This document shows, piece by piece, positions 1 through 64,000 of a DNA stretch of 64,000 nucleotides. Origin of the DNA: Cellulomonas sp. Y8 (lineage in GTDB: Bacteria > Actinomycetota > Actinomycetes > Actinomycetales > Cellulomonadaceae). A model generated the notes under the pieces. It was not told the DNA's origin and searched no databases. It was given only the letters and a program-made list of their open reading frames with translations. The stretch is from contig NZ_CP041203.1 in NCBI RefSeq assembly GCF_008033115.1, positions 4,278,001 through 4,342,000 of the forward strand, in the 5' to 3' direction. Position 1 is the first letter of the stretch; every line of letters begins with the position of its first letter. A program made the position numbers and the translations under genes.

Positions 1-713
1 CGAGCGCCCCGCACGCGACCACCATCGTCGCGCTGTCCTTCGCGGGCGGCGTCGTCATGGCCGGCGACCGGCGCGCCACCATGGGCTCGCAGATCGCCTC
101 CCGGGACATCGAGAAGGTGTTCCCCGCCGACGACTACTCCGCCGTCGGCATCGCCGGCACCGCGGGGCTCGCCGTCGAGCTCGTCCGGCTGTTCCAGCTC
201 GAGCTCGAGCACTACGAGAAGATCGAGGGCACCCTGCTCTCCCTCGACGGCAAGGCCAACCGGCTCGCCACCATGATCCGCGGCAACCTCGGCCTCGCCC
301 TGCAGGGCCTCGCCGTCGTCCCGCTGTTCGCCGGCTACGACCTCGACCGGGGCGCCGGGCGGATCTTCTCCTACGACGTCACCGGCGGCCGGTACGAGGA
401 GCACCAGCACCACAGCGTCGGCTCGGGCTCCGTGTTCGCCCGCGGCTCCCTCAAGAAGCTCTGGCGGCCCGGGCTCGACGCCGACGACGCCGTGCGCGTC
501 GCCGTCGAGGCGCTCGTCGACGCCGCCGACGACGACTCCGCCACCGGTGGTCCCGACACGTCCCGGCGGATCTGGCCCGTCGTCGCCACCGTCACCGCCG
601 CCGGCTACCTCCGGGTGCCGCAGGACGACCTCGGCGAGGTGGTGGCCCGCGTCCTGGCCGACCGCGCAGAGCAGCACGCCCGCGCCCGGGCAGAGGAGGA
701 GCCGACGCGATGA
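1..713 (+). CDS. prcB: 20S proteasome beta subunit (5' end outside window)
   Basis: Catalytic beta subunit of the actinobacterial 20S proteasome, which degrades Pup-tagged proteins in the cytoplasm. The window opens inside the gene; the reading frame starts at base 3 and the initiator lies upstream. The autocatalytic site is visible as H-A-T-T-I-V-A-L, with the likely mature N-terminal nucleophile Thr encoded at 18-20, so nearly the whole mature chain is present and only the propeptide is missing. GDRRATMG, the LELEHYEK helix and [13 protein letters not shown] match mycobacterial PrcB. The stop overlaps the prcA start (ATGA), implying 1:1 translational coupling. Pup and Dop, normally just upstream, are not in the window. 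Confidence 0.96.
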
Positions 714-1435
714 GCATGCCGTTCTACGTCTCGCCCGAGCAGCTGATGAAGGACCGGGCCGACTACGCGCGCAAGGGCATCGCCCGCGGCCGCTCCGTCG
801 TCGTCCTGGCCTACGAGGACGGCATCGCCTTCGCCACCGAGAACCCGTCCCGCGCGCTGCACAAGGTCTCCGAGATCTACGACCGCATCGCGTTCGCCGC
901 CGTCGGCAAGTACAACGAGTTCGAGAACCTGCGCGTCGCCGGCGTCCGGTACGCCGACCTGCGCGGCTACTCCTACGACCGGCGCGACGTCAACGCCCGT
1001 GGCCTCGCCAACGCGTACGCCCAGACCCTCGGTACCGTCTTCACCACCGAGTCCAAGCCGCTCGAGGTCGAGATCGTCGTCGCCGAGGTCGGCGTCGACG
1101 CCGCGACCGACCAGATCTACCGGCTGTCCTACGACGGCTCCGTCGCCGACGAGCGCGGGTTCGTCGTCATGGGCGGGCAGGCCGAGCGCCTGCGCGAGGA
1201 GGTCGCCGGCGCCTGGACGCCCGGCATGCCCCTCGCCGCCGTGCTCCAGCTCGCCGTCCGGGTGCTCGGTGCGCCCGCCGACGGGGCCGACGAGGACGAC
1301 CGCCGCGTCATCCCCGCCGCCCAGCTCGAGGTCGCGGTCCTCGACCGCACGCGCCCGCGCCGCGCGTTCCGGCGCCTGTCCGGCGTGGTCCTCGAGGACC
1401 TGCTGGGCTCGGCCGCAGCACCCGACCTGCCCTGA
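710..1435 (+). CDS. prcA: 20S proteasome alpha subunit
   Basis: Non-catalytic alpha subunit forming the gated outer rings of the 20S proteasome and docking the ATPase ring (Mpa/ARC). The 241-residue product begins [20 protein letters not shown], the conserved PrcA gating N-terminus, followed by [19 protein letters not shown] and the proteasome fold core ([21 protein letters not shown]). Length is normal for the family. Translation is coupled to prcB by a 4-base overlap, and pafA follows after 11 bases, so the three genes form one operon. Confidence 0.97.
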
Positions 1436-1446
1436 GGAGCCAGCCC

Positions 1447-2808
1447 ATGGACCGACGCATCTTCGGCCTGGAGACCGAGTACGGCGTCACCTGCGCCGCC
1501 GAGGACGGCCGCGGTCTGTCCGCCGACGAGGTCGCGCGCTACCTGTTCCGCAAGGTCGTCGCGTGGGGCCGCTCGTCGAACGTCTTCCTGCGCAACGGCT
1601 CCCGCCTGTACCTCGACGTCGGCTCCCACCCCGAGTACGCCACCGCCGAGTGCGACGACTGGCGCCAGCTCGTCACCCACGACCGCGCGGGGGAGCGGAT
1701 CCTCGAGGGCCTCGTCGCCGACGCCCAGCAGCGGCTCGAGCACGAGGGTCTCTCCGGGCGGATCCACCTGTTCAAGAACAACACCGACTCCGCCGGCAAC
1801 TCCTACGGCTGCCACGAGAACTACCTCGTCCGCCGGCAGGGCGACTTCTCCCGGCTGTCCGACGTCCTCGTGCCCTTCCTCATCACCCGGCAGATCCTCA
1901 CCGGCGCCGGCAAGGTCCTCGCCACCCCGCGCGGCGCGGTCTTCTGCCTGTCCCAGCGCGCCGACCACATCTGGGAGTCCGTCTCCTCCGCCACCACCCG
2001 GTCCCGGCCCATCATCAACACCCGCGACGAGCCGCACGCCGACGCCGAGCACTACCGCCGGCTGCACGTCATCGTCGGCGACTCGTCCATGTCCGAGACG
2101 ACCACCATGCTCAAGGTCGGCTCCACCGACCTCGTCCTGCGGCTCGTCGAGGCCGGGCTGCCGATGCGCGACCTCACCCTCGAGAACCCCATCCGGGCCA
2201 TCCGCGAGATCAGCCACGACGTCACCGGCATGCACCCCGTGACCCTAGTGAGCGGGCGCACCGTCACCGCCGTCGACCTCCAGGAGGAGTACCTCGGCCG
2301 CGTCCAGGACTGGGTCACCGCGGAGACCGACGCCACCCCCGAGGTCAAGCAGGTGCTCGAGCTCTGGGAGCGGGGCCTGCGCGCCCTGCGCACCGGCGAC
2401 CTGTCCCTCGTCGAGCGCGAGCTCGACTGGGTCATCAAGTACCGGCTCATCGAGCGGTACCGCGCCAAGCACGGCCTCGACCTGTCCGACGTCCGCGTCG
2501 CCCGCATGGACCTCGCGTACCACGACATCTCCCGCACCGAGGGCCTGTACAACCTGCTCGCCCAGCGCGGGCTCGTCGAGCGCGTCACCACCGACGTCGA
2601 GGTCTTCGAGGCCACCTCCGTGCCTCCGCAGACCACCCGCGCCAAGCTCCGCGGCGAGTTCGTCCAGGCCGCCCAGGAGGCCCGGCGCGACTACACCGTC
2701 GACTGGGTGCACCTCAAGCTCAACGACCAGGCCCAGCGCACCGTCCTGTGCAAAGACCCCTTCCGCAACGTCGACGACCGGGTGGAGCGGCTCATCGAGT
2801 CCATGTGA
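1447..2808 (+). CDS. pafA: Pup--protein ligase PafA
   Basis: Ligates the C-terminal glutamate of Pup to substrate lysines, marking proteins for the proteasome; a carboxylate-amine ligase related to glutamine synthetase. The 453-residue protein starts at ATG 1447 with GAGGAG at 1434-1439, seven bases upstream; the open frame extends much further 5' only because stops are rare at this GC content. [14 protein letters not shown] carries the first metal-binding Glu, and [21 protein letters not shown] and [18 protein letters not shown] are further active-site strands. It is PafA rather than Dop by sequence feel and by its position 3' of prcA. Confidence 0.96.
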
Positions 2809-2875
2809 CCGCGGCCCCGCCGGGTCTTCACCGGACCCGACCGAGGGGGCGTCCGGAGGGTGGTGCCGGGACCCG

Positions 2876-2881
2876 TACAGT
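2876..2881 (+). promoter_or_regulatory. -10 box upstream of the FKBP lipoprotein gene
   Basis: TACAGT lies 36 bases before the GTG at 2918 in the 109-base gap after pafA. It fits the actinobacterial TANNNT -10 consensus and leaves a short leader that includes the GGAAGGA ribosome site. No clear -35 is seen. Confidence 0.4.
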
Positions 2882-2917
2882 GGGCGCGCACCTTGCAGGA
2901 CCCTCGGAAGGAACGAC

Positions 2918-3823
2918 GTGCGACGACTCGTGGCCGCCTGCGCCGCCGCGGCGATGCTGCTGCTCGCGGCCTGCTCCGCGCAGGAACCGGAACCGCCGGA
3001 GGTCGTCGTGACCGGCGACGCCGGCACCGCACCCACCGTCACCTACCGCACCCCGCTCAGCATCACCGAGCCGAGCCACGAGGTCGTCTGGCCCGGCACC
3101 GGGCCCGATCTCGTCGAGGGGCGACCCGTCCTGCTCGACTTCTGGCTCGAGGACGCCGCCGACGCCTCCCTCGTCAAGGAGTCGTACACCTCCAGCCCGA
3201 CCCCGCGGCTCCTCACCGAGGAGGACCTCGGCAAGGACCTGTACGCCACCCTCTCCGGCCAGAAGGTCGGCGCGCGCCTCCTCCAGCTGAGCCCCGCCTC
3301 CGACGCCAGCGCCTCGTCCTACCCGACCGTGACCGTGCTCGACGTCCTGCCCATCCGCGCCGCCGGCGAGCCCGTCGCCCCCCGCGAGGGCATGCCCGCC
3401 GTCACCCTCGACGACGACGGTGCCCCGTCCCTCGCGCCCACCGGCACCGAGCCGCCGTCCGACCTCGTCGTCCAGCCGCTCCTGCGCGGCACCGGCGCGC
3501 AGGTCGCCGAGGGCGACGTCATCACCGTCCAGTACACCGGCTTCGTGTGGTCCACCGGCGAGGCCTTCGACTCCACCTGGACCAACGGCAGCCCCAACAC
3601 CTTCCCGCTCGACGACGTCCCCGCCTGGTCCGAGGCCCTCGTCGAGCAGACCGTCGGCAGCCAGGTCATGGTCGTCGTCCCGCCGTCCTACGCCCTCGGC
3701 GCCACCCAGAGCGAGGAGCTCCAGGGGCAGACCATCGTCTTCGTCATCGACCTCCTCGCCACCCGTGCCCCCGCGGCCGACGGCGACGACACGGGCGCCA
3801 CCGACGCGCCGGAAGGGGAGTGA
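2918..3823 (+). CDS. FKBP-type peptidyl-prolyl isomerase lipoprotein
   Basis: Predicted membrane-anchored proline isomerase acting on the outer face of the membrane. The 301-residue product starts at GTG 2918 behind GGAAGGA and has a lipoprotein signal with lipobox LAAC (Cys at about residue 19). The C-terminal domain (about 190-290) holds the FKBP signature [24 protein letters not shown], then [15 protein letters not shown] and a final IVFVIDLLA strand. The middle region (about 45-150) resembles a second, degenerate FKBP-like unit ([13 protein letters not shown]). The stop abuts hisF, so the two are probably co-transcribed. Confidence 0.9.
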
Positions 3824-3825
3824 GC

Positions 3826-4596
3826 GTGTCCGTCGCCCTCCGGGTCATCCCGTGCCTCGACGTCGACGCCGGCCGAGTGGTCAAGGGCGTCAACTTCGCG
3901 AACCTGCGTGACGCCGGCGACCCCGTCGAGCTCGCGCGCCGGTACGACGCCGAGGGCGCCGACGAGGTCACCTTCCTCGACGTCTCCGCGTCGTCCGGGG
4001 ACCGCGAGACCACCTACGACGTCGTCCGCCGCACCGCCGAGGAGGTCTTCGTGCCCCTCACCGTCGGCGGCGGCGTCCGGTCCGCCGACGACGTCGACAA
4101 GCTCCTGCGCGCCGGCGCCGACAAGGTCGGCGTCAACACCGCGGCCATCGCCCGGCCCGAGCTCATCGCCGAGATCGCCCACCGGTTCGGCAGCCAGGTC
4201 CTCACCCTCTCCGTCGACGCCCGGCGCGTCACCGGCGACACCCGCACCGACTCCGGCTACGAGGTCACCACCCACGGCGGCCGCCGGGGGACCGGCATCG
4301 ACGCCGTCGCCTGGGCAGTGCGGGCCGCCGATCTCGGCGCCGGGGAGATCCTGCTCAACTCCATGGACGCCGACGGCACCGAGGCGGGCTTCGACCTCGA
4401 CATGCTGCGCGACGTCCGGCGCGAGGTGCGCATCCCGCTCATCGCCTCCGGCGGGGCGGGGGTCGTCGAGCACTTCGCCGCCGCCGCCGACGCCGGGGCC
4501 GACGCGGTGCTCGCGGCCAGCGTGTTCCACTTCGGGCAGCTCACCGTCGGCCAGGTCAAGGACCACCTGCGCGCCACGGGGCACACCGTCCGGTGA
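3826..4596 (+). CDS. hisF: Imidazole glycerol phosphate synthase subunit HisF
   Basis: Cyclase subunit of the HisFH complex in histidine biosynthesis; it uses ammonia from HisH to convert PRFAR to IGP and AICAR. The start chosen is GTG 3826 ([13 protein letters not shown]), five bases after GGAAGGGGAG; GTG 3820 overlapping the upstream stop is also possible. The 256-residue (beta-alpha)8 barrel has the catalytic Asp in IPCLDVD and the second in LSVDARR, plus phosphate-binding loops [11 protein letters not shown] and [11 protein letters not shown]. No other his gene is in the window; the neighbours are an FKBP lipoprotein and a small membrane protein. Confidence 0.97.
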
Positions 4597-4660
4597 CTCG
4601 CGGCTGACCCCGTCCGCCGAAGGCCTGCGGCGGGGCGGGCGGGTCTGGCAGGGTCGGGGC

Positions 4661-4876
4661 ATGCGGAGTGCCGACGCCTCGACCAGCCGACTCCGGACCT
4701 CCCTCGTGGCCGCGGCGATCCTCGCCGCCTGCGGGGTGGTCCTCGCCGTCTTCGCCGTGCAGGACGGGCGGACCCTGTCCCTGGTCATCGCGTGCCTGCA
4801 GGTCGCCGCGGCGGGCTGGATCCTCGTGGACAACACCCGGGAGCTCCGGCGGCGTGGGGCCGCGCGCGACCGGTGA
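4661..4876 (+). CDS. Small two-helix membrane protein
   Basis: A 71-residue protein of unknown function. After a short polar start (MRSADASTSRLRTS) come two hydrophobic segments, about residues 15-33 (LVAAAILAACGVVLAVFAV) and 40-56 (LSLVIACLQVAAAGWIL), then a basic tail rich in Arg, suggesting a cytoplasmic C-terminus. It lies between hisF and coaE on the same strand with short gaps. I do not recognise the family. Confidence 0.7.
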   Translation: MRSADASTSRLRTSLVAAAILAACGVVLAVFAVQDGRTLSLVIACLQVAAAGWILVDNTRELRRRGAARDR

Positions 4877-4913
4877 GGTGCGGTCCTGCGCCCCGGCACG
4901 GCACGATGGGGCG

Positions 4914-5543
4914 ATGCAGCGCATCGGACTGACCGGGGGGATCGCGGCCGGCAAGTCGGTCGCGGCCGAGCGCCTCGCCGCGCGGGGCGCCGTCCTCATC
5001 GACTACGACCTGCTGTCCCGCGACGCCGTCGCGCCGGGATCCGCCGGGCTGGCGGCTGTCGCCGAGGCGTTCGGCGACGGCGTCCTCCTGTCCGACGGCA
5101 CCCTCGACCGGCCCGCGCTCGGCGCGGTGGTCTTCGCCGACGCCGAAGCGCGCGAACGCCTCAACGGCATCGTGCACCCCGTCGTGCGCCGGCTCGCGGC
5201 CGAGCGGGAGGCCGCCGCCGCGACCGCCGATCCCGGCGCCGTCGTCGTGCACGACGTGCCGCTGCTCGTCGAGACGGGGCGCGCCGACGCGTTCCACCTC
5301 GTCGTCCTCGTGCACACCCCGGCCGTCCTGCGCGTCGAGCGACTCGTCCGGACCCGGGGTTTCGAGCGGGACGAGGCCGAGCGCCGCATCGCCGCCCAGG
5401 CCACGGACGACGAGCGCCTCGCCGTCGCCGACGTCGTCCTCGACGGCTCCGGCGCTCCCGAGGACCTGCAGCAGCAGGTCGACGCGCTGTGGGACCGACT
5501 CGCCGCCGAGCGCCACGACGAGCAGGAGGTGGACGCCCCGTGA
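4914..5543 (+). CDS. coaE: Dephospho-CoA kinase
   Basis: Phosphorylates the 3' hydroxyl of dephospho-CoA in the last step of coenzyme A synthesis. The 209-residue product starts at ATG 4914 with MQRIGLTGGIAAGKS, the P-loop; an upstream extension in the same frame is composition-driven. DYDLLSRDAVAPGSAGLAAV is the CoaE lid and substrate region, and VVHDVPLLVETG and the R-x-x-x-R-G-F motif complete the family pattern. Some actinobacterial CoaE carry a C-terminal GrpB domain; this one does not. Its stop overlaps the pcp start as GTGA. Confidence 0.96.
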   Translation: MQRIGLTGGIAAGKSVAAERLAARGAVLIDYDLLSRDAVAPGSAGLAAVAEAFGDGVLLSDGTLDRPALGAVVFADAEARERLNGIVHPVVRRLAAEREAAAATADPGAVVVHDVPLLVETGRADAFHLVVLVHTPAVLRVERLVRTRGFERDEAERRIAAQATDDERLAVADVVLDGSGAPEDLQQQVDALWDRLAAERHDEQEVDAP

Positions 5544-6277
5544 TCGGAGGCGCCGAGCAGACCGACGACGGGACGATGCCGGATCGCCTGGCGGGAGCGA
5601 ACCGGGGCGCGGGCGGCGGGGCGGTGCCGACCGTGCTGCTCACCGGCTTCGAGCCGTTCGAGCAGCAGGAGGTCAACGCCTCCTGGGCCGCTGTGCGCGA
5701 GGTCGCGGAGTCGTGGGACCAGACCGCCGAGGGGGCAGCCCTCGTCACGGCTCTCCTGCCCGTCTCCTTCGCGCGCGCCCCGCGGCGCCTGGCGGAGCTC
5801 CTGCTCGACGTCCGGCCGGACCTCGTCGTCGCCGTCGGCGAGGCAGGCGGACGGTCGGCCGTGTCGGTGGAGCGCGTGGCCGTGAACGTCCAGGACGCCC
5901 GCATCGCCGACGAGGACGGCGCTGAGCCCGTCGACGTGCCCGTGGTCCCCGGTGGCGACGCGGCGTACTTCTCGACCCTGCCGGTCAAAGCCTGCCTGGC
6001 GGCGCTGCGCGAGGCGGGCGTCCCGGGCGAGGTCTCGAACAGCGCCGGTACGTTCGTCTGCAACACGATCGCCTACGCCCTGGCCGACCAGCTCGCTGCA
6101 GGACGCGCCCCGGGGGCGCGCGGCGGCTTCGTGCACGTGCCGAGGTTGCCCGAGCAGGTGCACGTCGGCGCGGCATCGCTGGGCGTGGAGGCGGCAGCGG
6201 AGGGGTTGCGGGCCGTGCTGCGCGCTGCGCTGCGGACGACCGAGGACGTCCGGCTGGCTGCGGGCACGCTGGCCTGA
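5540..6277 (+). CDS. pcp: Pyroglutamyl-peptidase I
   Basis: Cysteine peptidase (family C15) removing N-terminal pyroglutamate from peptides. From GTG 5540 (GTGA overlap with coaE) the product has 245 residues; ATG 5576 is an alternative that trims a non-conserved N-terminus. The core begins TVLLTGFEPFEQQEVNASW. The expected Glu-Cys-His triad is visible: Glu in VGEAGGRSAVSVERVAVN, Cys in SNSAGTFVCNTIAYAL and His in GGFVHVPRLPEQ. It is convergent with the DUF222-HNH gene across a 93-base gap. Confidence 0.93.
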   Translation: MIGGAEQTDDGTMPDRLAGANRGAGGGAVPTVLLTGFEPFEQQEVNASWAAVREVAESWDQTAEGAALVTALLPVSFARAPRRLAELLLDVRPDLVVAVGEAGGRSAVSVERVAVNVQDARIADEDGAEPVDVPVVPGGDAAYFSTLPVKACLAALREAGVPGEVSNSAGTFVCNTIAYALADQLAAGRAPGARGGFVHVPRLPEQVHVGAASLGVEAAAEGLRAVLRAALRTTEDVRLAAGTLA

Positions 6278-6370
6278 TCCTGCTGGGCGGCTACGGAGGC
6301 GCCCACCGGGCGCGTCGGGGCCGCCCAGCGCCGACCATGCTGCTCGGCGCGGGTGCTGCTCGGGTCGTTC

Positions 6371-8029
6371 CTAGTACGGCGGCGGTGCTGGAGGATGCGG
6401 CCGTCCGGTCAGGTGGATGGTCGGTTCCTCGGTGCCGGGTCTGACGCGGAAGGCGTGGCCGGTGGGGGTGCGCCAGAGGAACTCGCCGGCGGTGGGTTGG
6501 CACACGCGCAGGATGCCGGCGGTCTTGAGCCGGTGGTGGGTGCGGCACAGCGGCCCCAGGTTGTGGGCGCACGTCGACCCGAGCGGTCGGGGCGGTGAGC
6601 CGTCGGCCGGCGGGTGGTACTCCACTGTGTGGTCGAGGTCGCACCGGGCGGCGGGCACGGGGCAGCCCGGTGCGGTGCAGTACTTGTCGCGGTGCCGGAC
6701 GTGGTCGGCCAGGGCGGCCGGTGGCCGGTAGGTGGTGCGTCCGACGTCCAGGACGGTCCCGGACAGCGGGTCGGTGACGATGCGTTGCCAGGTGGATCCG
6801 AGGTCCAGGGCCATCGCGCGGGCCTGCTGGGCGTCGATCGGGCCGTACCCGGCGAGTTCGCCGGGCTCGTCGTCGGCGCCCAGGAGCGTCGACAGCGCCA
6901 GGGTGACGTGCACGACGGTCCGCGGGCCGCTCGGGCACACGTGCCCGGGGTGGGCCGGGGCGGCCGCCACCGGGGCGGCCTCCGTCGGGGCGGTCACCGT
7001 CGGTGCGCCCTCCCTCGCGTCGCCCTCCCACTCCTCACCGTTCGGCGGCGCGACCCCTGTGAGCGCGGCCACCCCCGCAGCGCCGGCCGGCGCTCCGCAG
7101 GCGTCCGGGTCCTCGTAGGCCCAGCCGCGCTGGGACGGCAGCACGGTGCCGTCAGGTGCCACGACGTGCTGGGACCGGCCCAGCAGCCGGTCGACGAGCT
7201 CGTCCGCCCGGAGCTGGTCCAGCGTCCGCGCGTCCCCGGCCTCGCGGGACCGTCGGGCGAGGGCGTCGAGCATGCCGTCGACGCGCACGGCCTCGGCCGC
7301 CGGGAGCACGGCCCACAGACCTGCCATCCCGTCCTGCAGGATCCGCGGCCGGGAGACCACCCGGCAGTCGCGAGCGGCCCGGTGCCGGTCGGCGACTCCC
7401 TCCGGGTCGACCCGGTTCAGCGCCCGGGCGACGTCGGCGCGGACCTGCTTCACCGAGCGACCCGCCACGCGCGGCAGCACCTCGGCCTCGACGGCGGCTG
7501 CGACGTGCGCGGGCTCGTCCCCGGCGCCCTGCACGATCGCGCGGGCCTTGGCCGGCTCGATCCGCCCGTCGGCCAGGGCGGCACCGGTGTCGGCCAGGGC
7601 ACCGGCGTAGGAGCGGCCCTCACGGATGAGCATCTGGGCCTCGGCCGGCGGGACCAGGAGCCGCGCGGACAGGTCGGCGGCGGCGATGTCGGCGTGCACG
7701 AACGCGGTGCCCTCGGGCAGCGACCGGCACACCGCTGCCAGGCCGGGGTGCCGTAGGTCGGGGTGCCGCGCCAGCGCGGCGGCCGCGGCGGTCTCGAGAG
7801 CGTGTGCGTGCGCGGCGATCCGCCGGGCCTGGACGACGACCTCGGGCAGCTCGTAGGACGGCAGCGCGCCCAGGTCGAGGCCCTCCAGCTCGGCCAGCAG
7901 GGCCGCCCCGGCGGGCATCGCGTCCAGCCGCTCCCCGAGGCCGTCGCCCGGAACCGCGCCACCGGCGACCGCGTCGGCGTCGCCGCCGTCGAGGTCGGGT
8001 GCGTTGCGTTCCTGCACGTCATCGGCCAT
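6371..8029 (-). CDS. DUF222 / HNH endonuclease (13E12 repeat family)
   Basis: A 552-residue protein of the DUF222-HNH family that is multicopy in many actinobacteria, including the REP13E12 elements of mycobacteria; its true role is unknown. The N-terminal two thirds is the helical DUF222 domain (SYELPEVVVQARRIAAHAHALE, ALADGRIEPAKARAIVQG). The C-terminus is an HNH nuclease: C-x4-C in YCTAPGC, CDLDHTVEYHP and HNLGPLCRTHHRLK. The ATG at 8029 is supported by a TAGCGT box seven bases upstream (leaderless); a longer N-terminus is possible but not supported. No transposase or terminal repeats are seen around it. Confidence 0.88.
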   Translation of the reverse strand: MADDVQERNAPDLDGGDADAVAGGAVPGDGLGERLDAMPAGAALLAELEGLDLGALPSYELPEVVVQARRIAAHAHALETAAAAALARHPDLRHPGLAAVCRSLPEGTAFVHADIAAADLSARLLVPPAEAQMLIREGRSYAGALADTGAALADGRIEPAKARAIVQGAGDEPAHVAAAVEAEVLPRVAGRSVKQVRADVARALNRVDPEGVADRHRAARDCRVVSRPRILQDGMAGLWAVLPAAEAVRVDGMLDALARRSREAGDARTLDQLRADELVDRLLGRSQHVVAPDGTVLPSQRGWAYEDPDACGAPAGAAGVAALTGVAPPNGEEWEGDAREGAPTVTAPTEAAPVAAAPAHPGHVCPSGPRTVVHVTLALSTLLGADDEPGELAGYGPIDAQQARAMALDLGSTWQRIVTDPLSGTVLDVGRTTYRPPAALADHVRHRDKYCTAPGCPVPAARCDLDHTVEYHPPADGSPPRPLGSTCAHNLGPLCRTHHRLKTAGILRVCQPTAGEFLWRTPTGHAFRVRPGTEEPTIHLTGRPHPPAPPPY

Positions 8030-8036
8030 GTGAGCC

Positions 8037-8042
8037 ACGCTA
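8037..8042 (-). promoter_or_regulatory. -10 box for leaderless DUF222-HNH transcript
   Basis: TAGCGT on the minus strand followed by exactly seven bases and the ATG at 8029. No Shine-Dalgarno is present, so transcription probably starts at or next to the start codon. Confidence 0.5.
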
Positions 8043-8325
8043 CGACCCGCCGCCGACACGCTCCCGGAGCGCGCGCCGCCGCCTGGGGACGACGCACGAC
8101 ACCGAGCCTGTGGAGGACTCGGCGCCCGCTCACCGAGCGCCACCGGCCCTGCGCCACGCCCACCGGGACCGCGGTGCTCCGCCACCGGGCGCCCCGCTCA
8201 CCTCGCCGCGCCCCGGCCGCGCCGCCGCCTCGACCGCCGCCTCGAGCCGCCGCCTCGAGCCGCCAAGCGGCCACGCCCTCGGCGAACCCGACCCCCTGCC
8301 CGGGGCGTGTGTCAGACCCGCGTCG

Positions 8326-8331
8326 TACGGT
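8326..8331 (+). promoter_or_regulatory. -10 box for leaderless uvrB transcript
   Basis: TACGGT six bases before ATG 8338, with no ribosome binding site between. The spacing matches several other genes of the window. Confidence 0.5.
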
Positions 8332-8337
8332 TGACGC

Positions 8338-10443
8338 ATGCGTCCCGTGACCGACCTGCAGCGCACCGTCGCCCCGTTCGAGGTGGTGTCCGAGTACCAG
8401 CCCTCCGGTGACCAGCCGCAGGCCATCGCGGAGCTCGCCCAGCGCATCCAGGCGGGGGAGAAGGACGTCACGCTCCTCGGCGCCACGGGTACCGGCAAGT
8501 CGGCCACGACGGCCTGGCTGATCGAGAAGCTGCAGCGCCCCACGCTGGTGATGGCGCCGAACAAGACGCTGGCGGCCCAGCTGGCCAACGAGTTCCGCGA
8601 GCTGCTGCCCAACAACGCGGTCGAGTACTTCGTCTCGTACTACGACTACTACCAGCCCGAGGCGTACATCGCGCAGACGGACACGTACATCGAGAAGGAC
8701 TCGTCGATCAACGACGAGGTGGAGCGCCTGCGGCACTCGGCGACGTCCTCGCTGCTGACCCGCCGCGACGTGGTCGTGGTCGCCTCGGTGTCCTGCATCT
8801 ACGGCTTGGGCACCCCGCAGGAGTACGTCGACCGCATGGTGACGCTGGACGTCGGCGACCAGGTGGACCGCGACGCGCTGCTGCGCCAGTTCGTCTCGAT
8901 GCAGTACTCCCGCAACGACATGGCGTTCACCCGCGGCACGTTCCGGGTGCGCGGCGACACCGTGGAGATCATCCCGGTGTACGAGGAGCTGGCGATCCGC
9001 ATCGAGTTCTTCGGCGACGAGATCGAGGCGATCCAGACGCTGCACCCGCTGACGGGCGAGGTCGTCCGGAACGAGAAGCAGGTGCACGTCTTCCCGGCGA
9101 CCCACTACGTCGCCGGCCCGGAGCGCATGGAGCGCGCGATCAACGGCATCGAGCACGAGCTCGAGGAGCGCCTCAAGGACCTGGAGCGCGCGAACAAGCT
9201 CCTGGAGGCCCAGCGGCTGCGCATGCGCACGACCTACGACATCGAGATGATGCGGCAGATCGGCTCGTGCTCCGGCATCGAGAACTACTCGCGGCACATC
9301 GACGGCCGCGCGCCGGGGACGGCGCCGAACACGCTGCTCGACTACTTCCCCGAGGACTTCCTGCTCGTCATCGACGAGTCGCACGTGACGGTCCCGCAGA
9401 TCGGCGCGATGTTCGAGGGCGACATGTCCCGCAAGCGGAACCTCGTCGACTTCGGCTTCCGCCTGCCCAGCGCGATGGACAACCGCCCGCTCCGCTGGGA
9501 GGAGTTCGTCGAGCGCATCGGCCAGACGGTGTACCTGTCGGCCACGCCCGGCGACTACGAGCTCGCGATGTCCGACGGCGTGGTCGAGCAGATCATCCGC
9601 CCGACGGGCCTGGTCGACCCGCAGGTGGTCGTGAAGCCCACGAAGGGCCAGATCGACGACCTGCTGGAGGAGATCCGGCTCCGCGTGGAGAAGGACGAGC
9701 GCGTGCTCGTCACGACGCTCACCAAGAAGATGGCCGAGGACCTCACGGACTACTTCCTGGAGAAGGGCGTCCGGGTCCGGTACCTGCACTCCGAGGTGGA
9801 CACGCTCCGCCGCGTGGAGCTGCTCCGCGAGCTCCGCATGGGCGAGTACGACGTGCTGGTCGGCATCAACCTGCTCCGCGAGGGACTCGACCTGCCCGAG
9901 GTGTCGCTGGTCGCGATCCTCGACGCGGACAAGGAGGGCTTCCTCCGGTCCGGCAAGTCGCTGATCCAGACGATCGGCCGCGCGGCCCGCAACGTCTCGG
10001 GCCAGGTCCACATGTACGCGGACAAGATCACGCCCGCGATGCAGCTCGCGCTGGACGAGACGGACCGCCGCCGCGAGAAGCAGATCGCCTACAACACCGA
10101 GCGCGGCATCGACCCGCAGCCGCTCCGCAAGAAGATCGGCGACATCACCGACCTCCTCGCGCGCGAGGACGCGGACACGGCGGAGCTGCTGGGCGGCGCG
10201 GGTCGGCAGGCCAGCCGCGGCAAGGCGCCGGTCCCGGGCCTCGGCTCGAAGGCCGGGCCGCCGACGGAGCGCACGAAGCTCGCGGGCGCGGCGGCGGGCG
10301 AGCTCGCCGGCCTCATCCAGGAGCTCACCGACCAGATGCACGTCGCGGCGGGGGAGCTCCAGTTCGAGCTCGCGGCGCGGCTGCGCGACGAGATCTCCGG
10401 GCTGAAGAAGGAGCTGCGGCAGATGCACGCCGCGACGGCCTGA
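8338..10443 (+). CDS. uvrB: Excinuclease ABC subunit UvrB
   Basis: Damage-verifying helicase-like subunit of nucleotide excision repair; receives the lesion from UvrA and recruits UvrC. 701 residues, full length. Visible: Walker [15 protein letters not shown] (about 55-68), the beta-hairpin [15 protein letters not shown] that threads the strand, Walker B VIDESHVT, helicase motif [11 protein letters not shown], motif [11 protein letters not shown] and a C-terminal UVR domain ([21 protein letters not shown]) that binds UvrC. uvrA and uvrC lie 11-14 kb downstream in separate transcription units. Confidence 0.98.
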
Positions 10444-10516
10444 CCCGGCCTCCGGCGCAGGACTCCCGTGCCCACCCGGGCGCGGCGGAGCGCACCACCG
10501 AGGATCGGAGGCACGC

Positions 10517-10963
10517 ATGGCGCTCGAGGTGCAGGTGGTGATCGACGCGCGCTCGCCCCGGGCGCTCGGCACGTTCTGGGCGTTCGCGCTCGGCTACGTC
10601 GAGGAGCCGCCACCGGCGGGCTTCGACTCGTGGGACGCGGCCCTCGACGCCTGGGGCTTCCCGCCGGAGGACCGGGACGTGGCCTACGCGGTCGTGGACC
10701 CCGCCGGCGCGGGCCCCCGGGTGTTCTTCCAGCGGGTGCCCGAGGGCAAGACGGTGAAGAACCGGGTGCACCTGGACGTGCGCTACTCGGCTGCCCAGGG
10801 CGTCGACCGCGAGGACCGCGCGGCCAAGCTCGCCGCGGCGATGGAGCACGCGGCAGCGCTCGTCCAGGTCGGCGCGACCGTGCTGCGCGAGGTCGACGAC
10901 CCGCGCGAGGGCGCCTGGGTGGTCATGGCCGACCCGGAGGGCAACGAGTTCTGCGTGACCTGA
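10517..10963 (+). CDS. VOC-family (glyoxalase-like) protein
   Basis: 148-residue protein of the vicinal oxygen chelate superfamily; substrate unknown. It has the typical pattern: VQVVIDARSPRALGTFWAFALGY at the N-terminus, a central RVFFQRVPEGKTVKNRVHLDV, and the end motif GAWVVMADPEGNEFCVT. Many actinobacterial relatives are annotated only as glyoxalase-like; resistance or isomerase roles cannot be told apart from sequence. Start ATG 10517 has GGAGGC nearby. Confidence 0.85.
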   Translation: MALEVQVVIDARSPRALGTFWAFALGYVEEPPPAGFDSWDAALDAWGFPPEDRDVAYAVVDPAGAGPRVFFQRVPEGKTVKNRVHLDVRYSAAQGVDREDRAAKLAAAMEHAAALVQVGATVLREVDDPREGAWVVMADPEGNEFCVT

Positions 10964-11062
10964 CCGCGCGCAGGGCGGTCCGAGGCGCGCGCCCTCATCA
11001 GGCGTGACCTGCGTCACGCCCCCGACCGGTGGCGCCGCGAGGTGCGCGTAGGACCCATGACC

Positions 11063-11068
11063 TATGCT
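11063..11068 (+). promoter_or_regulatory. -10 box upstream of the terC riboswitch
   Basis: TATGCT lies about 11-16 bases before the first conserved riboswitch bases, so the transcript would begin close to the aptamer 5' edge. Confidence 0.45.
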
Positions 11069-11078
11069 GGCGCACGCA

Positions 11079-11212
11079 GTGGAGGGGAGTATCCCGACAC
11101 GACGCCCCCGTCATCACGGTCGTCGACGACGCCGACCCGGGGCGTCGGCCCGTTCTACGGGTGGGAGAGACCTCCGGTACTCAGCCGTATCTTCAGCCGT
11201 CTGTACCGGAGG
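11079..11212 (+). promoter_or_regulatory. yybP-ykoY-type (manganese) riboswitch with translational expression platform
   Basis: The leader of the first terC gene carries the family landmarks: GGAGGGGAGTA at 11081-11091 as the 5' strand and GGGAGAGACCTCC at 11163-11175 as the 3' strand, closing by GGAGG/CCTCC. yybP-ykoY aptamers bind Mn2+ and commonly precede TerC/Alx or MntP-type genes. Downstream, CCTCCGGTAC (11171-11180) and GTACCGGAGG (11203-11212) form a perfect 10-bp stem that includes the ribosome site GGAGG. CCTCC can thus close the aptamer or bury the ribosome site, predicting an ON switch with metal. The family call rests on pattern memory, not a covariance search. Confidence 0.8.
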
Positions 11213-11220
11213 AATGCTCT

Positions 11221-12261
11221 ATGTCCGTGGACCTGTGGGTCTGGATCGCGACCGCCGTCGCGATCGTCGGGATGATCCTGTTCGACTTCTTCGCGCACGT
11301 CCGCACGCCGCACGCGCCGTCGTTCCGCGAGGCCGCGACCTGGTCCGCGATCTACGTGGGCCTGGCGATCGTGTTCGGTGTGGGGCTCGGCTTCGTCTGG
11401 GGCTGGGACCACGGGACGGAGTACTTCGCGGGGTACGTGACCGAGAAGAGCCTCTCGGTCGACAACCTGTTCGTCTTCCTCATCATCATGACGAAGTTCG
11501 CGGTGCCCCGGGAGTTCCAGCAGAAGGTGCTGCTGGTGGGCGTCGTGATCGCGCTGGTGCTGCGCACCGTGTTCATCCTGCTCGGTGCCGCGGCGATCGA
11601 GCAGTGGTCCTGGGTGTTCTACATCTTCGGCGCGTTCCTCGTGTACACCGGCGTGAAGCTGGCCAAGGAGAAGCACGACGACGACGAGCTGGCGCACGCC
11701 GGCGAGGAGAAGGACGGCGTCGCGGTCCGCCTGCTCAAGCGCGTGTTCCCGACGGTGGACGAGTACCACGGCGACCGCCTGACCACGAAGATCGACGGCA
11801 AGCGGTTCATCACCCCGATGCTCGTCGTCATGGTCGCGATCGGCGCCACCGACGTGCTGTTCGCGCTGGACTCGATCCCGGCGATCTACGGCCTGACGCA
11901 GGAGCCGTACATCGTGTTCACGGCGAACGCGTTCGCCCTGCTCGGCCTGCGCCAGCTGTACTTCCTCATCGGCGGGCTGCTGGAGCGCCTGGTGTACCTG
12001 AACAAGGGCCTGGCGTTCATCCTGGCGTTCATCGGCCTGAAGCTCGTCTTCCACGCGATGCACGTGAACGAGCTGCCGTTCATCAACGGCGGCGAGCACA
12101 TCGAGTGGGCCCCCGAGATCCCCACGTGGCTGTCGCTGCTCGTGATCCTGGGTACGCTCACCGTCGCGACCGTCGCGAGCCTGGCCAAGACCCGGCGCGA
12201 CCGGGACGCCGCTCCCGCCCTGACCGACGAGCAGGAGCCCGCCGCCACCAAGGAGCACTGA
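11221..12261 (+). CDS. TerC family integral membrane protein (Mn2+-linked, Alx-like)
   Basis: 346-residue multi-pass protein of the TerC/Alx family, linked to manganese export and metal homeostasis in other bacteria. About eight hydrophobic segments; family motifs include TEKSLSVDNLFVFLIIM, GATDVLFALDSIPAIYGLTQEPYIVF and FALLGLRQLYFLIGGLLERL with conserved acidic residues inside membrane segments. A charged loop (KEKHDDDELAHAGEEKDG) splits the two halves. ATG 11221 follows GGAGGA by seven bases, and that ribosome site is in the riboswitch stem. A paralogue follows after seven bases. Confidence 0.92.
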   Translation: MSVDLWVWIATAVAIVGMILFDFFAHVRTPHAPSFREAATWSAIYVGLAIVFGVGLGFVWGWDHGTEYFAGYVTEKSLSVDNLFVFLIIMTKFAVPREFQQKVLLVGVVIALVLRTVFILLGAAAIEQWSWVFYIFGAFLVYTGVKLAKEKHDDDELAHAGEEKDGVAVRLLKRVFPTVDEYHGDRLTTKIDGKRFITPMLVVMVAIGATDVLFALDSIPAIYGLTQEPYIVFTANAFALLGLRQLYFLIGGLLERLVYLNKGLAFILAFIGLKLVFHAMHVNELPFINGGEHIEWAPEIPTWLSLLVILGTLTVATVASLAKTRRDRDAAPALTDEQEPAATKEH

Positions 12262-12268
12262 CCCGCGC

Positions 12269-13321
12269 ATGGACGTCTCCCCGCTCGTCTGGGTCGTGTC
12301 CCTCGGCCTCGCCGCCGCCGTCCTCATCGTGGACGTGGCGGTGGTGGGCCGCAGGCCGCACATCCCGACGACGGCGGAGTGCCTGCGGTACCTCGGGGTG
12401 TACGTCGGGCTGGCGCTCGTGTTCGCCGTGGTCGTCGCCCTCGTGTGGGGCGGCGGCCCGGCGGGCGAGTTCGTCGCCGGCTGGCTGACGGAGTACTCGC
12501 TGTCGGTCGACAACCTGTTCGTGTTCCTGCTGATCATGAGCCGGTTCGCCGTGCCGCGGCAGTACCAGCAGACGGCCCTGCTGATCGGCATCATCCTGGC
12601 GCTGGTGTTCCGCGGGGTGTTCATCGGGATCGGCGCGGCGGCGATCGCGTCGTTCTCCTGGGTGTTCTACCTGTTCGGCGCGTTCCTGGTGTGGACGGCC
12701 GTGAAGGTCGCCCGCGAGGGCGTGGGGGAGGACGCGGACGAGGCGGCGGAGGACTACAAGGCGCCGGCGCTCGTGCGCGTGGTCCAGAGGTTCCTGCCGA
12801 CGACCGACGGGTACGACGGCGTCCGGCTGACCGCGAAGGTCGACGGCCGCCGGCACGTGACGCCGATGCTGCTCGTGCTGGTGGCGATCGGGGCGACGGA
12901 CCTGCTGTTCGCGTTCGACTCGATCCCCGCGGTGTTCGGCCTGACCCAGGAGCCGTACCTGGTGCTGATGGCCAACGTGTTCGCGCTGATGGGCCTGCGG
13001 CAGCTGTACTTCCTGCTCGGCGGCCTGCTGACCCGGCTGCGCTACCTCAACATCGGCCTGGGCGTGCTGCTCGGGTTCATCGGGGTGAAGCTCGTGCTCC
13101 AGGCGCTGCACGAGAACACGCTGCCGTTCGTCAACGGCGGCGAGCCGGTCGGCTGGGCGCCGGAGCTGCCGTCCTGGGTGTCGCTCGCGGTGATCGTGGT
13201 GACGCTGGGGCTGACGGCGGTGACGAGCATCGCGGCGTCGCGCCGGGACGAGCGCCGGGCCGCCGCGGCGGCACCCGCCGGGCGCACGGCGGACGCCGAG
13301 GACGCCGACCGTCGGGCCTGA
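12269..13321 (+). CDS. Second TerC family membrane protein (tandem paralogue)
   Basis: 350-residue paralogue of the preceding gene, sharing LTEYSLSVDNLFVFLLIM, GATDLLFAFDSIPAVFGLTQEPYLVL and LMGLRQLYFLLGGLLTRLRYLN, with the same topology and a shorter acidic central loop (EGVGEDADEAAED). It starts seven bases after the first terC stop, so it almost certainly shares the riboswitch-controlled transcript. The C-terminal tail is Ala/Arg-rich and unique to this copy. The pair looks like a tandem duplication followed by divergence. Confidence 0.9.
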   Translation: MDVSPLVWVVSLGLAAAVLIVDVAVVGRRPHIPTTAECLRYLGVYVGLALVFAVVVALVWGGGPAGEFVAGWLTEYSLSVDNLFVFLLIMSRFAVPRQYQQTALLIGIILALVFRGVFIGIGAAAIASFSWVFYLFGAFLVWTAVKVAREGVGEDADEAAEDYKAPALVRVVQRFLPTTDGYDGVRLTAKVDGRRHVTPMLLVLVAIGATDLLFAFDSIPAVFGLTQEPYLVLMANVFALMGLRQLYFLLGGLLTRLRYLNIGLGVLLGFIGVKLVLQALHENTLPFVNGGEPVGWAPELPSWVSLAVIVVTLGLTAVTSIAASRRDERRAAAAAPAGRTADAEDADRRA

Positions 13322-13333
13322 CCGTCCCGGCCG

Positions 13334-13627
13334 TCAGGCGCCGGACGGGGCCCAGGGCCCGAGGATCAGGTTCCACGCCCGGATCTCGACGTCGGCGATG
13401 ACGCCGGCCCGCGCGAACGGGTCGTCGGCGAGCAGCACCTCGAGGGCGGCGCGGTCGGTGGTCTCGAAGACGAGCAGCGCCCCGGGCGCGCCGTCGGTGA
13501 ACGGGCCGGACCCGCGCAGCAGGCCGCGGTCGGCGAGGCCGCGCAGGTAGGCGCGGTGCTCGGGGCGGACCTCGTCCTGCAGGTCGGCGCGCTGGTCGTA
13601 CGTGTACCGGACGGCGAAGGTGGCCAT
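13334..13627 (-). CDS. YciI-like protein
   Basis: 97-residue ferredoxin-like protein of the YciI/DGPF (YCII) family. It starts MATFAVRYTYDQRADLQDEVRPEHRAYLRGLADRGLLRGSG; the conserved His of RPEHRAYL and Asp of FTDGAPGALLVFE are in place, and the end DDPFARAGVIADVEIRAWNLI is typical. Function in the family is largely unknown. It is convergent with terC2, 12 bases between stops. CAGGAT six bases before the ATG may be a leaderless -10. Confidence 0.88.
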   Translation of the reverse strand: MATFAVRYTYDQRADLQDEVRPEHRAYLRGLADRGLLRGSGPFTDGAPGALLVFETTDRAALEVLLADDPFARAGVIADVEIRAWNLILGPWAPSGA

Positions 13628-13719
13628 GCCGCCATCCTGCCGCACCGAGCGCGGCCCCGGCGCTGCGCGGCCCGCCGACCCGGCCACCCGGCCCGGACGG
13701 CGGTGGCAGAGTGGACGGC

Positions 13720-14889
13720 ATGACCCGCACCGCGGCACCGCGCACCCTGCTGACCGACGACCTGCTGGCCCGCGCGGCGGAGCGCGCGCCGGTGCACGAC
13801 CGGGAGAACACGTTCCCGCACGCGGACCTGGACGACCTGCGCGAGGCCGGGTATCTGCGGGCGTTCGTGCCGGAGGCGCTGGGCGGCGCCGGGCTGACGC
13901 TCGAGGAGGTCGCACGGGAGCAGGTCCGGCTGGCGGGCGCGGCACCCGCGACGGCGCTGTCGGTGAACATGCACCTGGTGGTGACCGGGATGGCCGCGGT
14001 GCTGGCGGCGGGCGGCGACGACTCTCTGGAGTTCGTGCTGCGTGACGCGGCGGCGGGGGAGGTGTTCGCGTTCGGGAACTCCGAGGCCGGGAACGACCTC
14101 GTCATGTTCGCCTCGCGCACCCGTGCGGAGCGGCAGCCGGACGGCGGCTACCGGTTCCACGGGACGAAGATCTTCACCTCGCTGTCCCCGGTGTGGACGC
14201 GGCTCGCGACGTTCGGCCTGGACGAGGACCACCCGGACGGCCCCCGCCTGGTGCACGGGGTGGTGTCCCGGGCGGACGGCGGGATCGAGACGAAGGACGA
14301 CTGGGACACGCTCGGCATGCGGGCGACCCAGTCCTGCACGACGGTGCTCGACGGGGCGTACGCGGCACCGGGCCGGGTGTTCCGCGCGCTGCCGCCCGGC
14401 CCGAGCGCCGACCCGTACGTCCTCGCGCTGTTCCAGGTGTTCGAGATCCTGCTGGCCGCGGTGTACACCGGCATCGGCCGGCGGGCGCTGGAGCTCGCGG
14501 TGGCGGCCGCGCACCGGCGGACGTCGATGAAGAACGACGGCCGGAGCTACGCGCAGGACCCGGACATCCGGTGGCGCGTCGCGGACGCCGCGATCGCCCA
14601 GGACGGGATCGAGCCGCAGGTGTGGGCGCTGGCCCGGGACGTCGACGAGGCGGTGGACCACGGGGCCCTGTGGTTCGCGAAGGTGGTCGGCCTCAAGGTG
14701 CGCGCCACGGAGACGGCCCGGGAGGTCGTGGACCGGGCGATCCGGGTGTCGGGCGGTGGGTCGTACTTCTCCCGGAGCGAGCTGGGCCGGCTGTACCGGG
14801 ACGTCCTCGCCGGGCTGTTCCACCCGTCCGACGACGAGTCGGCGCACGGCACGGTCGCGAACGCGTGGCTGGGGCCGGTCGACCGCTGA
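13720..14889 (+). CDS. Acyl-CoA dehydrogenase family protein
   Basis: 389-residue FAD-dependent dehydrogenase of the acyl-CoA dehydrogenase superfamily. N-terminal helical domain (DRENTFPHADLDDLREAGYLRAFVPEALGGAGLTLEE), beta domain (YRFHGTKIFTSLSPVWTRLATFG) and C-terminal helical domain (FQVFEILLAAVYTGIGRRALELAVAAA). The FGNSEAGND segment corresponds to the flavin-contact loop but departs from the usual TEP-x-x-GSD of beta-oxidation enzymes, so it may be an oxidoreductase of another pathway. ATG 13720 is preferred; GTG 13711 is in frame. It stands alone, ending at a strong terminator shared with the next gene. Confidence 0.85.
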   Translation: MTRTAAPRTLLTDDLLARAAERAPVHDRENTFPHADLDDLREAGYLRAFVPEALGGAGLTLEEVAREQVRLAGAAPATALSVNMHLVVTGMAAVLAAGGDDSLEFVLRDAAAGEVFAFGNSEAGNDLVMFASRTRAERQPDGGYRFHGTKIFTSLSPVWTRLATFGLDEDHPDGPRLVHGVVSRADGGIETKDDWDTLGMRATQSCTTVLDGAYAAPGRVFRALPPGPSADPYVLALFQVFEILLAAVYTGIGRRALELAVAAAHRRTSMKNDGRSYAQDPDIRWRVADAAIAQDGIEPQVWALARDVDEAVDHGALWFAKVVGLKVRATETAREVVDRAIRVSGGGSYFSRSELGRLYRDVLAGLFHPSDDESAHGTVANAWLGPVDR

Positions 14890-14951
14890 CACCCGCGGCT
14901 CGCGGGCACGACGACGCGCCGCACGCCCCGGGACGCACGACGGCCCGCGGA

Positions 14952-14994
14952 CGCACGACGGCCCCGGGGCGAGCTGCCCCGGGGCCGTCGTGCG
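14952..14994. terminator. Bidirectional terminator between acyl-CoA dehydrogenase and DUF4190 genes
   Basis: A perfect 19-bp stem: arm 14952-14970, loop GAGCT, arm 14976-14994, placed between two converging genes. There is no T tract, as is common in high-GC actinobacteria. Two partial copies of the arm start (GCACGACGGCCC) precede it at about 14934-14960. Confidence 0.85.
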
Positions 14995-15007
14995 CAGGCG
15001 GCAGGCG

Positions 15008-16465
15008 TCAGCCGCCGATCTCGCTCTCGCAGCTGATCGCGTACTCGACGCGGTTGCCGCAGGTCGAGCCGAACGACTCGTACTCCGTGCCGAGGTCGGA
15101 CGCCCAGTACAGGTCGTCGCACGCGGTGCCGCTGCCGCCCTGGCAGGCGTCCCACAGGGCGTCGAGCTCGGGGTCGTCGCCGTAGGCCTGCGCGCCGGTG
15201 CTGCTCCCGAGGTCGGTGCCCTCGTCCGTGCCCTCGTCGGTGCCGTCGGTCGCGCCGGAGTCGCAGTAGCTGCTGCCGTCGGTGGTCCCGCCGCAGGTCC
15301 GGCCGAACTCCTCGTACTCCGAGCCGGAGGGCGCCGTGGACCACAGGGAGTCGCACGCGGCGAGGTCGCCGGACGCGCAGCCGTCCCACAGGCCGTCGAG
15401 CTCGGCGTCGTCGCCGTAGGCCCACCGGGTCGGGTCGACGGAGGTGCACAGGGTGCTGCCGTCGGTGCGCCCGCCGCAGGTGTTCCCGAACTCCTCGTCG
15501 TCCGAGCCGGACGACGAGTCGAAGTACAGGTCGTCGCACGCCTCCATGTCGCCGGAGGCGCAGGAGGACCGCAGGTCGGCCATGCGGTTGTTGTGCGAGG
15601 CGATCGCGGCGCCGACGGTCACGCCGATGACGACCCAGCTGAGCACGCCCAGACCACCGAGGACGAGGCCGGCGATGGCGAGGCCGCGGCCCTGCGTGCC
15701 GTCCCGCTTCGTGCGGCGCAGGCCGAGGATGCCGAGCACGATCGCCACCACGCCGGTCCCGAGGATGCCGGTGACGAGGGCGGCGATGGACACGCCGTCG
15801 GTCCGCGGCGCCTGCTGGTACTGGTTCGGCGAGTACGGGGCCTGGGGGTAGCCGCCGCCCGGGTAGCCACCGCCCGGCGCCGGGTAGCCGCCGCCTGACG
15901 CGGGGTAGCCGCCACCGGGTGCCGGGTAGCCGCCGCCCGTGCCGGGGTAGCCCGCACCCGGGGCCGGGTACCCGGCGCCCGGCTGCTGCGCCTGGTCGCC
16001 GCCCGGCTGCGCGGACGCGCCGCCCTGCCCGGGGTAGCCGGGCGTCGGGTAGCCGCCCTCCTGCGGGGTGGAGCCCTGCCCTGCACCGGGGGCGGCGTAC
16101 GGCGAGGACGCCGGGTACGCGGCGGTCGGCGCGTCGGAGCCGGGCGCGCCCGACGTCGGGTACGCGGCCGTCGGCGTGTCCTGGCCCGGGGCACCGTACG
16201 GGGAGGCCGTGGGGTACGCCGCGGTGGGCGTGGTCGGGTACGCCGCGGTGGGGGCGTCGGAGCCGGACGTCGGCGGGGTGGGCCACGACGGGGCGGCCTC
16301 GTAGCCGGAGGGTGCGGGGCCGGAGGCCGGGGTGGCCTCGTAGCCCGAGGGCGCGGGGGCGGCGGGCCGCTCGGCGCCGCTGCCCGGCGTGGGCCAGGCG
16401 CTGCTGCCGGGCTGCTGCTCGGGCTGCTGCCCGGGTTCCGGCGTGGCACTGCCGTCGTTCGACAT
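15008..16465 (-). CDS. DUF4190-like Pro/Gly/Tyr-rich membrane protein with Cys-repeat C-terminus
   Basis: 485-residue protein in three parts. Residues 1 to about 215 are low-complexity Pro/Gly/Ala/Tyr repeats (PTAAYPT, GGGYPAPGGGYP), presumably disordered and cytoplasmic. Residues about 220-290 hold two membrane helices of the DUF4190 type (SIAALVTGILGTGVVAIVLG; LAIAGLVLGGLGVLSWVV). The last ~195 residues contain three repeats of the form L-x5-C-x2-G-x3-A-C-D-x-L-(Y/W), each ending E-F-G-x-T-C-G, probably disulfide-bonded outside the cell. ATG 16465 has AGGAGCGAGAGG upstream. Function unknown. Confidence 0.85.
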   Translation of the reverse strand: MSNDGSATPEPGQQPEQQPGSSAWPTPGSGAERPAAPAPSGYEATPASGPAPSGYEAAPSWPTPPTSGSDAPTAAYPTTPTAAYPTASPYGAPGQDTPTAAYPTSGAPGSDAPTAAYPASSPYAAPGAGQGSTPQEGGYPTPGYPGQGGASAQPGGDQAQQPGAGYPAPGAGYPGTGGGYPAPGGGYPASGGGYPAPGGGYPGGGYPQAPYSPNQYQQAPRTDGVSIAALVTGILGTGVVAIVLGILGLRRTKRDGTQGRGLAIAGLVLGGLGVLSWVVIGVTVGAAIASHNNRMADLRSSCASGDMEACDDLYFDSSSGSDDEEFGNTCGGRTDGSTLCTSVDPTRWAYGDDAELDGLWDGCASGDLAACDSLWSTAPSGSEYEEFGRTCGGTTDGSSYCDSGATDGTDEGTDEGTDLGSSTGAQAYGDDPELDALWDACQGGSGTACDDLYWASDLGTEYESFGSTCGNRVEYAISCESEIGG

Positions 16466-16606
16466 GGACGTCCTCTCGCTCCTTGTGACGGACCTGTGCG
16501 TCACTATGGCAGACGGCCTTCTCACCAGGGCGGCGGCGTCCACGTCCGACATGTCCTGTTCACCCGCGGGCGCGGCCGGGCACGCCGGGATCACCCGGAC
16601 GTCGGG

Positions 16607-17359
16607 TCACCAGCCCCGCGCGCGCCACTCCGCCAGGTGCGGCCGCTCGGCCCCGAGCGTGGTGTCCCGACCGTGCCCGGGGTAGACCCAGGTGTCGTCG
16701 CGGAACCGCCCGAACACCCGGTCCTCGAGGTCGGCCATGAGCGCGCCGAACGCCGCCGGGTCGGTGGTACGGCCGGGCCCGCCGGGGAACAGGGAGTCGC
16801 CGGTGAGCAGGTGGACGCGGCCCGGGACGGCGTCGGGCGCGCGGGCGTCGTCGGGCTCCCGGTAGGCGAGCGCGATCGCGCCGGGCGAGTGCCCGCGCAG
16901 CGCGACCACCTCGAGCCGGAGGGCGCCCACCTCGAGGACGTCGCCGTGCGCGAGCGCGCGCGGCACGGTGGTGCCGGCGGCCTCGGCCACGGCGTCCGCG
17001 TCGGCGGCCCCGGCGGCGTGGTCGGCGCCCGTCGCGGCGAGGACCCCGGCGAGGGCGCCGAGGTGGTCCCGGTGCCGGTGGGTCGTGACGACGAGCACGA
17101 GGGGCCCGGCGGGCGCCTCGCCCGGCACCCCGGCGCGGGCCAGGTCGAGCAGCCGGTCCGGCTCCGCGGCCGCGTCGACGAGCAGCCGCGCTCCGGTGCG
17201 CCGGCAGGCGAGCACGTACGCCTCGTTGTCCATCGGCCCGACGGACAGCTTGCGCAGCACGACCTCGTCGAGCACCCGGACGGCCGCCGGCCCTCCCGGC
17301 ACGACGTCCCCGGTGTACCCGGCTCCCGCGACGTCCCCGACGGCCGCGCCCCCGCTCAC
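16607..17359 (-). CDS. Metallo-beta-lactamase fold hydrolase (glyoxalase II-like)
   Basis: 250-residue MBL-fold hydrolase. The metal site is complete: THRHRDHLG (H-x-H-x-D-H), [19 protein letters not shown] and [18 protein letters not shown], the last two typical of glyoxalase II-like and persulfide dioxygenase-like proteins. The start is GTG 17359, which overlaps the upstream GH15 stop as GTGA; the much longer open frame upstream is a shadow of the GH15 gene. Substrate unknown; translation is coupled to the GH15 enzyme. Confidence 0.87.
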
Positions 17360-19260
17360 GGCCGCCCCACCGCCTCGCCCCGCGGCTCCGGCGCCCCGCC
17401 GCGGCCGAGCGCCTCGTCGTGGCTGTGCACCGCCCGCACGAGGGCCAGGTGCGACAGCGCCTGCGGCACGTTGCCGATCATCCGCCCGGTCGCGGGGTCG
17501 TACTCCTCGGCGAGCAGCCCGACGTCGGTGCGCAGGCCGTCGAGGACGTCGAGGACGGCGGTGGCCCCGTCGACGTCGCCCTGCCGGGCGAGCGCGTCGG
17601 CGAGCCAGCCCGAGCACGCGAGGAACGGGTGCTCGGAGCCGCGCAGCCCGTCGTCGGTGCGGTCGGTGCGGTACCGCAGCAGCAGGCCGGGTGCGACCTC
17701 GAGCTCGGCCCGCACAGCGGCCACGGTGCCGACGAGCCGAGGGTCGTCGGCAGGCAGGAAGCCCACGAGGACGAGCTGGAGCAGGGCCGCGTCGGTGTGG
17801 GTGGCGCCGTAGTGCTGCACGAAGGTGTTCCGCTCCGCGTCCCAGGCGTGCGCGAGGACGTCGGCGTGCACGGCGTCCCGCTCCCGGCGCCACCGCTCGA
17901 CGGGGCCGGGCAGGCCCTGCTCCTCGACGGCGCGGACCGCCCGGTCGAGCGCGACCCAGGCCATCACCTTGGAGTGCGTGAAGTGCCGGGGGTCGCCGCG
18001 CACTTCCCAGATCCCGCTGTCGGGACGGCGCCACGTCCGGCAGAGGTGCTCGACCAGGTGGGACTGCAGCGACCAGGAGTCGTCGCCCTCGGTCACGCCC
18101 GAGGTCCGGGCGAGGTGGAGCGCCGCCATGACCTCCCCGAGGACGTCGTTCTGCACCTGCCCGACGGCGGCGTTGCCCACGCGGACGGGCCGCGAGCCGG
18201 CGTAGCCGGGCAGGTGGTCGAGGGTGCGCTCGGTGAGCTCCCGCGAGCCGTCGACGCCGTACATGATCTGCACCTGCGCGGGGTCGCCGGCGACGGCGCG
18301 GAGCAGCCACTGGCGCCAGGCCTGGGCCTCGTGCCGGTAGCCGTGCTCCAGCAGGGCCTCGAGGGTCATGGCGGCGTCCCGGAGCCAGCAGTACCGGTAG
18401 TCCCAGTTCCGCTCGCCGCCCGGGTCCTCGGGGAGCGAGGTTGTCGCTGCCGCGACGATGCCCCCGGTCTCGGAGTCGGTGAGCAGCCGGAGCACGAGCA
18501 GGGACCGGACGACGGCGTCCCGGTAGGTGCCGCGGTACCGGGCCGACCGGGCCCAGTGCGCCCACTGGTGCTCGGTCGCCTCGACGCGGTGCGCGAGCCG
18601 GGGCGCGCGGGGCACGGGCTTCCAGGACGGCACCCAGGTGAGGGAGAGGCCGACGCTCCCGCCCTCCGCGAGCGTGAACTCGTCGGCGTGCCCGCGGTGG
18701 GGACCACCGCCGGGGCGGGGGAGCCGGTCGCCGCGCAGCACGAGGCTGTCCGGACCGGCGACGGCGCGGATGACCTCGGCGCCGTCGGGGTCGGTCACGC
18801 GGTGCACCCAGGGCACCACGGCGCCGTAGCCGAACCGCACGACCCACTCGTGCCGCAGCCGCACGGACCCGCGGGTGACCGTGACCCGCCGGACGAGGTC
18901 GCACCGGCCGTCGCCGAGCGGCATGGCGTCGAGCAGCACGGCCGTCCCGGTGGGCGTCTCGAACGTCGTCTCGAGCACGAACGAGTCGTCGAGGTACCGG
19001 CGCGTGACGCGGGTGGCGTCGGGCGCGGTCAGCAGCCAGCGGCCGTGCTCCGGGCCGCCGAGGAGCGCGGCGAAGCACGCGGGGGAGTCGAAGCGTGGCG
19101 GGCACAGCCAGTCGACCGAGCCGGTGCGCGACACGAGGGCGGCGGTCCGGCCGTCGCCGAGCACGGCGTACTCGCCGATGGGCGTCGGGGTCGTGGGCGC
19201 GGGGCCCGTCCCGGGGGTGGGGTCCGTCACGACGGCGCGGTCGGTCACGGTCCTCATCAT
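17356..19260 (-). CDS. Glycoside hydrolase family 15 protein (glucoamylase or trehalase type)
   Basis: 634-residue protein with the GH15 architecture. The N-terminal beta-sandwich starts [42 protein letters not shown]; the (alpha/alpha)6 catalytic domain has [57 protein letters not shown] and the acidic LAEEYDP that supplies a catalytic Glu. There is no signal peptide, so it is likely cytoplasmic. In actinobacteria this subfamily includes trehalases as well as glucoamylases and sequence alone does not decide. Start ATG 19260 or the adjacent ATG 19257. Confidence 0.9.
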
Positions 19261-19305
19261 GCGCCGACCAGGGGCGACGGCGCAGGTCGGGCAGCCTTTA
19301 CGGTT

Positions 19306-19319
19306 CGAACACATGTGCG
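19306..19319 (+). promoter_or_regulatory. LexA (SOS) box in front of uvrA
   Basis: CGAACACATGTGCG matches the Gram-positive LexA consensus CGAAC-N4-GTTCG with one mismatch (G for T in the right half). It lies 19-32 bases before the uvrA -10 box, overlapping the expected -35, so LexA binding would block initiation. uvrA is a classic SOS gene. Confidence 0.7.
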
Positions 19320-19337
19320 CATGTCGGTGGTCCGCCG

Positions 19338-19343
19338 TAGCAT
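19338..19343 (+). promoter_or_regulatory. -10 box for leaderless uvrA transcript
   Basis: TAGCAT seven bases before GTG 19351. It helps choose the GTG over in-frame ATGs at 19321 and 19342, which would lie inside the promoter. Confidence 0.5.
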
Positions 19344-19350
19344 GCTGCGC

Positions 19351-22215
<2,865 letters not shown>

Positions 22216-22227
22216 GCCGCCCGGGCG

Positions 22228-22749
22228 TCAGCCCGCCGAGCCGGCGCCCGCGGTCTCCAGGACCGCCGGCGCCGGCTCGGTCAGCACCGGGAACGTCACC
22301 GACCGGGCGATGAAGCAGTGCTCGTGCGCACGCCGGTGCAGGTCGGCCAGCTGCGCGTCGAGCGCGGCGCCGTCGGTCGCGGCGGACCCGCCCGGCCGGA
22401 CGGTCACCTGCGGCCGCAGCACGACCTGGGTGAACTGGCCGTGGCCGGCCGCCTCGACCCGCATGGTCCCGCCGGCCCGGTCCGTGTAGCCGACGACCGC
22501 CACGCCCGACGTGGCGGCGAAGTGGAGGAACCAGAGCATGTGGCACTCGGCCAGCGCGGCGACGAGCAGCTCCTCGGGGTTGTGCCGCGCCGGGTCGCCC
22601 CGGAACGCCGGGTCGGCCGACGCGAGCACGGTCGGCTTCCCCGCGACCCGCACCTCGTGGTCGCGGCTGTACGCCGCGTACCCGGTGGTGCCCGTGGCGC
22701 CCGCGCCCGTCCAGACGACGTCGGCGGCGTACTCGTGCAGCAGTCCCAT
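22228..22749 (-). CDS. OsmC family peroxiredoxin-like protein
   Basis: 173-residue OsmC/Ohr-fold protein, typically reducing organic hydroperoxides. Both redox cysteines are present: [14 protein letters not shown] (about residue 67) and [13 protein letters not shown] (about 145), and [13 protein letters not shown] is the family core motif. The ATG at 22749 is seven bases after TACCGT, with no ribosome site, so it looks leaderless. It lies between uvrA and uvrC on the opposite strand, converging with uvrA. Confidence 0.9.
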
Positions 22750-22756
22750 GCGGGCG

Positions 22757-22762
22757 ACGGTA
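22757..22762 (-). promoter_or_regulatory. -10 box for leaderless OsmC transcript
   Basis: TACCGT on the minus strand, then seven bases and ATG 22749. Confidence 0.5.
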
Positions 22763-22804
22763 CCGGCGCGCCGGGCCGTCGGCGCGGCTGTCGGTCCGGC
22801 GAAC

Positions 22805-22810
22805 TACGGT
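22805..22810 (+). promoter_or_regulatory. -10 box for leaderless uvrC transcript
   Basis: TACGGT followed by seven bases and ATG 22818, the same box as uvrB. The OsmC box faces away 42 bases upstream. Confidence 0.5.
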
Positions 22811-22817
22811 GGCACGC

Positions 22818-24965
22818 ATGGCTGACCCCGCCACCTACCGCCCCGCCCCGGGGGAGATCCCCGACCAGCCCGGCGTCTACCGGTTCCGCGACAAGGACGG
22901 CCGGGTCGTCTACGTCGGGAAGGCGAAGAGCCTGCGGTCCCGGCTGAACTCGTACTTCCAGGACGTCGCCGGCCTGCACCCGCGCACGCAGCAGATGGTC
23001 ACGACGGCGGCTTCGGTGCAGTGGACGGTCGTCGGGACCGAGGTCGAGGCCCTGGCGCTGGAGTACTCCTGGATCAAGGAGTTCGACCCGCGGTTCAACG
23101 TGAAGTACCGCGACGACAAGTCGTACCCGTACCTGGCCGTGACGCTGGCCGACCAGTTCCCGCGCGTGCAGGTCATGCGCGGCGCGAAGCGGCCCGGCAC
23201 CCGGTACTTCGGCCCGTACGCGCACGCGTGGGCGATCCGGGAGACCGTGGACCTGCTGCTCCGGGTGTTCCCGGTGCGCACCTGCTCGGCGGGGGTGTTC
23301 AAGCGCGCCAAGCAGCAGGGCCGGCCCTGCCTGCTCGGGTACATCGACAAGTGCTCGGCGCCGTGCGTCGGGAAGATCTCGCAGGAGGACCACCACGTCC
23401 TGGCCGAGGAGTTCGCCGACTTCATGGCGGGGGACACGGCCCGGTTCACCAGGCGGCTGACCCAGCGCATGCAGGAGGCGTCGGCGGAGCTCGACTTCGA
23501 GCGCGCGGCGCGGCTCCGCGACGACATCGGCGCCCTCAAGCGCGCCACCGAGAAGAACGCCGTGGTGCTGCAGGACGGCACGGACGCGGACATCTTCGCC
23601 CTCGCCGGCGACGAGCTCGAGGCCGCCGTCCAGGTGTTCCACGTGCGCGACGGCCGGATCCGCGGCCAGCGCGGCTGGGTCGTCGAGAAGGTCGAGGACG
23701 TGACGGACGCGCAGCTCGTCGAGCACCTGCTCCAGCAGGTGTACGGCGACACGCCCGCCGGCGACGACGGCGCGGCGGCGCAGGGCGCGGTCGCGGGCTC
23801 GGTGCCGCGCGAGGTGCTGGTCCCGGTGCTGCCGGACGACCTCGACCAGGTGCAGGCCTGGCTGTCCGGCCTGCGCGGCAGCCGGGTGCAGGTGCGGGTT
23901 CCGCAGCGGGGCGACAAGCACGAGCTGGCCGAGACGGTCCGGAAGAACGCCGAGCACGCGCTCGCGCTGCACCGCACCCGCCGGGCCGGCGACCTGACGA
24001 CCCGCAGCCAGGCGCTGCAGGAGATCCAGGAGGCGCTGGGGCTCGACTCCGCGCCGCTGCGCATCGAGTGCTACGACGTCTCGCACAACCAGGGGACGTA
24101 CCAGGTGGCGTCGATGGTGGTGTTCGAGGACGGCCTGGCCCGCAAGAGCGAGTACCGGACGTTCGGCATCCGCGGCCCGGAGGGCACGGGCGCGCGCGAC
24201 GACACCGCGGCCATGCACGAGGTCATCACCCGCCGGTTCCGCCGGTACCTCGCCGAGCGCGAGCAGGCGGGCGACCTGGAGCTCGGCCTGGGGGAGGACC
24301 AGCTGGCCGAGGCGCTGGCGGACGCCGACGCCGGGCCGGTGCGGTCCGGCCCGATCGACGAGTCCACCGGGCGCCCGCAGCGGTTCGCCTACCCGCCCAA
24401 CCTGGTCGTGGTCGACGGCGGCCCGCCGCAGGTCGCGGCCGCGGCGGCGGCGCTGGCGGAGCTCGGGATCGACGACGTCGCGCTGTGCGGCCTGGCGAAG
24501 CGGCTCGAGGAGGTGTGGCTGCCGGGGGAGGACTACCCGGTGATCCTGCAGCGCTCCTCGGAGGGCCTGTACCTGCTGCAGCGCGTCCGCGACGAGGCGC
24601 ACCGGTTCGCGATCACCGCCCACCGCAAGAAGCGCAGCAAGGGGATGACGGTCTCGGCGCTCGACACCGTCCCGGGGCTCGGCCCCGCGCGGTCGGCCGC
24701 GCTGCTCAAGCACTTCGGCTCGCTCAAGCGGCTGAAGGCCGCCTCGGCGGAGGAGATCGCGACGGTGCCCGGCATGGGCGCGCGGACGGCGGCGGCGGTG
24801 GTGGCGGCGCTGGCCGGGGGCACCGAGCCCACCGGCGTCCCGGCGCCGGCCACCGGCGCGCGGGCCCGGGACGCCGACCCGGCCGCCCCGGCCACGGACG
24901 TGCCGGCCCGGGCCGCCGACCCGGCGGCGCCGACCGCCGACGCGCCTGGCATGCTGGGGTCATGA
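22818..24965 (+). CDS. uvrC: Excinuclease ABC subunit UvrC
   Basis: Dual-incision nuclease of nucleotide excision repair. 715 residues. GIY-YIG domain at about 15-95 ([22 protein letters not shown]) for the 3' cut; Cys cluster [17 protein letters not shown] domain at about 205-245 ([21 protein letters not shown]) that pairs with UvrB; RNase H-like domain for the 5' cut ([33 protein letters not shown]); tandem helix-hairpin-helix near 620-670 ([19 protein letters not shown]). The last ~40 residues are an Ala/Pro-rich tail. It ends in an ATGA overlap with rapZ. Confidence 0.98.
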
Positions 24966-25909
24966 GCGACGAGACCTCGCCGATCACGGTCCCCCACGGC
25001 ATCCCCGCGATCGAGGCCGCCACCGCGGCGCCCCGGGTCCGGCAGCCCCACGTCCTGATCATCACCGGCATGTCCGGCGCGGGCCGCACCCGCGCCGGCG
25101 CGGTGCTCGAGGACATGGGCTGGTACGTCGTCGACAACCTGCCCGCGCAGATGCTCACGCACCTCGTCGGCATGCTGACCCACGGCGGGCCGCCGAGCGC
25201 GGACCTGCGGATCGCGGCGGTCGTCGACGTCCGCGGGCGCGAGTTCTTCGCCGACCTCCTCGCGGTGCTCGCGCAGCTCCGCGAGTCGGGCATCGACTAC
25301 CGGATCCTGTTCCTCGACGCCTCGGACGAGGTGCTGGTGCGCCGGTACGAGCAGGTGCGTCGCCCGCACCCGCTGCAGGGCGAGGGCCGGATCCTCGACG
25401 GCATCACGACGGAGCGCAGCCTGCTCTCGGACATCCGGGAGCGCGCGGACGTGCTGATCGACTCCTCGGAGACGAACGTGCACGAGCTCGGCCGGATCGT
25501 GCGCGCGGCGGTGTCCTCGGAGCAGGAGGAGGACGCGCTGCGGGTCAACGTGCTCTCGTTCGGCTTCAAGTACGGCATCCCGCTCGACGCGGACCACGTG
25601 GTCGACGTCCGGTTCCTGGCCAACCCGTACTGGATCACCGAGCTCCGGCACATGTCGGGCCGGGACGCGCCCGTGCGCGACTACGTCCTCGGTCTGCCCG
25701 GCGCCGTCGACTTCGTGGACCGGTACGTCGACGCGCTCGAGCCCGTCCTCGCCGGGTACCTGGCGGAGGAGAAGCGCTACGTGACGATCGCGGTCGGCTG
25801 CACCGGCGGCAAGCACCGGTCGGTCGCGATCAGCGAGGCCATCGCCGAGCGGCTGCGGTCCCGGGGGCAGCGCGTCACCGTGGCGGCGCGCGACCTCGGC
25901 AAGGAATGA
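24962..25909 (+). CDS. rapZ: RapZ family nucleotide-binding protein
   Basis: 315-residue RapZ/YvcJ P-loop protein; in E. coli it binds small RNAs controlling GlmS, in actinobacteria the role is less clear. Walker A reads [19 protein letters not shown], with Arg in place of the usual Lys, a substitution I recall in actinobacterial relatives. Other family motifs: [61 protein letters not shown] and [17 protein letters not shown]. It overlaps uvrC and yvcK by four bases on either side. Confidence 0.95.
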
Positions 25910-26886
25910 ACCCGTCCCGCGACGGGCACCCCGCGTTCGTCGCCCTGGGCGGCGGGCACGGGCTGTCCGCGTCCCTGTCGGCGCTGCGCCGCGTGACGGA
26001 CCGGCTGACGGCGGTCGTGACGGTCGCGGACGACGGCGGGTCCTCCGGCCGGCTGCGCGACGAGCTCGACGTGCTGCCGCCCGGGGACCTGCGCATGGCG
26101 CTGTCCGCGCTGTGCGACGACTCCGACTGGGGCCGCACGTGGCGCGACGTGCTGCAGCACCGGTTCACCTCGGCGGGTGACCTGGACAAGCACGCGGTCG
26201 GCAACCTGCTGATCGTGGCGCTGTGGGAGCTGCTGGGCGACACGGTCGACGGCCTCGACTGGGTGGGCCGGCTGCTCGGCGCCCGCGGCCGCGTGCTCCC
26301 CATGGCGGCGGTGCCGCTGGCGATCGAGGCCGACGTCCGGCGGTCCGACGGACGCGTCGAGGTGGTGCGCGGGCAGAGCCACGTCGCCGTCGCGCGCGAC
26401 CCCATCGAGGGCGTCCGGCTCGTGCCCGACCGCCCGCCGGCGCTGCCCGAGGCGGTCGCCGCGGTGGAGGAGGCGGACTGGGTCGTCCTGGGACCCGGCT
26501 CCTGGTACACGTCCGTGATCCCGCACCTGCTCGTGCCGGAGCTCGCCGAGGCGCTGCACCGGACGCCCGCGCGCAAGATCGTGCTGCTCAACCTCAGCCC
26601 CGACGCCGAGACCGCCGGCATGGGCCCGTGCGAGCACCTGGACGCGCTGCGCCAGCACGCCCCGGACCTCCGGCTGGACGCGGTCATCGCCGACCCCGGC
26701 GCCGTGGAGGACGTCGACGAGCTCGAGGAGCGCACGCGCGCGCAGGGCGGCCGGCTGCTGCTGCGCCAGGTGAGGCGCGGGGACGGCACGCCCCGGCACG
26801 ACGCGCTGCGGCTGGCCGCGGCGATCAGCGACGTGGTCGAGGGCTACCTCGGCGACGTCGGCGCACCCCAGGGGATGGCAGGATGA
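25906..26886 (+). CDS. yvcK: YvcK family gluconeogenesis factor / UDP-sugar-binding protein
   Basis: 326-residue member of the YvcK/CuvA family, related to the 2-phospho-L-lactate transferase fold; homologues bind UDP-GlcNAc and tie carbon source to cell-wall synthesis. Motifs: [45 protein letters not shown] and [18 protein letters not shown]. The rapZ-yvcK-whiA trio is a conserved actinobacterial and firmicute block; here it is tightly coupled (ATGA) with uvrC and rapZ upstream. Confidence 0.95.
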
Positions 26887-26890
26887 CCGC

Positions 26891-27871
26891 ATGGCTCTGA
26901 CGGCACAGGTGAAGGACGAGCTTGCGCGGCTCCAGGTCGACAAGACGTCGTGCCGGAAGGCGGAGGTGTCGGCGACGCTCCGGTTCGCGGGCGGGCTGCA
27001 CATCATCTCGGGGCGGATCGTCATCGAGGCCGAGCTCGACACCGGGATGGCCGCACGCCGGCTCCGCGCCGCCATCGCCGAGGTGTACGGCCACCAGTCC
27101 GAGGTCATCGTGGTGTCCGGCGGCGGGCTGCGCCGCGGGAACCGGTACGTCGTGCGCGTCGTGAAGGACGGGGAGTCGCTCGCGCGGCAGACCGGCCTGC
27201 TCGACAACCGCGGGCGCCCGGTGCGCGGGCTGCCGCCGCAGATCGTCTCCGCCGGCGTGCAGGAGGCCGAGGCGGCGTGGCGCGGCGCGTTCCTGGCGCA
27301 CGGCTCGCTCACCGAGCCCGGCCGGTCGTCGGCGCTCGAGGTGACCTGCCCCGGCCCGGAGGCCGCGCTGGCGCTGGTCGGGGCGGCGCGCCGCATGCAG
27401 ATCCCGGCCAAGGCGCGCGAGGTGCGCAACGTCGACCGCGTGGTGATCCGCGACGGCGACGCCATCGCCGCGATGCTGGCCCGGCTCGGCGCGCACGAGA
27501 CGCTGCTGGTCTGGGAGGAGCGCCGGGTCCGCCGCGAGGTGCGCGGCACCGCGAACCGCCTCGCCAACTTCGACGACGCGAACCTGCGCCGGTCGGCGCG
27601 GGCGGCCGTCGCCGCGGGTGCGCGCGTGGAGCGCGCGTTCGACATCCTCGGCGCCGACGTGCCCGAGCACCTGCGCGAGGCGGGGGAGCTGCGACTCGCC
27701 CACAAGGAGGCCTCGCTCGAGGAGCTCGGCAAGCTCGCCGACCCCGTGCTCACCAAGGACGCGGTGGCGGGCCGGATCCGCCGCCTGCTGGCGACGGCCG
27801 ACAAGCGCGCGGCCGACCTCGGCATCCCGGACACCGAGTCCGGGCTGAGCCCCGACCTGCTGGACCTCTAG
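26891..27871 (+). CDS. whiA: DNA-binding protein WhiA
   Basis: 326-residue WhiA, a sporulation/cell-division regulator with an N-terminal domain derived from LAGLIDADG homing endonucleases and a C-terminal HTH. N-terminal [34 protein letters not shown] is diagnostic; the C-terminal part has [22 protein letters not shown] and [38 protein letters not shown] (the HTH). CAGGAT six bases before the ATG could add a separate leaderless promoter inside the operon. Confidence 0.96.
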
Positions 27872-27965
27872 CAGGCCGCGGGGCAGCGGGTGAACGGCCG
27901 ACCGCACCACGGGCGGCCGTCCCGCCGGCCAGACCTAGGTCCCTGCGGCACCCTGCGCTCGGGTA

Positions 27966-27971
27966 TAGGCT
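27966..27971 (+). promoter_or_regulatory. Possible -10 box of the glycolytic (gap) operon
   Basis: TAGGCT within TATAGGCT, about 130 bases before gap; an identical TAGGCT precedes tal. The 232-base gap after whiA (27872-28103) otherwise holds a weak 7-bp inverted repeat (ACGGCCG/CGGCCGT) and the AGGAGG ribosome site at 28094-28099. Confidence 0.35.
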
Positions 27972-27995
27972 CTAGGCCATCCGGAGATGTTCTGA

Positions 27996-29108
<1,113 letters not shown>

Positions 29109-29144
29109 CCCTCAGCCGTCCGTAGCGACGCACATGCGCCCGCG

Positions 29145-29175
29145 CACGCCGGGGTCGGCCTCCGACCCCGGCGTG
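29145..29175 (+). terminator. Hairpin between gap and pgk
   Basis: A 14-bp perfect stem (29145-29158 and 29162-29175) with a CCT loop in the 135-base gap. Without a T tract it may be a terminator, an attenuator or an mRNA-stabilising element that lets gap be expressed above pgk. Confidence 0.6.
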
Positions 29176-29243
29176 TCGCGGGCGCCGTCATGGACAGCCC
29201 CGGTCGTCGGCCCCGACGGCCCCGCGGAGCAAGGTAGGCAAGC

Positions 29244-30434
29244 ATGAAGACCATCGAGGACCTCGGCGACCTGCGCGGCAAGCGCGTGCTCGTCCGTTCC
29301 GACTTCAACGTGCCGCTCGACGGCACGACCATCACCGACGACGGCCGCATCCGCGCCGCGCTGCCCACGCTGAAGGGCCTGCTCGACGCCGGCGCCCGCG
29401 TGGTCGTCACCGCGCACCTCGGCCGCCCGAAGGGCGAGCCCGACGCGAAGTACTCGCTGGCCCCCGTCGCCGCCCGCCTGGGCGAGCTGCTCGGCCAGCC
29501 GGTCGCCCTCGCCGAGGACGTCGTCGGCGAGTCCGCCAAGGCCACGGTCGCGGCGCTCGAGGACGGCCAGATCGCGCTGCTCGAGAACATCCGGTTCGAC
29601 GCGCGCGAGACCTCCAAGGACGAGGCCGAGCGCGGCGCGCTGGCCGACGAGCTCGCGGCCCTCGCGGACGCGTTCGTGTCCGACGGCTTCGGCGTCGTGC
29701 ACCGCAAGCAGGCGTCGGTCTACGACGTCGCGCTGCGCCTCCCGCACGCGGCCGGCTCCCTGGTCCTCACCGAGGTCGAGGCGCTGCGCAAGGCCGTCGA
29801 GGACCCGGAGCGCCCCTACGTGGTCGTGCTCGGCGGCTCGAAGGTCTCCGACAAGCTCGGCGTCATCGCGAACCTGCTGACCAAGGCCGACAAGCTGCTC
29901 ATCGGCGGCGGCATGGTCTTCACCTTCCTCAAGGCCCAGGGCCACGAGGTCGGCTCCTCGCTGCTCGAGGAGGACCAGGTCGAGACCGTCAAGGGCTACC
30001 TCGCCCAGGCGCAGGAGTCCGGCGTCGAGATCGTGCTGCCCGTCGACATCGTCGCGGCCGACGGCTTCGCCGCCGACGCGCCGCACGAGACCGTCGACGC
30101 GGACAAGATCCCCGCCGGCAAGATGGGCCTGGACATCGGCCCGAAGTCGGGCGAGCTGTTCCGCGCGGCGATCCTCGACGCGAAGACCATCGCCTGGAAC
30201 GGCCCGATGGGCGTGTTCGAGTTCCCGGCGTTCGCCGAGGGCACCAAGGCCGTCGCGCAGGCGCTCGTCGACACCGACGGCTTCTCCATCGTCGGCGGCG
30301 GCGACTCGGCCGCGGCCGTCCGTCGCCTCGGCTTCGACGAGGCCGGCTTCGGCCACATCTCGACCGGCGGCGGCGCGTCGCTGGAGCTCCTCGAGGGCAA
30401 GACCCTCCCCGGCATCGCGGTCCTGGAGGACTGA
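29244..30434 (+). CDS. pgk: Phosphoglycerate kinase
   Basis: Transfers phosphate from 1,3-bisphosphoglycerate to ADP. 396 residues, normal length. Motifs: [97 protein letters not shown] and [14 protein letters not shown]. tpiA starts five bases after its stop. Confidence 0.98.
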
Positions 30435-30439
30435 TCCAC

Positions 30440-31235
30440 ATGGCACGTACCCCCCTCATCGCGGGCAACTGGAAGCTCAACCTCGACCACCACGAGGCCG
30501 TGCACCTGGTGCAGAAGCTCGCCTGGACCCTCAAGGACGCCAAGCACGACTTCGGCACCGCCGAGGTCGTCGTCCTGCCGTCGTTCACCAACATCCGCTC
30601 CGTGCAGACCCTGGTCGACGCGGACAAGCTGGAGATCGGCTACGGCGCGCAGGACGTGTCCGCGCACGCCTCACGCCTCCGGCGCGTACACCGGCGAGGT
30701 CTCGGCGGCGCAGCTCGCCAAGCTCGGCGTCACCTACGTGGCCACCGGCCACTCGGAGCGGCGCGAGTACCACGGCGAGTCCGACGCGGTCGTCGCGGCC
30801 AAGACGGTCGCCGCGCTCGGCGCCGGCATCACCCCGATCGTGTGCGTCGGCGAGGGCCTGGAGATCCGCAAGGCGGGCACCCACGTCGAGTACACCCTGA
30901 CGCAGCTCGCGGGCTCGCTCGCGGGCGTCACCGAGGAGCAGGCGAAGACGGTCGTCATCGCCTACGAGCCCGTGTGGGCCATCGGCACCGGCGAGGTCGC
31001 CACCCCGGAGGACGCGCAGGAGGTCTGCGAGGCCATCCGCGGCAAGCTCGCCGAGCTGTACTCGGCCGAGGTCGCCGACGCCGTGCGCGTGCTCTACGGC
31101 GGCTCGGTGAAGTCCGGCAACGCCGCTCAGATCATCGGCAAGCCGGACGTCGACGGCGCGCTCGTCGGCGGCGCGTCGCTCGACGCCGAGGAGTTCGCGA
31201 AGATCGCGCGCTTCCAGGAGCACGTCGGCGCCTGA
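30440..31235 (+). pseudogene. tpiA: Triosephosphate isomerase, frameshifted by a 7-bp tandem duplication
   Basis: Interconverts dihydroxyacetone phosphate and glyceraldehyde 3-phosphate. The 5' part encodes [14 protein letters not shown] (catalytic Lys) through [12 protein letters not shown], then the frame breaks: CACGCCT is repeated at 30665-30671 and 30672-30678. Removing one copy restores [33 protein letters not shown], with catalytic His in GHSERR and Glu in [12 protein letters not shown], both encoded only in the downstream frame. As written neither piece can be active: the first would read on in the wrong frame to 32671, and a restart at 30738 lacks the Lys. Either a sequencing/assembly error or a real lesion with another TIM elsewhere. 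Confidence 0.9.
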
Positions 31236-31246
31236 GCCCCCCGGGT

Positions 31247-31283
31247 CGGGGCGCGCGGCGGCAGCACGCCGGCGCGCGCCCCG
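31247..31283 (+). terminator. Hairpin after tpiA
   Basis: Arms CGGGGCGCGCG (31247-31257) and CGCGCGCCCCG (31273-31283) form an 11-bp stem with extra pairing inside the loop, just past the tpiA stop. Possible terminator or pause before secG. Confidence 0.5.
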
Positions 31284-31418
31284 GCCGACCGGGCGACCTG
31301 CGGCCCGATCCGGCCTGTCGTGCTGGATTCCTGCGCCGCGCGTCGCCTACCCTGGACCGCGGTCCACCCGACCGACCCCGCCCGGGGTCCCCCGACAGCG
31401 AGAAGAGCCAGACCCGCC

Positions 31419-31661
31419 GTGACAGCCCTCACCATCGCCCTCCAGGTCCTCCTGGTGGTCACGAGCCTGCTGCTCGTCCCGCTCGTCCTGCTGCACAAGG
31501 GCAAGGGCGGCGGTCTGTCCGACATGTTCGGCGGCGGCATCACCAGCAGCGCCGGGTCCTCCGGCGTGGCCGAGCGCAACCTCAACCGCATCACCGTGGG
31601 CGTCAGCCTCGTGTGGGCGGTCGTGATCGTGCTGCTCGGTCTCATCGAGCGCGTGAGCTGA
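31419..31661 (+). CDS. secG: Preprotein translocase subunit SecG
   Basis: Small accessory subunit of the SecYEG protein-export channel. 80 residues from GTG 31419 ([12 protein letters not shown]). Two membrane helices (about 3-25 and 55-75) flank the conserved [14 protein letters not shown] loop and [12 protein letters not shown]. Its place after tpiA is standard in actinobacteria. Confidence 0.95.
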
Positions 31662-31673
31662 GGGAGAGACCTC

Positions 31674-32030
31674 ATGGCGAGCGGAAGTGCGATCCGGGGG
31701 TCCCGCGTCGGCGCGGGCCCCATGGGCGAGGCCGAGCGCGGCGACGCCGCGCCCCGCGTGTGGATCTCCTACTGGTGCGCGAACGGCCACGAGACCCGGC
31801 CGTCGTTCGCCGAGGAGGCCGCCGCCGAGGCGCCCGAGACCTGGGACTGCCCGCGCTGCGGCTTCCCGGCGGGCCAGGACGAGGCGAACCCGCCGTCGCC
31901 GGTGCGCAACGAGCCGTACAAGACCCACCTGGCCTACGTGAAGGAGCGCCGGTCCGCCGAGGACGGCGAGGCGATCCTGGACGAGGCCCTGGCCGCGCTC
32001 CGCGCCCGCCGTCGCGGCGGGGTGCGCTGA
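31674..32030 (+). CDS. rbpA: RNA polymerase-binding protein RbpA
   Basis: Actinobacterial transcription factor that binds the housekeeping sigma factor and RNA polymerase, stabilises the open complex and affects rifampicin response. 118 residues: start [24 protein letters not shown], core domain with metal-type [13 protein letters not shown] and [13 protein letters not shown], then the basic linker and sigma-interaction domain ([30 protein letters not shown]). It is followed by a strong terminator. Confidence 0.96.
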
Positions 32031-32051
32031 GCCGGCACCCGCACGCCCCGC

Positions 32052-32087
32052 GCGAGGGCCCCGCAGCAGCAGCTGCGGGGCCCTCGC
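32052..32087. terminator. Terminator after rbpA (hairpin A)
   Basis: Perfect 16-bp stem, arms 32052-32067 and 32072-32087, loop AGCA. It nearly repeats hairpin B at 32219-32254; together they close the rbpA and pgl transcripts from both sides. Confidence 0.85.
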
Positions 32088-32111
32088 CGCGTCCGGCGGC
32101 AGCGGGGATCC

Positions 32112-32187
32112 CCGCCGAGGTCGAGCGCTTCCGCCGAGGTCGAGCGTTTCGGGCCGCCGTGAACCGGCGAACCCTCGACCTCGCCGG
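32112..32187. repeat. Repeated CCGCCGAGGTCGAGCG unit between twin terminators
   Basis: A 19-base unit occurs twice in direct tandem (32112-32130 and 32131-32149, one mismatch) and once inverted and diverged (32170-32187). The core CGAGGTCGAG/CTCGACCTCG can pair as a 10-bp stem. No gene lies in this 247-base intergenic region (32031-32277). It may be a dispersed intergenic repeat of this genome. Confidence 0.6.
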
Positions 32188-32218
32188 GTTCGCCGACCGG
32201 GCGCGGTGCGCCGACGTG

Positions 32219-32254
32219 CGAGGGCCCCGCAGCCACCCGGCTGCGGGGCCCTCG
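32219..32254. terminator. Terminator after pgl (hairpin B)
   Basis: Perfect 16-bp stem, arms 32219-32234 and 32239-32254, loop ACCC, 24 bases beyond the pgl stop on the minus strand. The arm sequence CGAGGGCCCCGCAGC is identical to that of hairpin A. Confidence 0.85.
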
Positions 32255-32277
32255 GGCCGTGCGGGGAGTGCCGGCGG

Positions 32278-33060
32278 CTACGCCGCGCCCTGCGACGCGC
32301 CGACCTCGGCGACAGCGGCCGCGTCGACCAGCCACAGCGTCGCCTCCGAGCCGCGGGCGCCCGCGGCGGGCGTGACGCGGACGTCCGCGTCGGACAGCGC
32401 CGATGCCACCGCCGCCGCCTTCTCGGCGCCCGCCGCGACGACCCACACCTCGCGCGCGGCGCGGATGGACTCGAACGTCAGCGACACGCGCTCGGGCGGC
32501 GGCTTCGGGGAGCCGTGCACCCCGACGGTCGGGACGCCGGTGACGTCGACGCCCTCGTGCCCGGGGAACAGCGACGCGACGTGGCCGTCGGGTCCCATGC
32601 CGAGCATGAGCACGTCGAACGTGGGCACGTCGGACCCGTCCGGCGCGAACGCGGCGAGCTCGGCGGCGTAGGACGCGGCCGAGTCCTCCGGGGTCGCGGT
32701 GCCCGCGGCGGCGTCGAGCGGCCGCATCGGGTGCACGTTCGCCGCCGGGAGGGCGTCGCCGAGCCCGTCGATCAGCGCGGACCGCGCCTGGGTCTCGTTC
32801 CGGTCGCCGTCGCCGTCGGGCAGGAACCGCTCGTCGCCCCACCACAGGTGCACGCCGGACCAGTCGACGGCGCCGGCCGCGGGGGACGACGCCACGGCGG
32901 CGAGCGTCTTGATCCCGACGGTGCCGCCGGTCAGCACGACGTGCACCGGCGCGGCGGCGGACTGCAGGTCCACGAGCCGCGTGATGAGCCGCGCGGCCGT
33001 GGCCTCGGCGAGCGTGTCGGCGTCCGGGTGCACCAGGACGGTGCGCGGCGCGCCCGTCAC
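32278..33060 (-). CDS. pgl: 6-phosphogluconolactonase
   Basis: Hydrolyses 6-phosphogluconolactone in the oxidative pentose phosphate pathway. 260 residues from GTG 33060, which overlaps the opcA stop (GTGA). DevB/SOL-type motifs: [62 protein letters not shown] and [25 protein letters not shown]. Last gene of the tal-zwf-opcA-pgl operon. Confidence 0.95.
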
Positions 33061-33977
33061 GCGCCCACCTTCGTCAGGCCCTTGCGCAGCACCTCGCCGT
33101 AGACCTCGTCGGCGTCGAGCCGGCGGAGCTCCTCGGCCAGGCACTCGCGCAGCTGCCGGATCGGCAGCGCGATCCGGTGCTCGGGCTGGTCGGGCTGACG
33201 CAGCGCGGCGGTCTTGCCGTCGGGCCGGTCGAGCACGATCGGGCCTGACTTCCGCTCGAGGCGCACCTGCGTGATCGCCGGGGCATCCGCCTGGCGCTCG
33301 ATGTCGACGGGGCAGTTCAGCGCCCAGCCCAGCCACGCCGCCATGAGGTCGACGGAGGGGTGGGTGCTCTCGCCGGCGACGACCGCGCGGGTGACGGGCT
33401 CGAACGGCGGCTGGTCGAGCGTCGCCGCGATGAGCCCGCGCCACAGGGTGGTGCGGGTCCACGCGAGGTCGGTGTCGCCCTCGGTGTAGCCGCCGGCCAG
33501 CCGGTGCAGCGCGTCGGAGGGGTTGGTGCACTCGGTGGTGTCGGTGATCCGGCGCCGGGCGAGCTGGCCGAGCGGGTGCTGGGCCGGGTCGTCGGGCACC
33601 TGGTACGGCCACCAGGCGACGATCGGCGCGTCCGGCAGCAGCAGGGGGAGCACGAGGGTGTCCAGGTGCCGGGCCTGCGCGGCGGACGGGTGCAGCAGCA
33701 CGACCTCGGAGGCCCCGGCGTCGCCGCCGAGCCGGATCTGCGCGTCGAGCTCGGAGTCGGCTGCCTCGGGGCCGGACTCGGTGAGCACGATGACGCGGCA
33801 GGGGTGCTCGCGGCTCGCGTCGTTGGCGGCCTCGATGGCGGCCTCGGGGTCGTTGGCGCCGACGTCGATGAGGAGCGTGAGCACGCGCCCGAGGGCGACG
33901 GCGCCGCCCTCCTCGCGCTCCTGCACCAGCCGCTTGTTGATGTCGCGGGTGGTCGTCTTGGGCAGGTCGATGATCAC
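33057..33977 (-). CDS. opcA: Glucose-6-phosphate dehydrogenase assembly protein OpcA
   Basis: Partner that assembles or allosterically activates glucose-6-phosphate dehydrogenase in actinobacteria and cyanobacteria. 306 residues from GTG 33977 (GTGA overlap with zwf). Family features: DLPKTTTRDINKRLVQEREEGGAVALGRVLTLLID at the N-terminus, then LVLPLLLPDAPIVAWWP and LAWTRTTLWRGLIAATLDQPPFEPV. Its place between zwf and pgl is canonical. Confidence 0.95.
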   Translation of the reverse strand: MIIDLPKTTTRDINKRLVQEREEGGAVALGRVLTLLIDVGANDPEAAIEAANDASREHPCRVIVLTESGPEAADSELDAQIRLGGDAGASEVVLLHPSAAQARHLDTLVLPLLLPDAPIVAWWPYQVPDDPAQHPLGQLARRRITDTTECTNPSDALHRLAGGYTEGDTDLAWTRTTLWRGLIAATLDQPPFEPVTRAVVAGESTHPSVDLMAAWLGWALNCPVDIERQADAPAITQVRLERKSGPIVLDRPDGKTAALRQPDQPEHRIALPIRQLRECLAEELRRLDADEVYGEVLRKGLTKVGA

Positions 33978-35515
33978 GGTCGCCTCCAGGTCCGTCCGTC
34001 GCGCTCCATCATGCGGTCGGCCGACTCCGGCCCCCAGGTGCCGGCGCGGTACGGCTCCGGCTTGCCCTTGCTCGCCCAGTAGGACGTGATGGGGTCGAGG
34101 ATCTTCCAGGAGAGCTCGACCTCCTCGTGCCGCGGGAACAGCGGCGGGTCGCCCAGCAGGACGTCGAGGATGAGGCGCTCGTAGGCCTCGGGGGACGACT
34201 CGGTGAATGCGTGGCCGTAGCCGAAGTCCATCGTGACGTCGCGGACCTCCATCGCCGTGCCCGGCACCTTGGCGCCGAACCGCAGCGTCACGCCCTCGTC
34301 GGGCTGCACCCGGATGACCAGGGCGTTCTTGCCGAGCTCCTCGGTCGCGGTGGACTCGAAGGGCAGGTGCGGCGCCTTCTTGAACACGACGGCGATCTCG
34401 GTGACGCGGCGGCCGAGGCGCTTGCCGGTGCGCAGGTAGAACGGGACGCCGGCCCAGCGGCGGGTGTCCACGTCGACGCGGATGGCGGCGAAGGTCTCGG
34501 TGGTCGAGTTCGGGTCGAAGCCGCCCTCGTCGAGGTAGCCGACGACCTTCTCGCCGCCCTGCCAGCCCTCGGCGTACTGCCCGCGGGCGGTGTGCTTGCC
34601 GATGTCCTTGGGCACGCGCACCGCGGAGAGGACCTTGATCTTCTCGGCGGTCAGGTCGTGCGCGTCGAACGTGACCGGCTCCTCCATGGCCGTCAGGGCC
34701 AGGAGCTGCAGCAGGTGGTTCTGGATGACGTCGCGGGCGGCGCCGATGCCGTCGTAGTACCCGGCGCGACCGCCGACGCCGATGTCCTCGGCCATCGTGA
34801 TCTGCACGTGGTCGACGTAGTTGGCGTTCCAGATCGGCTCGAACAGCTGGTTGGCGAACCGCAGCGCCAGCAGGTTCTGCACCGTCTCCTTGCCGAGGTA
34901 GTGGTCGATCCGGAACACGTCGTCCGGGTGGAACACCGAGGACACGACGTCGTTCAGCTCACGCGCCGACTGGAGGTCGTGGCCGAACGGCTTCTCGATG
35001 ACGACGCGGCGCCAGGCGTCCTCCACCGACTCCGACAGGCCGGAGCGGGCGAGCTGCTTGCAGACGACGGGGAACGCGCTCGGCGGGACCGAGAGGTAGA
35101 ACGCGTGGTTGCCGCCGGTGCCGCGGGTGACGTCGAGGTCCTCGACGGTCTGCCGCAGCCGGTCGAACGCGTCGTCGTCGTCGAAGGTGCCCTGCACGAA
35201 CCGGATGCCCTCGGACAGCTGGCGCCAGGTGGACTCGCGGAACGGGGTGCGCGCGTGCTCCTTGACGGAGTCGTGCACGATCTGCGCGAAGTCCTGGTCC
35301 TCCCAGTCGCGCCGGGCGAACCCGGTGAGCGCGAAGCCGGGCGGGAGCAGGCCCCGGTTGGTGAGGTCGTACACCGCGGGCATGAGCTTCTTGCGGGCGA
35401 GGTCGCCGGTGACCCCGAAGATCACCAGGCCCGAGGGCCCGGCGATCCGGGGCAGCCGGCGGTCGCGGGGGTCGCGGAGCGGGTTGTGCTCCGCGGTGAC
35501 CTTCGCGGGCCTCAC
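33974..35515 (-). CDS. zwf: Glucose-6-phosphate 1-dehydrogenase
   Basis: First enzyme of the oxidative pentose phosphate pathway, making NADPH. 513 residues from GTG 35515, which overlaps the tal stop. NADP-binding [22 protein letters not shown], catalytic [21 protein letters not shown] (with the active His) and [23 protein letters not shown] are intact. The longer open frame upstream is antisense shadow of tal. Confidence 0.97.
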
Positions 35516-36630
35516 TCGGCCACCTGCTCCAGGCCGCCGCGGACGGTGTCGAGCAGCTCGGCCCAGGACTTCTCGAACTTGTCGACGCCCTCGCGCTCGA
35601 GCTGGTCGGTGACCTCGTCGATCGCGATGCCGAGACCGGCGAGCCGGTCGATGACGTCCTGCGCCTCGGCCTGGGTGCCGGTGACGGTGTCGCCCCGGAA
35701 GTCGCCGTGGTCGAACACGGCCTGGAGGGTGGCCTCGGGCATGGTGTTGACGACGCCGGCGACGACGAGCTCGTCGACGTACCGGGTGTCGGGGTACGCC
35801 TTGTCCTTGACCCCGGTGGACGCCCACAGGGGACGCTGCGGCTTCGCGCCGGCCGCGGCGAGGGCCTGCCAGCGCTCGCCGGCGACGACCTCCTCGTAGA
35901 CGCCGTAGGCGAGGCGGGCGTTGGCGATGGCGGCCTTGCCGCGGAGGTCGGCGGCCTCGGGGGAGCCGATCTCGTCGAGGCGCGGGTCGATCGCCGCGTC
36001 CACGCGGGACACGAAGAACGACGCGACGGAGGCGATCGGCGCGAGGTCGTGACCGTTGGCCTTCGCCCGCTCCAGGCCCTCGAGGAACGCGTCGAGCACG
36101 GCGCGGTACCGCTCCAGGGAGAAGATCAGCGTGACGTTGACGCTGATGCCGTCGGCGAGCACCTCGGTGATCGCGTTCAGCCCGTCGAGCGTCGCGGGGA
36201 TCTTGATGAACAGGTTCGGCCGGTCGACGGTCGACCACAGCGCGCGGGCCGAGTCGACGGTCGCCTGGGCGTCGTGCGCGAGGCGCGGGTCGACCTCGAT
36301 CGACACGCGGCCGTCCACGCCGTCGGTGGCGTCGTAGACGGGGCGCAGCACGTCGGCGGCCTCGCGCACGTCGTCGGTGGTGATCGCGAAGACCGCGCCG
36401 TCCACGTCGGTGCCCTGCGCCCGCAGCTGCTTCAGCTGCTCGTCGTAGGACTCACCCTTGGCCAGCGCGCTCGCGAAGATCGTCGGGTTGGTCGTGACCC
36501 CGACGACGCGGCGCTCGGCCACGAGGTCCTTCAGGTTCCCGGTGCGCAGCCGCTCCCGGGACAGGTCGTCCAGCCATACCGCGACGCCCGCGTCGGCCAC
36601 CTGGTCGAGCGGCGTGATGCCCTCTGTCAT
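35512..36630 (-). CDS. tal: Transaldolase (actinobacterial type)
   Basis: Transfers dihydroxyacetone units in the non-oxidative pentose phosphate pathway. 372 residues, the long actinobacterial form. [47 protein letters not shown], the Schiff-base Lys in [17 protein letters not shown] and [19 protein letters not shown] are visible. It heads the operon. Transketolase, usually the gene just upstream, is not present here; ctaB is divergent instead. Confidence 0.96.
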
Positions 36631-36951
36631 CGTCGTGCCACCTCACTTCTCGCCCCGGACTCCGGGCCGGGGCGTCGACGGTCGGGCCCGTCCTGACCAG
36701 GCCGGGCGCCGCTCACGCCCGGTCCTGATTCCCCCGGGGCCGGGCGTGCGTTTCGAGCCTAGACCCGCCGGGCGGGGGTCCGCCGTCCGGTCCACCGCCG
36801 CGGGGGCCCGGCGCGACGGACGTCACACGACCGGGACCCTGGTCCCAGGCGGTTCACGGCCGCATCTGCTGCCGGGAGGGCCGTACGATGGTCAGGATCA
36901 TCCGCGGGGCCGTCGGCCGCCGCGGTCCAGCGACGGGCGGAGGACCGGAGC
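36631..36951. other. Divergent promoter region between tal and ctaB
   Basis: 321 bases with no gene. Toward tal there is a minus-strand -10 TAGGCT at 36756-36761, then a 9-bp inverted repeat (CACGCCCGG 36714-36722, CCGGGCGTG 36740-36748) within the leader. Toward ctaB there is TACGAT at 36884-36889. No tkt remnant is recognisable. Confidence 0.5.
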
Positions 36952-37914
36952 GTGCGCACGATGAGCCCAGCCGCTCCCGCCGGGGCCTCGTCGCAGGCCC
37001 CTCGTCCCCAGGCCCAGGCCGGACGGAGCGCGCTGCGCCGCCGCGTCGCCGCGTACGTCGCGCTCACGAAGCCGCGGGTCATCGAGCTGCTGCTCGTCAC
37101 GACGCTGCCGACGATGATCCTGGCGCAGGGCGGGTTCCCGCCGATCGGGCTGGTGCTGGCCACGCTGGTCGGCGGCGCGGCCGCGGCCGGCGCGGCGAAC
37201 GTGCTCAACTGCTACATCGACCGCGACATCGACCAGGTGATGAACCGCACGAAGCGGCGGCCGCTGGTCACGGGGGAGATCACCCCGCGCGCGGCGCTGG
37301 TGTTCGGCCTGGCGCTCGGCGTCGGCTCCCTGCTGTGGCTCGCGCTGCTGGTCAACGTGCCGTCCGCGCTGCTCACCGGCGGCGCGATCCTCATCTACGT
37401 CGTCGGCTACACGATGATCCTCAAGCGGCGCACGCCGCAGAACATCGTGTGGGGCGGCGCCGCCGGCTGCATGCCGGTGCTCATCGGCTGGTCGTCGGTG
37501 ACCGGCGGGCTGTCCTGGGCCGCGGTGCTGCTGTTCGGGGTGATCTTCTTCTGGACGCCGCCGCACTACTGGCCGCTGTCGATGAAGTTCCGCAAGGACT
37601 ACGCGGCCGCGGGCGTCCCGATGCTCCCGGTCGTCGCGGCCGAGTCGAAGGTCGCGAAGGAGATGATCGCGTACACCGTCGCGATGATCGCCTGCTCGCT
37701 GCTGCTGGTGCCGGTCGCCGGGATGACCTGGGTGTACGCGGTCGTCGCGACCGTCCTCGGCGTGTGGTTCCTCTGGTCGAACATCGCGCTGTACCGTCGC
37801 GCCCAGGACCCGAGCCGCGGCAAGCTCCGCGCGATGTCGGTGTTCCACGGGTCGATCACGTACCTGTCGCTGCTGTCGGTCGCGGTGGCGGTCGACGTCT
37901 TCCTCCCGCTCTGA
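36952..37914 (+). CDS. ctaB: Protoheme IX farnesyltransferase (heme o synthase)
   Basis: UbiA-family membrane prenyltransferase that converts heme b to heme o for cytochrome oxidase. 320 residues from GTG 36952, or 317 from ATG 36961. About nine membrane helices; the prenyl-diphosphate site [25 protein letters not shown] and the second loop [17 protein letters not shown] are conserved, as is [19 protein letters not shown]. The disordered Ala/Pro/Gln start precedes [21 protein letters not shown]. Confidence 0.95.
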
Positions 37915-37945
37915 CCCACCGGAGGGACCGCGGGGAGGCACCGGG

Positions 37946-38956
37946 ATGACGGACGAGCAGCCGTCCGCCCCCGCGCTGCGGGCCGCCCTGGACGGGTACC
38001 TCGCGCACCTCGCCGTCGAACGCGGGCTGTCCGCCAACACGCTGGCCGCCTACCGCCGCGACCTCACCCGGTACGTCGACCACCTGGCCGCCGCGGGCCG
38101 CGCGTCGGTCGCGGAGGTGGCGGAGTCCGACGTCGAGGACTTCCTCACCGCCGTGCGGACCGGCTCCGACGGCCGGGCGGTGCTGTCGGCGTCGTCCGCG
38201 AAGCGCGCCGTCGTGGCCGTGCGCGGTTGGCACCGGTTCTCGGTCCTCGAGGGGCTGACCGCCGCCGACCCCGCGCGGGCCGTGCGGCCGCCCAAGCAGT
38301 CCCAGGTGCTGCCCAAGGCGATCGGCACCGACGAGGTGCTGCGGCTGCTGGAGGCGGCGTCCCTCGGCGACGGGCCGGTGCCGCTGCGGGACCGGGCGCT
38401 GCTGGAGCTCGTGTACTCGACCGGCGCCCGCATCTCGGAGGCCGTGGGGCTCGACTTCGACGACCTGGACCTCACCGAGGGCCGCGCGGCCGTCCGGCTG
38501 CTCGGCAAGGGCAGCAAGGAGCGCGTCGTCCCGGTGGGCGCGTACGCCGTCGAGGCGCTCGAGGCGTACCTGGTGCGCGCCCGCCCGGCGCTGGCCGCGG
38601 CGGGGCGCGGGGGAGCGGCGGTGTTCCTCAACACCCGCGGGGCCCGGCTGTCCCGGCAGAGCGCGTGGGCGGTGCTGCGCACGGCCGCCGAGCGGGCCGG
38701 GCTGCCGGGCGCCGACCACGTGTCGCCGCACACGCTGCGGCACTCGTTCGCGACCCACCTGCTGGCCGGCGGCGCCGACGTCCGGGTGGTGCAGGAGCTG
38801 CTGGGCCACGCCTCGGTGACCACCACGCAGATCTACACGAAGGTGACGCCGGACACGCTGCGCGAGGTGTACGCGACCAGCCACCCGCGCGCCAGGCGGG
38901 ACAGCGCCGTCCGGGCCGCCGCGGGCGCCGCGCGCACCGGCGCGGGAGACGGCTGA
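37946..38956 (+). CDS. xerD: Tyrosine recombinase XerD
   Basis: Site-specific recombinase resolving chromosome dimers at dif with its partner. 336 residues behind a GGGAGG site. Core-binding domain with [28 protein letters not shown]; catalytic domain with Arg in [13 protein letters not shown], Lys in [53 protein letters not shown] giving H-x-x-R, His and the nucleophile Tyr. The location upstream of parA-scpAB is the usual place of actinobacterial xerD. Confidence 0.95.
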
Positions 38957-38973
38957 CCGGCCGGGTGCTCCGG

Positions 38974-38979
38974 TAGGTT
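38974..38979 (+). promoter_or_regulatory. -10 box for leaderless parA transcript
   Basis: TAGGTT six bases before GTG 38986; the alternative GTG 38980 would start directly after the box. Confidence 0.5.
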
Positions 38980-38985
38980 GTGCGG

Positions 38986-39852
38986 GTGGCACGCGAGGAG
39001 ACGACCGAGATCGCAACCGACCCGGTGGGCAGGCCCCTGCCCGACTTCCCCGTCCCCGCGCCGCTCGCCGCCCACGGTCCCGCCCGCGTCATCGCGATGT
39101 GCAACCAGAAGGGCGGCGTCGGCAAGACGACCACCACGATCAACCTCGCCGCGGCGCTGGCCGAGTACGGCCGCCGGGTGCTCATCGTCGACTTCGACCC
39201 GCAGGGCGCGGCGTCGGTCGGTCTGGGGGCCAACCCGCACGAGCTCGACCGCACGGTCTACGACCTGCTGGTCGACCGGCACGCGCGGGTCGAGGAGCTG
39301 ATCCGCCCCACGGAGATCCCCAACCTGGACCTCCTGCCGGCCAACATCGACCTGTCCGCCGCCGAGGTGCAGCTGGTCAGCGAGGTGGCCCGCGAGTCGA
39401 TCCTGTCCCGCGTGCTGCGGCCGGTGCTGGACGACTACGACGTGGTGCTGGTCGACTGCCAGCCGTCGCTCGGCCTGCTGACGGTCAACGCGCTCACCGC
39501 CGCGCACGGCGTGCTCATCCCGCTGGAGTGCGAGTTCTTCGCGCTGCGCGGCGTGGCGCTGCTGGTCGAGACGATCGAGAAGGTCCGCGACCGGCTCAAC
39601 CCGCGCCTCGAGGTCGACGGCATCCTCGCCACGATGTACGACCCGCGCACCCTGCACGCGCGCGAGGTCGTCGCCCGGGTGTACGAGGCGTTCGGCGACA
39701 CGCTGCTGCACACCGTCATCGGCCGCACGGTGAAGTTCCCGGACGCCTCGGTGGCGGCGGAGCCGATCACGACGTACGCGCCGACGCACGCCGGGGCGCA
39801 CGCGTACCGGCAGCTCGCGCGGGAGCTCGTCGCCCGTGGCGACGCCGCCTGA
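38986..39852 (+). CDS. ParA family ATPase upstream of scpAB
   Basis: 288-residue Walker ATPase of the ParA/Soj family. Deviant Walker A in AMCNQKGGVGKTTTTINLAAAL, then LIVDFDPQGAASVGLG, VVLVDCQPSLGLLTVNAL and ECEFFALRGVALLVETIEKV. No parB is next to it; this is the second ParA that actinobacteria keep beside scpAB, probably acting in chromosome organisation rather than in the origin-proximal parAB system. scpA begins 17 bases before its stop. Confidence 0.92.
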   Translation: MAREETTEIATDPVGRPLPDFPVPAPLAAHGPARVIAMCNQKGGVGKTTTTINLAAALAEYGRRVLIVDFDPQGAASVGLGANPHELDRTVYDLLVDRHARVEELIRPTEIPNLDLLPANIDLSAAEVQLVSEVARESILSRVLRPVLDDYDVVLVDCQPSLGLLTVNALTAAHGVLIPLECEFFALRGVALLVETIEKVRDRLNPRLEVDGILATMYDPRTLHAREVVARVYEAFGDTLLHTVIGRTVKFPDASVAAEPITTYAPTHAGAHAYRQLARELVARGDAA

Positions 39853-40783
39853 GACGGCGCCGACCGCCGAGGCCGTTGCCGCCGCCCCCGGCGGGACCGG
39901 CGCGCCCGACGACGCGCCGCGGCCCGGGTCCGGCGCCTTCGAGGTGCACCTGGAGAACTTCTCCGGTCCGTTCGACCTGCTGCTGGGGCTGATCTCCAAG
40001 CACAAGCTCGACATCACCGAGGTCGCGCTCGCCGCGGTCACGGACGAGTTCATCGCGTACATCCGGGCCGCCGAGCGGGCCGAGGCCGAGGGCGGTCGCC
40101 CCTGGGACCTGGGGCAGGCGTCCGAGTTCCTGCTGGTCGCGGCCACGCTGCTCGACCTGAAGGCCGCGCGGCTGCTGCCCGCGGGCGAGGTCGAGGACGC
40201 CGAGGACCTGGAGCTGCTGGAGGCGCGGGACCTGCTGTTCGCCCGGCTGCTGCAGTACCGGGCCTACAAGGTGGTGGCCGCCGACATCGGCACCCGGCTC
40301 ACGGAGCAGGGCCGGCGGCTGCCGCGCACGGTGCAGCTGGAGCCGCACCTCGCGGCGATGCTCCCGGAGCTCATCTGGCAGATCGGGCCGGAGGAGCTCG
40401 CCGCGCTGGCCGCGAAGGCGCTCGCGCCGCCGGCCCCGCCGCCCGGAGTGGACCTCAGCCACCTGCACGCGCCCGCGGTGAGCGTCCGGGAGCAGGCGGC
40501 CGTGCTCGCGGACCGGCTGCGGCACGGCGGGGCCGCCTCGTTCCGCACGCTGACCGCCGACGCCGACTCGACGCTGCTGGTGGTGGCGCGGTTCCTCGCG
40601 CTGCTGGAGCTGTTCCGGGAGGGCGCCGTGGCGTTCGACCAGGTGACGCCGCTCGGGGAGCTGACCGTGCGGTGGACGGGGGCCGAGGACGGCGACGTCG
40701 CCGTGGCCTCGGACTTCGACGAGGCGGACGACGTGGTGCCGGCCGACGCGGTCGCGCCCGAGGCGCAGGGGGAAGACGCATGA
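39836..40783 (+). CDS. scpA: Segregation and condensation protein A
   Basis: Kleisin subunit of the bacterial SMC condensin. 315 residues from GTG 39836. After a ~35-residue disordered start comes the kleisin N-domain FEVHLENFSGPFDLLLGLISKHKLDITEVALAAVTDEFIAYI and SEFLLVAATLLDLKAARLLP; the C-terminal winged helix includes TLLVVARFLALLELFREGAVAFDQVTPLGELTVRW. It overlaps parA by 17 bases and scpB by four. Confidence 0.95.
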   Translation: MATPPETAPTAEAVAAAPGGTGAPDDAPRPGSGAFEVHLENFSGPFDLLLGLISKHKLDITEVALAAVTDEFIAYIRAAERAEAEGGRPWDLGQASEFLLVAATLLDLKAARLLPAGEVEDAEDLELLEARDLLFARLLQYRAYKVVAADIGTRLTEQGRRLPRTVQLEPHLAAMLPELIWQIGPEELAALAAKALAPPAPPPGVDLSHLHAPAVSVREQAAVLADRLRHGGAASFRTLTADADSTLLVVARFLALLELFREGAVAFDQVTPLGELTVRWTGAEDGDVAVASDFDEADDVVPADAVAPEAQGEDA

Positions 40784-41466
40784 CCGGAGACCCGACGGCT
40801 GCGGTGCCCGGAGGCGTACCGGCGGACGGGCTCGGCGAGGGCGAGCTGCCCCCCGAACCCGCGGCGGAGGCCCCCGACGTCCACGACCTGCCCGGCGGCG
40901 CCCTCGCGGCGCTGGAGGCCGTGCTCATGGTCGCGGACGAGCCGATCCCGGCTGTGCGCCTCGCCACGGTGCTCGGCCTGCCGACCGGCGAGGTCGTCGA
41001 CCTGCTGCGCACCCTCGCCGAGGAGTACCGCGGCGAGCACGGCGGGCGTCCGCGCGGGTACGAGCTGCGCCAGGCCGGCGAGGGCTGGCGGATCTACTCG
41101 GCGCCGGCGTTCCACCAGGTCGTCGGCCAGTTCGTGCTGGACGGGCAGACGGCCCGGCTGACCCAGGCCGCGCTCGAGACCCTGGCCGTGATCGCGTACC
41201 GCCAGCCGGTCACGCGCGGGCAGGTCTCGGGCGTGCGCGGGGTCAACGTGGACGGCGTGGTGCGCACGCTGACGGCCCGCGGGCTGGTCACCGAGGCCGG
41301 CACCGACCCGGGCTCGGGTGCGCTGCTGTACCGGACCACGGGATACTTCCTCGAGCGGATGGGCCTCACGAGCCTCGACGAGCTGCCCCCGCTCGCCCCG
41401 TACCTGCCCGAGATCGACGCGTTCGACGGGCTGGACGGGGCCGCAGTGACGACAGGAGACGTGTGA
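40780..41466 (+). CDS. scpB: Segregation and condensation protein B
   Basis: Winged-helix partner of ScpA in SMC-ScpAB. 228 residues from ATG 40780 (ATGA overlap). Core: LAALEAVLMVADEPIPAVRLATVLGL, GWRIYSAPAFHQVVGQFVLDGQTARLTQAALETLAVIAYRQPVTRGQVSGVRGVNVDGVVRTL and TTGYFLERMGLTSLDELPPLAPYLP. The stop overlaps the GTG start of rluB. Confidence 0.95.
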   Translation: MTGDPTAAVPGGVPADGLGEGELPPEPAAEAPDVHDLPGGALAALEAVLMVADEPIPAVRLATVLGLPTGEVVDLLRTLAEEYRGEHGGRPRGYELRQAGEGWRIYSAPAFHQVVGQFVLDGQTARLTQAALETLAVIAYRQPVTRGQVSGVRGVNVDGVVRTLTARGLVTEAGTDPGSGALLYRTTGYFLERMGLTSLDELPPLAPYLPEIDAFDGLDGAAVTTGDV

Positions 41467-42812
41467 TGAGTGCAGCAGGACAGGGCGGTCGCGGCCGCGG
41501 TGGCGCGGGCGGCGGTGCCCGCGGGGCCGGTGGGTCCGGCGGTCGGTCCGGAGGAGCCGGGCGCGGCGGCGCCGGCGGCGCGGGCCGCTCGGGCGGCGGC
41601 GCGGGTCAGGGTGGCGGTCGCTCCGGCGGCGCCGGGTACGGCGGCGGTCGTTCCGGCGGTGCGGGCCAGGGCGGCGGTCGGTCGGGCTCGGGCTCGTCCG
41701 GCGGCTACGGCGGACGCTCCGGGTCCGGCGGCCAGGGTGGCGGCTACGGCGGCGGACGTCCCGGCTCGGGCGGCCAGGGCGGCGGCTCCGGCCGGCCGTC
41801 CTCCGGCTACGGCGGCGGCTCGGGCCGTCCGTCGTCGGGCGGCGGCTACGGCGGCGGCTCCGGCCGTCCGGGTGCGGGCCGCCCCGGCGCGTCGTCCGCG
41901 GGTCGCCCCGGCGGCTCCTCGTCCGGCCGCGTCGCGGGCGCCGGTCGCCCGGGCGGCGGCACCCGCTCCGGCGCCCCTCGCGGCGCCGACACCGGCCGCC
42001 CGGGCTCGGCCTGGCCGTCCCGCCCGCCGCAGTCGTACCGCACGCCCCCGCGCGGCCCGCGCCCGACGGACATCGACGTGCACGACCCCGAGGGCGTGCG
42101 GCTGCAGAAGGTGCTGGCGCAGGCCGGCCTCGGCTCGCGCCGCGCGTGCGAGGAGCTGATCGCGGCCGGCCGGGTGACGGTCGACGAGCAGGTGGTGCTG
42201 GAGCTCGGCGTGCGGGTCGACCCGCGCAGCGCCGTGATCCACGTCGACGGCCTGCGCCTGCAGCTCGACAAGGACGTCATCACCCTGGCGCTGAACAAGC
42301 CGCTGGGCGTGGTGTCGACCATGCACGACCCCGAGGGCCGCCCGTCGCTCGAGCAGTTCGTGCAGAACCGCGAGGAGCGGCTGTTCCACGTCGGCCGGCT
42401 GGACGCCGACTCGGAGGGCCTGATCCTGCTGACCAACGACGGGGAGCTCGCCAACCGGCTATCGCACCCGTCGCACGGCGTCTCCAAGACGTACCTCGCC
42501 ACCGTCGACGGCCGGGTCCCCGCCGGGGTCGGCGCGCGGCTGAAGAAGGGCGTCGAGCTCGAGGACGGCGTCGTGGCGGTGGACGCGTTCCGCGTCGTGG
42601 ACGCCACGCCGCAGGCCAGCATGGTCGAGATCGTGATCCACGAGGGTCGCAACCGCGTCGTCCGCCGGCTGCTGGAGGAGGTGGGCCACCCGGTGACCCG
42701 CCTGCTGCGCACCCAGATCGGCCCGATCAAGCTGGGCGACCTGCGCCCGGGCCGCACCCGTGTGCTCGGGAAGGCGGAGGTCGGCTCGCTGATGACGTCG
42801 GTGGGCATGTGA
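41463..42812 (+). CDS. rluB: rRNA pseudouridine synthase (RluB/RsuA family) with long Gly-rich N-terminus
   Basis: 449-residue protein (GTG 41463, or ATG 41466). Residues ~1-200 are Gly/Ser/Arg/Tyr low complexity with units such as GGRSGGAGQGGG and SGRPSSGYGGG, ending in a Pro/Arg stretch. The catalytic part starts at about 205: an S4 RNA-binding domain (RLQKVLAQAGLGSRRACEELIAAGRVTVDEQVV), LALNKPLGVVSTMHDPEGRPSL, and catalytic Asp in FHVGRLDADSEGLILLTNDGEL. It would modify 23S rRNA. The disordered RGG-like part is much longer than in model RluB. Confidence 0.92.
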   Translation: MMSAAGQGGRGRGGAGGGARGAGGSGGRSGGAGRGGAGGAGRSGGGAGQGGGRSGGAGYGGGRSGGAGQGGGRSGSGSSGGYGGRSGSGGQGGGYGGGRPGSGGQGGGSGRPSSGYGGGSGRPSSGGGYGGGSGRPGAGRPGASSAGRPGGSSSGRVAGAGRPGGGTRSGAPRGADTGRPGSAWPSRPPQSYRTPPRGPRPTDIDVHDPEGVRLQKVLAQAGLGSRRACEELIAAGRVTVDEQVVLELGVRVDPRSAVIHVDGLRLQLDKDVITLALNKPLGVVSTMHDPEGRPSLEQFVQNREERLFHVGRLDADSEGLILLTNDGELANRLSHPSHGVSKTYLATVDGRVPAGVGARLKKGVELEDGVVAVDAFRVVDATPQASMVEIVIHEGRNRVVRRLLEEVGHPVTRLLRTQIGPIKLGDLRPGRTRVLGKAEVGSLMTSVGM

Positions 42813-43936
42813 GCACGAACGGCACGGCCGCGGTGGTGACCCGCGGCCCGGTCCGCGTGGTCGGCACCGGGCTGCTGGGCGCGTCGGTCGGCCTCGCGCT
42901 GACCGCGCGCGGCGTCGACGTGACGCTGCACGACCCGTCCCGCACGGCGCTGGCGCTGGCCCGCGACGTGGGGGCCGGGCGGCCCGCGGCGGAGGGCGAC
43001 CCGGAGCCGGCGCTGGTCGTCGTCGCCGCGCCGCCGGACGTGACGGCGGACGTGGTGCGGGACGAGCTGGCCGCGCACCCGGACGCCGTCGTGACGGACG
43101 TGGCGAGCGTGAAGGGCTACGTGCTGAACGAGCTGCGGGCCGCGGGCGCGGACCTGTCCCGGTACGTCGGGTCGCACCCGATGGCCGGGCGGGAGCGCTC
43201 GGGGCCGGCCGCGGCGGTGCCGGACCTGTTCGTCGGGCGGCCGTGGGTCGTCGTCGACTCGGGGGAGTCCCGGCCGGACGCGCTGCTCGCGGTGCGGGCG
43301 CTGGCGACCGACCTGGGCAGCGTGCCGGTGACCATGGACGCCGCCGAGCACGACGCCGCGGTGGCCGTCGTCTCGCACGTGCCGCAGGTGGCGGCCAGCC
43401 TGGTCGCGGCGCGCCTGCGCGGGGCCGAGCCGGACGCGCTCGGGCTCGCGGGCCAGGGCCTGCGCGACGTCACCCGCATCGCGTCGTCCGACCCGGCGCT
43501 GTGGACGTCGATCCTGGCGGCCAACGCGGCGGCCGTGCGCGGCGTGCTCGCGGGGCTGCGGGAGGACCTGGACGAGGTCCTGGGCGCGCTGGACAGCGCC
43601 GCCCGGGCGAGCGGGCCGGAGGACGTCGAGCTCGGCGCGCTGGCCCGCGTGGCGCGGCTGATCGCGGACGGCAACGCCGGCGTGGCGCTCGTGCCCGGCA
43701 AGCACGGCGGCGCGCCGCGCTCGTACGCGGTGGTGACGGCCCTCGTGCCCGACCGGCCCGGCGAGCTCGCGCGGCTGCTGACCGACGTCGGCGCGGCCGG
43801 CGTGAACCTGGAGGACCTGCGGCTCGAGCACGCGGCGGGACGACCCGTCGGCATGGCGTCGGTGTCGGTCGACCCCGCGCGCTCGGCGCACCTGGAGGCG
43901 GAGCTGACGGCCCGCGGTTGGAGGTTGGTTCGGTGA
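42809..43936 (+). CDS. tyrA: Prephenate dehydrogenase
   Basis: Oxidative decarboxylation of prephenate toward tyrosine. 375 residues from GTG 42809 (GTGA overlap with rluB). Rossmann motif VRVVGTGLLGASVGLALTARG, TDVASVKGYVLNEL, the prephenate-site His in YVGSHPMAGRERSGP and EHDAAVAVVSHVPQVAAS, and a C-terminal ACT domain (SYAVVTALVPDRPGELARLLTDVGAAGVNLEDLRLEH) likely sensing tyrosine. No chorismate mutase domain. Confidence 0.95.
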   Translation: MSTNGTAAVVTRGPVRVVGTGLLGASVGLALTARGVDVTLHDPSRTALALARDVGAGRPAAEGDPEPALVVVAAPPDVTADVVRDELAAHPDAVVTDVASVKGYVLNELRAAGADLSRYVGSHPMAGRERSGPAAAVPDLFVGRPWVVVDSGESRPDALLAVRALATDLGSVPVTMDAAEHDAAVAVVSHVPQVAASLVAARLRGAEPDALGLAGQGLRDVTRIASSDPALWTSILAANAAAVRGVLAGLREDLDEVLGALDSAARASGPEDVELGALARVARLIADGNAGVALVPGKHGGAPRSYAVVTALVPDRPGELARLLTDVGAAGVNLEDLRLEHAAGRPVGMASVSVDPARSAHLEAELTARGWRLVR

Positions 43937-44658
43937 CTGCGCACGACGTGCGACGGCCGGTGGTGGTGGCGATCGACGGGCCGTCCGGCTCGGGGAAGTC
44001 GACGGTGTCCCGGCGGGTCGCCGAGCGGCTCGGCCTGGCGTACCTGGACACCGGCGCGATGTACCGCGCCGCGACCTGGTGGGCGCTGCACCGCGGGGTG
44101 TCCCTGACCGACGCGGACGCCGTGGCGCGGCTGGTGCGCGAGATGCCGCTGGTGATGGGCGTCGACCCCCGCCAGCCGGGCGTGCACGTGGACGGGCACG
44201 ACGTCGGCGAGGCGATCCGCGAGACGGCCATCTCCGCCGCGGTGAGCGCCGTGGCGACCAACCTGGAGGTGCGCGCCGAGCTCGGCCGCCGGCAGCGCGC
44301 GGAGATCGCGGCGCAGGCGGCGTCCTCGGCGTTCTCGGGGGGCCGCGGCATCGTCGCGGAGGGCCGGGACATCACCACGGTCATCGCACCCGACGCCGAC
44401 GTGCGGCTGCTGCTCACCGCCAGCGAGGAGGCCCGGCTCGCCCGGCGCGCCCGCGAGGTGCACGGCTCCGACGACGCCGACGCGGTCGCGGCGACCCGGG
44501 ACCAGGTGGTCCGCCGGGACGCGGACGACTCGACGGTGTCGCAGTTCCTGGTCGCGGCCGACGGCGTGGTGACGGTCGACTCCTCGGAGCTCGACCTCGA
44601 CCAGACCGTGCAGGCGGTGCTCGACGTGGTGGCGCGCACCGCGGACCTGCACGCGTGA
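43933..44658 (+). CDS. cmk: Cytidylate kinase
   Basis: Phosphorylates CMP and dCMP. 241 residues from GTG 43933 (GTGA overlap). P-loop AIDGPSGSGKSTVSRRVAERL, AYLDTGAMYRAATWWALH, VSAVATNLEVRAELGRRQR, IVAEGRDITTVIAPDADVRLLLTASEEARLARRA and RDADDSTVSQFL are the family blocks. The tyrA-cmk-plsC-der order is conserved in actinobacteria. Confidence 0.96.
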   Translation: MTAHDVRRPVVVAIDGPSGSGKSTVSRRVAERLGLAYLDTGAMYRAATWWALHRGVSLTDADAVARLVREMPLVMGVDPRQPGVHVDGHDVGEAIRETAISAAVSAVATNLEVRAELGRRQRAEIAAQAASSAFSGGRGIVAEGRDITTVIAPDADVRLLLTASEEARLARRAREVHGSDDADAVAATRDQVVRRDADDSTVSQFLVAADGVVTVDSSELDLDQTVQAVLDVVARTADLHA

Positions 44659-45341
44659 CCGGCCGGGCGCGCGAGGCCACGCCGGCCGCCGCGGTCGCCG
44701 CACGGTCCGTGCCCGGTTGGGCGCGCGGGCTCGGGAAGGTGATCGCGCACGGCGTCTGGGACGCCCGCGTCGTCGGCGCCGAGCACGCGCCGGCCTCGGG
44801 ACCGGTGCTGTTCGCGGCCAACCACACGAGCGTGATCGACGGCCCCCTGCTGCAGGGCGTCACGCCGCGGCCGGTGCACATCCTGGTCAAGCACGAGATG
44901 TTCGTGGGTCCGCTCGGGGCGCTCCTGCGGGCGGCGCAGCAGATCCCGGTCGACCGGTCCGGCGGGCGCGACGCGCTCGTGACGGCCCTGGCCGTGCTGA
45001 ACCGCGGCGACGCGGTCGGCGTGTTCCCCGAGGGCAACCGGGGCCGCGGCGACGCGGCGTCCGCGCGGGCCGGGGTGGCCTGGCTGGCCGTGCACGGGGG
45101 TGCGCCGGTGGTCCCGGTGGCGATCCTCGGGACCCGGCGGACCGGGGAGTCGGTGGGCCACATCCCGTTGCCGCGACGACGGCTGCACGTCGAGCTGGGG
45201 GCGCCGCTGGACCTGACGCCGGGCCCCGGGCAGTCCCGGCGCGACGCCATCGGCGCGGGCACGGAGGCGGTTCGCGTGGCGCTGTCGGCGCTGGTGCGCG
45301 ACGCCGCCGCCCGCACCGGCGCGGCGCTCCCGACGGACTGA
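44655..45341 (+). CDS. 1-acyl-sn-glycerol-3-phosphate acyltransferase-like protein
   Basis: 228-residue PlsC-domain acyltransferase, probably adding an acyl chain to lysophosphatidic acid at the membrane. Starts at GTG 44655 (GTGA overlap with cmk). Catalytic FAANHTSVIDGPLLQ (H-x4-D), VKHEMFVGPLGALLRAAQQIPVDR and the glycerol-phosphate motif VGVFPEGNRGRGDAASARAGVAWLA are complete. No obvious membrane helix. Confidence 0.92.
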   Translation: MTGRAREATPAAAVAARSVPGWARGLGKVIAHGVWDARVVGAEHAPASGPVLFAANHTSVIDGPLLQGVTPRPVHILVKHEMFVGPLGALLRAAQQIPVDRSGGRDALVTALAVLNRGDAVGVFPEGNRGRGDAASARAGVAWLAVHGGAPVVPVAILGTRRTGESVGHIPLPRRRLHVELGAPLDLTPGPGQSRRDAIGAGTEAVRVALSALVRDAAARTGAALPTD

Positions 45342-45401
45342 CCCGGGGGCGTCGTCGGGCGTGGTTCGTCCCCGGCCGCTCGGTCAGGGAGAATGGTGCC
45401 C

Positions 45402-46961
45402 ATGCGTGACAGCGAGCCGGCCCAGCCGACCACCTCCGAGGACCCCGCCGTGGAGCTCGACGACCTCCAGGACGGCCCCGCCGAGGCCGAGCCCTTCGAC
45501 GGCACGGACGTGACCGCGGAGGCGGAGGACGACGAGGCGCGCGAGCGCGCCCTGCGGGCGGGCCTGGACGACTACGAGCTCGAGGACGAGGACGTCGCCC
45601 TGCTCTCGGGCGACGAGGGCGCGTACGACGAGGACGGCTCGCACCTCGCGCTCCCCGTGCTCGCCGTGGTCGGCCGCCCGAACGTCGGCAAGTCGACGCT
45701 GGTCAACCGCATCCTCGGCCGGCGCGAGGCCGTCGTCGAGGACAAGCCGGGCGTCACCCGCGACCGCGTGTCGTACCCCGCCGAGTGGGCCGGCCGCCGG
45801 TTCACGCTGGTCGACACCGGCGGCTGGGAGGTCGACGTCGCCGGGATCGAGGCGCGCGTGGCGGAGCAGGCCGAGGTCGCGATCTCACTGGCCGACGCCG
45901 TGCTGTTCGTCGTCGACGCCACCGTCGGCCCGACGGCCACCGACGAGCGGGTCGTGCGCCTGCTCCGGAAGTCCGGCAAGCCGGTCGTGCTGTGCGCCAA
46001 CAAGGTCGACGGTCCGCGCGTCGAGGCCGACGCCGCCGAGCTGTGGAGCCTCGGCCTCGGCGAGCCGCACCCGGTCTCCGCCCTGCACGGCCGCGGCACG
46101 GGCGACCTGCTCGACGCCGCGATGGCGGCGCTGCCGACCGTCTCGCAGCACGCGACCGCCCGCCCGGGCGGCCCGCGTCGCGTCGCGCTGGTCGGCCGCC
46201 CGAACGTCGGCAAGTCGTCGCTGCTCAACAAGGTGCTGGGCACGGACCGCGTGGTCGTCGACGACACCGCCGGCACCACCCGCGACCCGGTCGACGAGCT
46301 CGTCGAGCTCAAGGGCGTGCCGTGGTGGTTCGTCGACACCGCCGGCATCCGCCGCCGGGTGCACCAGACGTCCGGCGCCGACTTCTACGCCTCCCTGCGC
46401 ACGCAGGCCGCGATCGAGAAGGCCGAGGTCGCCGTCGTGCTCCTCGACGCGTCGCAGCCGCTCACCGAGCAGGACACCCGTGTCATCCAGCAGGTCATCG
46501 ACGCCGGGCGCGCGCTGGTCATCGCGTACAACAAGTGGGACCTCATGGACGAGGACCGCCGGCCGTACCTCGAGCGCGAGATCGAGAAGGAGCTCGTGCA
46601 GATCCAGTGGGCGCCGCGGGTGAACATCTCCGCGCGGACCGGCTGGCACACCGACCGGCTCGTCCCCGCGCTCACGCGGTCGCTCGAGTCCTGGGACACC
46701 CGCATCCCCACCGGCAAGCTCAACGCGTTCCTCGGCGAGCTCGTGGCGGCGCACCCGCACCCGCTGCGTGGTGGCAAGCAGCCGCGCATCCTGTTCGCGA
46801 CCCAGGCGTCGACCCGCCCGCCGCGGTTCGTCGTCTTCGCGACCGGGTTCCTCGAGGCGGGCTACCGCCGGTTCATCGAGCGCCGGCTGCGCGAGACGTT
46901 CGGCTTCGAGGGCTCGCCGATCTCGATCTCGGTCCGCGTGCGGGAGAAGCGCAAGCGGTGA
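45402..46961 (+). CDS. der: Ribosome-associated GTPase Der (EngA)
   Basis: Double-domain GTPase needed for 50S subunit assembly. 519 residues from ATG 45402; ATG 45393 would add three. The first ~80 residues are an acidic extension ([32 protein letters not shown]) not found in shorter Der. Domain 1: [34 protein letters not shown]; domain 2: [36 protein letters not shown]; then a C-terminal KH-like domain with [38 protein letters not shown]. Confidence 0.96.
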
Positions 46962-48076
46962 CCCGCGGCGCGCAGGTCGAGCGGACGGGCGACCGGACGG
47001 CCGAGGCGGACCGGCACCACGTGCGGCGGCGTTCGCCGGTGCTCGTGCTCGGGCTGCCGCGCGACCCCGCGGGGCCGCGGCACGTCGCCGGGTTCCTCGC
47101 CGTCACGGTGCTGACCGTGCTGGTGACCCGCGGGCTCCTGGCGCTGACCGGGTTCCCGCAGCTGGGCGGCGACGGCCTGCACATCGCCCACGTCCTGTGG
47201 GGCGGGCTGCTGATGGCGGTCGCGGTGGTCGCGGTGCTGTCCTGGGCGGGTCCTGTGGTGCGGCCGCTGGCCGCGCTGGTCGGCGGCGTCGGGTTCGGGC
47301 TGTTCATCGACGAGATCGGCAAGTTCGTCACGTCGGACAACGACTACTTCTACGAGCCGACCGCGTCGCTCATCTACGTCGTCGTGGTCGTGCTCGTCCT
47401 GGTCGGCGAGGTCATCCACGGCCGGCGGCGCGACCCGCACGAGACGCTCGCGGCCGCCGCGGACCTCGCCGTCGCCGGTCTGGCGGGCGGGTTCTCGCCG
47501 CGTGCCCGGCGCCAGGCGCGGGAGCTCGTGGCCGGCGCCGGCGACGTCCGGGGCGCGGCCGAGGTCCGGGCGCTGCTCGACGTCGTCGAGGACGACGCGC
47601 GGGAGCTGCCCGACCCCATCAGCGCCGTGGCCCGCGCCGTCGTGACGGCGTCCCGGCGCGTCGTGCGCGTCCGGTGGCTGCCGCGGGTGACCGTCGGCGT
47701 GCTGGCGCTCGTCACGCTGTACACCGTGGTGCGGGGGACCGTGCTGGTCGCGACCGGGGCGGACCTGCCCTGGTGGGCGATGGTCGGGCTGCTCGCCAGC
47801 GGGGCCGCGTCCCTGGTGTGCTCCGTGGTGGGCCTGCGGCTGGTCGGCGACGACCGGGTGCGCGGGTACGAGTGGTTCCGGCGCGCGGTGCTCGTCAACC
47901 TGCTGCTGAGCCAGATCTTCCTGTTCCGGATCGACCAGTGGAGCGCGGTCACCGGCCTCGTGGTCGACCTGCTGCTGCTCGGCGTCGTGGCGGCGGAGCT
48001 CGACGTGCTGCGCGGCCGGTCGGGGGAGCACGACGTCGCGGGCGAGGCGGCGGAGGACACGGCGCCGGCGCGCTGA
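46958..48076 (+). CDS. Multi-pass membrane protein of unknown function
   Basis: 372 residues from GTG 46958, overlapping the der stop (GTGA). At least six hydrophobic segments: about 40-60, 75-97, 100-115, 130-150, then after a cytoplasmic-looking stretch (about 155-235) further helices at about 240-262, 268-290 and 310-335. A striking motif [23 protein letters not shown] follows the third helix, carrying acidic residues that could bind metal or protons. I do not recognise the family; coupling to der does not prove a shared role. Confidence 0.8.
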
Positions 48077-48186
48077 CGCCCGGCGGGCGGTCCCGCGTGC
48101 CACTCGCGGTCGCCGGCCGGTGCCCCGGGGCCCCGCGCCTCGAACGGCACGTGGCTCCAGTCCGGGCGCACCTGGTCCCCACCCAG

Positions 48187-48228
48187 TTCGCACATCGCAC
48201 CCCGATCGATCGGGTGGCGGTGCGCGAA
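48187..48228. repeat. Imperfect inverted repeat upstream of gntR
   Basis: Centred on the perfect palindrome CCCGATCGATCGGG (48201-48214), extended on both sides (TTCGCAC on the left, GTGCGCGAA on the right). It lies in the 217-base gap 48077-48293; could be a regulator site or a terminator for the der transcript. Confidence 0.45.
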
Positions 48229-48279
48229 ACGGGTAGGGATGAGCTGCGCAGTCGATTTGGTTCTGGGATGCAACTGAGA

Positions 48280-48287
48280 TACATGTA
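48280..48287 (+). promoter_or_regulatory. TACATGTA palindrome at the gntR start
   Basis: Eight-base perfect palindrome seven bases before ATG 48294, overlapping the probable -10 (TAGTAA). GntR-type repressors often autoregulate through short palindromes; the sequence around is markedly more AT-rich than its surroundings. Confidence 0.4.
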
Positions 48288-48293
48288 GTAACC

Positions 48294-49036
48294 ATGCAGT
48301 CCACCATCCCCACGCCGGCACCGCCCGCGACCGAGGTCGCCTACCGGCACGTCAAGGACGCGCTGCTCTCCGGGCGGCTGCCCGCGGGGGAGATGGTCAG
48401 CGAGGGCGACGTCGCCGCCGAGCTCGCGATGAGCCGCACGCCCGTCCGCGAGGCGTTCCTCCGGCTGTCGACCGAGGGCTGGCTCCGGCTGTTCCCGAAG
48501 CGCGGCGCGCTGGTGGTGCCGGCCGCGCCCGGCGAGGCCGAGGCGGTCGTCGAGGCGCGGCTGCTGCTGGAGTCGCACGCCGTGGACGTCGTCGTGCGGT
48601 CCGGCGCGTCCCGCGACGCGCTCGCCGCCGAGCTGCGCGCTCTGGTCGCCCGGCAGCGGAAGTCCGTCGCCGCGGGCGACCTGGAGGCCTACGCCGAGCT
48701 CGACGCCGCGTTCCACCTCGCGGTGGTGGCGGCGGGCGGGAACGACCTGCTCACCGGCTTCTCGGTCACGCTGCGCGAGCGGCAGCGGCGGATGGTCGCG
48801 CTGTCGCGGCGCCGCGGGGGGAGCGCGCGCCGGGCTTCGTCGAAGGGCACGAGGCGCTGGTCGCGACGATCGAGGCGGGCGACGCGGCGGCCTTCCGGGA
48901 CCGGCTGCGTGAGCACCTGCACGGCGCGCACCTGGCCTCCGCGCACCCGCGCACCGGCGGCGCGGTCGACCGGGACCCCGGCGCGCCGGGCGCAGGCGAC
49001 CCGGCGGGCGCGGAGCGGGACGGCGGCGCGCGGTGA
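48294..49036 (+). pseudogene. GntR/FadR-type transcriptional regulator, frameshifted
   Basis: The N-terminus is a clear GntR winged helix (VAYRHVKDALLSGRLPAGEMVSEGDVAAELAMSRTPVREAFLRLSTEGWL) followed by an FCD ligand domain (EARLLLESHAVDVV, YAELDAAFHLAVVAAGGNDLL). After TLRERQRRMVALSRRR the frame shifts in a run of six G (48816-48821). With one extra G the protein continues as GGERAPGFVEGHEALVATIEAGDAAAFRDRLREHLHGAH and ends at TGA 49034-49036, overlapping the MFS start as GTGA. That coupling is strong evidence for the restored frame. Real mutation, slippage or homopolymer sequencing error cannot be separated. Likely regulator of the MFS gene. Confidence 0.85.
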
Positions 49037-50310
49037 CCGCCACCGGCACGACCGCCACCGGCACCGCCGCCACACCCCGGGACCCGGTCCGGGCCGAGCC
49101 GGACCCGCGCGCGTGGCTCCGCGTCGCGGCGCTCATGTTCGCCGTCGCGTGGGGCGGCAACGAGTTCACGCCGCTGCTCGTGATGTACCGCGAGGTCAGC
49201 CACCTGTCGGCGCTCACCGTGAACGTCCTCCTCGGCGCGTACGTCATCGGCATCGTCCCGGCGCTGCTGATCGGCGGTCCGCTGTCGGACCGGTTCGGCC
49301 GGCGGCCGCTCCTGCTGCCCGCCGCGCCGCTGGGCGTCGTGGGGTCGCTCGTGCTCGCGCTCGGTCCGGCGTCCGTGCCGGCCCTCGCGGCGGGCCGGGT
49401 GCTGTCGGGGCTCGCGCTCGGGCTGGTGATGGCGGTCGGCACCACCTGGGTCGCGGAGCTGTGCGCGGCCACCGGGCAGCCGCAGGCGGGCGCGCGGCGG
49501 GCGTCGCTGGCGCTGACGTCGGGCTTCCTGCTCGGCGCGGGCGTCGCGGGGGCGCTGGCCCAGTGGGGGCCGTGGCGCACCGGGACCCCGTACCTGCTGC
49601 ACGCCGCCGTGACCGTGCTGGCCCTGGTCGCGGTGCTGGCCGTCCCGGAGACGCACCCGGCCCGCCCGGCCGGGGCGCGTTCCCGGCTCCGCGACGACCT
49701 GCGGGTCCCGGCGGTCGGCCACCGGCGGTTCCTCCGGGTCGTGCTGCCCCTGGCGCCGTGGGTGTTCGGCGCGGTGGGCTCGGCGTACGCGGTGCTCCCC
49801 GGCCTGATGCGCGAGCACGCGGGCGGGGTGCCGATCGCGTTCTCCGCGCTGCTGACCGTGGTCACGCTGGCGGTCGGCTTCGCGGTGCAGTCGGTCGCCC
49901 GGCTCGTCGACACCCGGCACAGCGCCCGCGCCTCGGTGGTGGCGCTGGTGATCCTCGTCGTCGGGATGGCGCTGGCGGCGTGGGCGGCGGCGACGCTGTC
50001 GCTGCCGGTCGTGCTGCTCGCCGCCGCGGTGCTCGGCGCGGGCTACGGGCTCGCCCTGGTGGCGGGGCTGTCCGAGGTGCAGCGCATCGCCACGCCGGAG
50101 GACCTGGCGGGGCTGACGGCCGTCTACTACTCGGCGGCGTACCTCGGGTTCTTCGTGCCCGCGACGCTCGCCTGGCTGTCGACGCGCTGGAGCTACCCGG
50201 AGATGTTCCTGGCGGGGCTGGGCGTCGCGGTGGTCTGCCTGGTGGTGGTGGCGACGGCGTGGCGCGCCCATCTGCCGGCGGGGGACGGCGGCACCGTCCG
50301 GATACGGTAG
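49033..50310 (+). CDS. MFS transporter
   Basis: 425-residue major facilitator with about 12 hydrophobic segments; substrate unknown. Starts at GTG 49033 overlapping the restored gntR stop. The cytoplasmic loop motif A is GGPLSDRFGRRPLLLPAAPLG, and SGLALGLVMAVGTTWVAELC and YLLHAAVTVLALVAVLAVPETHP mark the first half. The N-terminal repeat TATGTTATGTAAT is low complexity. Pairing with a FadR-type regulator suggests inducible efflux or uptake of a small acid or drug. Confidence 0.85.
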   Translation: MTATGTTATGTAATPRDPVRAEPDPRAWLRVAALMFAVAWGGNEFTPLLVMYREVSHLSALTVNVLLGAYVIGIVPALLIGGPLSDRFGRRPLLLPAAPLGVVGSLVLALGPASVPALAAGRVLSGLALGLVMAVGTTWVAELCAATGQPQAGARRASLALTSGFLLGAGVAGALAQWGPWRTGTPYLLHAAVTVLALVAVLAVPETHPARPAGARSRLRDDLRVPAVGHRRFLRVVLPLAPWVFGAVGSAYAVLPGLMREHAGGVPIAFSALLTVVTLAVGFAVQSVARLVDTRHSARASVVALVILVVGMALAAWAAATLSLPVVLLAAAVLGAGYGLALVAGLSEVQRIATPEDLAGLTAVYYSAAYLGFFVPATLAWLSTRWSYPEMFLAGLGVAVVCLVVVATAWRAHLPAGDGGTVRIR

Positions 50311-50358
50311 AGTTTCCGAGGCTCCTGCGGGGGCCGCCGAGGTCCTCTCGAGGACCAT

Positions 50359-50432
<74 letters not shown>

Positions 50433-50436
50433 CGTG

Positions 50437-50470
50437 GAAGCCCTGGTGGGAGAGATCCCACCAGGGCTTC
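50437..50470 (+). terminator. Terminator after tRNA-Pro
   Basis: Perfect 15-bp stem (50437-50451 and 50456-50470) with GAGA loop, four bases after the tRNA. Confidence 0.85.
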
Positions 50471-50487
50471 GTCGTTCCCCCGGGCCG

Positions 50488-50895
50488 TCAGCCGGGCAGC
50501 CGCACCAGCCGCCGCACGGCCGCCAGCCCCTCGGGGGAGCCCGGCCAGTGCCGGTCGAGCGCCTCGGGTCCCGCGCGACGCACGACCGACCGCAGCACGA
50601 GGGCCACGACGAGCGCGTCGTCCGCCCAGCCGAGCACCGGGATCACGTCCGGCACGAGGTCGACCGGCAGCGCCAGGTAGCCGAGCAGCAGCCACAGCCG
50701 GACGCGCACCCCGCGCGGCAGCGCGCGGTCGCTCGCCAGCCGTCGGACCAGGCGCACCACGTCCGGCAGCAGCCGGAGCACCTCGCGCAGCCGCAGCTCG
50801 TCGGGGCGGGTCGCCCACAGCACGGCGACCAGCGCGAGCCACAGCATCAGCACGCCTCCCAGGACGCCGACCAGCGTCCACGCCCAGTCCGGCAC
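50488..50895 (-). CDS. DUF1232 small membrane protein
   Basis: 135-residue protein from GTG 50895. An N-terminal helix (WTLVGVLGGVLMLWLALVAVLW) is followed by the DUF1232 core LLGYLALPVDLVPDVIPVLGWADDALVVALVLRSVV (about 75-110), whose Pro-x-Asp-x-x-Pro-Asp pattern defines the family. Function unknown. It may share the helR transcript, though a hairpin lies between them. Confidence 0.88.
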   Translation of the reverse strand: MPDWAWTLVGVLGGVLMLWLALVAVLWATRPDELRLREVLRLLPDVVRLVRRLASDRALPRGVRVRLWLLLGYLALPVDLVPDVIPVLGWADDALVVALVLRSVVRRAGPEALDRHWPGSPEGLAAVRRLVRLPG

Positions 50896-50901
50896 GGCCC
50901 G

Positions 50902-50946
50902 TCAGCCGTCGATGCCGGGGCGGGTGGCCCCGCGTGCGTCGGCCAT
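50902..50946 (-). CDS. Possible 14-codon micro-ORF ahead of the DUF1232 gene
   Basis: ATG 50946 preceded by GGAGGGACC encodes M-A-D-A-R-G-A-T-R-P-G-I-D-G and stops six bases before the DUF1232 start. A good ribosome site on so short a frame could be a leader peptide; it may also be chance. Confidence 0.25.
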   Translation of the reverse strand: MADARGATRPGIDG

Positions 50947-50985
50947 CGTGGGTCCCTCCAGAAGGGGTGGTGCGGGCAGGCGCCC

Positions 50986-51010
50986 GGCGGGGCGACGGTA
51001 CCGCCCCGCC
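50986..51010 (-). terminator. Hairpin after the helicase gene
   Basis: Arms GGCGGGGCG (50986-50994) and CGCCCCGCC (51002-51010), loop ACGGTAC, 22 bases past the helicase stop on the minus strand. Confidence 0.6.
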
Positions 51011-51031
51011 GCCGCGGCCGGGCGCGCCCGC

Positions 51032-53206
51032 TCACGTCCCGGTCAGCACCACCAGCCGCTGCGTGGCCCTCGTCATGGCGACGTACCGGTCGACCGCCCC
51101 GGTGACGCCGCCTCCCCAGCGCTCCGGGTCGACCAGTACGACGAGGTCGAACTCCAGCCCCTTCGCGCCCGCGGGCGACAGCGACCGGACCCGGGGCGCC
51201 CCGGCGACCTCCCGGTCGGCGCCGATCACGCACGCGACGCCCTCCGGGTGCTCGTCGAGCCACGTCCCGAGGAGCTCGTCCAGCTCGCCGACGGTCCCGT
51301 GCGCCACGGGCACCCCGGTGCTGCGGACCGAGGTCGGCACGTTCGCGTCGGGGAGCGCGGCCCGGATCACCGGCTCGGCCGCCGCCATCACCTCGGCCGG
51401 CGTGCGGTAGTTGATCGACAGCGACGCCACCACCGGGTCGCCCAGCCCGACGCGGCGCAGCCGCTCCGCCCAGGGCTCCGTGAACCCGTGCCGGGCCTGA
51501 GCCCGGTCGCCGACGACGGTCAGGCTCCGCGACGGCGACCGGCGCAGGAGCATCTGCCACTCCGCGTCGGACAGCTCCTGGGCCTCGTCGACGACCACGT
51601 GCGCGAACGGGCCGGCCAGCCGGTCGGTGTCGGTGCGGGCGTCCTCGGGGTCGCCGAGCAGCGCGTGCTCGAGGTCCGCGCCGCGGAGCATGTCGAGCAT
51701 GCCCTCCTGCTCGCCGTCGCGGTCGGCGGCGATCAGGTCGTCGGCGACGCGCGCCCGGTACTCGCGCTCGGCCGCCGCCTCGGCCTGCCGGCGGTTCCGG
51801 CGCCGGGACGCCCCGGGGTCCCCGAGCCGGTGCCGGGCGGCGTCGAGCAGCGGCAGGTCGGCGTCGGTCCACGCCCGCGGGTCGCGGCGCTGCAGCAGGT
51901 CGACCTGCTCGGGTGCCAGTCCCGGCGCGCACAGCCGGAGGTACGCGGGGACGGACCAGAGGTCGGCCACCAGGTCCGCCGCGTCCAGGAGCGGCCACGC
52001 GCGGTTCAGCGCGGCGACCAGGTCCGCGTGCCGGCGCAGGGCGCGGCGGAGCAGGTCGTCGGGGATCTCGTCGTCCTGCTCGCGGGCCTGCTCCGCGAGC
52101 AGGTCCACCAGGGCCTCCTCGATCACGTCGCGGGCCTCGTTGTGCGGGGTGCCCGGGTCGGGCGCGCCGAACGCCTCGGCCCAGTCCTCGGGGCCGAGCC
52201 ACAGGTCGGCCCACGGCGTCTCGACCAGCAGGCCGTCGGCGGGGGGCCGCTCGGAGAACCGCACGGCGGGCTCGATCGCGCGGACCAGGTCGAGGGTGCC
52301 CTTGAGGCGCGCGACCTCGGGGTCGGGCTCGGGCACCGCGGTGGCGCCCTCTGCCACGAGGTCGCGCAGCACGCAGGTCCGCGCGCCGTCCTCGCCGAGA
52401 TTCGGCAGCACGTCGGCGACGTAGTCCAGGTAGGGCCGGCTCGGGCCGACGACCAGGACCCCGCCGCGGCGGTGGTCGACCAGCGGGTCGGCGTAGAGCA
52501 GGTACGCGGCGCGGTGCAGGGCGACGACGGTCTTGCCGGTGCCGGGTCCGCCGTCGACGACGAGGGTCCCGCGCGAGCCCGCCCGCACGATCGCGTCCTG
52601 GTCCGCCTGGATGGTCCCGAGCACGTCGCGCATCCGGGCGGTGCGGCTGGCGCCCAGGCCGGCGATGAAGGCGGACTCGTCGTCGAGCGCGGCGCCGGCG
52701 GCGTGCCTTGCGGCGCCGTACCCGGCGAGCACCTCGTCCCAGTAGTCGGTGACCCGGCCGCCGGTCCACCGGTACCGGCGCCGCGCCGCAACGCCCATCG
52801 GCCGGGCCCGGGTCGCGGCGAAGTACGGCTCGGCGGCGGGGGACCGCCAGTCGACGAGCAGCCGGCGCCCGTCGGCGTCGGTGAGCCCGAGGCGGCCGAC
52901 GTACACGGGCTCGCCGCCGTCGTGCGGGGTGAGGCGGCCCAGGCACAGGTCCAGCCCGAACCGCCGCAGCGCGCGCAGGCGGCGCGTGAGCCGACGGACC
53001 TCGGCGTCGCGGTCGAGGGTCTGCTGGCCCCGGCCCGCGGGCTGCCGGCGCACGGCGTCGAGCCGTTGCGCGAGATCGGCTGTCGTCGCGTCGAGGGCGG
53101 CGGCGATCTCGGCGAACTGGCGCTCGTCGTCCGCGATCAGGGCGGGGTCGGCCTTGACGGCGAGGCGGTCGGGCAGGTGGAAGGCGGGGGTCGCGGTGGC
53201 GGTCAC
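51032..53206 (-). CDS. HelD/HelR-like RNA polymerase-associated helicase
   Basis: 724-residue superfamily 1 helicase-like ATPase of the HelD type, whose members remove stalled RNA polymerase; HelR of Streptomyces and Mycobacterium abscessus displaces rifamycins. GTG 53206 follows GGAGGAG by four bases. The N-terminal ~85 residues form the charged helical arm (ALDATTADLAQRLDAVRRQ...DRDAEVRRLTRRLRALRRFG). Walker A GGPGTGKT is at 219-226, Walker B VVVDEAQELSDAEWQ, SLSINYRTPAEVM and C-terminal RYVAMTRATQRLVVLTGT complete the ATPase. A 19-bp RAE-like palindrome lies upstream, favouring HelR over generic HelD or UvrD. The specific drug function is inference. Confidence 0.85.
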   Translation of the reverse strand: MTATATPAFHLPDRLAVKADPALIADDERQFAEIAAALDATTADLAQRLDAVRRQPAGRGQQTLDRDAEVRRLTRRLRALRRFGLDLCLGRLTPHDGGEPVYVGRLGLTDADGRRLLVDWRSPAAEPYFAATRARPMGVAARRRYRWTGGRVTDYWDEVLAGYGAARHAAGAALDDESAFIAGLGASRTARMRDVLGTIQADQDAIVRAGSRGTLVVDGGPGTGKTVVALHRAAYLLYADPLVDHRRGGVLVVGPSRPYLDYVADVLPNLGEDGARTCVLRDLVAEGATAVPEPDPEVARLKGTLDLVRAIEPAVRFSERPPADGLLVETPWADLWLGPEDWAEAFGAPDPGTPHNEARDVIEEALVDLLAEQAREQDDEIPDDLLRRALRRHADLVAALNRAWPLLDAADLVADLWSVPAYLRLCAPGLAPEQVDLLQRRDPRAWTDADLPLLDAARHRLGDPGASRRRNRRQAEAAAEREYRARVADDLIAADRDGEQEGMLDMLRGADLEHALLGDPEDARTDTDRLAGPFAHVVVDEAQELSDAEWQMLLRRSPSRSLTVVGDRAQARHGFTEPWAERLRRVGLGDPVVASLSINYRTPAEVMAAAEPVIRAALPDANVPTSVRSTGVPVAHGTVGELDELLGTWLDEHPEGVACVIGADREVAGAPRVRSLSPAGAKGLEFDLVVLVDPERWGGGVTGAVDRYVAMTRATQRLVVLTGT

Positions 53207-53262
53207 GGGGCTCCTCCGGGGCGCGCTGGGGGCGGTGCGCCGAGGATTCTGGGCCCGGGAGG

Positions 53263-53281
53263 GGGCCTTGCGGCAAGACCC
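53263..53281 (-). promoter_or_regulatory. Rifamycin-associated element (RAE)-like palindrome upstream of helR
   Basis: Plus-strand GGGCCTTGCGGCAAGACCC agrees at 17 of 19 positions with the RAE consensus as I remember it (GGGGCTTGCGGCAAGGCCC), keeping the full core CTTGCGGCAAG. Its edge is 57 bases from the helicase start. A minus-strand TATAGC -10 box at 53289-53294 lies directly upstream, so the element would sit at or just after the transcription start. RAEs mark rifamycin-inducible resistance genes in actinobacteria. Confidence 0.75.
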
Positions 53282-53288
53282 CTGCCGC

Positions 53289-53294
53289 GCTATA
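53289..53294 (-). promoter_or_regulatory. -10 box of the helR promoter
   Basis: TATAGC on the minus strand (part of GTATAG), placing the start of transcription near 53281, at the edge of the RAE-like element. Confidence 0.4.
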
Positions 53295-53393
53295 CGTTGA
53301 GAGTGGCGGAGGCGGCTCCCGCGACCATGGCTTAAGGTTCCCTGGGTCTCGCCTGTGTATGCACCAGGCACCTCGCCCCCGGAAGGTCTCCCC

Positions 53394-54095
53394 GTGCGCT
53401 TGCCGTCCCTCGCCGTGCCCGCTGCCGCCCTCGTCCTCGCGCTCGGCCTCGCCGGCTGCTCCGCGGACCAGCCGAAGGAGAAGGACCGCGAGCCCGCCGC
53501 CGGCGCCTCGGCCGCCGCGAGGGAGGCCGAGATGGGACCGCTCGAGGTCGACTACGAGGTCGAGGCGGTCGACTTCGGCGCCGCCGGTGCCGTCACCGCA
53601 CCGGGCACGGCGTTCGCCCTCGGCCAGCCGGCGTGGCTGAACCAGACCGAGACCTACGGCGAGGACGAGGTCAGCGGCGGGGTCGGCGTGGCCGTGCTGC
53701 AGGTCAGCGAGCTCGACGCCGCGCTGTTCGACCAGTTCAGCAACGCCGAGGAGTTCGAGGGGTACACCCCGTACGCCGTGATCACGCAGCACCAGTGGCT
53801 GTACGACACCCCGGAGGGCTACGACCCCGCGACGGTCGACCTGTTCCCGCTCGACGCGACCGGCGCCGACACCGAGTACCTCACCAGCGGGTTCTCGCTG
53901 AACTCGCCCGGCGACTCGTGCGGCCTGCTGCTCCCGGAGTACGACGAGGAGAACCGCGTCCTGGTGTCGTGCTTCGTCGCGCTGGCCAAGGACGGCGCCG
54001 TCGTCACCTCGGCCGAGTACAACGGCGAGTCGTACCAGTCGTTCATCGCGTCGTCGGACAACCCGTACTTCCCGTCGCCCGTCACCTGGAAGTGA
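53394..54095 (+). CDS. Secreted lipoprotein of unknown function
   Basis: 233 residues from GTG 53394 behind GGAAGG. Signal with lipobox GLAGC (Cys at about 22), a charged Lys/Glu linker, then one extracellular domain containing GTAFALGQPAWLNQTETYGEDEVSGGVGVAVLQV (a DUF4352-like beta start) and later single Cys in DSCGLLLPEYD and LVSCFVALAK that may pair. Divergent from helR with a shared ~190-base promoter region; any link to it is not evident. Confidence 0.8.
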   Translation: MRLPSLAVPAAALVLALGLAGCSADQPKEKDREPAAGASAAAREAEMGPLEVDYEVEAVDFGAAGAVTAPGTAFALGQPAWLNQTETYGEDEVSGGVGVAVLQVSELDAALFDQFSNAEEFEGYTPYAVITQHQWLYDTPEGYDPATVDLFPLDATGADTEYLTSGFSLNSPGDSCGLLLPEYDEENRVLVSCFVALAKDGAVVTSAEYNGESYQSFIASSDNPYFPSPVTWK

Positions 54096-54130
54096 CCGGC
54101 GAGGCGCGGCGGGGGACCGGCACCCGGCCG

Positions 54131-54136
54131 TAGCGT
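54131..54136 (+). promoter_or_regulatory. -10 box for leaderless P-loop kinase transcript
   Basis: TAGCGT, six bases, then GTG 54143; same box as the DUF222-HNH gene. Confidence 0.45.
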
Positions 54137-54142
54137 GAGGCC

Positions 54143-54709
54143 GTGACCTCCGCACCGGGACCCGGGAACCCGCCCGCCGCGCCGCCCGCCCCGGCCGCGC
54201 TCCTGCTGACCGGCACCGTCGGCGCGGGGAAGAGCACGACCGCCCACCACGTCGGCGAGCTGCTCGCGGAACGCGGCGTGCCGCACGCCGTGGTCGACCT
54301 GGACGAGCTGCGGCGCTCCTGGCCCGCCCCGCCCGGCGACCCGTTCCAGCAGGACCTGGAGCTGGAGAACCTGCGAGCGGTGGCAGCCGTCTACCGGCGG
54401 CGGGGCGCGTCGCGTCTCGTGCTGGCCGGGGTCCTCGAGGACCGGGCGTCCCGCGCGGCGTACGAGGACGCCGTCGGGGTGCCGCTGACGGTGTGCCGGC
54501 TGCGGCTGCCGGTCGAGGCCGTCCGGGACCGGCTCGACGCGCGGCACGCCGGGTACCCGTCGGTGCTCGCGTGGCACCGGCACCGCGCGGGCGAGCTGCA
54601 CGCGATCCTGGAGGACGCGCGCGTCGAGGACGCCGTGGTCGACGTCGACGGCCTCGCGCCGGGCGAGGTCGCCGCGGCGGTGCTCCGGGCGGTGGGCTGG
54701 GACGCGTAG
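54143..54709 (+). CDS. P-loop kinase-like ATPase
   Basis: 188-residue AAA/NMP-kinase-like protein. Pro/Ala-rich start, then LLLTGTVGAGKSTTAHHVGELL (Walker A at about 28-35), VVDLDELRRSWP, a central RLVLAGVLEDRASRAAYEDA strand and the lid-like RLPVEAVRDRLDARHAG. It resembles adenylyl-sulfate kinase or chloramphenicol phosphotransferase-type enzymes, but the substrate cannot be read from sequence. Confidence 0.8.
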   Translation: MTSAPGPGNPPAAPPAPAALLLTGTVGAGKSTTAHHVGELLAERGVPHAVVDLDELRRSWPAPPGDPFQQDLELENLRAVAAVYRRRGASRLVLAGVLEDRASRAAYEDAVGVPLTVCRLRLPVEAVRDRLDARHAGYPSVLAWHRHRAGELHAILEDARVEDAVVDVDGLAPGEVAAAVLRAVGWDA

Positions 54710-54804
54710 CCGCTCCGAGCCGTCGGGGGTCCTCGCCGTGCCGCCGCGCGCGCCGCGTGGTCGACTGGCGCGGACCGCACGTCGCCGAACGGGAGGACCG
54801 CACC

Positions 54805-55023
54805 ATGGCCGAGCCGATCCACGTCGGGGACCGGGTGTCCTGGAACACCTCGCAGGGCCGCACGCACGGCACCGTCGTCGAGCGGCGCACCGCGGACTTC
54901 CAGCACGACGGCCAGAAGTTCACGGCGTCCGACGACGAGCCCGCCTACCTGGTCGAGTCCGAGAAGACCGGCGCCCGCGCGGCGCACAAGGGGTCGGCGC
55001 TGCGCCGGCTCGCCTCGGACTGA
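54805..55023 (+). CDS. DUF2945 family protein
   Basis: 72-residue small beta-barrel protein (hypervirulence-associated Tudor-like fold). HVGDRVSWNTSQGRTHGTVVERRTADFQHDGQKFTASDDEPAYLVESEKTGARAAHKGSALRR matches DUF2945 over its whole length. ATG 54805 lies a few bases after GGGAGGACC. Function unknown; often a stress-associated small protein. Confidence 0.9.
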   Translation: MAEPIHVGDRVSWNTSQGRTHGTVVERRTADFQHDGQKFTASDDEPAYLVESEKTGARAAHKGSALRRLASD

Positions 55024-55031
55024 CCCCCGGG

Positions 55032-55271
55032 TCAGCGCGACGCGAGCACCTGCGCGAGCCCGACCCCGGACTTCCCCGCGTACTCGACCCACACGGTGTA
55101 CGCGCGGCCGGCGGCCTGGTCGCCGACCCACCGCTGCACCGCCGGCAGGTCCGGCGCGGCGAAGATCCGGAACTCCTCCGTCGCCCCGTAGGCGCCGACG
55201 AAGTCGACCCGGTACGTCGGCCGGTCGTCGACCTCGACCGCGTACCGCGGGTCGGTGTGCTCCGTGCGCAT
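55032..55271 (-). CDS. Small uncharacterised protein
   Basis: 79 residues from ATG 55271, behind AGGAGG, a better start than the upstream ATG of the longer frame. The sequence (YAVEVDDRPTYRVDFVGAYGATEEFRIFAAPDLPAVQRWVGDQAAGRAYTVWVEY) suggests a single alpha/beta domain; no family is recognised. Convergent with the DUF2945 gene, eight bases between stops. Confidence 0.7.
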   Translation of the reverse strand: MRTEHTDPRYAVEVDDRPTYRVDFVGAYGATEEFRIFAAPDLPAVQRWVGDQAAGRAYTVWVEYAGKSGVGLAQVLASR

Positions 55272-55611
55272 CGCGTCCTCCTCGCGTCGTGGGCCGGCGA
55301 CCCCGCGGGGTGGGGCCATCGGCCGCGGCGGCGCCGTTGCCGCCGCTCCCGATGCTGCTCCTCGGCGGAGTCGCGTGGGCGGGCCGTTGGTCGCTGCGTG
55401 GTGTGCGGTGCGTCACACCGCGGCGGCGGGGCCTCGGTGTGCGCACGGGACCCGAGGCCGGGTCCGCGCGTCGCACCTGCGCGCCGGACCCGCACAGGAT
55501 CGGCACAGGAACGGGCGGCGTCCGGCGCGGTCCGGCACCTACCGTCGGCAGGGATGCCCCGGTCCGGGCGTCAGCGCCCCGACACGGGCGCGGAGCGCGG
55601 GGGAGGACACG
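55272..55611. other. Divergent intergenic region
   Basis: 340 bases without a convincing gene. Toward the small lipoprotein a TACCGT box at 55540-55545 would give a ~60-base leader. GGAGGACAC precedes its start. Nothing else stands out; long open frames here are composition artefacts. Confidence 0.5.
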
Positions 55612-55953
55612 ATGCGGGCAGGCCGGGGTCGAGCGGTGGTCGGGGTCGTCGTCGGGATCGGCCTGCTGGCCGTCGCCGGCTGCGCTGCGGGCGCGGACGT
55701 CGAGATCGAGAACCGCGCCGACGCGGACGTCTCGGTCCGGATCGGCGACGACGAGCAGACCGAGGTGTCGGACGACGGCGGCGCGCTGCTGCTCGACGTC
55801 ACGGAGTGCTACGACGCGCCGGTGGTCGTCGCGTACGCCGACGGGCGGGTCGTGGAGCTCGACGACGCGCTGTGCCCGGGCGACCTGCTGCGGGTGACCG
55901 AGGACGACGTCGACCTGGTGCGCGCGGCGGACCGCGCCGATGCCGACGCGTAG
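55612..55953 (+). CDS. Small lipoprotein
   Basis: 113 residues, ATG 55612 with GGGAGGACAC upstream. Signal VVGVVVGIGLLAVAGC gives a lipobox Cys at about residue 24; the mature part is acidic (DADVSVRIGDDEQTEVSDDGG) with two Cys (TECYDAP and ALCPGD) that could pair. A short beta domain exposed on the outer membrane face is likely; family not recognised. Confidence 0.75.
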   Translation: MRAGRGRAVVGVVVGIGLLAVAGCAAGADVEIENRADADVSVRIGDDEQTEVSDDGGALLLDVTECYDAPVVVAYADGRVVELDDALCPGDLLRVTEDDVDLVRAADRADADA

Positions 55954-56007
55954 CGTGCGACGGGTACCGGTGCGCCCCGCGCCGCCCCGGCGCCGAGGGA
56001 GGGGACC

Positions 56008-56643
56008 GTGCTGCTGACCGGCTACACGCGCCCGGACGTCCGCGCGCCGGAACCGCTCGACGCGGACGGCCGCCCGGTGCGGTACGGCGAGCGCTGGCCG
56101 GACGGCCCGCCGGCGGAGGCCTACGGCCGCGTCAGCCACCCGGAGCGGTTCGCTCCGCTGCACGCGGTCGCCGACGCGCTGGTCCGGCACCTGGTGGCGC
56201 GGTACGACGTGGACGCCACGGACGACCCGGCGTGCGCCGGCGACGTGCGGGTCGGGCTGCCGGAGGTGGCGCGCGCGGTCCGGCTCGCCCCGCGGCGGCC
56301 GGCCGCCGCGGCGCTCACCGTCGTGTGGACGGCGTTCCCGGGCGTCGTGCTGCACGCAGGTCTGCTGCAGGACTTCCCGTTCCCGGTGTGCGGCTGCGAC
56401 GCGTGCGACGAGCCGTGGCCGCGGGTCGCGGGCGACCTCGAGTGGCACGTCGGCGTCGTGGTCGGCGGCGGGTACCGGGAGTGGGCGACGGCCCGCTCGA
56501 CGGGCTGCACGCTGCGGGGGGACGACCGGGGCGGCGGCGGCACCACGCCCGCGCTGGACCGCGCGGAGCGCCGGCGCGCGCGGGAGGCGCGCGACCGGCT
56601 CGCCGCGGTGCCGGACGGCTGGGCGGCCTGGCCGCGGCGCTGA
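56008..56643 (+). CDS. Uncharacterised protein (DUF6226-like)
   Basis: 211 residues from GTG 56008 behind GAGGGAGGGG. Soluble; a mid-protein strand TVVWTAFPGVVLHAGLLQDFPFPVCGCDACDEPW contains a Cys cluster (C-x-C-x2-C) suggestive of metal binding, followed by LEWHVGVVVGGGYREW. I associate this pattern with the actinobacterial DUF6226 family, with modest confidence; function unknown. Confidence 0.7.
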   Translation: MLLTGYTRPDVRAPEPLDADGRPVRYGERWPDGPPAEAYGRVSHPERFAPLHAVADALVRHLVARYDVDATDDPACAGDVRVGLPEVARAVRLAPRRPAAAALTVVWTAFPGVVLHAGLLQDFPFPVCGCDACDEPWPRVAGDLEWHVGVVVGGGYREWATARSTGCTLRGDDRGGGGTTPALDRAERRRAREARDRLAAVPDGWAAWPRR

Positions 56644-56662
56644 CCGGCGCGGCGGGCGGCGC

Positions 56663-57343
56663 TCAGGCCGGCGCGCGATGCACCAGCGTGTACCGCCAGA
56701 ACAGCCTCCGGCGCACCCGGGCCCCGGGCAGCAGCCGCGCCGCCGCCGCGCGCACGTCGGCGAGCGTGGCCTCGGGCTCCCGGGTCGGCGCGGCCATCGC
56801 CACCCGCGAGGCCGCGGCGCGACGGCCGAGCAGCAGGCCCACCACGAGGTTCGCCGGGACCGCGAGCAGCGACACCGCCCGGTCCCGGCGCGTGGCCTCG
56901 CGGTAGCAGCCGACCACGACCAGCACCCCGCCCGGCCGGAGCAGCGCGCGCCAGCGGGTCAGGGCCTCGGCCATCGGCAGGTGGTGCAGCACCGCGACGG
57001 CGGTGACGGCGTCGTAGCCCCGGTGGCCGGCGCCCGGCGGCGGGGGGTCGAGGATCAGGGGGTCGAGGCGCAGCGCGTCCGCGACGGCGAACGTGGCGCC
57101 GGGGTGTCCCGCCGACAGCGCCCGCGCCGTGGCCACCGTCGGCCCGTCGGCGTCGACCCCGTGCGCCGCAGCCCCGCGTGCGGCCAGCGACCGCACCAGC
57201 CCGCCGGTGCCGCAGCCGACGTCGAGGACCCGCGCGGGACCGCGGGGCACCTGGCGCAGCACCCAGCGGCGGTAGGCGTCGTTGTGGCTCCACGGGTGCG
57301 CGGCGTTCACGCGGTCCAGCCAGCGGAGCAGCGACGACGGCAC
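56663..57343 (-). CDS. Class I SAM-dependent methyltransferase
   Basis: 226 residues from GTG 57343. Motif I RVLDVGCGTGGLVRSLAARG, acidic loop HGVDADGPTV, YDAVTAVAVLHHLPMAEALTRW (post-I region) and LLRPGGVLVVVGCYRE are standard for the Methyltransf_11/25 type. The C-terminal helix FWRYTLVHRAPA resembles small-molecule methyltransferases. CAGGGT six bases before the start may be a leaderless -10. Substrate unknown. Confidence 0.88.
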   Translation of the reverse strand: MPSSLLRWLDRVNAAHPWSHNDAYRRWVLRQVPRGPARVLDVGCGTGGLVRSLAARGAAAHGVDADGPTVATARALSAGHPGATFAVADALRLDPLILDPPPPGAGHRGYDAVTAVAVLHHLPMAEALTRWRALLRPGGVLVVVGCYREATRRDRAVSLLAVPANLVVGLLLGRRAAASRVAMAAPTREPEATLADVRAAAARLLPGARVRRRLFWRYTLVHRAPA

Positions 57344-57407
57344 CCGCCCACCCTGGCACGGACCGGCCCGCCGGCGGGCGCGAACCGCCTGGGCCGAACC
57401 GTACGTG

Positions 57408-57788
57408 TCAGCGGCGCAGCCGCCGCAGCTGCGCGGCCACGTACGCCCGCGCCCGGCGCTGCCCGCCCCGCTCCGAGATCGCCGCCGCGAGGGCGTCGAG
57501 CGAGCGCGCCACCGCTGCGGCGTCCGGGTCCCACCCGCGCCGCCCGCACTCCTCGAGCCACTCGACGACCCCGCGGTGCCCGCGCTCGGCGTTGCACCGG
57601 CGGCAGGCCGGCACCTCGTTCTCGAGCCACGACGGCCCGCCCTTGGCCCGGGGGACGAGGTGCTCGCGGGTCGGCGGCACGAGCGGGCCGAACGCGCGCC
57701 CGCACCAGACGCACCGGGCACCGTCGCGCTCGACCGCGAGGCGCAGCCGCTCGGCGCGCGGGGCGCGACGCGGGCCGGCGGTGGTCAT
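57408..57788 (-). CDS. HNH endonuclease
   Basis: 126-residue HNH protein: C-x2-C in CVWCGRAFGPL, catalytic His in PPTREHLVPRAKGG, Asn in LENEVPACRRCNAERGHRG with the second C-x2-C. Basic flanks (RLRLAVERDGAR; RRARAYVAAQLRRLRR) suit DNA binding. Starts leaderless from ATG 57788. No restriction or toxin partner is adjacent. Confidence 0.88.
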   Translation of the reverse strand: MTTAGPRRAPRAERLRLAVERDGARCVWCGRAFGPLVPPTREHLVPRAKGGPSWLENEVPACRRCNAERGHRGVVEWLEECGRRGWDPDAAAVARSLDALAAAISERGGQRRARAYVAAQLRRLRR

Positions 57789-57795
57789 GCGCCCG

Positions 57796-57801
57796 ACGGT
57801 A
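57796..57801 (-). promoter_or_regulatory. -10 box for leaderless HNH transcript
   Basis: TACCGT on the minus strand, seven bases, then ATG 57788; identical to the OsmC arrangement. Confidence 0.45.
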
Positions 57802-57855
57802 CGTCCGGCGCGGCGCCGGGGCGCGGCCGACCGCAGACGCGGGCGGGTCCCGAGG

Positions 57856-58425
57856 TCAGGTGCGGTCGGAGAGGCCGTGCACGATCGCGTGCACGGTCGC
57901 GGCCACGAGCGCCCGGTCGGTGGGCGCCGCGTCGAAGCTGCGGTGGATCGGCCAGCCCTCCACGAGCACGTCGAGCGCGCGGCACACGTGCTCCGGGAAG
58001 TGCCGGGACAGGCTCTCGCGGCTCCGCAGCACCCAGTCCCGCGCGAGCGCCCGGACCTCCGGGTCGTGGTTGGCGTACGCGTACATCTCGAAGATCAGCG
58101 TCATCTCCCGCTGGGACGCGTACGCCGGCCCGCAGATCAGCTCGACGACCGCGGCCTCCGCCTCCTCGCCGTCCCGCGCGTCGACGAGCGTCCGGCCGTA
58201 GAACGCCGACATCGCGTCGACGAGCCGGGCGAAGGCCGCACCCAGGATGTCGTCGAGCCCGGAGAAGTAGTAGGTGAGCGACCCGAGCGGGACGCCCGCG
58301 CGCGCCGCGATGCGCCGGTGGGTGGTGCCGTGCACGCCCGCCTCGGCGACGACGTCCAGCGCGGCGTCGAGGATGCGCTCCCGACGCCCCGGGTCGTTGG
58401 GGACCTCCCGCCGCGTGCCGCTCAC
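57856..58425 (-). CDS. TetR family transcriptional regulator
   Basis: 189 residues from GTG 58425. N-terminal TetR HTH: RRERILDAALDVVAEAGVHGTTHRRIAARAGVPLGSLTYYFSGLDDIL; the rest is a helical ligand domain with a TetR_C-type IFEMYAYANHDPEVRALARDWV. It is divergent from an MFS gene across 82 bases that contain a palindromic operator, so it most likely represses that transporter and itself. Confidence 0.92.
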   Translation of the reverse strand: MSGTRREVPNDPGRRERILDAALDVVAEAGVHGTTHRRIAARAGVPLGSLTYYFSGLDDILGAAFARLVDAMSAFYGRTLVDARDGEEAEAAVVELICGPAYASQREMTLIFEMYAYANHDPEVRALARDWVLRSRESLSRHFPEHVCRALDVLVEGWPIHRSFDAAPTDRALVAATVHAIVHGLSDRT

Positions 58426-58462
58426 CCGCCCATCTTCCCCGACGGACGCGGACCACGAAGTG

Positions 58463-58476
58463 TGTACGCTTGTACA
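58463..58476. promoter_or_regulatory. Operator for the TetR/MFS pair
   Basis: Perfect inverted repeat TGTAC-GCTT-GTACA midway between the divergent tetR and MFS starts, within the likely overlapping promoters (TACAGT sits at its right edge). Confidence 0.65.
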
Positions 58477-58507
58477 GTCTTGCTCAGCCGCCCGAGGAGC
58501 CCCACCC

Positions 58508-59755
58508 GTGCCCGCCAGCCTCACCGCGCGCCGGAACGCCCTGTTCCTGCTGTTCTTCCTTCCCGGCCTCACCATCGCGTCCTGGGTCACCCGGACGCCG
58601 GACGTGCGCGACCTCGTCGGCGCCTCGACGGCCGAGATGGGGCTGATCCTGTTCGGGCTCTCCGCCGGGTCGATGGTCGGCATCCTGTCGTCGGGCGCCC
58701 TCGTCGCCCGACGGGGGACCCGTCCGGTCATGCTCGCGGGCACCATTTCGGTCGCGGTCGGCGCCGCCGTGATCGGCGTCGGTGCGGCCCTCGGGTCGGG
58801 GCCGCTCGTCGCGGCGGGGCTGGCGCTGTTCGGGCTCGGCATGGGCGGCGGCGAGATCGCGCTCAACGTCGAGGGCGCGGAGGTCGAGCGCGGGCTCGGG
58901 CGGTCGACGATGCCCGCCATGCACGGCTGCTTCAGCCTCGGGACGGTGGTCGGCGCCGTGGCCGGCATGGTCCTGACGGCGGTCGGGTTCCCGGTCGTCG
59001 CGCACCTGGCCGCGGTCGCGGTCGTCGTCGCGGTCGCGCTGGTGCCCGCGATCCGGGTGATCCCGGCGGGCGTCGGTGTGCGGGCGCCCGCGGCCGGCGT
59101 GCGCGCGGACGGGGGAGTCGTCGCGGCGCGGCGCCCCGTGTGGCGCGACACCCGCCTCGTCATGATCGGCGGCATCATCCTGGCGCTCGCGCTGGCCGAG
59201 GGCACCGCCAACGACTGGCTGCCGCTCGTCATGGTCGACGGCCACGGGTTCGACGCCGCCCTGGGCTCCGCGGTGTACGCGGCGTTCGCCGCGGCGATGA
59301 CGCTCGGCCGGTTCGTCGGCGGCCGGTTCGTCGACCGGTTCGGCCGCGCTGCCGTCCTCGCCGTCAGCGCGGCCGTCGGCGCGGTCGGGCTGGCGCTCGT
59401 CATCTTCGTCGACCACCAGGCGGTGGCCGCGGCGGCCGCGGTGCTGTGGGGCCTCGGCGCGTCGCTGGGCTTCCCGGTCGCGCTGTCGGCGGCCGGCGAC
59501 ACCGCGGCGCCCGGTGAGGACGCGACCGCGCGCGTGTCCCTCGCGGCGACCATCGGCTACGTGGCGTTCCTCGTCGGCCCGCCGGCGCTCGGCTTCCTCG
59601 GCGACCACTTCGGGCTCCGGCACGCGCTCGTCCTGGTGCTGGTCCTCGTGGCCGCGGCGACCTTCCTCACCCCGGCGGCCCGCACCCCCGCCCGCGGTGG
59701 CGCGACCGACCCGGCGGCGGACCGCCCGGCCGAGCGCGCTGACCTGCCCGCCTGA
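58508..59755 (+). CDS. MFS transporter (TetR-controlled)
   Basis: 415-residue 12-helix major facilitator from GTG 58508, behind GAGGAG. First-half motifs LFFLPGLTIASWVTRTPDVRDLVGASTAEMGLILFGLSAGSMVGILSSG and ARRGTRPVMLAGTISVAVG; second half GGRFVDRFGRAAVLAVSAAVG. The MPAMHGCFSLGTVVGAVAG stretch is typical of the fucose permease-like or YbjJ-type subgroup. Substrate unknown; the divergent TetR suggests inducible efflux. Confidence 0.9.
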   Translation: MPASLTARRNALFLLFFLPGLTIASWVTRTPDVRDLVGASTAEMGLILFGLSAGSMVGILSSGALVARRGTRPVMLAGTISVAVGAAVIGVGAALGSGPLVAAGLALFGLGMGGGEIALNVEGAEVERGLGRSTMPAMHGCFSLGTVVGAVAGMVLTAVGFPVVAHLAAVAVVVAVALVPAIRVIPAGVGVRAPAAGVRADGGVVAARRPVWRDTRLVMIGGIILALALAEGTANDWLPLVMVDGHGFDAALGSAVYAAFAAAMTLGRFVGGRFVDRFGRAAVLAVSAAVGAVGLALVIFVDHQAVAAAAAVLWGLGASLGFPVALSAAGDTAAPGEDATARVSLAATIGYVAFLVGPPALGFLGDHFGLRHALVLVLVLVAAATFLTPAARTPARGGATDPAADRPAERADLPA

Positions 59756-59761
59756 CCCGTC

Positions 59762-59792
59762 CGACCCGCGGGAGGGGGACGCCCGCGGGTCG
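59762..59792 (+). terminator. Terminator after the MFS gene
   Basis: Arms CGACCCGCGGG (59762-59772) and CCCGCGGGTCG (59782-59792), 11-bp stem with a nine-base loop, between converging genes. Confidence 0.7.
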
Positions 59793-59825
59793 GGCGGACG
59801 TCCCGGACGGCCCCGCCGCGGGCCG

Positions 59826-60050
59826 TCAGGCGTCCGGGCGGGGTGCCGCCCCGGCGTACTCCGGCCGGCCCGCGGGCTCGTACGTCTGCACGGTGACCCC
59901 GCCCGGCGTCGTCGTGGACCGCACCAGCGCCAGCCGGAGGTCCGGGCCGTCCTGCGGGAACAGCCGGACGCCCTGGCCCACGACCACCGGGTAGACCAGC
60001 AGCGTCACCCGGTCGACCAGGCCGTGCGCGAGCGGCCACCGGACCAGCAC
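59826..60050 (-). pseudogene. Truncated RibD C-terminal / dihydrofolate reductase-like remnant
   Basis: Only ~74 codons remain: VRWPLAHGLVDRVTLLVYPVVVGQGVRLFPQDGPDLRLALVRSTTTPGGVTVQTYEP. This is the C-terminal third of a RibD_C-type reductase; the NADPH-binding part and start are missing. The remnant is in the same frame as the winged-helix gene and begins six codons after that gene's stop at 60069-60071, so it looks like a deletion junction. Confidence 0.7.
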
Positions 60051-60068
60051 GACGCCGGGCGACCGCGG

Positions 60069-60665
60069 TCAGCGCTCCCGGCCGAGGGTGGCGAGCAGGT
60101 CCTCGTGCAGCTCGAACCAGACGCGGTGCGCCGAGTCGCGGTCGGTCGCCGCGATCCACGACGGGACCTCCCGGGCCCGGTCGACCGCGTCGGCGAACCG
60201 CGCGCGATAGCCGACGAACCGGGGCAGCCCGGCGCCGAGCCGGGCCTCGACCAGGGCGAGCCCGCCGGCGGCGCCGTCGAGGTCCCGCAGGACCTCCACG
60301 AGGTCCGCCGGGGGCCGCGCCAGTCCGAGCTCGGTGAGCTGCCAGCGGGTGCAGGCGCCGACGACCCGGTCGTTCCACGGCAGGAACGCGTCGAGGACGG
60401 CCTGCACCTCCGCGCGCATCCCGAGGGCGTCGAGCTCCGCCGCGAGCAGGCGCTCGCCGCGGGCCCGTCCGCGCTCGGTCAGCGACCAGTCGTCCGGGCC
60501 GGCGAAGGGGACGCGGGCGGCGAGCCCAGCGGCCTCCGCGTCCAGGAGCGCGTCCTCCGCGAGGGTGCGGGGCAGGCCGGTGCGCGAGACGACCTGACCG
60601 GGGTCCGCCACGCCGCGCACCCGCAGCGCGTGCAGCACCGCGAGCAGAGCGCCCTGCCCGTTCAC
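60069..60665 (-). CDS. Winged-helix protein linked to PEP-synthase-like enzyme
   Basis: 198 residues from GTG 60665, overlapping the upstream stop (GTGA). Residues ~1-80 read as a winged helix (LLAVLHALRVRGVADPGQVVSRTGLPRTLAEDALLDAEAAGLAARV...WSLTERGRARGERL); residues ~85-198 form a helical domain ending in SAHRVWFELHEDLLATLGRER. The tight coupling to the ATP-grasp/His-swivel gene suggests a partner or regulator specific to it. Family not recognised. Confidence 0.75.
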   Translation of the reverse strand: MNGQGALLAVLHALRVRGVADPGQVVSRTGLPRTLAEDALLDAEAAGLAARVPFAGPDDWSLTERGRARGERLLAAELDALGMRAEVQAVLDAFLPWNDRVVGACTRWQLTELGLARPPADLVEVLRDLDGAAGGLALVEARLGAGLPRFVGYRARFADAVDRAREVPSWIAATDRDSAHRVWFELHEDLLATLGRER

Positions 60666-61732
60666 GACGCCGCCAGCCGGACGGTGCCCGCCGTCCCGTC
60701 GACGACCACGGGCGCGCCCTCGGGCAGGTCTCGCGCGCCGCGGACCCCGGTGACCGCGGGGACGCCCAGCTCGCGCGCGACGATCGCGGCGTGCGACAGC
60801 AGGCCGCCGACCTCCGTGACGACCGCGGCGGCGCGCGCCAGCGCGGGCGTCCAGGCCGGCGAGGTGGCCCGGCACACGAGCACCTCACCCGGCCGGAACC
60901 GGGGGAGGTCGTCGAGGCCGCGCAGGACGCGGACCCGTCCGCGGGCCGCCCCGGGGGCGGAGGGGGTGCCGACGGCGAGCGCCGCTCCCGCGACCCCGGA
61001 CCCGCCGGTCCCGGGCCGCGGGCCGGGGACGGCCGCGGTCCAGGCGGTGATCGGCCGCGCCTGGAGCGTCCAGACCGCGCCGTCGGCGTCCACCGCCCAC
61101 TCGACGTCCTGCCCTCCGCCCAGCAGGCCCTCGACGCGCTCGGCGACGTCCGCGACGGCCCGGACGCGGCCCGGGTCGAGGACGCCGTGGCCGCGTTCGA
61201 CGTGCACGGACCGGCCGGGGTCGACGTGCCAGCGCTCGGGATCGGCGTCGCCGGAAGCCAGCCGGTCCGCGAGACCGGGCACGGCTTCCACGACCGTCGC
61301 CCGCGCGCCGGTGACCGGGTGCCGGGTGAAGGCCACGCCCGCCACGGCCGGCACGAGCATCGGCTGGACCAGCACCGCGACGCCGCCCCCGGTCGGTGCG
61401 CCGAGCGCCGTGGCGTAGGTGGCGGCCGCGGCGGTCGCCGCCGCGACCTCGCGCACCGCCGCCACGACGTCGGCGGCCCGGACGTGCAGGAGGGTGCGGA
61501 ACTGCCCCGCGTACGAGGAGCCGGGCGCGTCCTCCACCGCGGCGGACGACCGCACCGCGAAGGTGTCGCCGCCGAGCGCGCGCAGGTGGCCCGGGAGATG
61601 GCGCGGCCACCCGGCGTCGCCGGCCCGGGGTACCACCACGCCGTCGGGGACCCGGAAGCCCGCCGCGAGCAGCCTCCCGAGCGTGCGGGCCTTGGCGCCG
61701 CTCTCCGGGCCGGCGTCCCGGAGGGTGACCAC
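60662..61732 (-). CDS. Compact PEP-synthase-like phosphotransferase (ATP-grasp plus His swivel)
   Basis: 356 residues from GTG 61732. Residues ~10-225 are a PPDK/PEP-synthase ATP-binding domain (AKARTLGRLLAAGFRVPDGVVVP, FAVRSSAAVEDAPGSSYAGQF, VAVLVQPMLVPAVAGVAFTRHPVTG, VEWAVDADGAVWTLQARPI); residues ~260-356 are the swivelling phosphohistidine domain, active His at about 314 in TEVGGLLSHAAIVARELGVPAV. The PEP/pyruvate barrel of PPDK and the substrate domain of rifampin phosphotransferase are both absent, so the acceptor must be another molecule or protein. Confidence 0.85.
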   Translation of the reverse strand: MVTLRDAGPESGAKARTLGRLLAAGFRVPDGVVVPRAGDAGWPRHLPGHLRALGGDTFAVRSSAAVEDAPGSSYAGQFRTLLHVRAADVVAAVREVAAATAAAATYATALGAPTGGGVAVLVQPMLVPAVAGVAFTRHPVTGARATVVEAVPGLADRLASGDADPERWHVDPGRSVHVERGHGVLDPGRVRAVADVAERVEGLLGGGQDVEWAVDADGAVWTLQARPITAWTAAVPGPRPGTGGSGVAGAALAVGTPSAPGAARGRVRVLRGLDDLPRFRPGEVLVCRATSPAWTPALARAAAVVTEVGGLLSHAAIVARELGVPAVTGVRGARDLPEGAPVVVDGTAGTVRLAAS

Positions 61733-61738
61733 CCCCCG

Positions 61739-62122
61739 TCACGGCCGGTCCGCGCGCGACAGCACCCGGGCCATCCGCTGCTGGGCCGCCTGCCCGGAGC
61801 CGAGGCCGAGGGCGGCCGCGATCTCCTGGAAGGTGAGGCCGGCGGCGCGGGCCGAGAAGAGCAGCGCCGCCTCGACCTGGTCCAGCTCCGCGCGCGCGGC
61901 CCCCAGCAGCCCCAGGCCGGCCGCGACGACGTCCGCGCCGACGGCGGGGTCGGCCGCTCGCCACGCGGCGAGGCGCACGAGGTCGCCGTCCCCCGACGGC
62001 TGGGCGGGGTGCTGCCACGGGCGTGCGGACAGGTCGTTGCCCCCGGCGCGGCGCAGGACGGCGCGGTGTGCGTCGAGGGCGGCGGCGCGGGTCTGGTCGT
62101 CGGGGCATGGTGGCCATCCCAC
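61739..62122 (-). CDS. Sigma-70 region 4-like HTH protein
   Basis: 127 residues from GTG 62122. The C-terminal half DQVEAALLFSARAAGLTFQEIAAALGLGSGQAAQQRMARVLSRA reads as a sigma region 4/LuxR-type helix-turn-helix; the first half is Ala-rich and unclassified. It is first in the cassette, six bases ahead of the PEP-synthase-like gene, and directly downstream of a tandem operator. Confidence 0.75.
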   Translation of the reverse strand: MGWPPCPDDQTRAAALDAHRAVLRRAGGNDLSARPWQHPAQPSGDGDLVRLAAWRAADPAVGADVVAAGLGLLGAARAELDQVEAALLFSARAAGLTFQEIAAALGLGSGQAAQQRMARVLSRADRP

Positions 62123-62126
62123 GACA

Positions 62127-62155
62127 TCAACGGCGTGTTGTCAACGAGATGTTGA
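62127..62155. promoter_or_regulatory. Tandem CAAC-N5-GTTG operator of the HTH/PEP-synthase cassette
   Basis: Two adjoining inverted repeats: TCAAC-GGCGT-GTTGT (62127-62141) and TCAAC-GAGAT-GTTGA (62141-62155), centres 14 bases apart, ending five bases from the cassette start codon. The minus strand also reads TTGACA here. Clearly more AT-rich than the surroundings. Confidence 0.65.
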
Positions 62156-62265
62156 TCCAGGCTCTCGCGCTGCGGCGGGGCGGGCGCCGCTCGCCGTCCG
62201 GGTTGCCCGGAACGGGAACCCGCGCCACGATTCCGGCACGCGCCGCCGGAGCCGAGGAGACCACC

Positions 62266-62613
62266 GTGACGTTCGACCCGTGGGGCCTGGTCAGCATCGT
62301 GGTGATCTTCGGGGTGGTGCTGCTCACCCGGGTCGTCGTGCGCCGTGCGACCGCGAGCCGCCAGCCGGACTACCGCGAGGAGGGGCGGCGCATCCGGGAC
62401 ATGACGCCCGCGTCGAAGGCGGTCGCGGTCCTCGCCGGCGTCGCGCTGGTCGGCGTGGTGGTGACCCGGTCGCTCGACCCGGTGCCCGGGCTGTTCTGGG
62501 TCTGCGTGGCCGTCGTGATCGGGTGCGGGCTGGTCGTCGCCGTCAGCGAGTACCGCCGCGTGCGGCGCGACCCCCGGCTGCCGGAGTACCGCGGGGAGCG
62601 GCCGCCGACCTGA
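62266..62613 (+). CDS. Small membrane protein
   Basis: 115 residues from GTG 62266 behind GAGGAG. Hydrophobic segments at about 7-24 (GLVSIVVIFGVVLLTRVVV), 50-68 (AVAVLAGVALVGVVV) and 75-95 (LFWVCVAVVIGCGLVVAVS); basic tail (RVRRDPRLPEYRGERPPT). Divergent from the cassette. Family not recognised. Confidence 0.7.
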   Translation: MTFDPWGLVSIVVIFGVVLLTRVVVRRATASRQPDYREEGRRIRDMTPASKAVAVLAGVALVGVVVTRSLDPVPGLFWVCVAVVIGCGLVVAVSEYRRVRRDPRLPEYRGERPPT

Positions 62614-62635
62614 CGGGGCCGGGCTGAGCGAGGGC

Positions 62636-62707
62636 TCAGTCCTCCGCGCCGACGCTCGTCGCCGTGATCAGCCGGACCCGGAGACCCCGGCGCTCCTGCG
62701 TGCTCAC
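62636..62707 (-). CDS. Possible 23-codon ORF coupled to the small membrane gene
   Basis: GTG 62707 overlaps the upstream stop as GTGA and encodes STQERRGLRVRLITATSVGAED before TGA. The coupling mirrors that of real genes in this window, but the frame is too short to judge; it may be a degraded gene end. Confidence 0.2.
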   Translation of the reverse strand: MSTQERRGLRVRLITATSVGAED

Positions 62708-62904
62708 GTCCGCCGGCCCCGCTCGCGCAGCCACAGGACGAACAGCGCGACCGCGCACACGGCCACCACCGCGCTCGACACGGCGGCGACGCGCTCGCCG
62801 TCCGCGATCGACCACCCGCAGCCGAGCACCCCGAGCACGAACATCGCCGCCGCGAGGACCAGCATCCAGCCGGCGGGGACGCGGCGCCCCACGACCTGAG
62901 ACAT
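62704..62904 (-). CDS. Small two-helix membrane protein
   Basis: 66 residues, ATG 62904. Basic start (MSQVVGRRVPAGW), helix MLVLAAAMFVLGVLGCGWSI, short loop DGERVAA, helix VSSAVVAVCAVALFVLWLRERGRR. Typical of hypothetical actinobacterial small membrane proteins; function unknown. Confidence 0.6.
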   Translation of the reverse strand: MSQVVGRRVPAGWMLVLAAAMFVLGVLGCGWSIADGERVAAVSSAVVAVCAVALFVLWLRERGRRT

Positions 62905-62952
62905 GCGTCGAGCGTGGCAGAGGACGGGGCGGGCCGCAGCGGGAGCGCCGGG

Positions 62953-63939
62953 CTACGGGATCTCCGGATGCGCCGCGAGGTACGCCTCCGCGACGGGGAC
63001 GACGGCGCGCATGTGCGCGAGCCGCGCCTCCAGCTCGGCGCGGAACATCAGCAGCACCGGCGCCTGTGCCGCCGCCTCGGCGTCAGCCATCCGCGGCACG
63101 AAGTCGACCTCGGCCTTGCACCGGACGTCCGTGACGGCGAGCGCCACGCTCTCCCTGTCCCACCGGCTCGTCGACGCCCCCGCGACGGCGTAGCCGCCGT
63201 CGCCGCCCGCGGGCTCGAGGCCGTGCTCGGCGAGGCAGGCGGTCCAGTCGGCGACCGCGCTGCGGCTCGCCTCGGACGCCACCGCGACCTCGTGCGCCTG
63301 GCCCAGCGCGTCCGCGAGCTCGTAGCTCCCGTCGGTCTCGGGGCTCATCGCCCGGACGGTCTCCGACCTGCCGCAGTCCTCCCAGACCGACATCGGCACG
63401 TCGGCGTCCACCGCACCGGCGGCGCGGCCGCCCTCCGGGGGGACCGCGTAGCCGTACTCCTGCGCCTCCGCGAGGTCCCACACGCCGAAGGTCCGGTCGC
63501 TGTGCGGGTCGCGCGGGAGCGCGGTCTCCCACGCGATCGGGCGGCCGACCTCCGCCTCGGCGCAGCGCTTCATCTCCCAGGAGCGCGCGAGCCAGACCGT
63601 CGCCCACTCCTCGGCCGTGAGGTCGTACCGGGCCAGCGGGTACGTGATCGTCCCCGCGACCGGGTCGACCTCGGCGTGCAGGTCGGCCTCCGGGATCGTC
63701 GGTGAGGGGGAGGAGGTGCCCGCGGGCTGGAGGTCGGCCGGCACGGCGTCGAGGGCGCGCACGCCGGACCACGCGCCGGTGAGGACGAGCGCCGTCGCCG
63801 CCAGCACCGCGCCGCCGCGCGCGAGGCGCCGGCGCCTGCCCCCGCGCACGACCGCGGCGACGTCGACGGACATCGCCGGCATCTCGGCGTCCGCCCGGGC
63901 CCGCAGGGTCCGGGCCAGGTCGTCGTCGCGGGCGCTCAT
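62953..63939 (-). CDS. Membrane-anchored protein, possible anti-sigma-like
   Basis: 328 residues, ATG 63939 (ATGA overlap with the gene upstream). A cytoplasmic N-terminus (MSARDDDLARTLRARADAEMPAMSVDVAAVVRGGRRRRLARG) precedes one membrane helix (AVLAATALVLTGAWSGV, about 44-60), then an extracellular domain with four spaced Cys (KRCAEAE, EDCGRSE, TACLAEHG, VRCKAEV) that may form two disulfides. The arrangement resembles anti-sigma factors or sensor proteins encoded behind ECF sigma genes; no zinc anti-sigma motif is seen. Confidence 0.75.
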   Translation of the reverse strand: MSARDDDLARTLRARADAEMPAMSVDVAAVVRGGRRRRLARGGAVLAATALVLTGAWSGVRALDAVPADLQPAGTSSPSPTIPEADLHAEVDPVAGTITYPLARYDLTAEEWATVWLARSWEMKRCAEAEVGRPIAWETALPRDPHSDRTFGVWDLAEAQEYGYAVPPEGGRAAGAVDADVPMSVWEDCGRSETVRAMSPETDGSYELADALGQAHEVAVASEASRSAVADWTACLAEHGLEPAGGDGGYAVAGASTSRWDRESVALAVTDVRCKAEVDFVPRMADAEAAAQAPVLLMFRAELEARLAHMRAVVPVAEAYLAAHPEIP

Positions 63940-64000
63940 CGGTCGCTCCTGTCCCGGGCGCCGCCCGCGTCGGTGTGGTCGGGGGCGAGGACGACGCGGA
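63936..64000 (-). CDS. C-terminal end of an unidentified gene (truncated by window edge)
   Basis: Reading frame entering from beyond base 64000 and ending at TGA 63936-63938: RVVLAPDHTDAGGARDRSDR. The tail carries no family signature. Its ATGA coupling to the putative anti-sigma-like gene makes an ECF sigma factor a reasonable guess. Confidence 0.5.
   Translation of the reverse strand, partial: RVVLAPDHTDAGGARDRSDR

What the first reader, a model, noticed from the sequence alone, without database searches (positions are those of the whole stretch)
51032..53281. HelR-like helicase behind a rifamycin-associated element
Seen: a HelD-type helicase with complete Walker motifs, and a 19-bp near-palindrome GGGCCTTGCGGCAAGACCC ending 57 bp before its start, with TATAGC just upstream. 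Known: RAEs precede rifamycin resistance genes in actinobacteria, and RAE-linked HelR proteins in Streptomyces and M. abscessus pull rifamycin off RNA polymerase. Inference: this organism carries an inducible RNA-polymerase protection gene. The window also encodes RbpA, another protein affecting rifampicin response. The consensus is from memory (17 of 19 matches).
Basis: partly seen in the sequence, partly recalled or inferred. Interest (0 to 1): 0.85.

Follow-up and report, generated by a model that had tools for sequence, protein, structure and literature searches.

The report
HelR gene with two-way rifamycin promoter

Summary
Window 51032-53206 (minus strand, 724 aa, GTG start) encodes HelR: NCBIfam NF041254 1169 bits against a cut-off of 750, inside the HelR clade. 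The 19-bp element at 53263-53281 is a rifamycin-associated element (RAE): the genome's only site with fewer than 3 mismatches, and the same element precedes 106 of 111 HelR loci examined. The gene is a new member of a known kind.

Following the RAE over 120 dissimilar loci in front of helR, rox-, rph-, rgt-like and arr genes gave more: a mirror-symmetric frame. The core TTGCSGCAA supplies overlapping -35 hexamers for two divergent promoters, each with a 19-bp spacer: sense -10 nAnnnT (118 of 120), never starting with T (0 of 116); antisense -10 TAnnnT (115 of 120). The predicted antisense RNA starts at a covarying hairpin, followed by a U-tract in 21 of 116 loci against 10 of 1160 shuffles. 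This parallels the antisense promoter of Bacillus helD. How rifamycin tips the balance, and whether a protein binds the conserved GGG/CCC flanks, is open. There are no transcript data.

The parts
51032..53206 (-). helR coding sequence, 724 aa, GTG start
   Evidence: translation; NF041254 1169.2 bits, cut-off 750; HelR clade
53263..53281 (.). rifamycin-associated element (RAE), 19-bp near-palindrome
   Evidence: only site in the genome with <3 mismatches; same element upstream of 106 of 111 HelR loci
53271..53276 (-). -35 hexamer TTGCCG of the sense promoter (P2), inside the RAE
   Evidence: coordinates; TTG in 99-100% of 120 loci (these loci were chosen by RAE match); published that the RAE overlaps the P2 -35 in M. 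smegmatis (review)
53246..53251 (-). -10 hexamer CAGAAT of the sense promoter, spacer 19
   Evidence: nAnnnT at spacer 19 in 118 of 120 loci
53268..53273 (+). -35 hexamer TTGCGG of the predicted antisense promoter (P-anti), overlapping the sense -35
   Evidence: mirror geometry
53293..53298 (+). -10 hexamer TACGTT of the predicted antisense promoter, spacer 19
   Evidence: TAnnnT at spacer 19 in 115 of 120 loci, in at most 2% of 116 loci at any other spacer from 12 to 29
53305..53305 (+). predicted antisense transcription start (G)
   Evidence: standard -10 to +1 spacing; purine here in 116 of 120 loci; inference
53306..53322 (+). weak bulged hairpin at the start of the predicted antisense RNA, without a U-tract in this genome
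   Evidence: fold; strong hairpin in 53 of 116 loci elsewhere
53239..53239 (-). predicted sense (P2) transcription start region, about 33 nt of leader before the start codon
   Evidence: inference from -10 spacing
53211..53217 (-). Shine-Dalgarno-like GGAGGAG
   Evidence: sequence

Best explanation
The gene is helR: an ATPase that binds RNA polymerase, clears stalled complexes and displaces rifamycin (shown for relatives in print, inferred here). Its switch, the RAE, is most likely part of two divergent sigma-A-type promoters that share overlapping -35 hexamers, namely the palindrome core TTGCSGCAA: a weak sense promoter (CAGAAT, never T at its first base) and a stronger-looking antisense promoter (TACGTT) whose RNA would be a dead end that in many loci runs at once into a hairpin. 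The geometry is shown by comparison. That both promoters fire, that the antisense promoter normally wins because only one polymerase can hold the shared -35, and that rifamycin tips the balance to the sense side is inferred. The closest precedent is the antisense promoter that restrains Bacillus helD until rifampicin arrives.
For: HelR identity. RAE tied to HelR: 106 of 111 HelR loci; of the 30 loci of the HelD search 5 of 9 above the HelD cut-off and 0 of 21 below it. Mirror geometry: antisense TAnnnT in 96% of 116 loci at spacer 19 and at most 2% at other spacers. For the 89 helR/helD loci oriented by the gene alone, 86 antisense and 88 sense. First base of the -10: antisense T 97%, sense T 0% and C 84%. 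A search by geometry alone with the flanks left free finds sites in 132 of 296 genomes; the reversed control matches once in the rows listed. Of 30 loci taken 28 could be read (one is this window), and all 28 precede helR or rox-, rgt- or rph-like genes. Hairpin arms covary: mean run 5.11 against 3.93 +/- 0.10 permuted. Hairpin plus U-tract in 21 of 116 against 10 of 1160 shuffles and 0 of 116 after the sense promoter. Not the neighbour's promoter: kept in 63 of 66 loci whose upstream neighbour runs the same way. Bacillus helD: antisense promoter with a 19-bp spacer and a ~90-nt terminated antisense RNA (PMC12802891 section 45).
Against: No transcript data exist here. The RAE flanks GGG and CCC stay conserved even when a search leaves them free (27 and 25 of 28); a -35 does not need them, so another function, such as a bound protein, is likely. 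The promoters diverge and overlap, unlike the convergent Bacillus pair, where shortening the distance until polymerases exclude each other abolished induction (section 48), so the Bacillus logic cannot simply be copied. The same columns also give a sense hexamer CAnnnT just upstream of the RAE (nAnnnT in 97% at -17), and looser nAnnnT matches occur at antisense spacer 25 (41%) and sense spacer 22 (21%). The wobble-pair test of which strand the hairpin serves was inconclusive: G.T 22 against A.C 15 in 54 loci. Strong hairpins without a U-tract are also found after the sense promoter (23 of 116 against 13% in the shuffles of the antisense side). The window's own copy has only a weak hairpin and no U-tract. 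A sense start upstream of the RAE is reported for M. smegmatis, though no enrichment of such promoters was seen in 116 loci. Orientation of the non-helR loci was chosen partly with the hexamers themselves, and the core's own conservation is partly due to choosing loci by RAE match.
Confidence: 0.6

Rival explanations
1. The RAE is an operator: an unknown rifamycin-responsive transcription factor binds the 19-bp palindrome as a dimer and turns on the sense promoter; the antisense promoter is incidental or secondary. This is the default in the papers read here.
For: Dyad with GGG/CCC flanks conserved beyond -35 needs. The review and the 2026 paper both suggest a possible unknown factor. Deleting the upstream RAE half abolished induction (Hurst-Hess et al. 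2022 as reported in the review).
Against: It does not predict an antisense TAnnnT at exactly 19 bp in 115 of 120 loci, nor a covarying hairpin with an antisense U-tract. Sites stand in front of different genes in 46 of 115 genera, so any factor must be very widely conserved; linkage to a regulator was not tested. The deletion also removes the sense -35, as the review itself notes.
Confidence: 0.3
2. The conserved box upstream of the RAE is a sense promoter (TATAGC or CAACGT as -10), so the RAE lies at the start of its transcript and acts as an RNA hairpin or initially transcribed sequence.
For: TATAGC lies 7 bp from the RAE in most loci; a sense nAnnnT (CAACGT) at -17 is present in 97% of 116 loci. 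The review gives a sense P1 upstream of the RAE in M. smegmatis.
Against: TATAGC lacks the T at position 6. The sense CAnnnT reading does not explain the 97% T at the first antisense base or the G at the antisense +1, and neither sense reading has a conserved -35. Sense-type promoters are not enriched upstream (0.22 against 0.26 shuffled at score 6 or more). RAE positions 4 and 16 are often unpaired (G-G or G-A), so an RNA stem is not kept.
Confidence: 0.1
3. The antisense promoter simply serves the divergently transcribed upstream neighbour.
For: In the window the upstream lipoprotein-like gene (53394-54095, plus strand) is divergent, and it is also antisense in L038-L040.
Against: The antisense -10 is kept in 63 of 66 loci whose neighbour runs the same way as the resistance gene; in L041 the lipoprotein was not found but the box is unchanged.
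Confidence: 0.05

Closest known systems
HelR of Streptomyces venezuelae and Mycobacterium abscessus (class II HelD, rifamycin target protection)
   Same: NF041254 match far above cut-off, M. smegmatis class II HelD as best structural match, RAE upstream.
   Different: No experimental data for this organism; the primary papers were not held and are known here only through reviews.
Rifamycin-associated element, RAE (Spanogiannopoulos et al. 2014, cited in the review)
   Same: 19-bp palindrome upstream of rifamycin resistance genes.
   Different: Here placed inside a larger frame: two divergent -10 elements at equal distance and, in many loci, an antisense hairpin.
Bacillus subtilis helD/pps dual-promoter alarm (PMC12802891)
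   Same: Antisense promoter with a 19-bp spacer, short antisense RNA ended by a terminator, antisense promoter dominant, helD under control.
   Different: In Bacillus the promoters are convergent, 39 bp apart; in the RAE frame they are divergent and share the -35 region. The Bacillus paper treats the RAE as a separate, unexplained case.

Membership tests
HelR (NCBIfam NF041254) | Profile score above the curated cut-off | tested here: met
   1169.2 bits against 750
HelR (NCBIfam NF041254) | Groups with RAE-linked HelR and apart from HelD paralogues | tested here: met
   70-protein FastTree: HelR side of 39 rows (36 with RAE) at support 100; the own paralogue lies in a 22-row group without RAE. 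70 of the 142 proteins at hand were used; the tool warns of long branches
HelR (NCBIfam NF041254) | Intact SF1 motor (Walker A and B) and the DWR motif of HelD proteins | tested here: met
   GGPGTGKT 219-226 and D540 invariant, E541 nearly so, D119-W120-R121 invariant; DWR as family motif from PMC8655204 passages
HelR (NCBIfam NF041254) | Primary-channel loop of class II HelD | tested here: inconclusive
   The region between motor halves (residues about 425-535) is present and alignable with class II relatives, but the model is under pLDDT 50 at 498-527, and the loop's exact limits were not checked against a structure
HelR (NCBIfam NF041254) | Confers rifamycin protection and displaces the drug | not testable with these tools
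   needs biochemistry
RAE | 19-bp palindrome matching the consensus, with nothing comparable elsewhere in the genome | tested here: met
RAE | Lies upstream of a rifamycin resistance gene | tested here: met
   here helR; in 32 of 32 other strict sites of the phylum sample helR, arr, or rox-, rph- or rgt-like genes
RAE | Needed for rifamycin induction | not testable with these tools
   published for M. abscessus as reported in the review
Bacillus-type dual-promoter alarm | Antisense promoter plus sense promoter upstream of the gene | tested here: met
   sequence level only:
Bacillus-type dual-promoter alarm | Convergent orientation without steric overlap | tested here: not met
   divergent, shared -35; so not filed as a member
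Bacillus-type dual-promoter alarm | Antisense RNA terminated shortly after its start | tested here: inconclusive
   strong hairpin in 53 of 116 loci, hairpin plus U-tract in 21 of 116; weak and without U-tract in the window

The most novel reading that the evidence does not exclude
The RAE is not primarily an operator but a polymerase-autonomous rifamycin sensor: two divergent promoters compete for the polymerase through one shared palindromic -35, the strong antisense one makes only a terminated RNA of about 26-30 nt, and rifamycin releases the weak sense one. Actinobacteria and Bacillus would then have arrived separately at antisense-promoter alarms for the same drug.
Probability: 0.35. Interest if true: 0.85.

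Novelty: new variant of a known kind. Interest (0 to 1): 0.6.

Why it matters
The helR gene itself adds one more species to a known resistance type. The wider point is the switch: RAEs stand in front of five kinds of rifamycin resistance gene across actinobacteria, and two papers read here in part say that the mechanism and any regulator are unknown (PMC10719064; PMC12802891). A specific antisense promoter at a fixed place turns that open question into one 5'-end map and one reporter mutant.

Tried and rejected
Searches used a reference one base out of frame and returned nothing; repeated correctly. In one search loci from the genome search on the minus strand had not been turned round, so 17 HelR loci wrongly seemed to lack an RAE; corrected (the logo used only the 88 rows that already showed an RAE). 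The first neighbour-orientation caller (69 same, 42 divergent, 5 none) misread L038 and was replaced, which called the known downstream gene correctly in 114 of 117. RAE as an RNA stem: rejected because positions 4 and 16 often do not pair. TATAGC or CAACGT as a sense -10: lowered, see rivals. A sense promoter further upstream: not enriched. Wobble test of hairpin strand: inconclusive. L249 and L252 of the geometry search were not placed by my script, so 28 of 30 were counted; the rox call for L265 rests on 74 aligned residues.

Paper searches for an earlier report of an antisense or divergent promoter at the RAE. For most hits only the listing was seen. Passages were seen of PMC10719064 (also section 9), PMC12802891 (also abstract, sections 37, 45, 48, 49), PMC8655204, PMC11464796, PMC7283461, PMC10194278 and PMC13099321. 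None of what I saw described it, but Spanogiannopoulos 2014, Hurst-Hess 2022 and Surette 2022 are not held, so it may already be in print.

Full report
What is there. The open frame on the minus strand gives a 724-aa protein from a GTG at 53206. It matches NCBIfam NF041254 (RNA polymerase recycling motor ATPase HelR) with 1169.2 bits, cut-off 750, far ahead of the second HelR model (432.5), mycobacterial HelD (398), Bacillus HelD (81.5) and UvrD/PcrA (under 25). The nearest solved chain by sequence is M. smegmatis HelD (351.5 bits). A predicted model from 27 sequences (mean pLDDT 73.8; under 50 mainly at 82-189 and 498-527) is closest to M. smegmatis HelD bound to RNA polymerase (8qn8, E 2.1e-46, 36% identity, TM about 0.6) and then B. 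subtilis HelD; UvrD comes later. In a 70-protein tree (of 142 proteins at hand; FastTree, with long-branch warnings) it sits in the HelR clade next to Cellulomonas hominis (88% identity), while the genome's second HelD gene at G000:C1:398518-400692 sits in a group without RAEs; the best RAE match upstream of that gene has 6 mismatches. The window lies in a single-contig genome of 4,475,991 bases; the nearest named relatives suggest Cellulomonas.

The element. The 19-mer at 53263-53281 is the only site in the genome with fewer than 3 mismatches to the consensus; 7 further sites have exactly 3, and the reversed pattern has 22 at up to 3. In 396 genomes drawn from the phylum the strict consensus occurs in 24, with no control match in the rows listed. 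The 37 rows are 33 distinct sites; the 32 besides this window precede rox-like (11), helR (10), rph-like (5), arr (4) or rgt-like (2) genes. These names rest on BLAST to five representatives, and NCBIfam supports the four new ones unequally: arr passes its cut-off (263.9 against 250); the rox representative matches rifampin monooxygenase at 470 bits, below that cut-off of 800, its best match being a subfamily without a functional name (NF005303); rgt reaches 495 against 800; rph reaches 729 against 999 with only half of the protein on the locus. Within the family, HelR above cut-off and the strict RAE go together: 52 both, 11 HelR only, 10 RAE only, 77 neither of 150. Ten of the 11 HelR-only genomes have an RAE with 1-2 mismatches outside the variable positions when looked at; G040 was not looked at. 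The 10 RAE-only genomes carry an rgt-, rox- or rph-like gene or a shortened or contig-cut helR next to it.

HelR and RAE belong together. The 111 HelR loci are this window, 30 loci above the NF041254 cut-off and 80 found by tblastn, 61-88% identical in the best segment (the profile was not run on these 80). 106 of the 111 have an RAE (3 or fewer mismatches outside the variable positions) within 500 bp. The five misses are L045, L063, L064, L087 and L113; L063 and L064 have only 284 and 52 bases upstream. Of 30 loci from the mycobacterial HelD search, 5 of the 9 above cut-off and 0 of the 21 below have one. This agrees with the published clustering of RAEs in HelR branches (PMC8655204, passages).

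A frame around the RAE. An ungapped alignment on the RAE shows that conservation does not stop at 19 bp. Measured from the palindrome centre, both sides carry a -10-like hexamer at the same distance, 21-26 bp: C-A-g-A-a-T on the sense side and, read on the antisense strand, T-A-c-g-T-T on the other. With TTGC(C/G)G in the palindrome as -35, both spacers are 19. In 116 loci made less redundant (under 72% identity) antisense TAnnnT is at spacer 19 in 96% and in at most 2% at any other spacer from 12 to 29; sense nAnnnT is at 19 in 98%. Looser matches exist: antisense nAnnnT at spacer 25 in 41%, sense nAnnnT at spacer 22 in 21%, and a sense nAnnnT just upstream of the RAE (-17) in 97%, which shares its columns with the antisense hexamer. 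In the final set of 120 the counts are 115 and 118; for the 89 helR/helD loci oriented by the gene alone, 86 and 88. Other loci were oriented partly by these hexamers, two being flipped. The two promoters are unequal: the antisense -10 begins with T in 97%, the sense -10 with T in none and C in 84%. The predicted antisense +1 is a purine in 116 of 120. In mycobacterial arr loci and in Microbacterium-type loci the box differs but remains TAnnnT.

A blind check. A pattern holding only the geometry (antisense TA and T, core TTGCSGCAA, sense A and T), with the flanks free, matches in 132 of 296 genomes and 46 of 115 genera of the class; the reversed control matches once in the rows listed, the list of places was capped, and the own genome has one site, this one. 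Of 30 loci taken, 28 were read (one being this window): helR 20, rox-like 4, rgt-like 2, rph-like 2. The GGG and CCC flanks, though not asked for, are present in 27 and 25 of 28. So the flanks have a role that -35 hexamers do not explain.

The antisense RNA. Just beyond the predicted antisense start lies an inverted repeat whose sequence varies between loci while its arms stay complementary: mean best run 5.11 against 3.93 +/- 0.10 in 300 permutations of arms among loci. Strong hairpins occur in 53 of 116 loci against 148 of 1160 shuffles; with at least 4 T in the next 8 bases on the antisense strand in 21 of 116 against 10 of 1160. In the mirror position after the sense promoter 23 of 116 have a strong hairpin and none has the T-tract; on the sense side of the antisense hairpins 1 of 53 has one. 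The commonest hairpin start is the predicted +1 itself (21 of 61). This looks like a promoter with its terminator directly attached, in a part of the loci. The window's own copy has only a weak, bulged hairpin and no U-tract, so for this genome that part is not met. A test by wobble pairs could not tell the strand (22 G.T against 15 A.C in 54 loci).

Is it the neighbour's promoter? Unlikely: with a caller that got the known downstream gene right in 114 of 117 loci, the upstream neighbour runs the same way in 66, diverges in 47 and was not found in 7; the antisense -10 is there in 63, 45 and 7.

How it may work. Published: rifampicin stops RNA polymerase after 2-3 nt and class II HelD displaces it (PMC11464796, passages). 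The RAE overlaps the -35 of the more downstream sense promoter in M. smegmatis, a sense P1 start lies about 20 bp upstream of the RAE, and the regulator is unknown (PMC10719064 section 9; PMC12802891, passages). In B. subtilis helD a dominant antisense promoter with a 19-bp spacer and a terminated RNA of about 90 nt holds the sense promoter down until rifampicin comes (sections 45 and 48). I infer that the RAE is an actinobacterial counterpart in which the two promoters stand back to back on one palindrome. The missing step is how the drug frees the sense promoter: an arrested polymerase on the antisense promoter would still cover the shared -35, and in Bacillus a version too short for both polymerases was not inducible. 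Either arrested polymerases leave quickly, perhaps helped by basal HelR, or a protein on the conserved flanks takes part. I put about 0.6 on the two-promoter frame being the working switch and about 0.35 on it sensing the drug without a dedicated regulator.

Context in this genome. RpoB has the usual rifampicin-pocket sequence [31 protein letters not shown] (read by eye from the DNA; comparison with E. coli from recall). An Arr enzyme (NF033144 148.7 bits, cut-off 130) lies at G000:C1:4404040-4404336; the genome scan shows no RAE there at up to 3 mismatches. Two RbpA genes are present, one in the window.

Noticed in passing
L204:1414-1824 (G000:C1:4404040-4404336): Same genome encodes an Arr rifampin ADP-ribosyltransferase above its NCBIfam cut-off, without an RAE; a TACCCT close before its GTG suggests a leaderless transcript (inference).
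   Followed up: partly
L233 (G000:C1:397700-400900): Second, RAE-less class II HelD paralogue on a long branch of the tree.
   Followed up: partly
window 31689-32003 and G000:C1:74748-75056: Two RbpA genes in one genome.
   Followed up: no
window 50359-50433: tRNA-Pro (GGG) gene beyond the 3' end of helR.
   Followed up: no
L215 (G145), and G013:C2:3091447-3093628: HelR copies behind an RAE that look broken (a shortened 329-aa frame; a profile match split into two pieces).
   Followed up: no
L051, L057 and other Streptomyces/Nocardia/Planotetraspora-type loci, about 30-50 bp after the RAE: A recurring CCTGCGG(AAA) in the leader is complementary to the CCGCAG that contains the sense -10; it is not present in the window's leader.
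   Followed up: no
loci L122, L124, L125, L127: RAE copies upstream of arr carry a different antisense -10 (TACAGT, TATAGT, TATGGT, TAAAGT) but the same spacing.
   Followed up: partly
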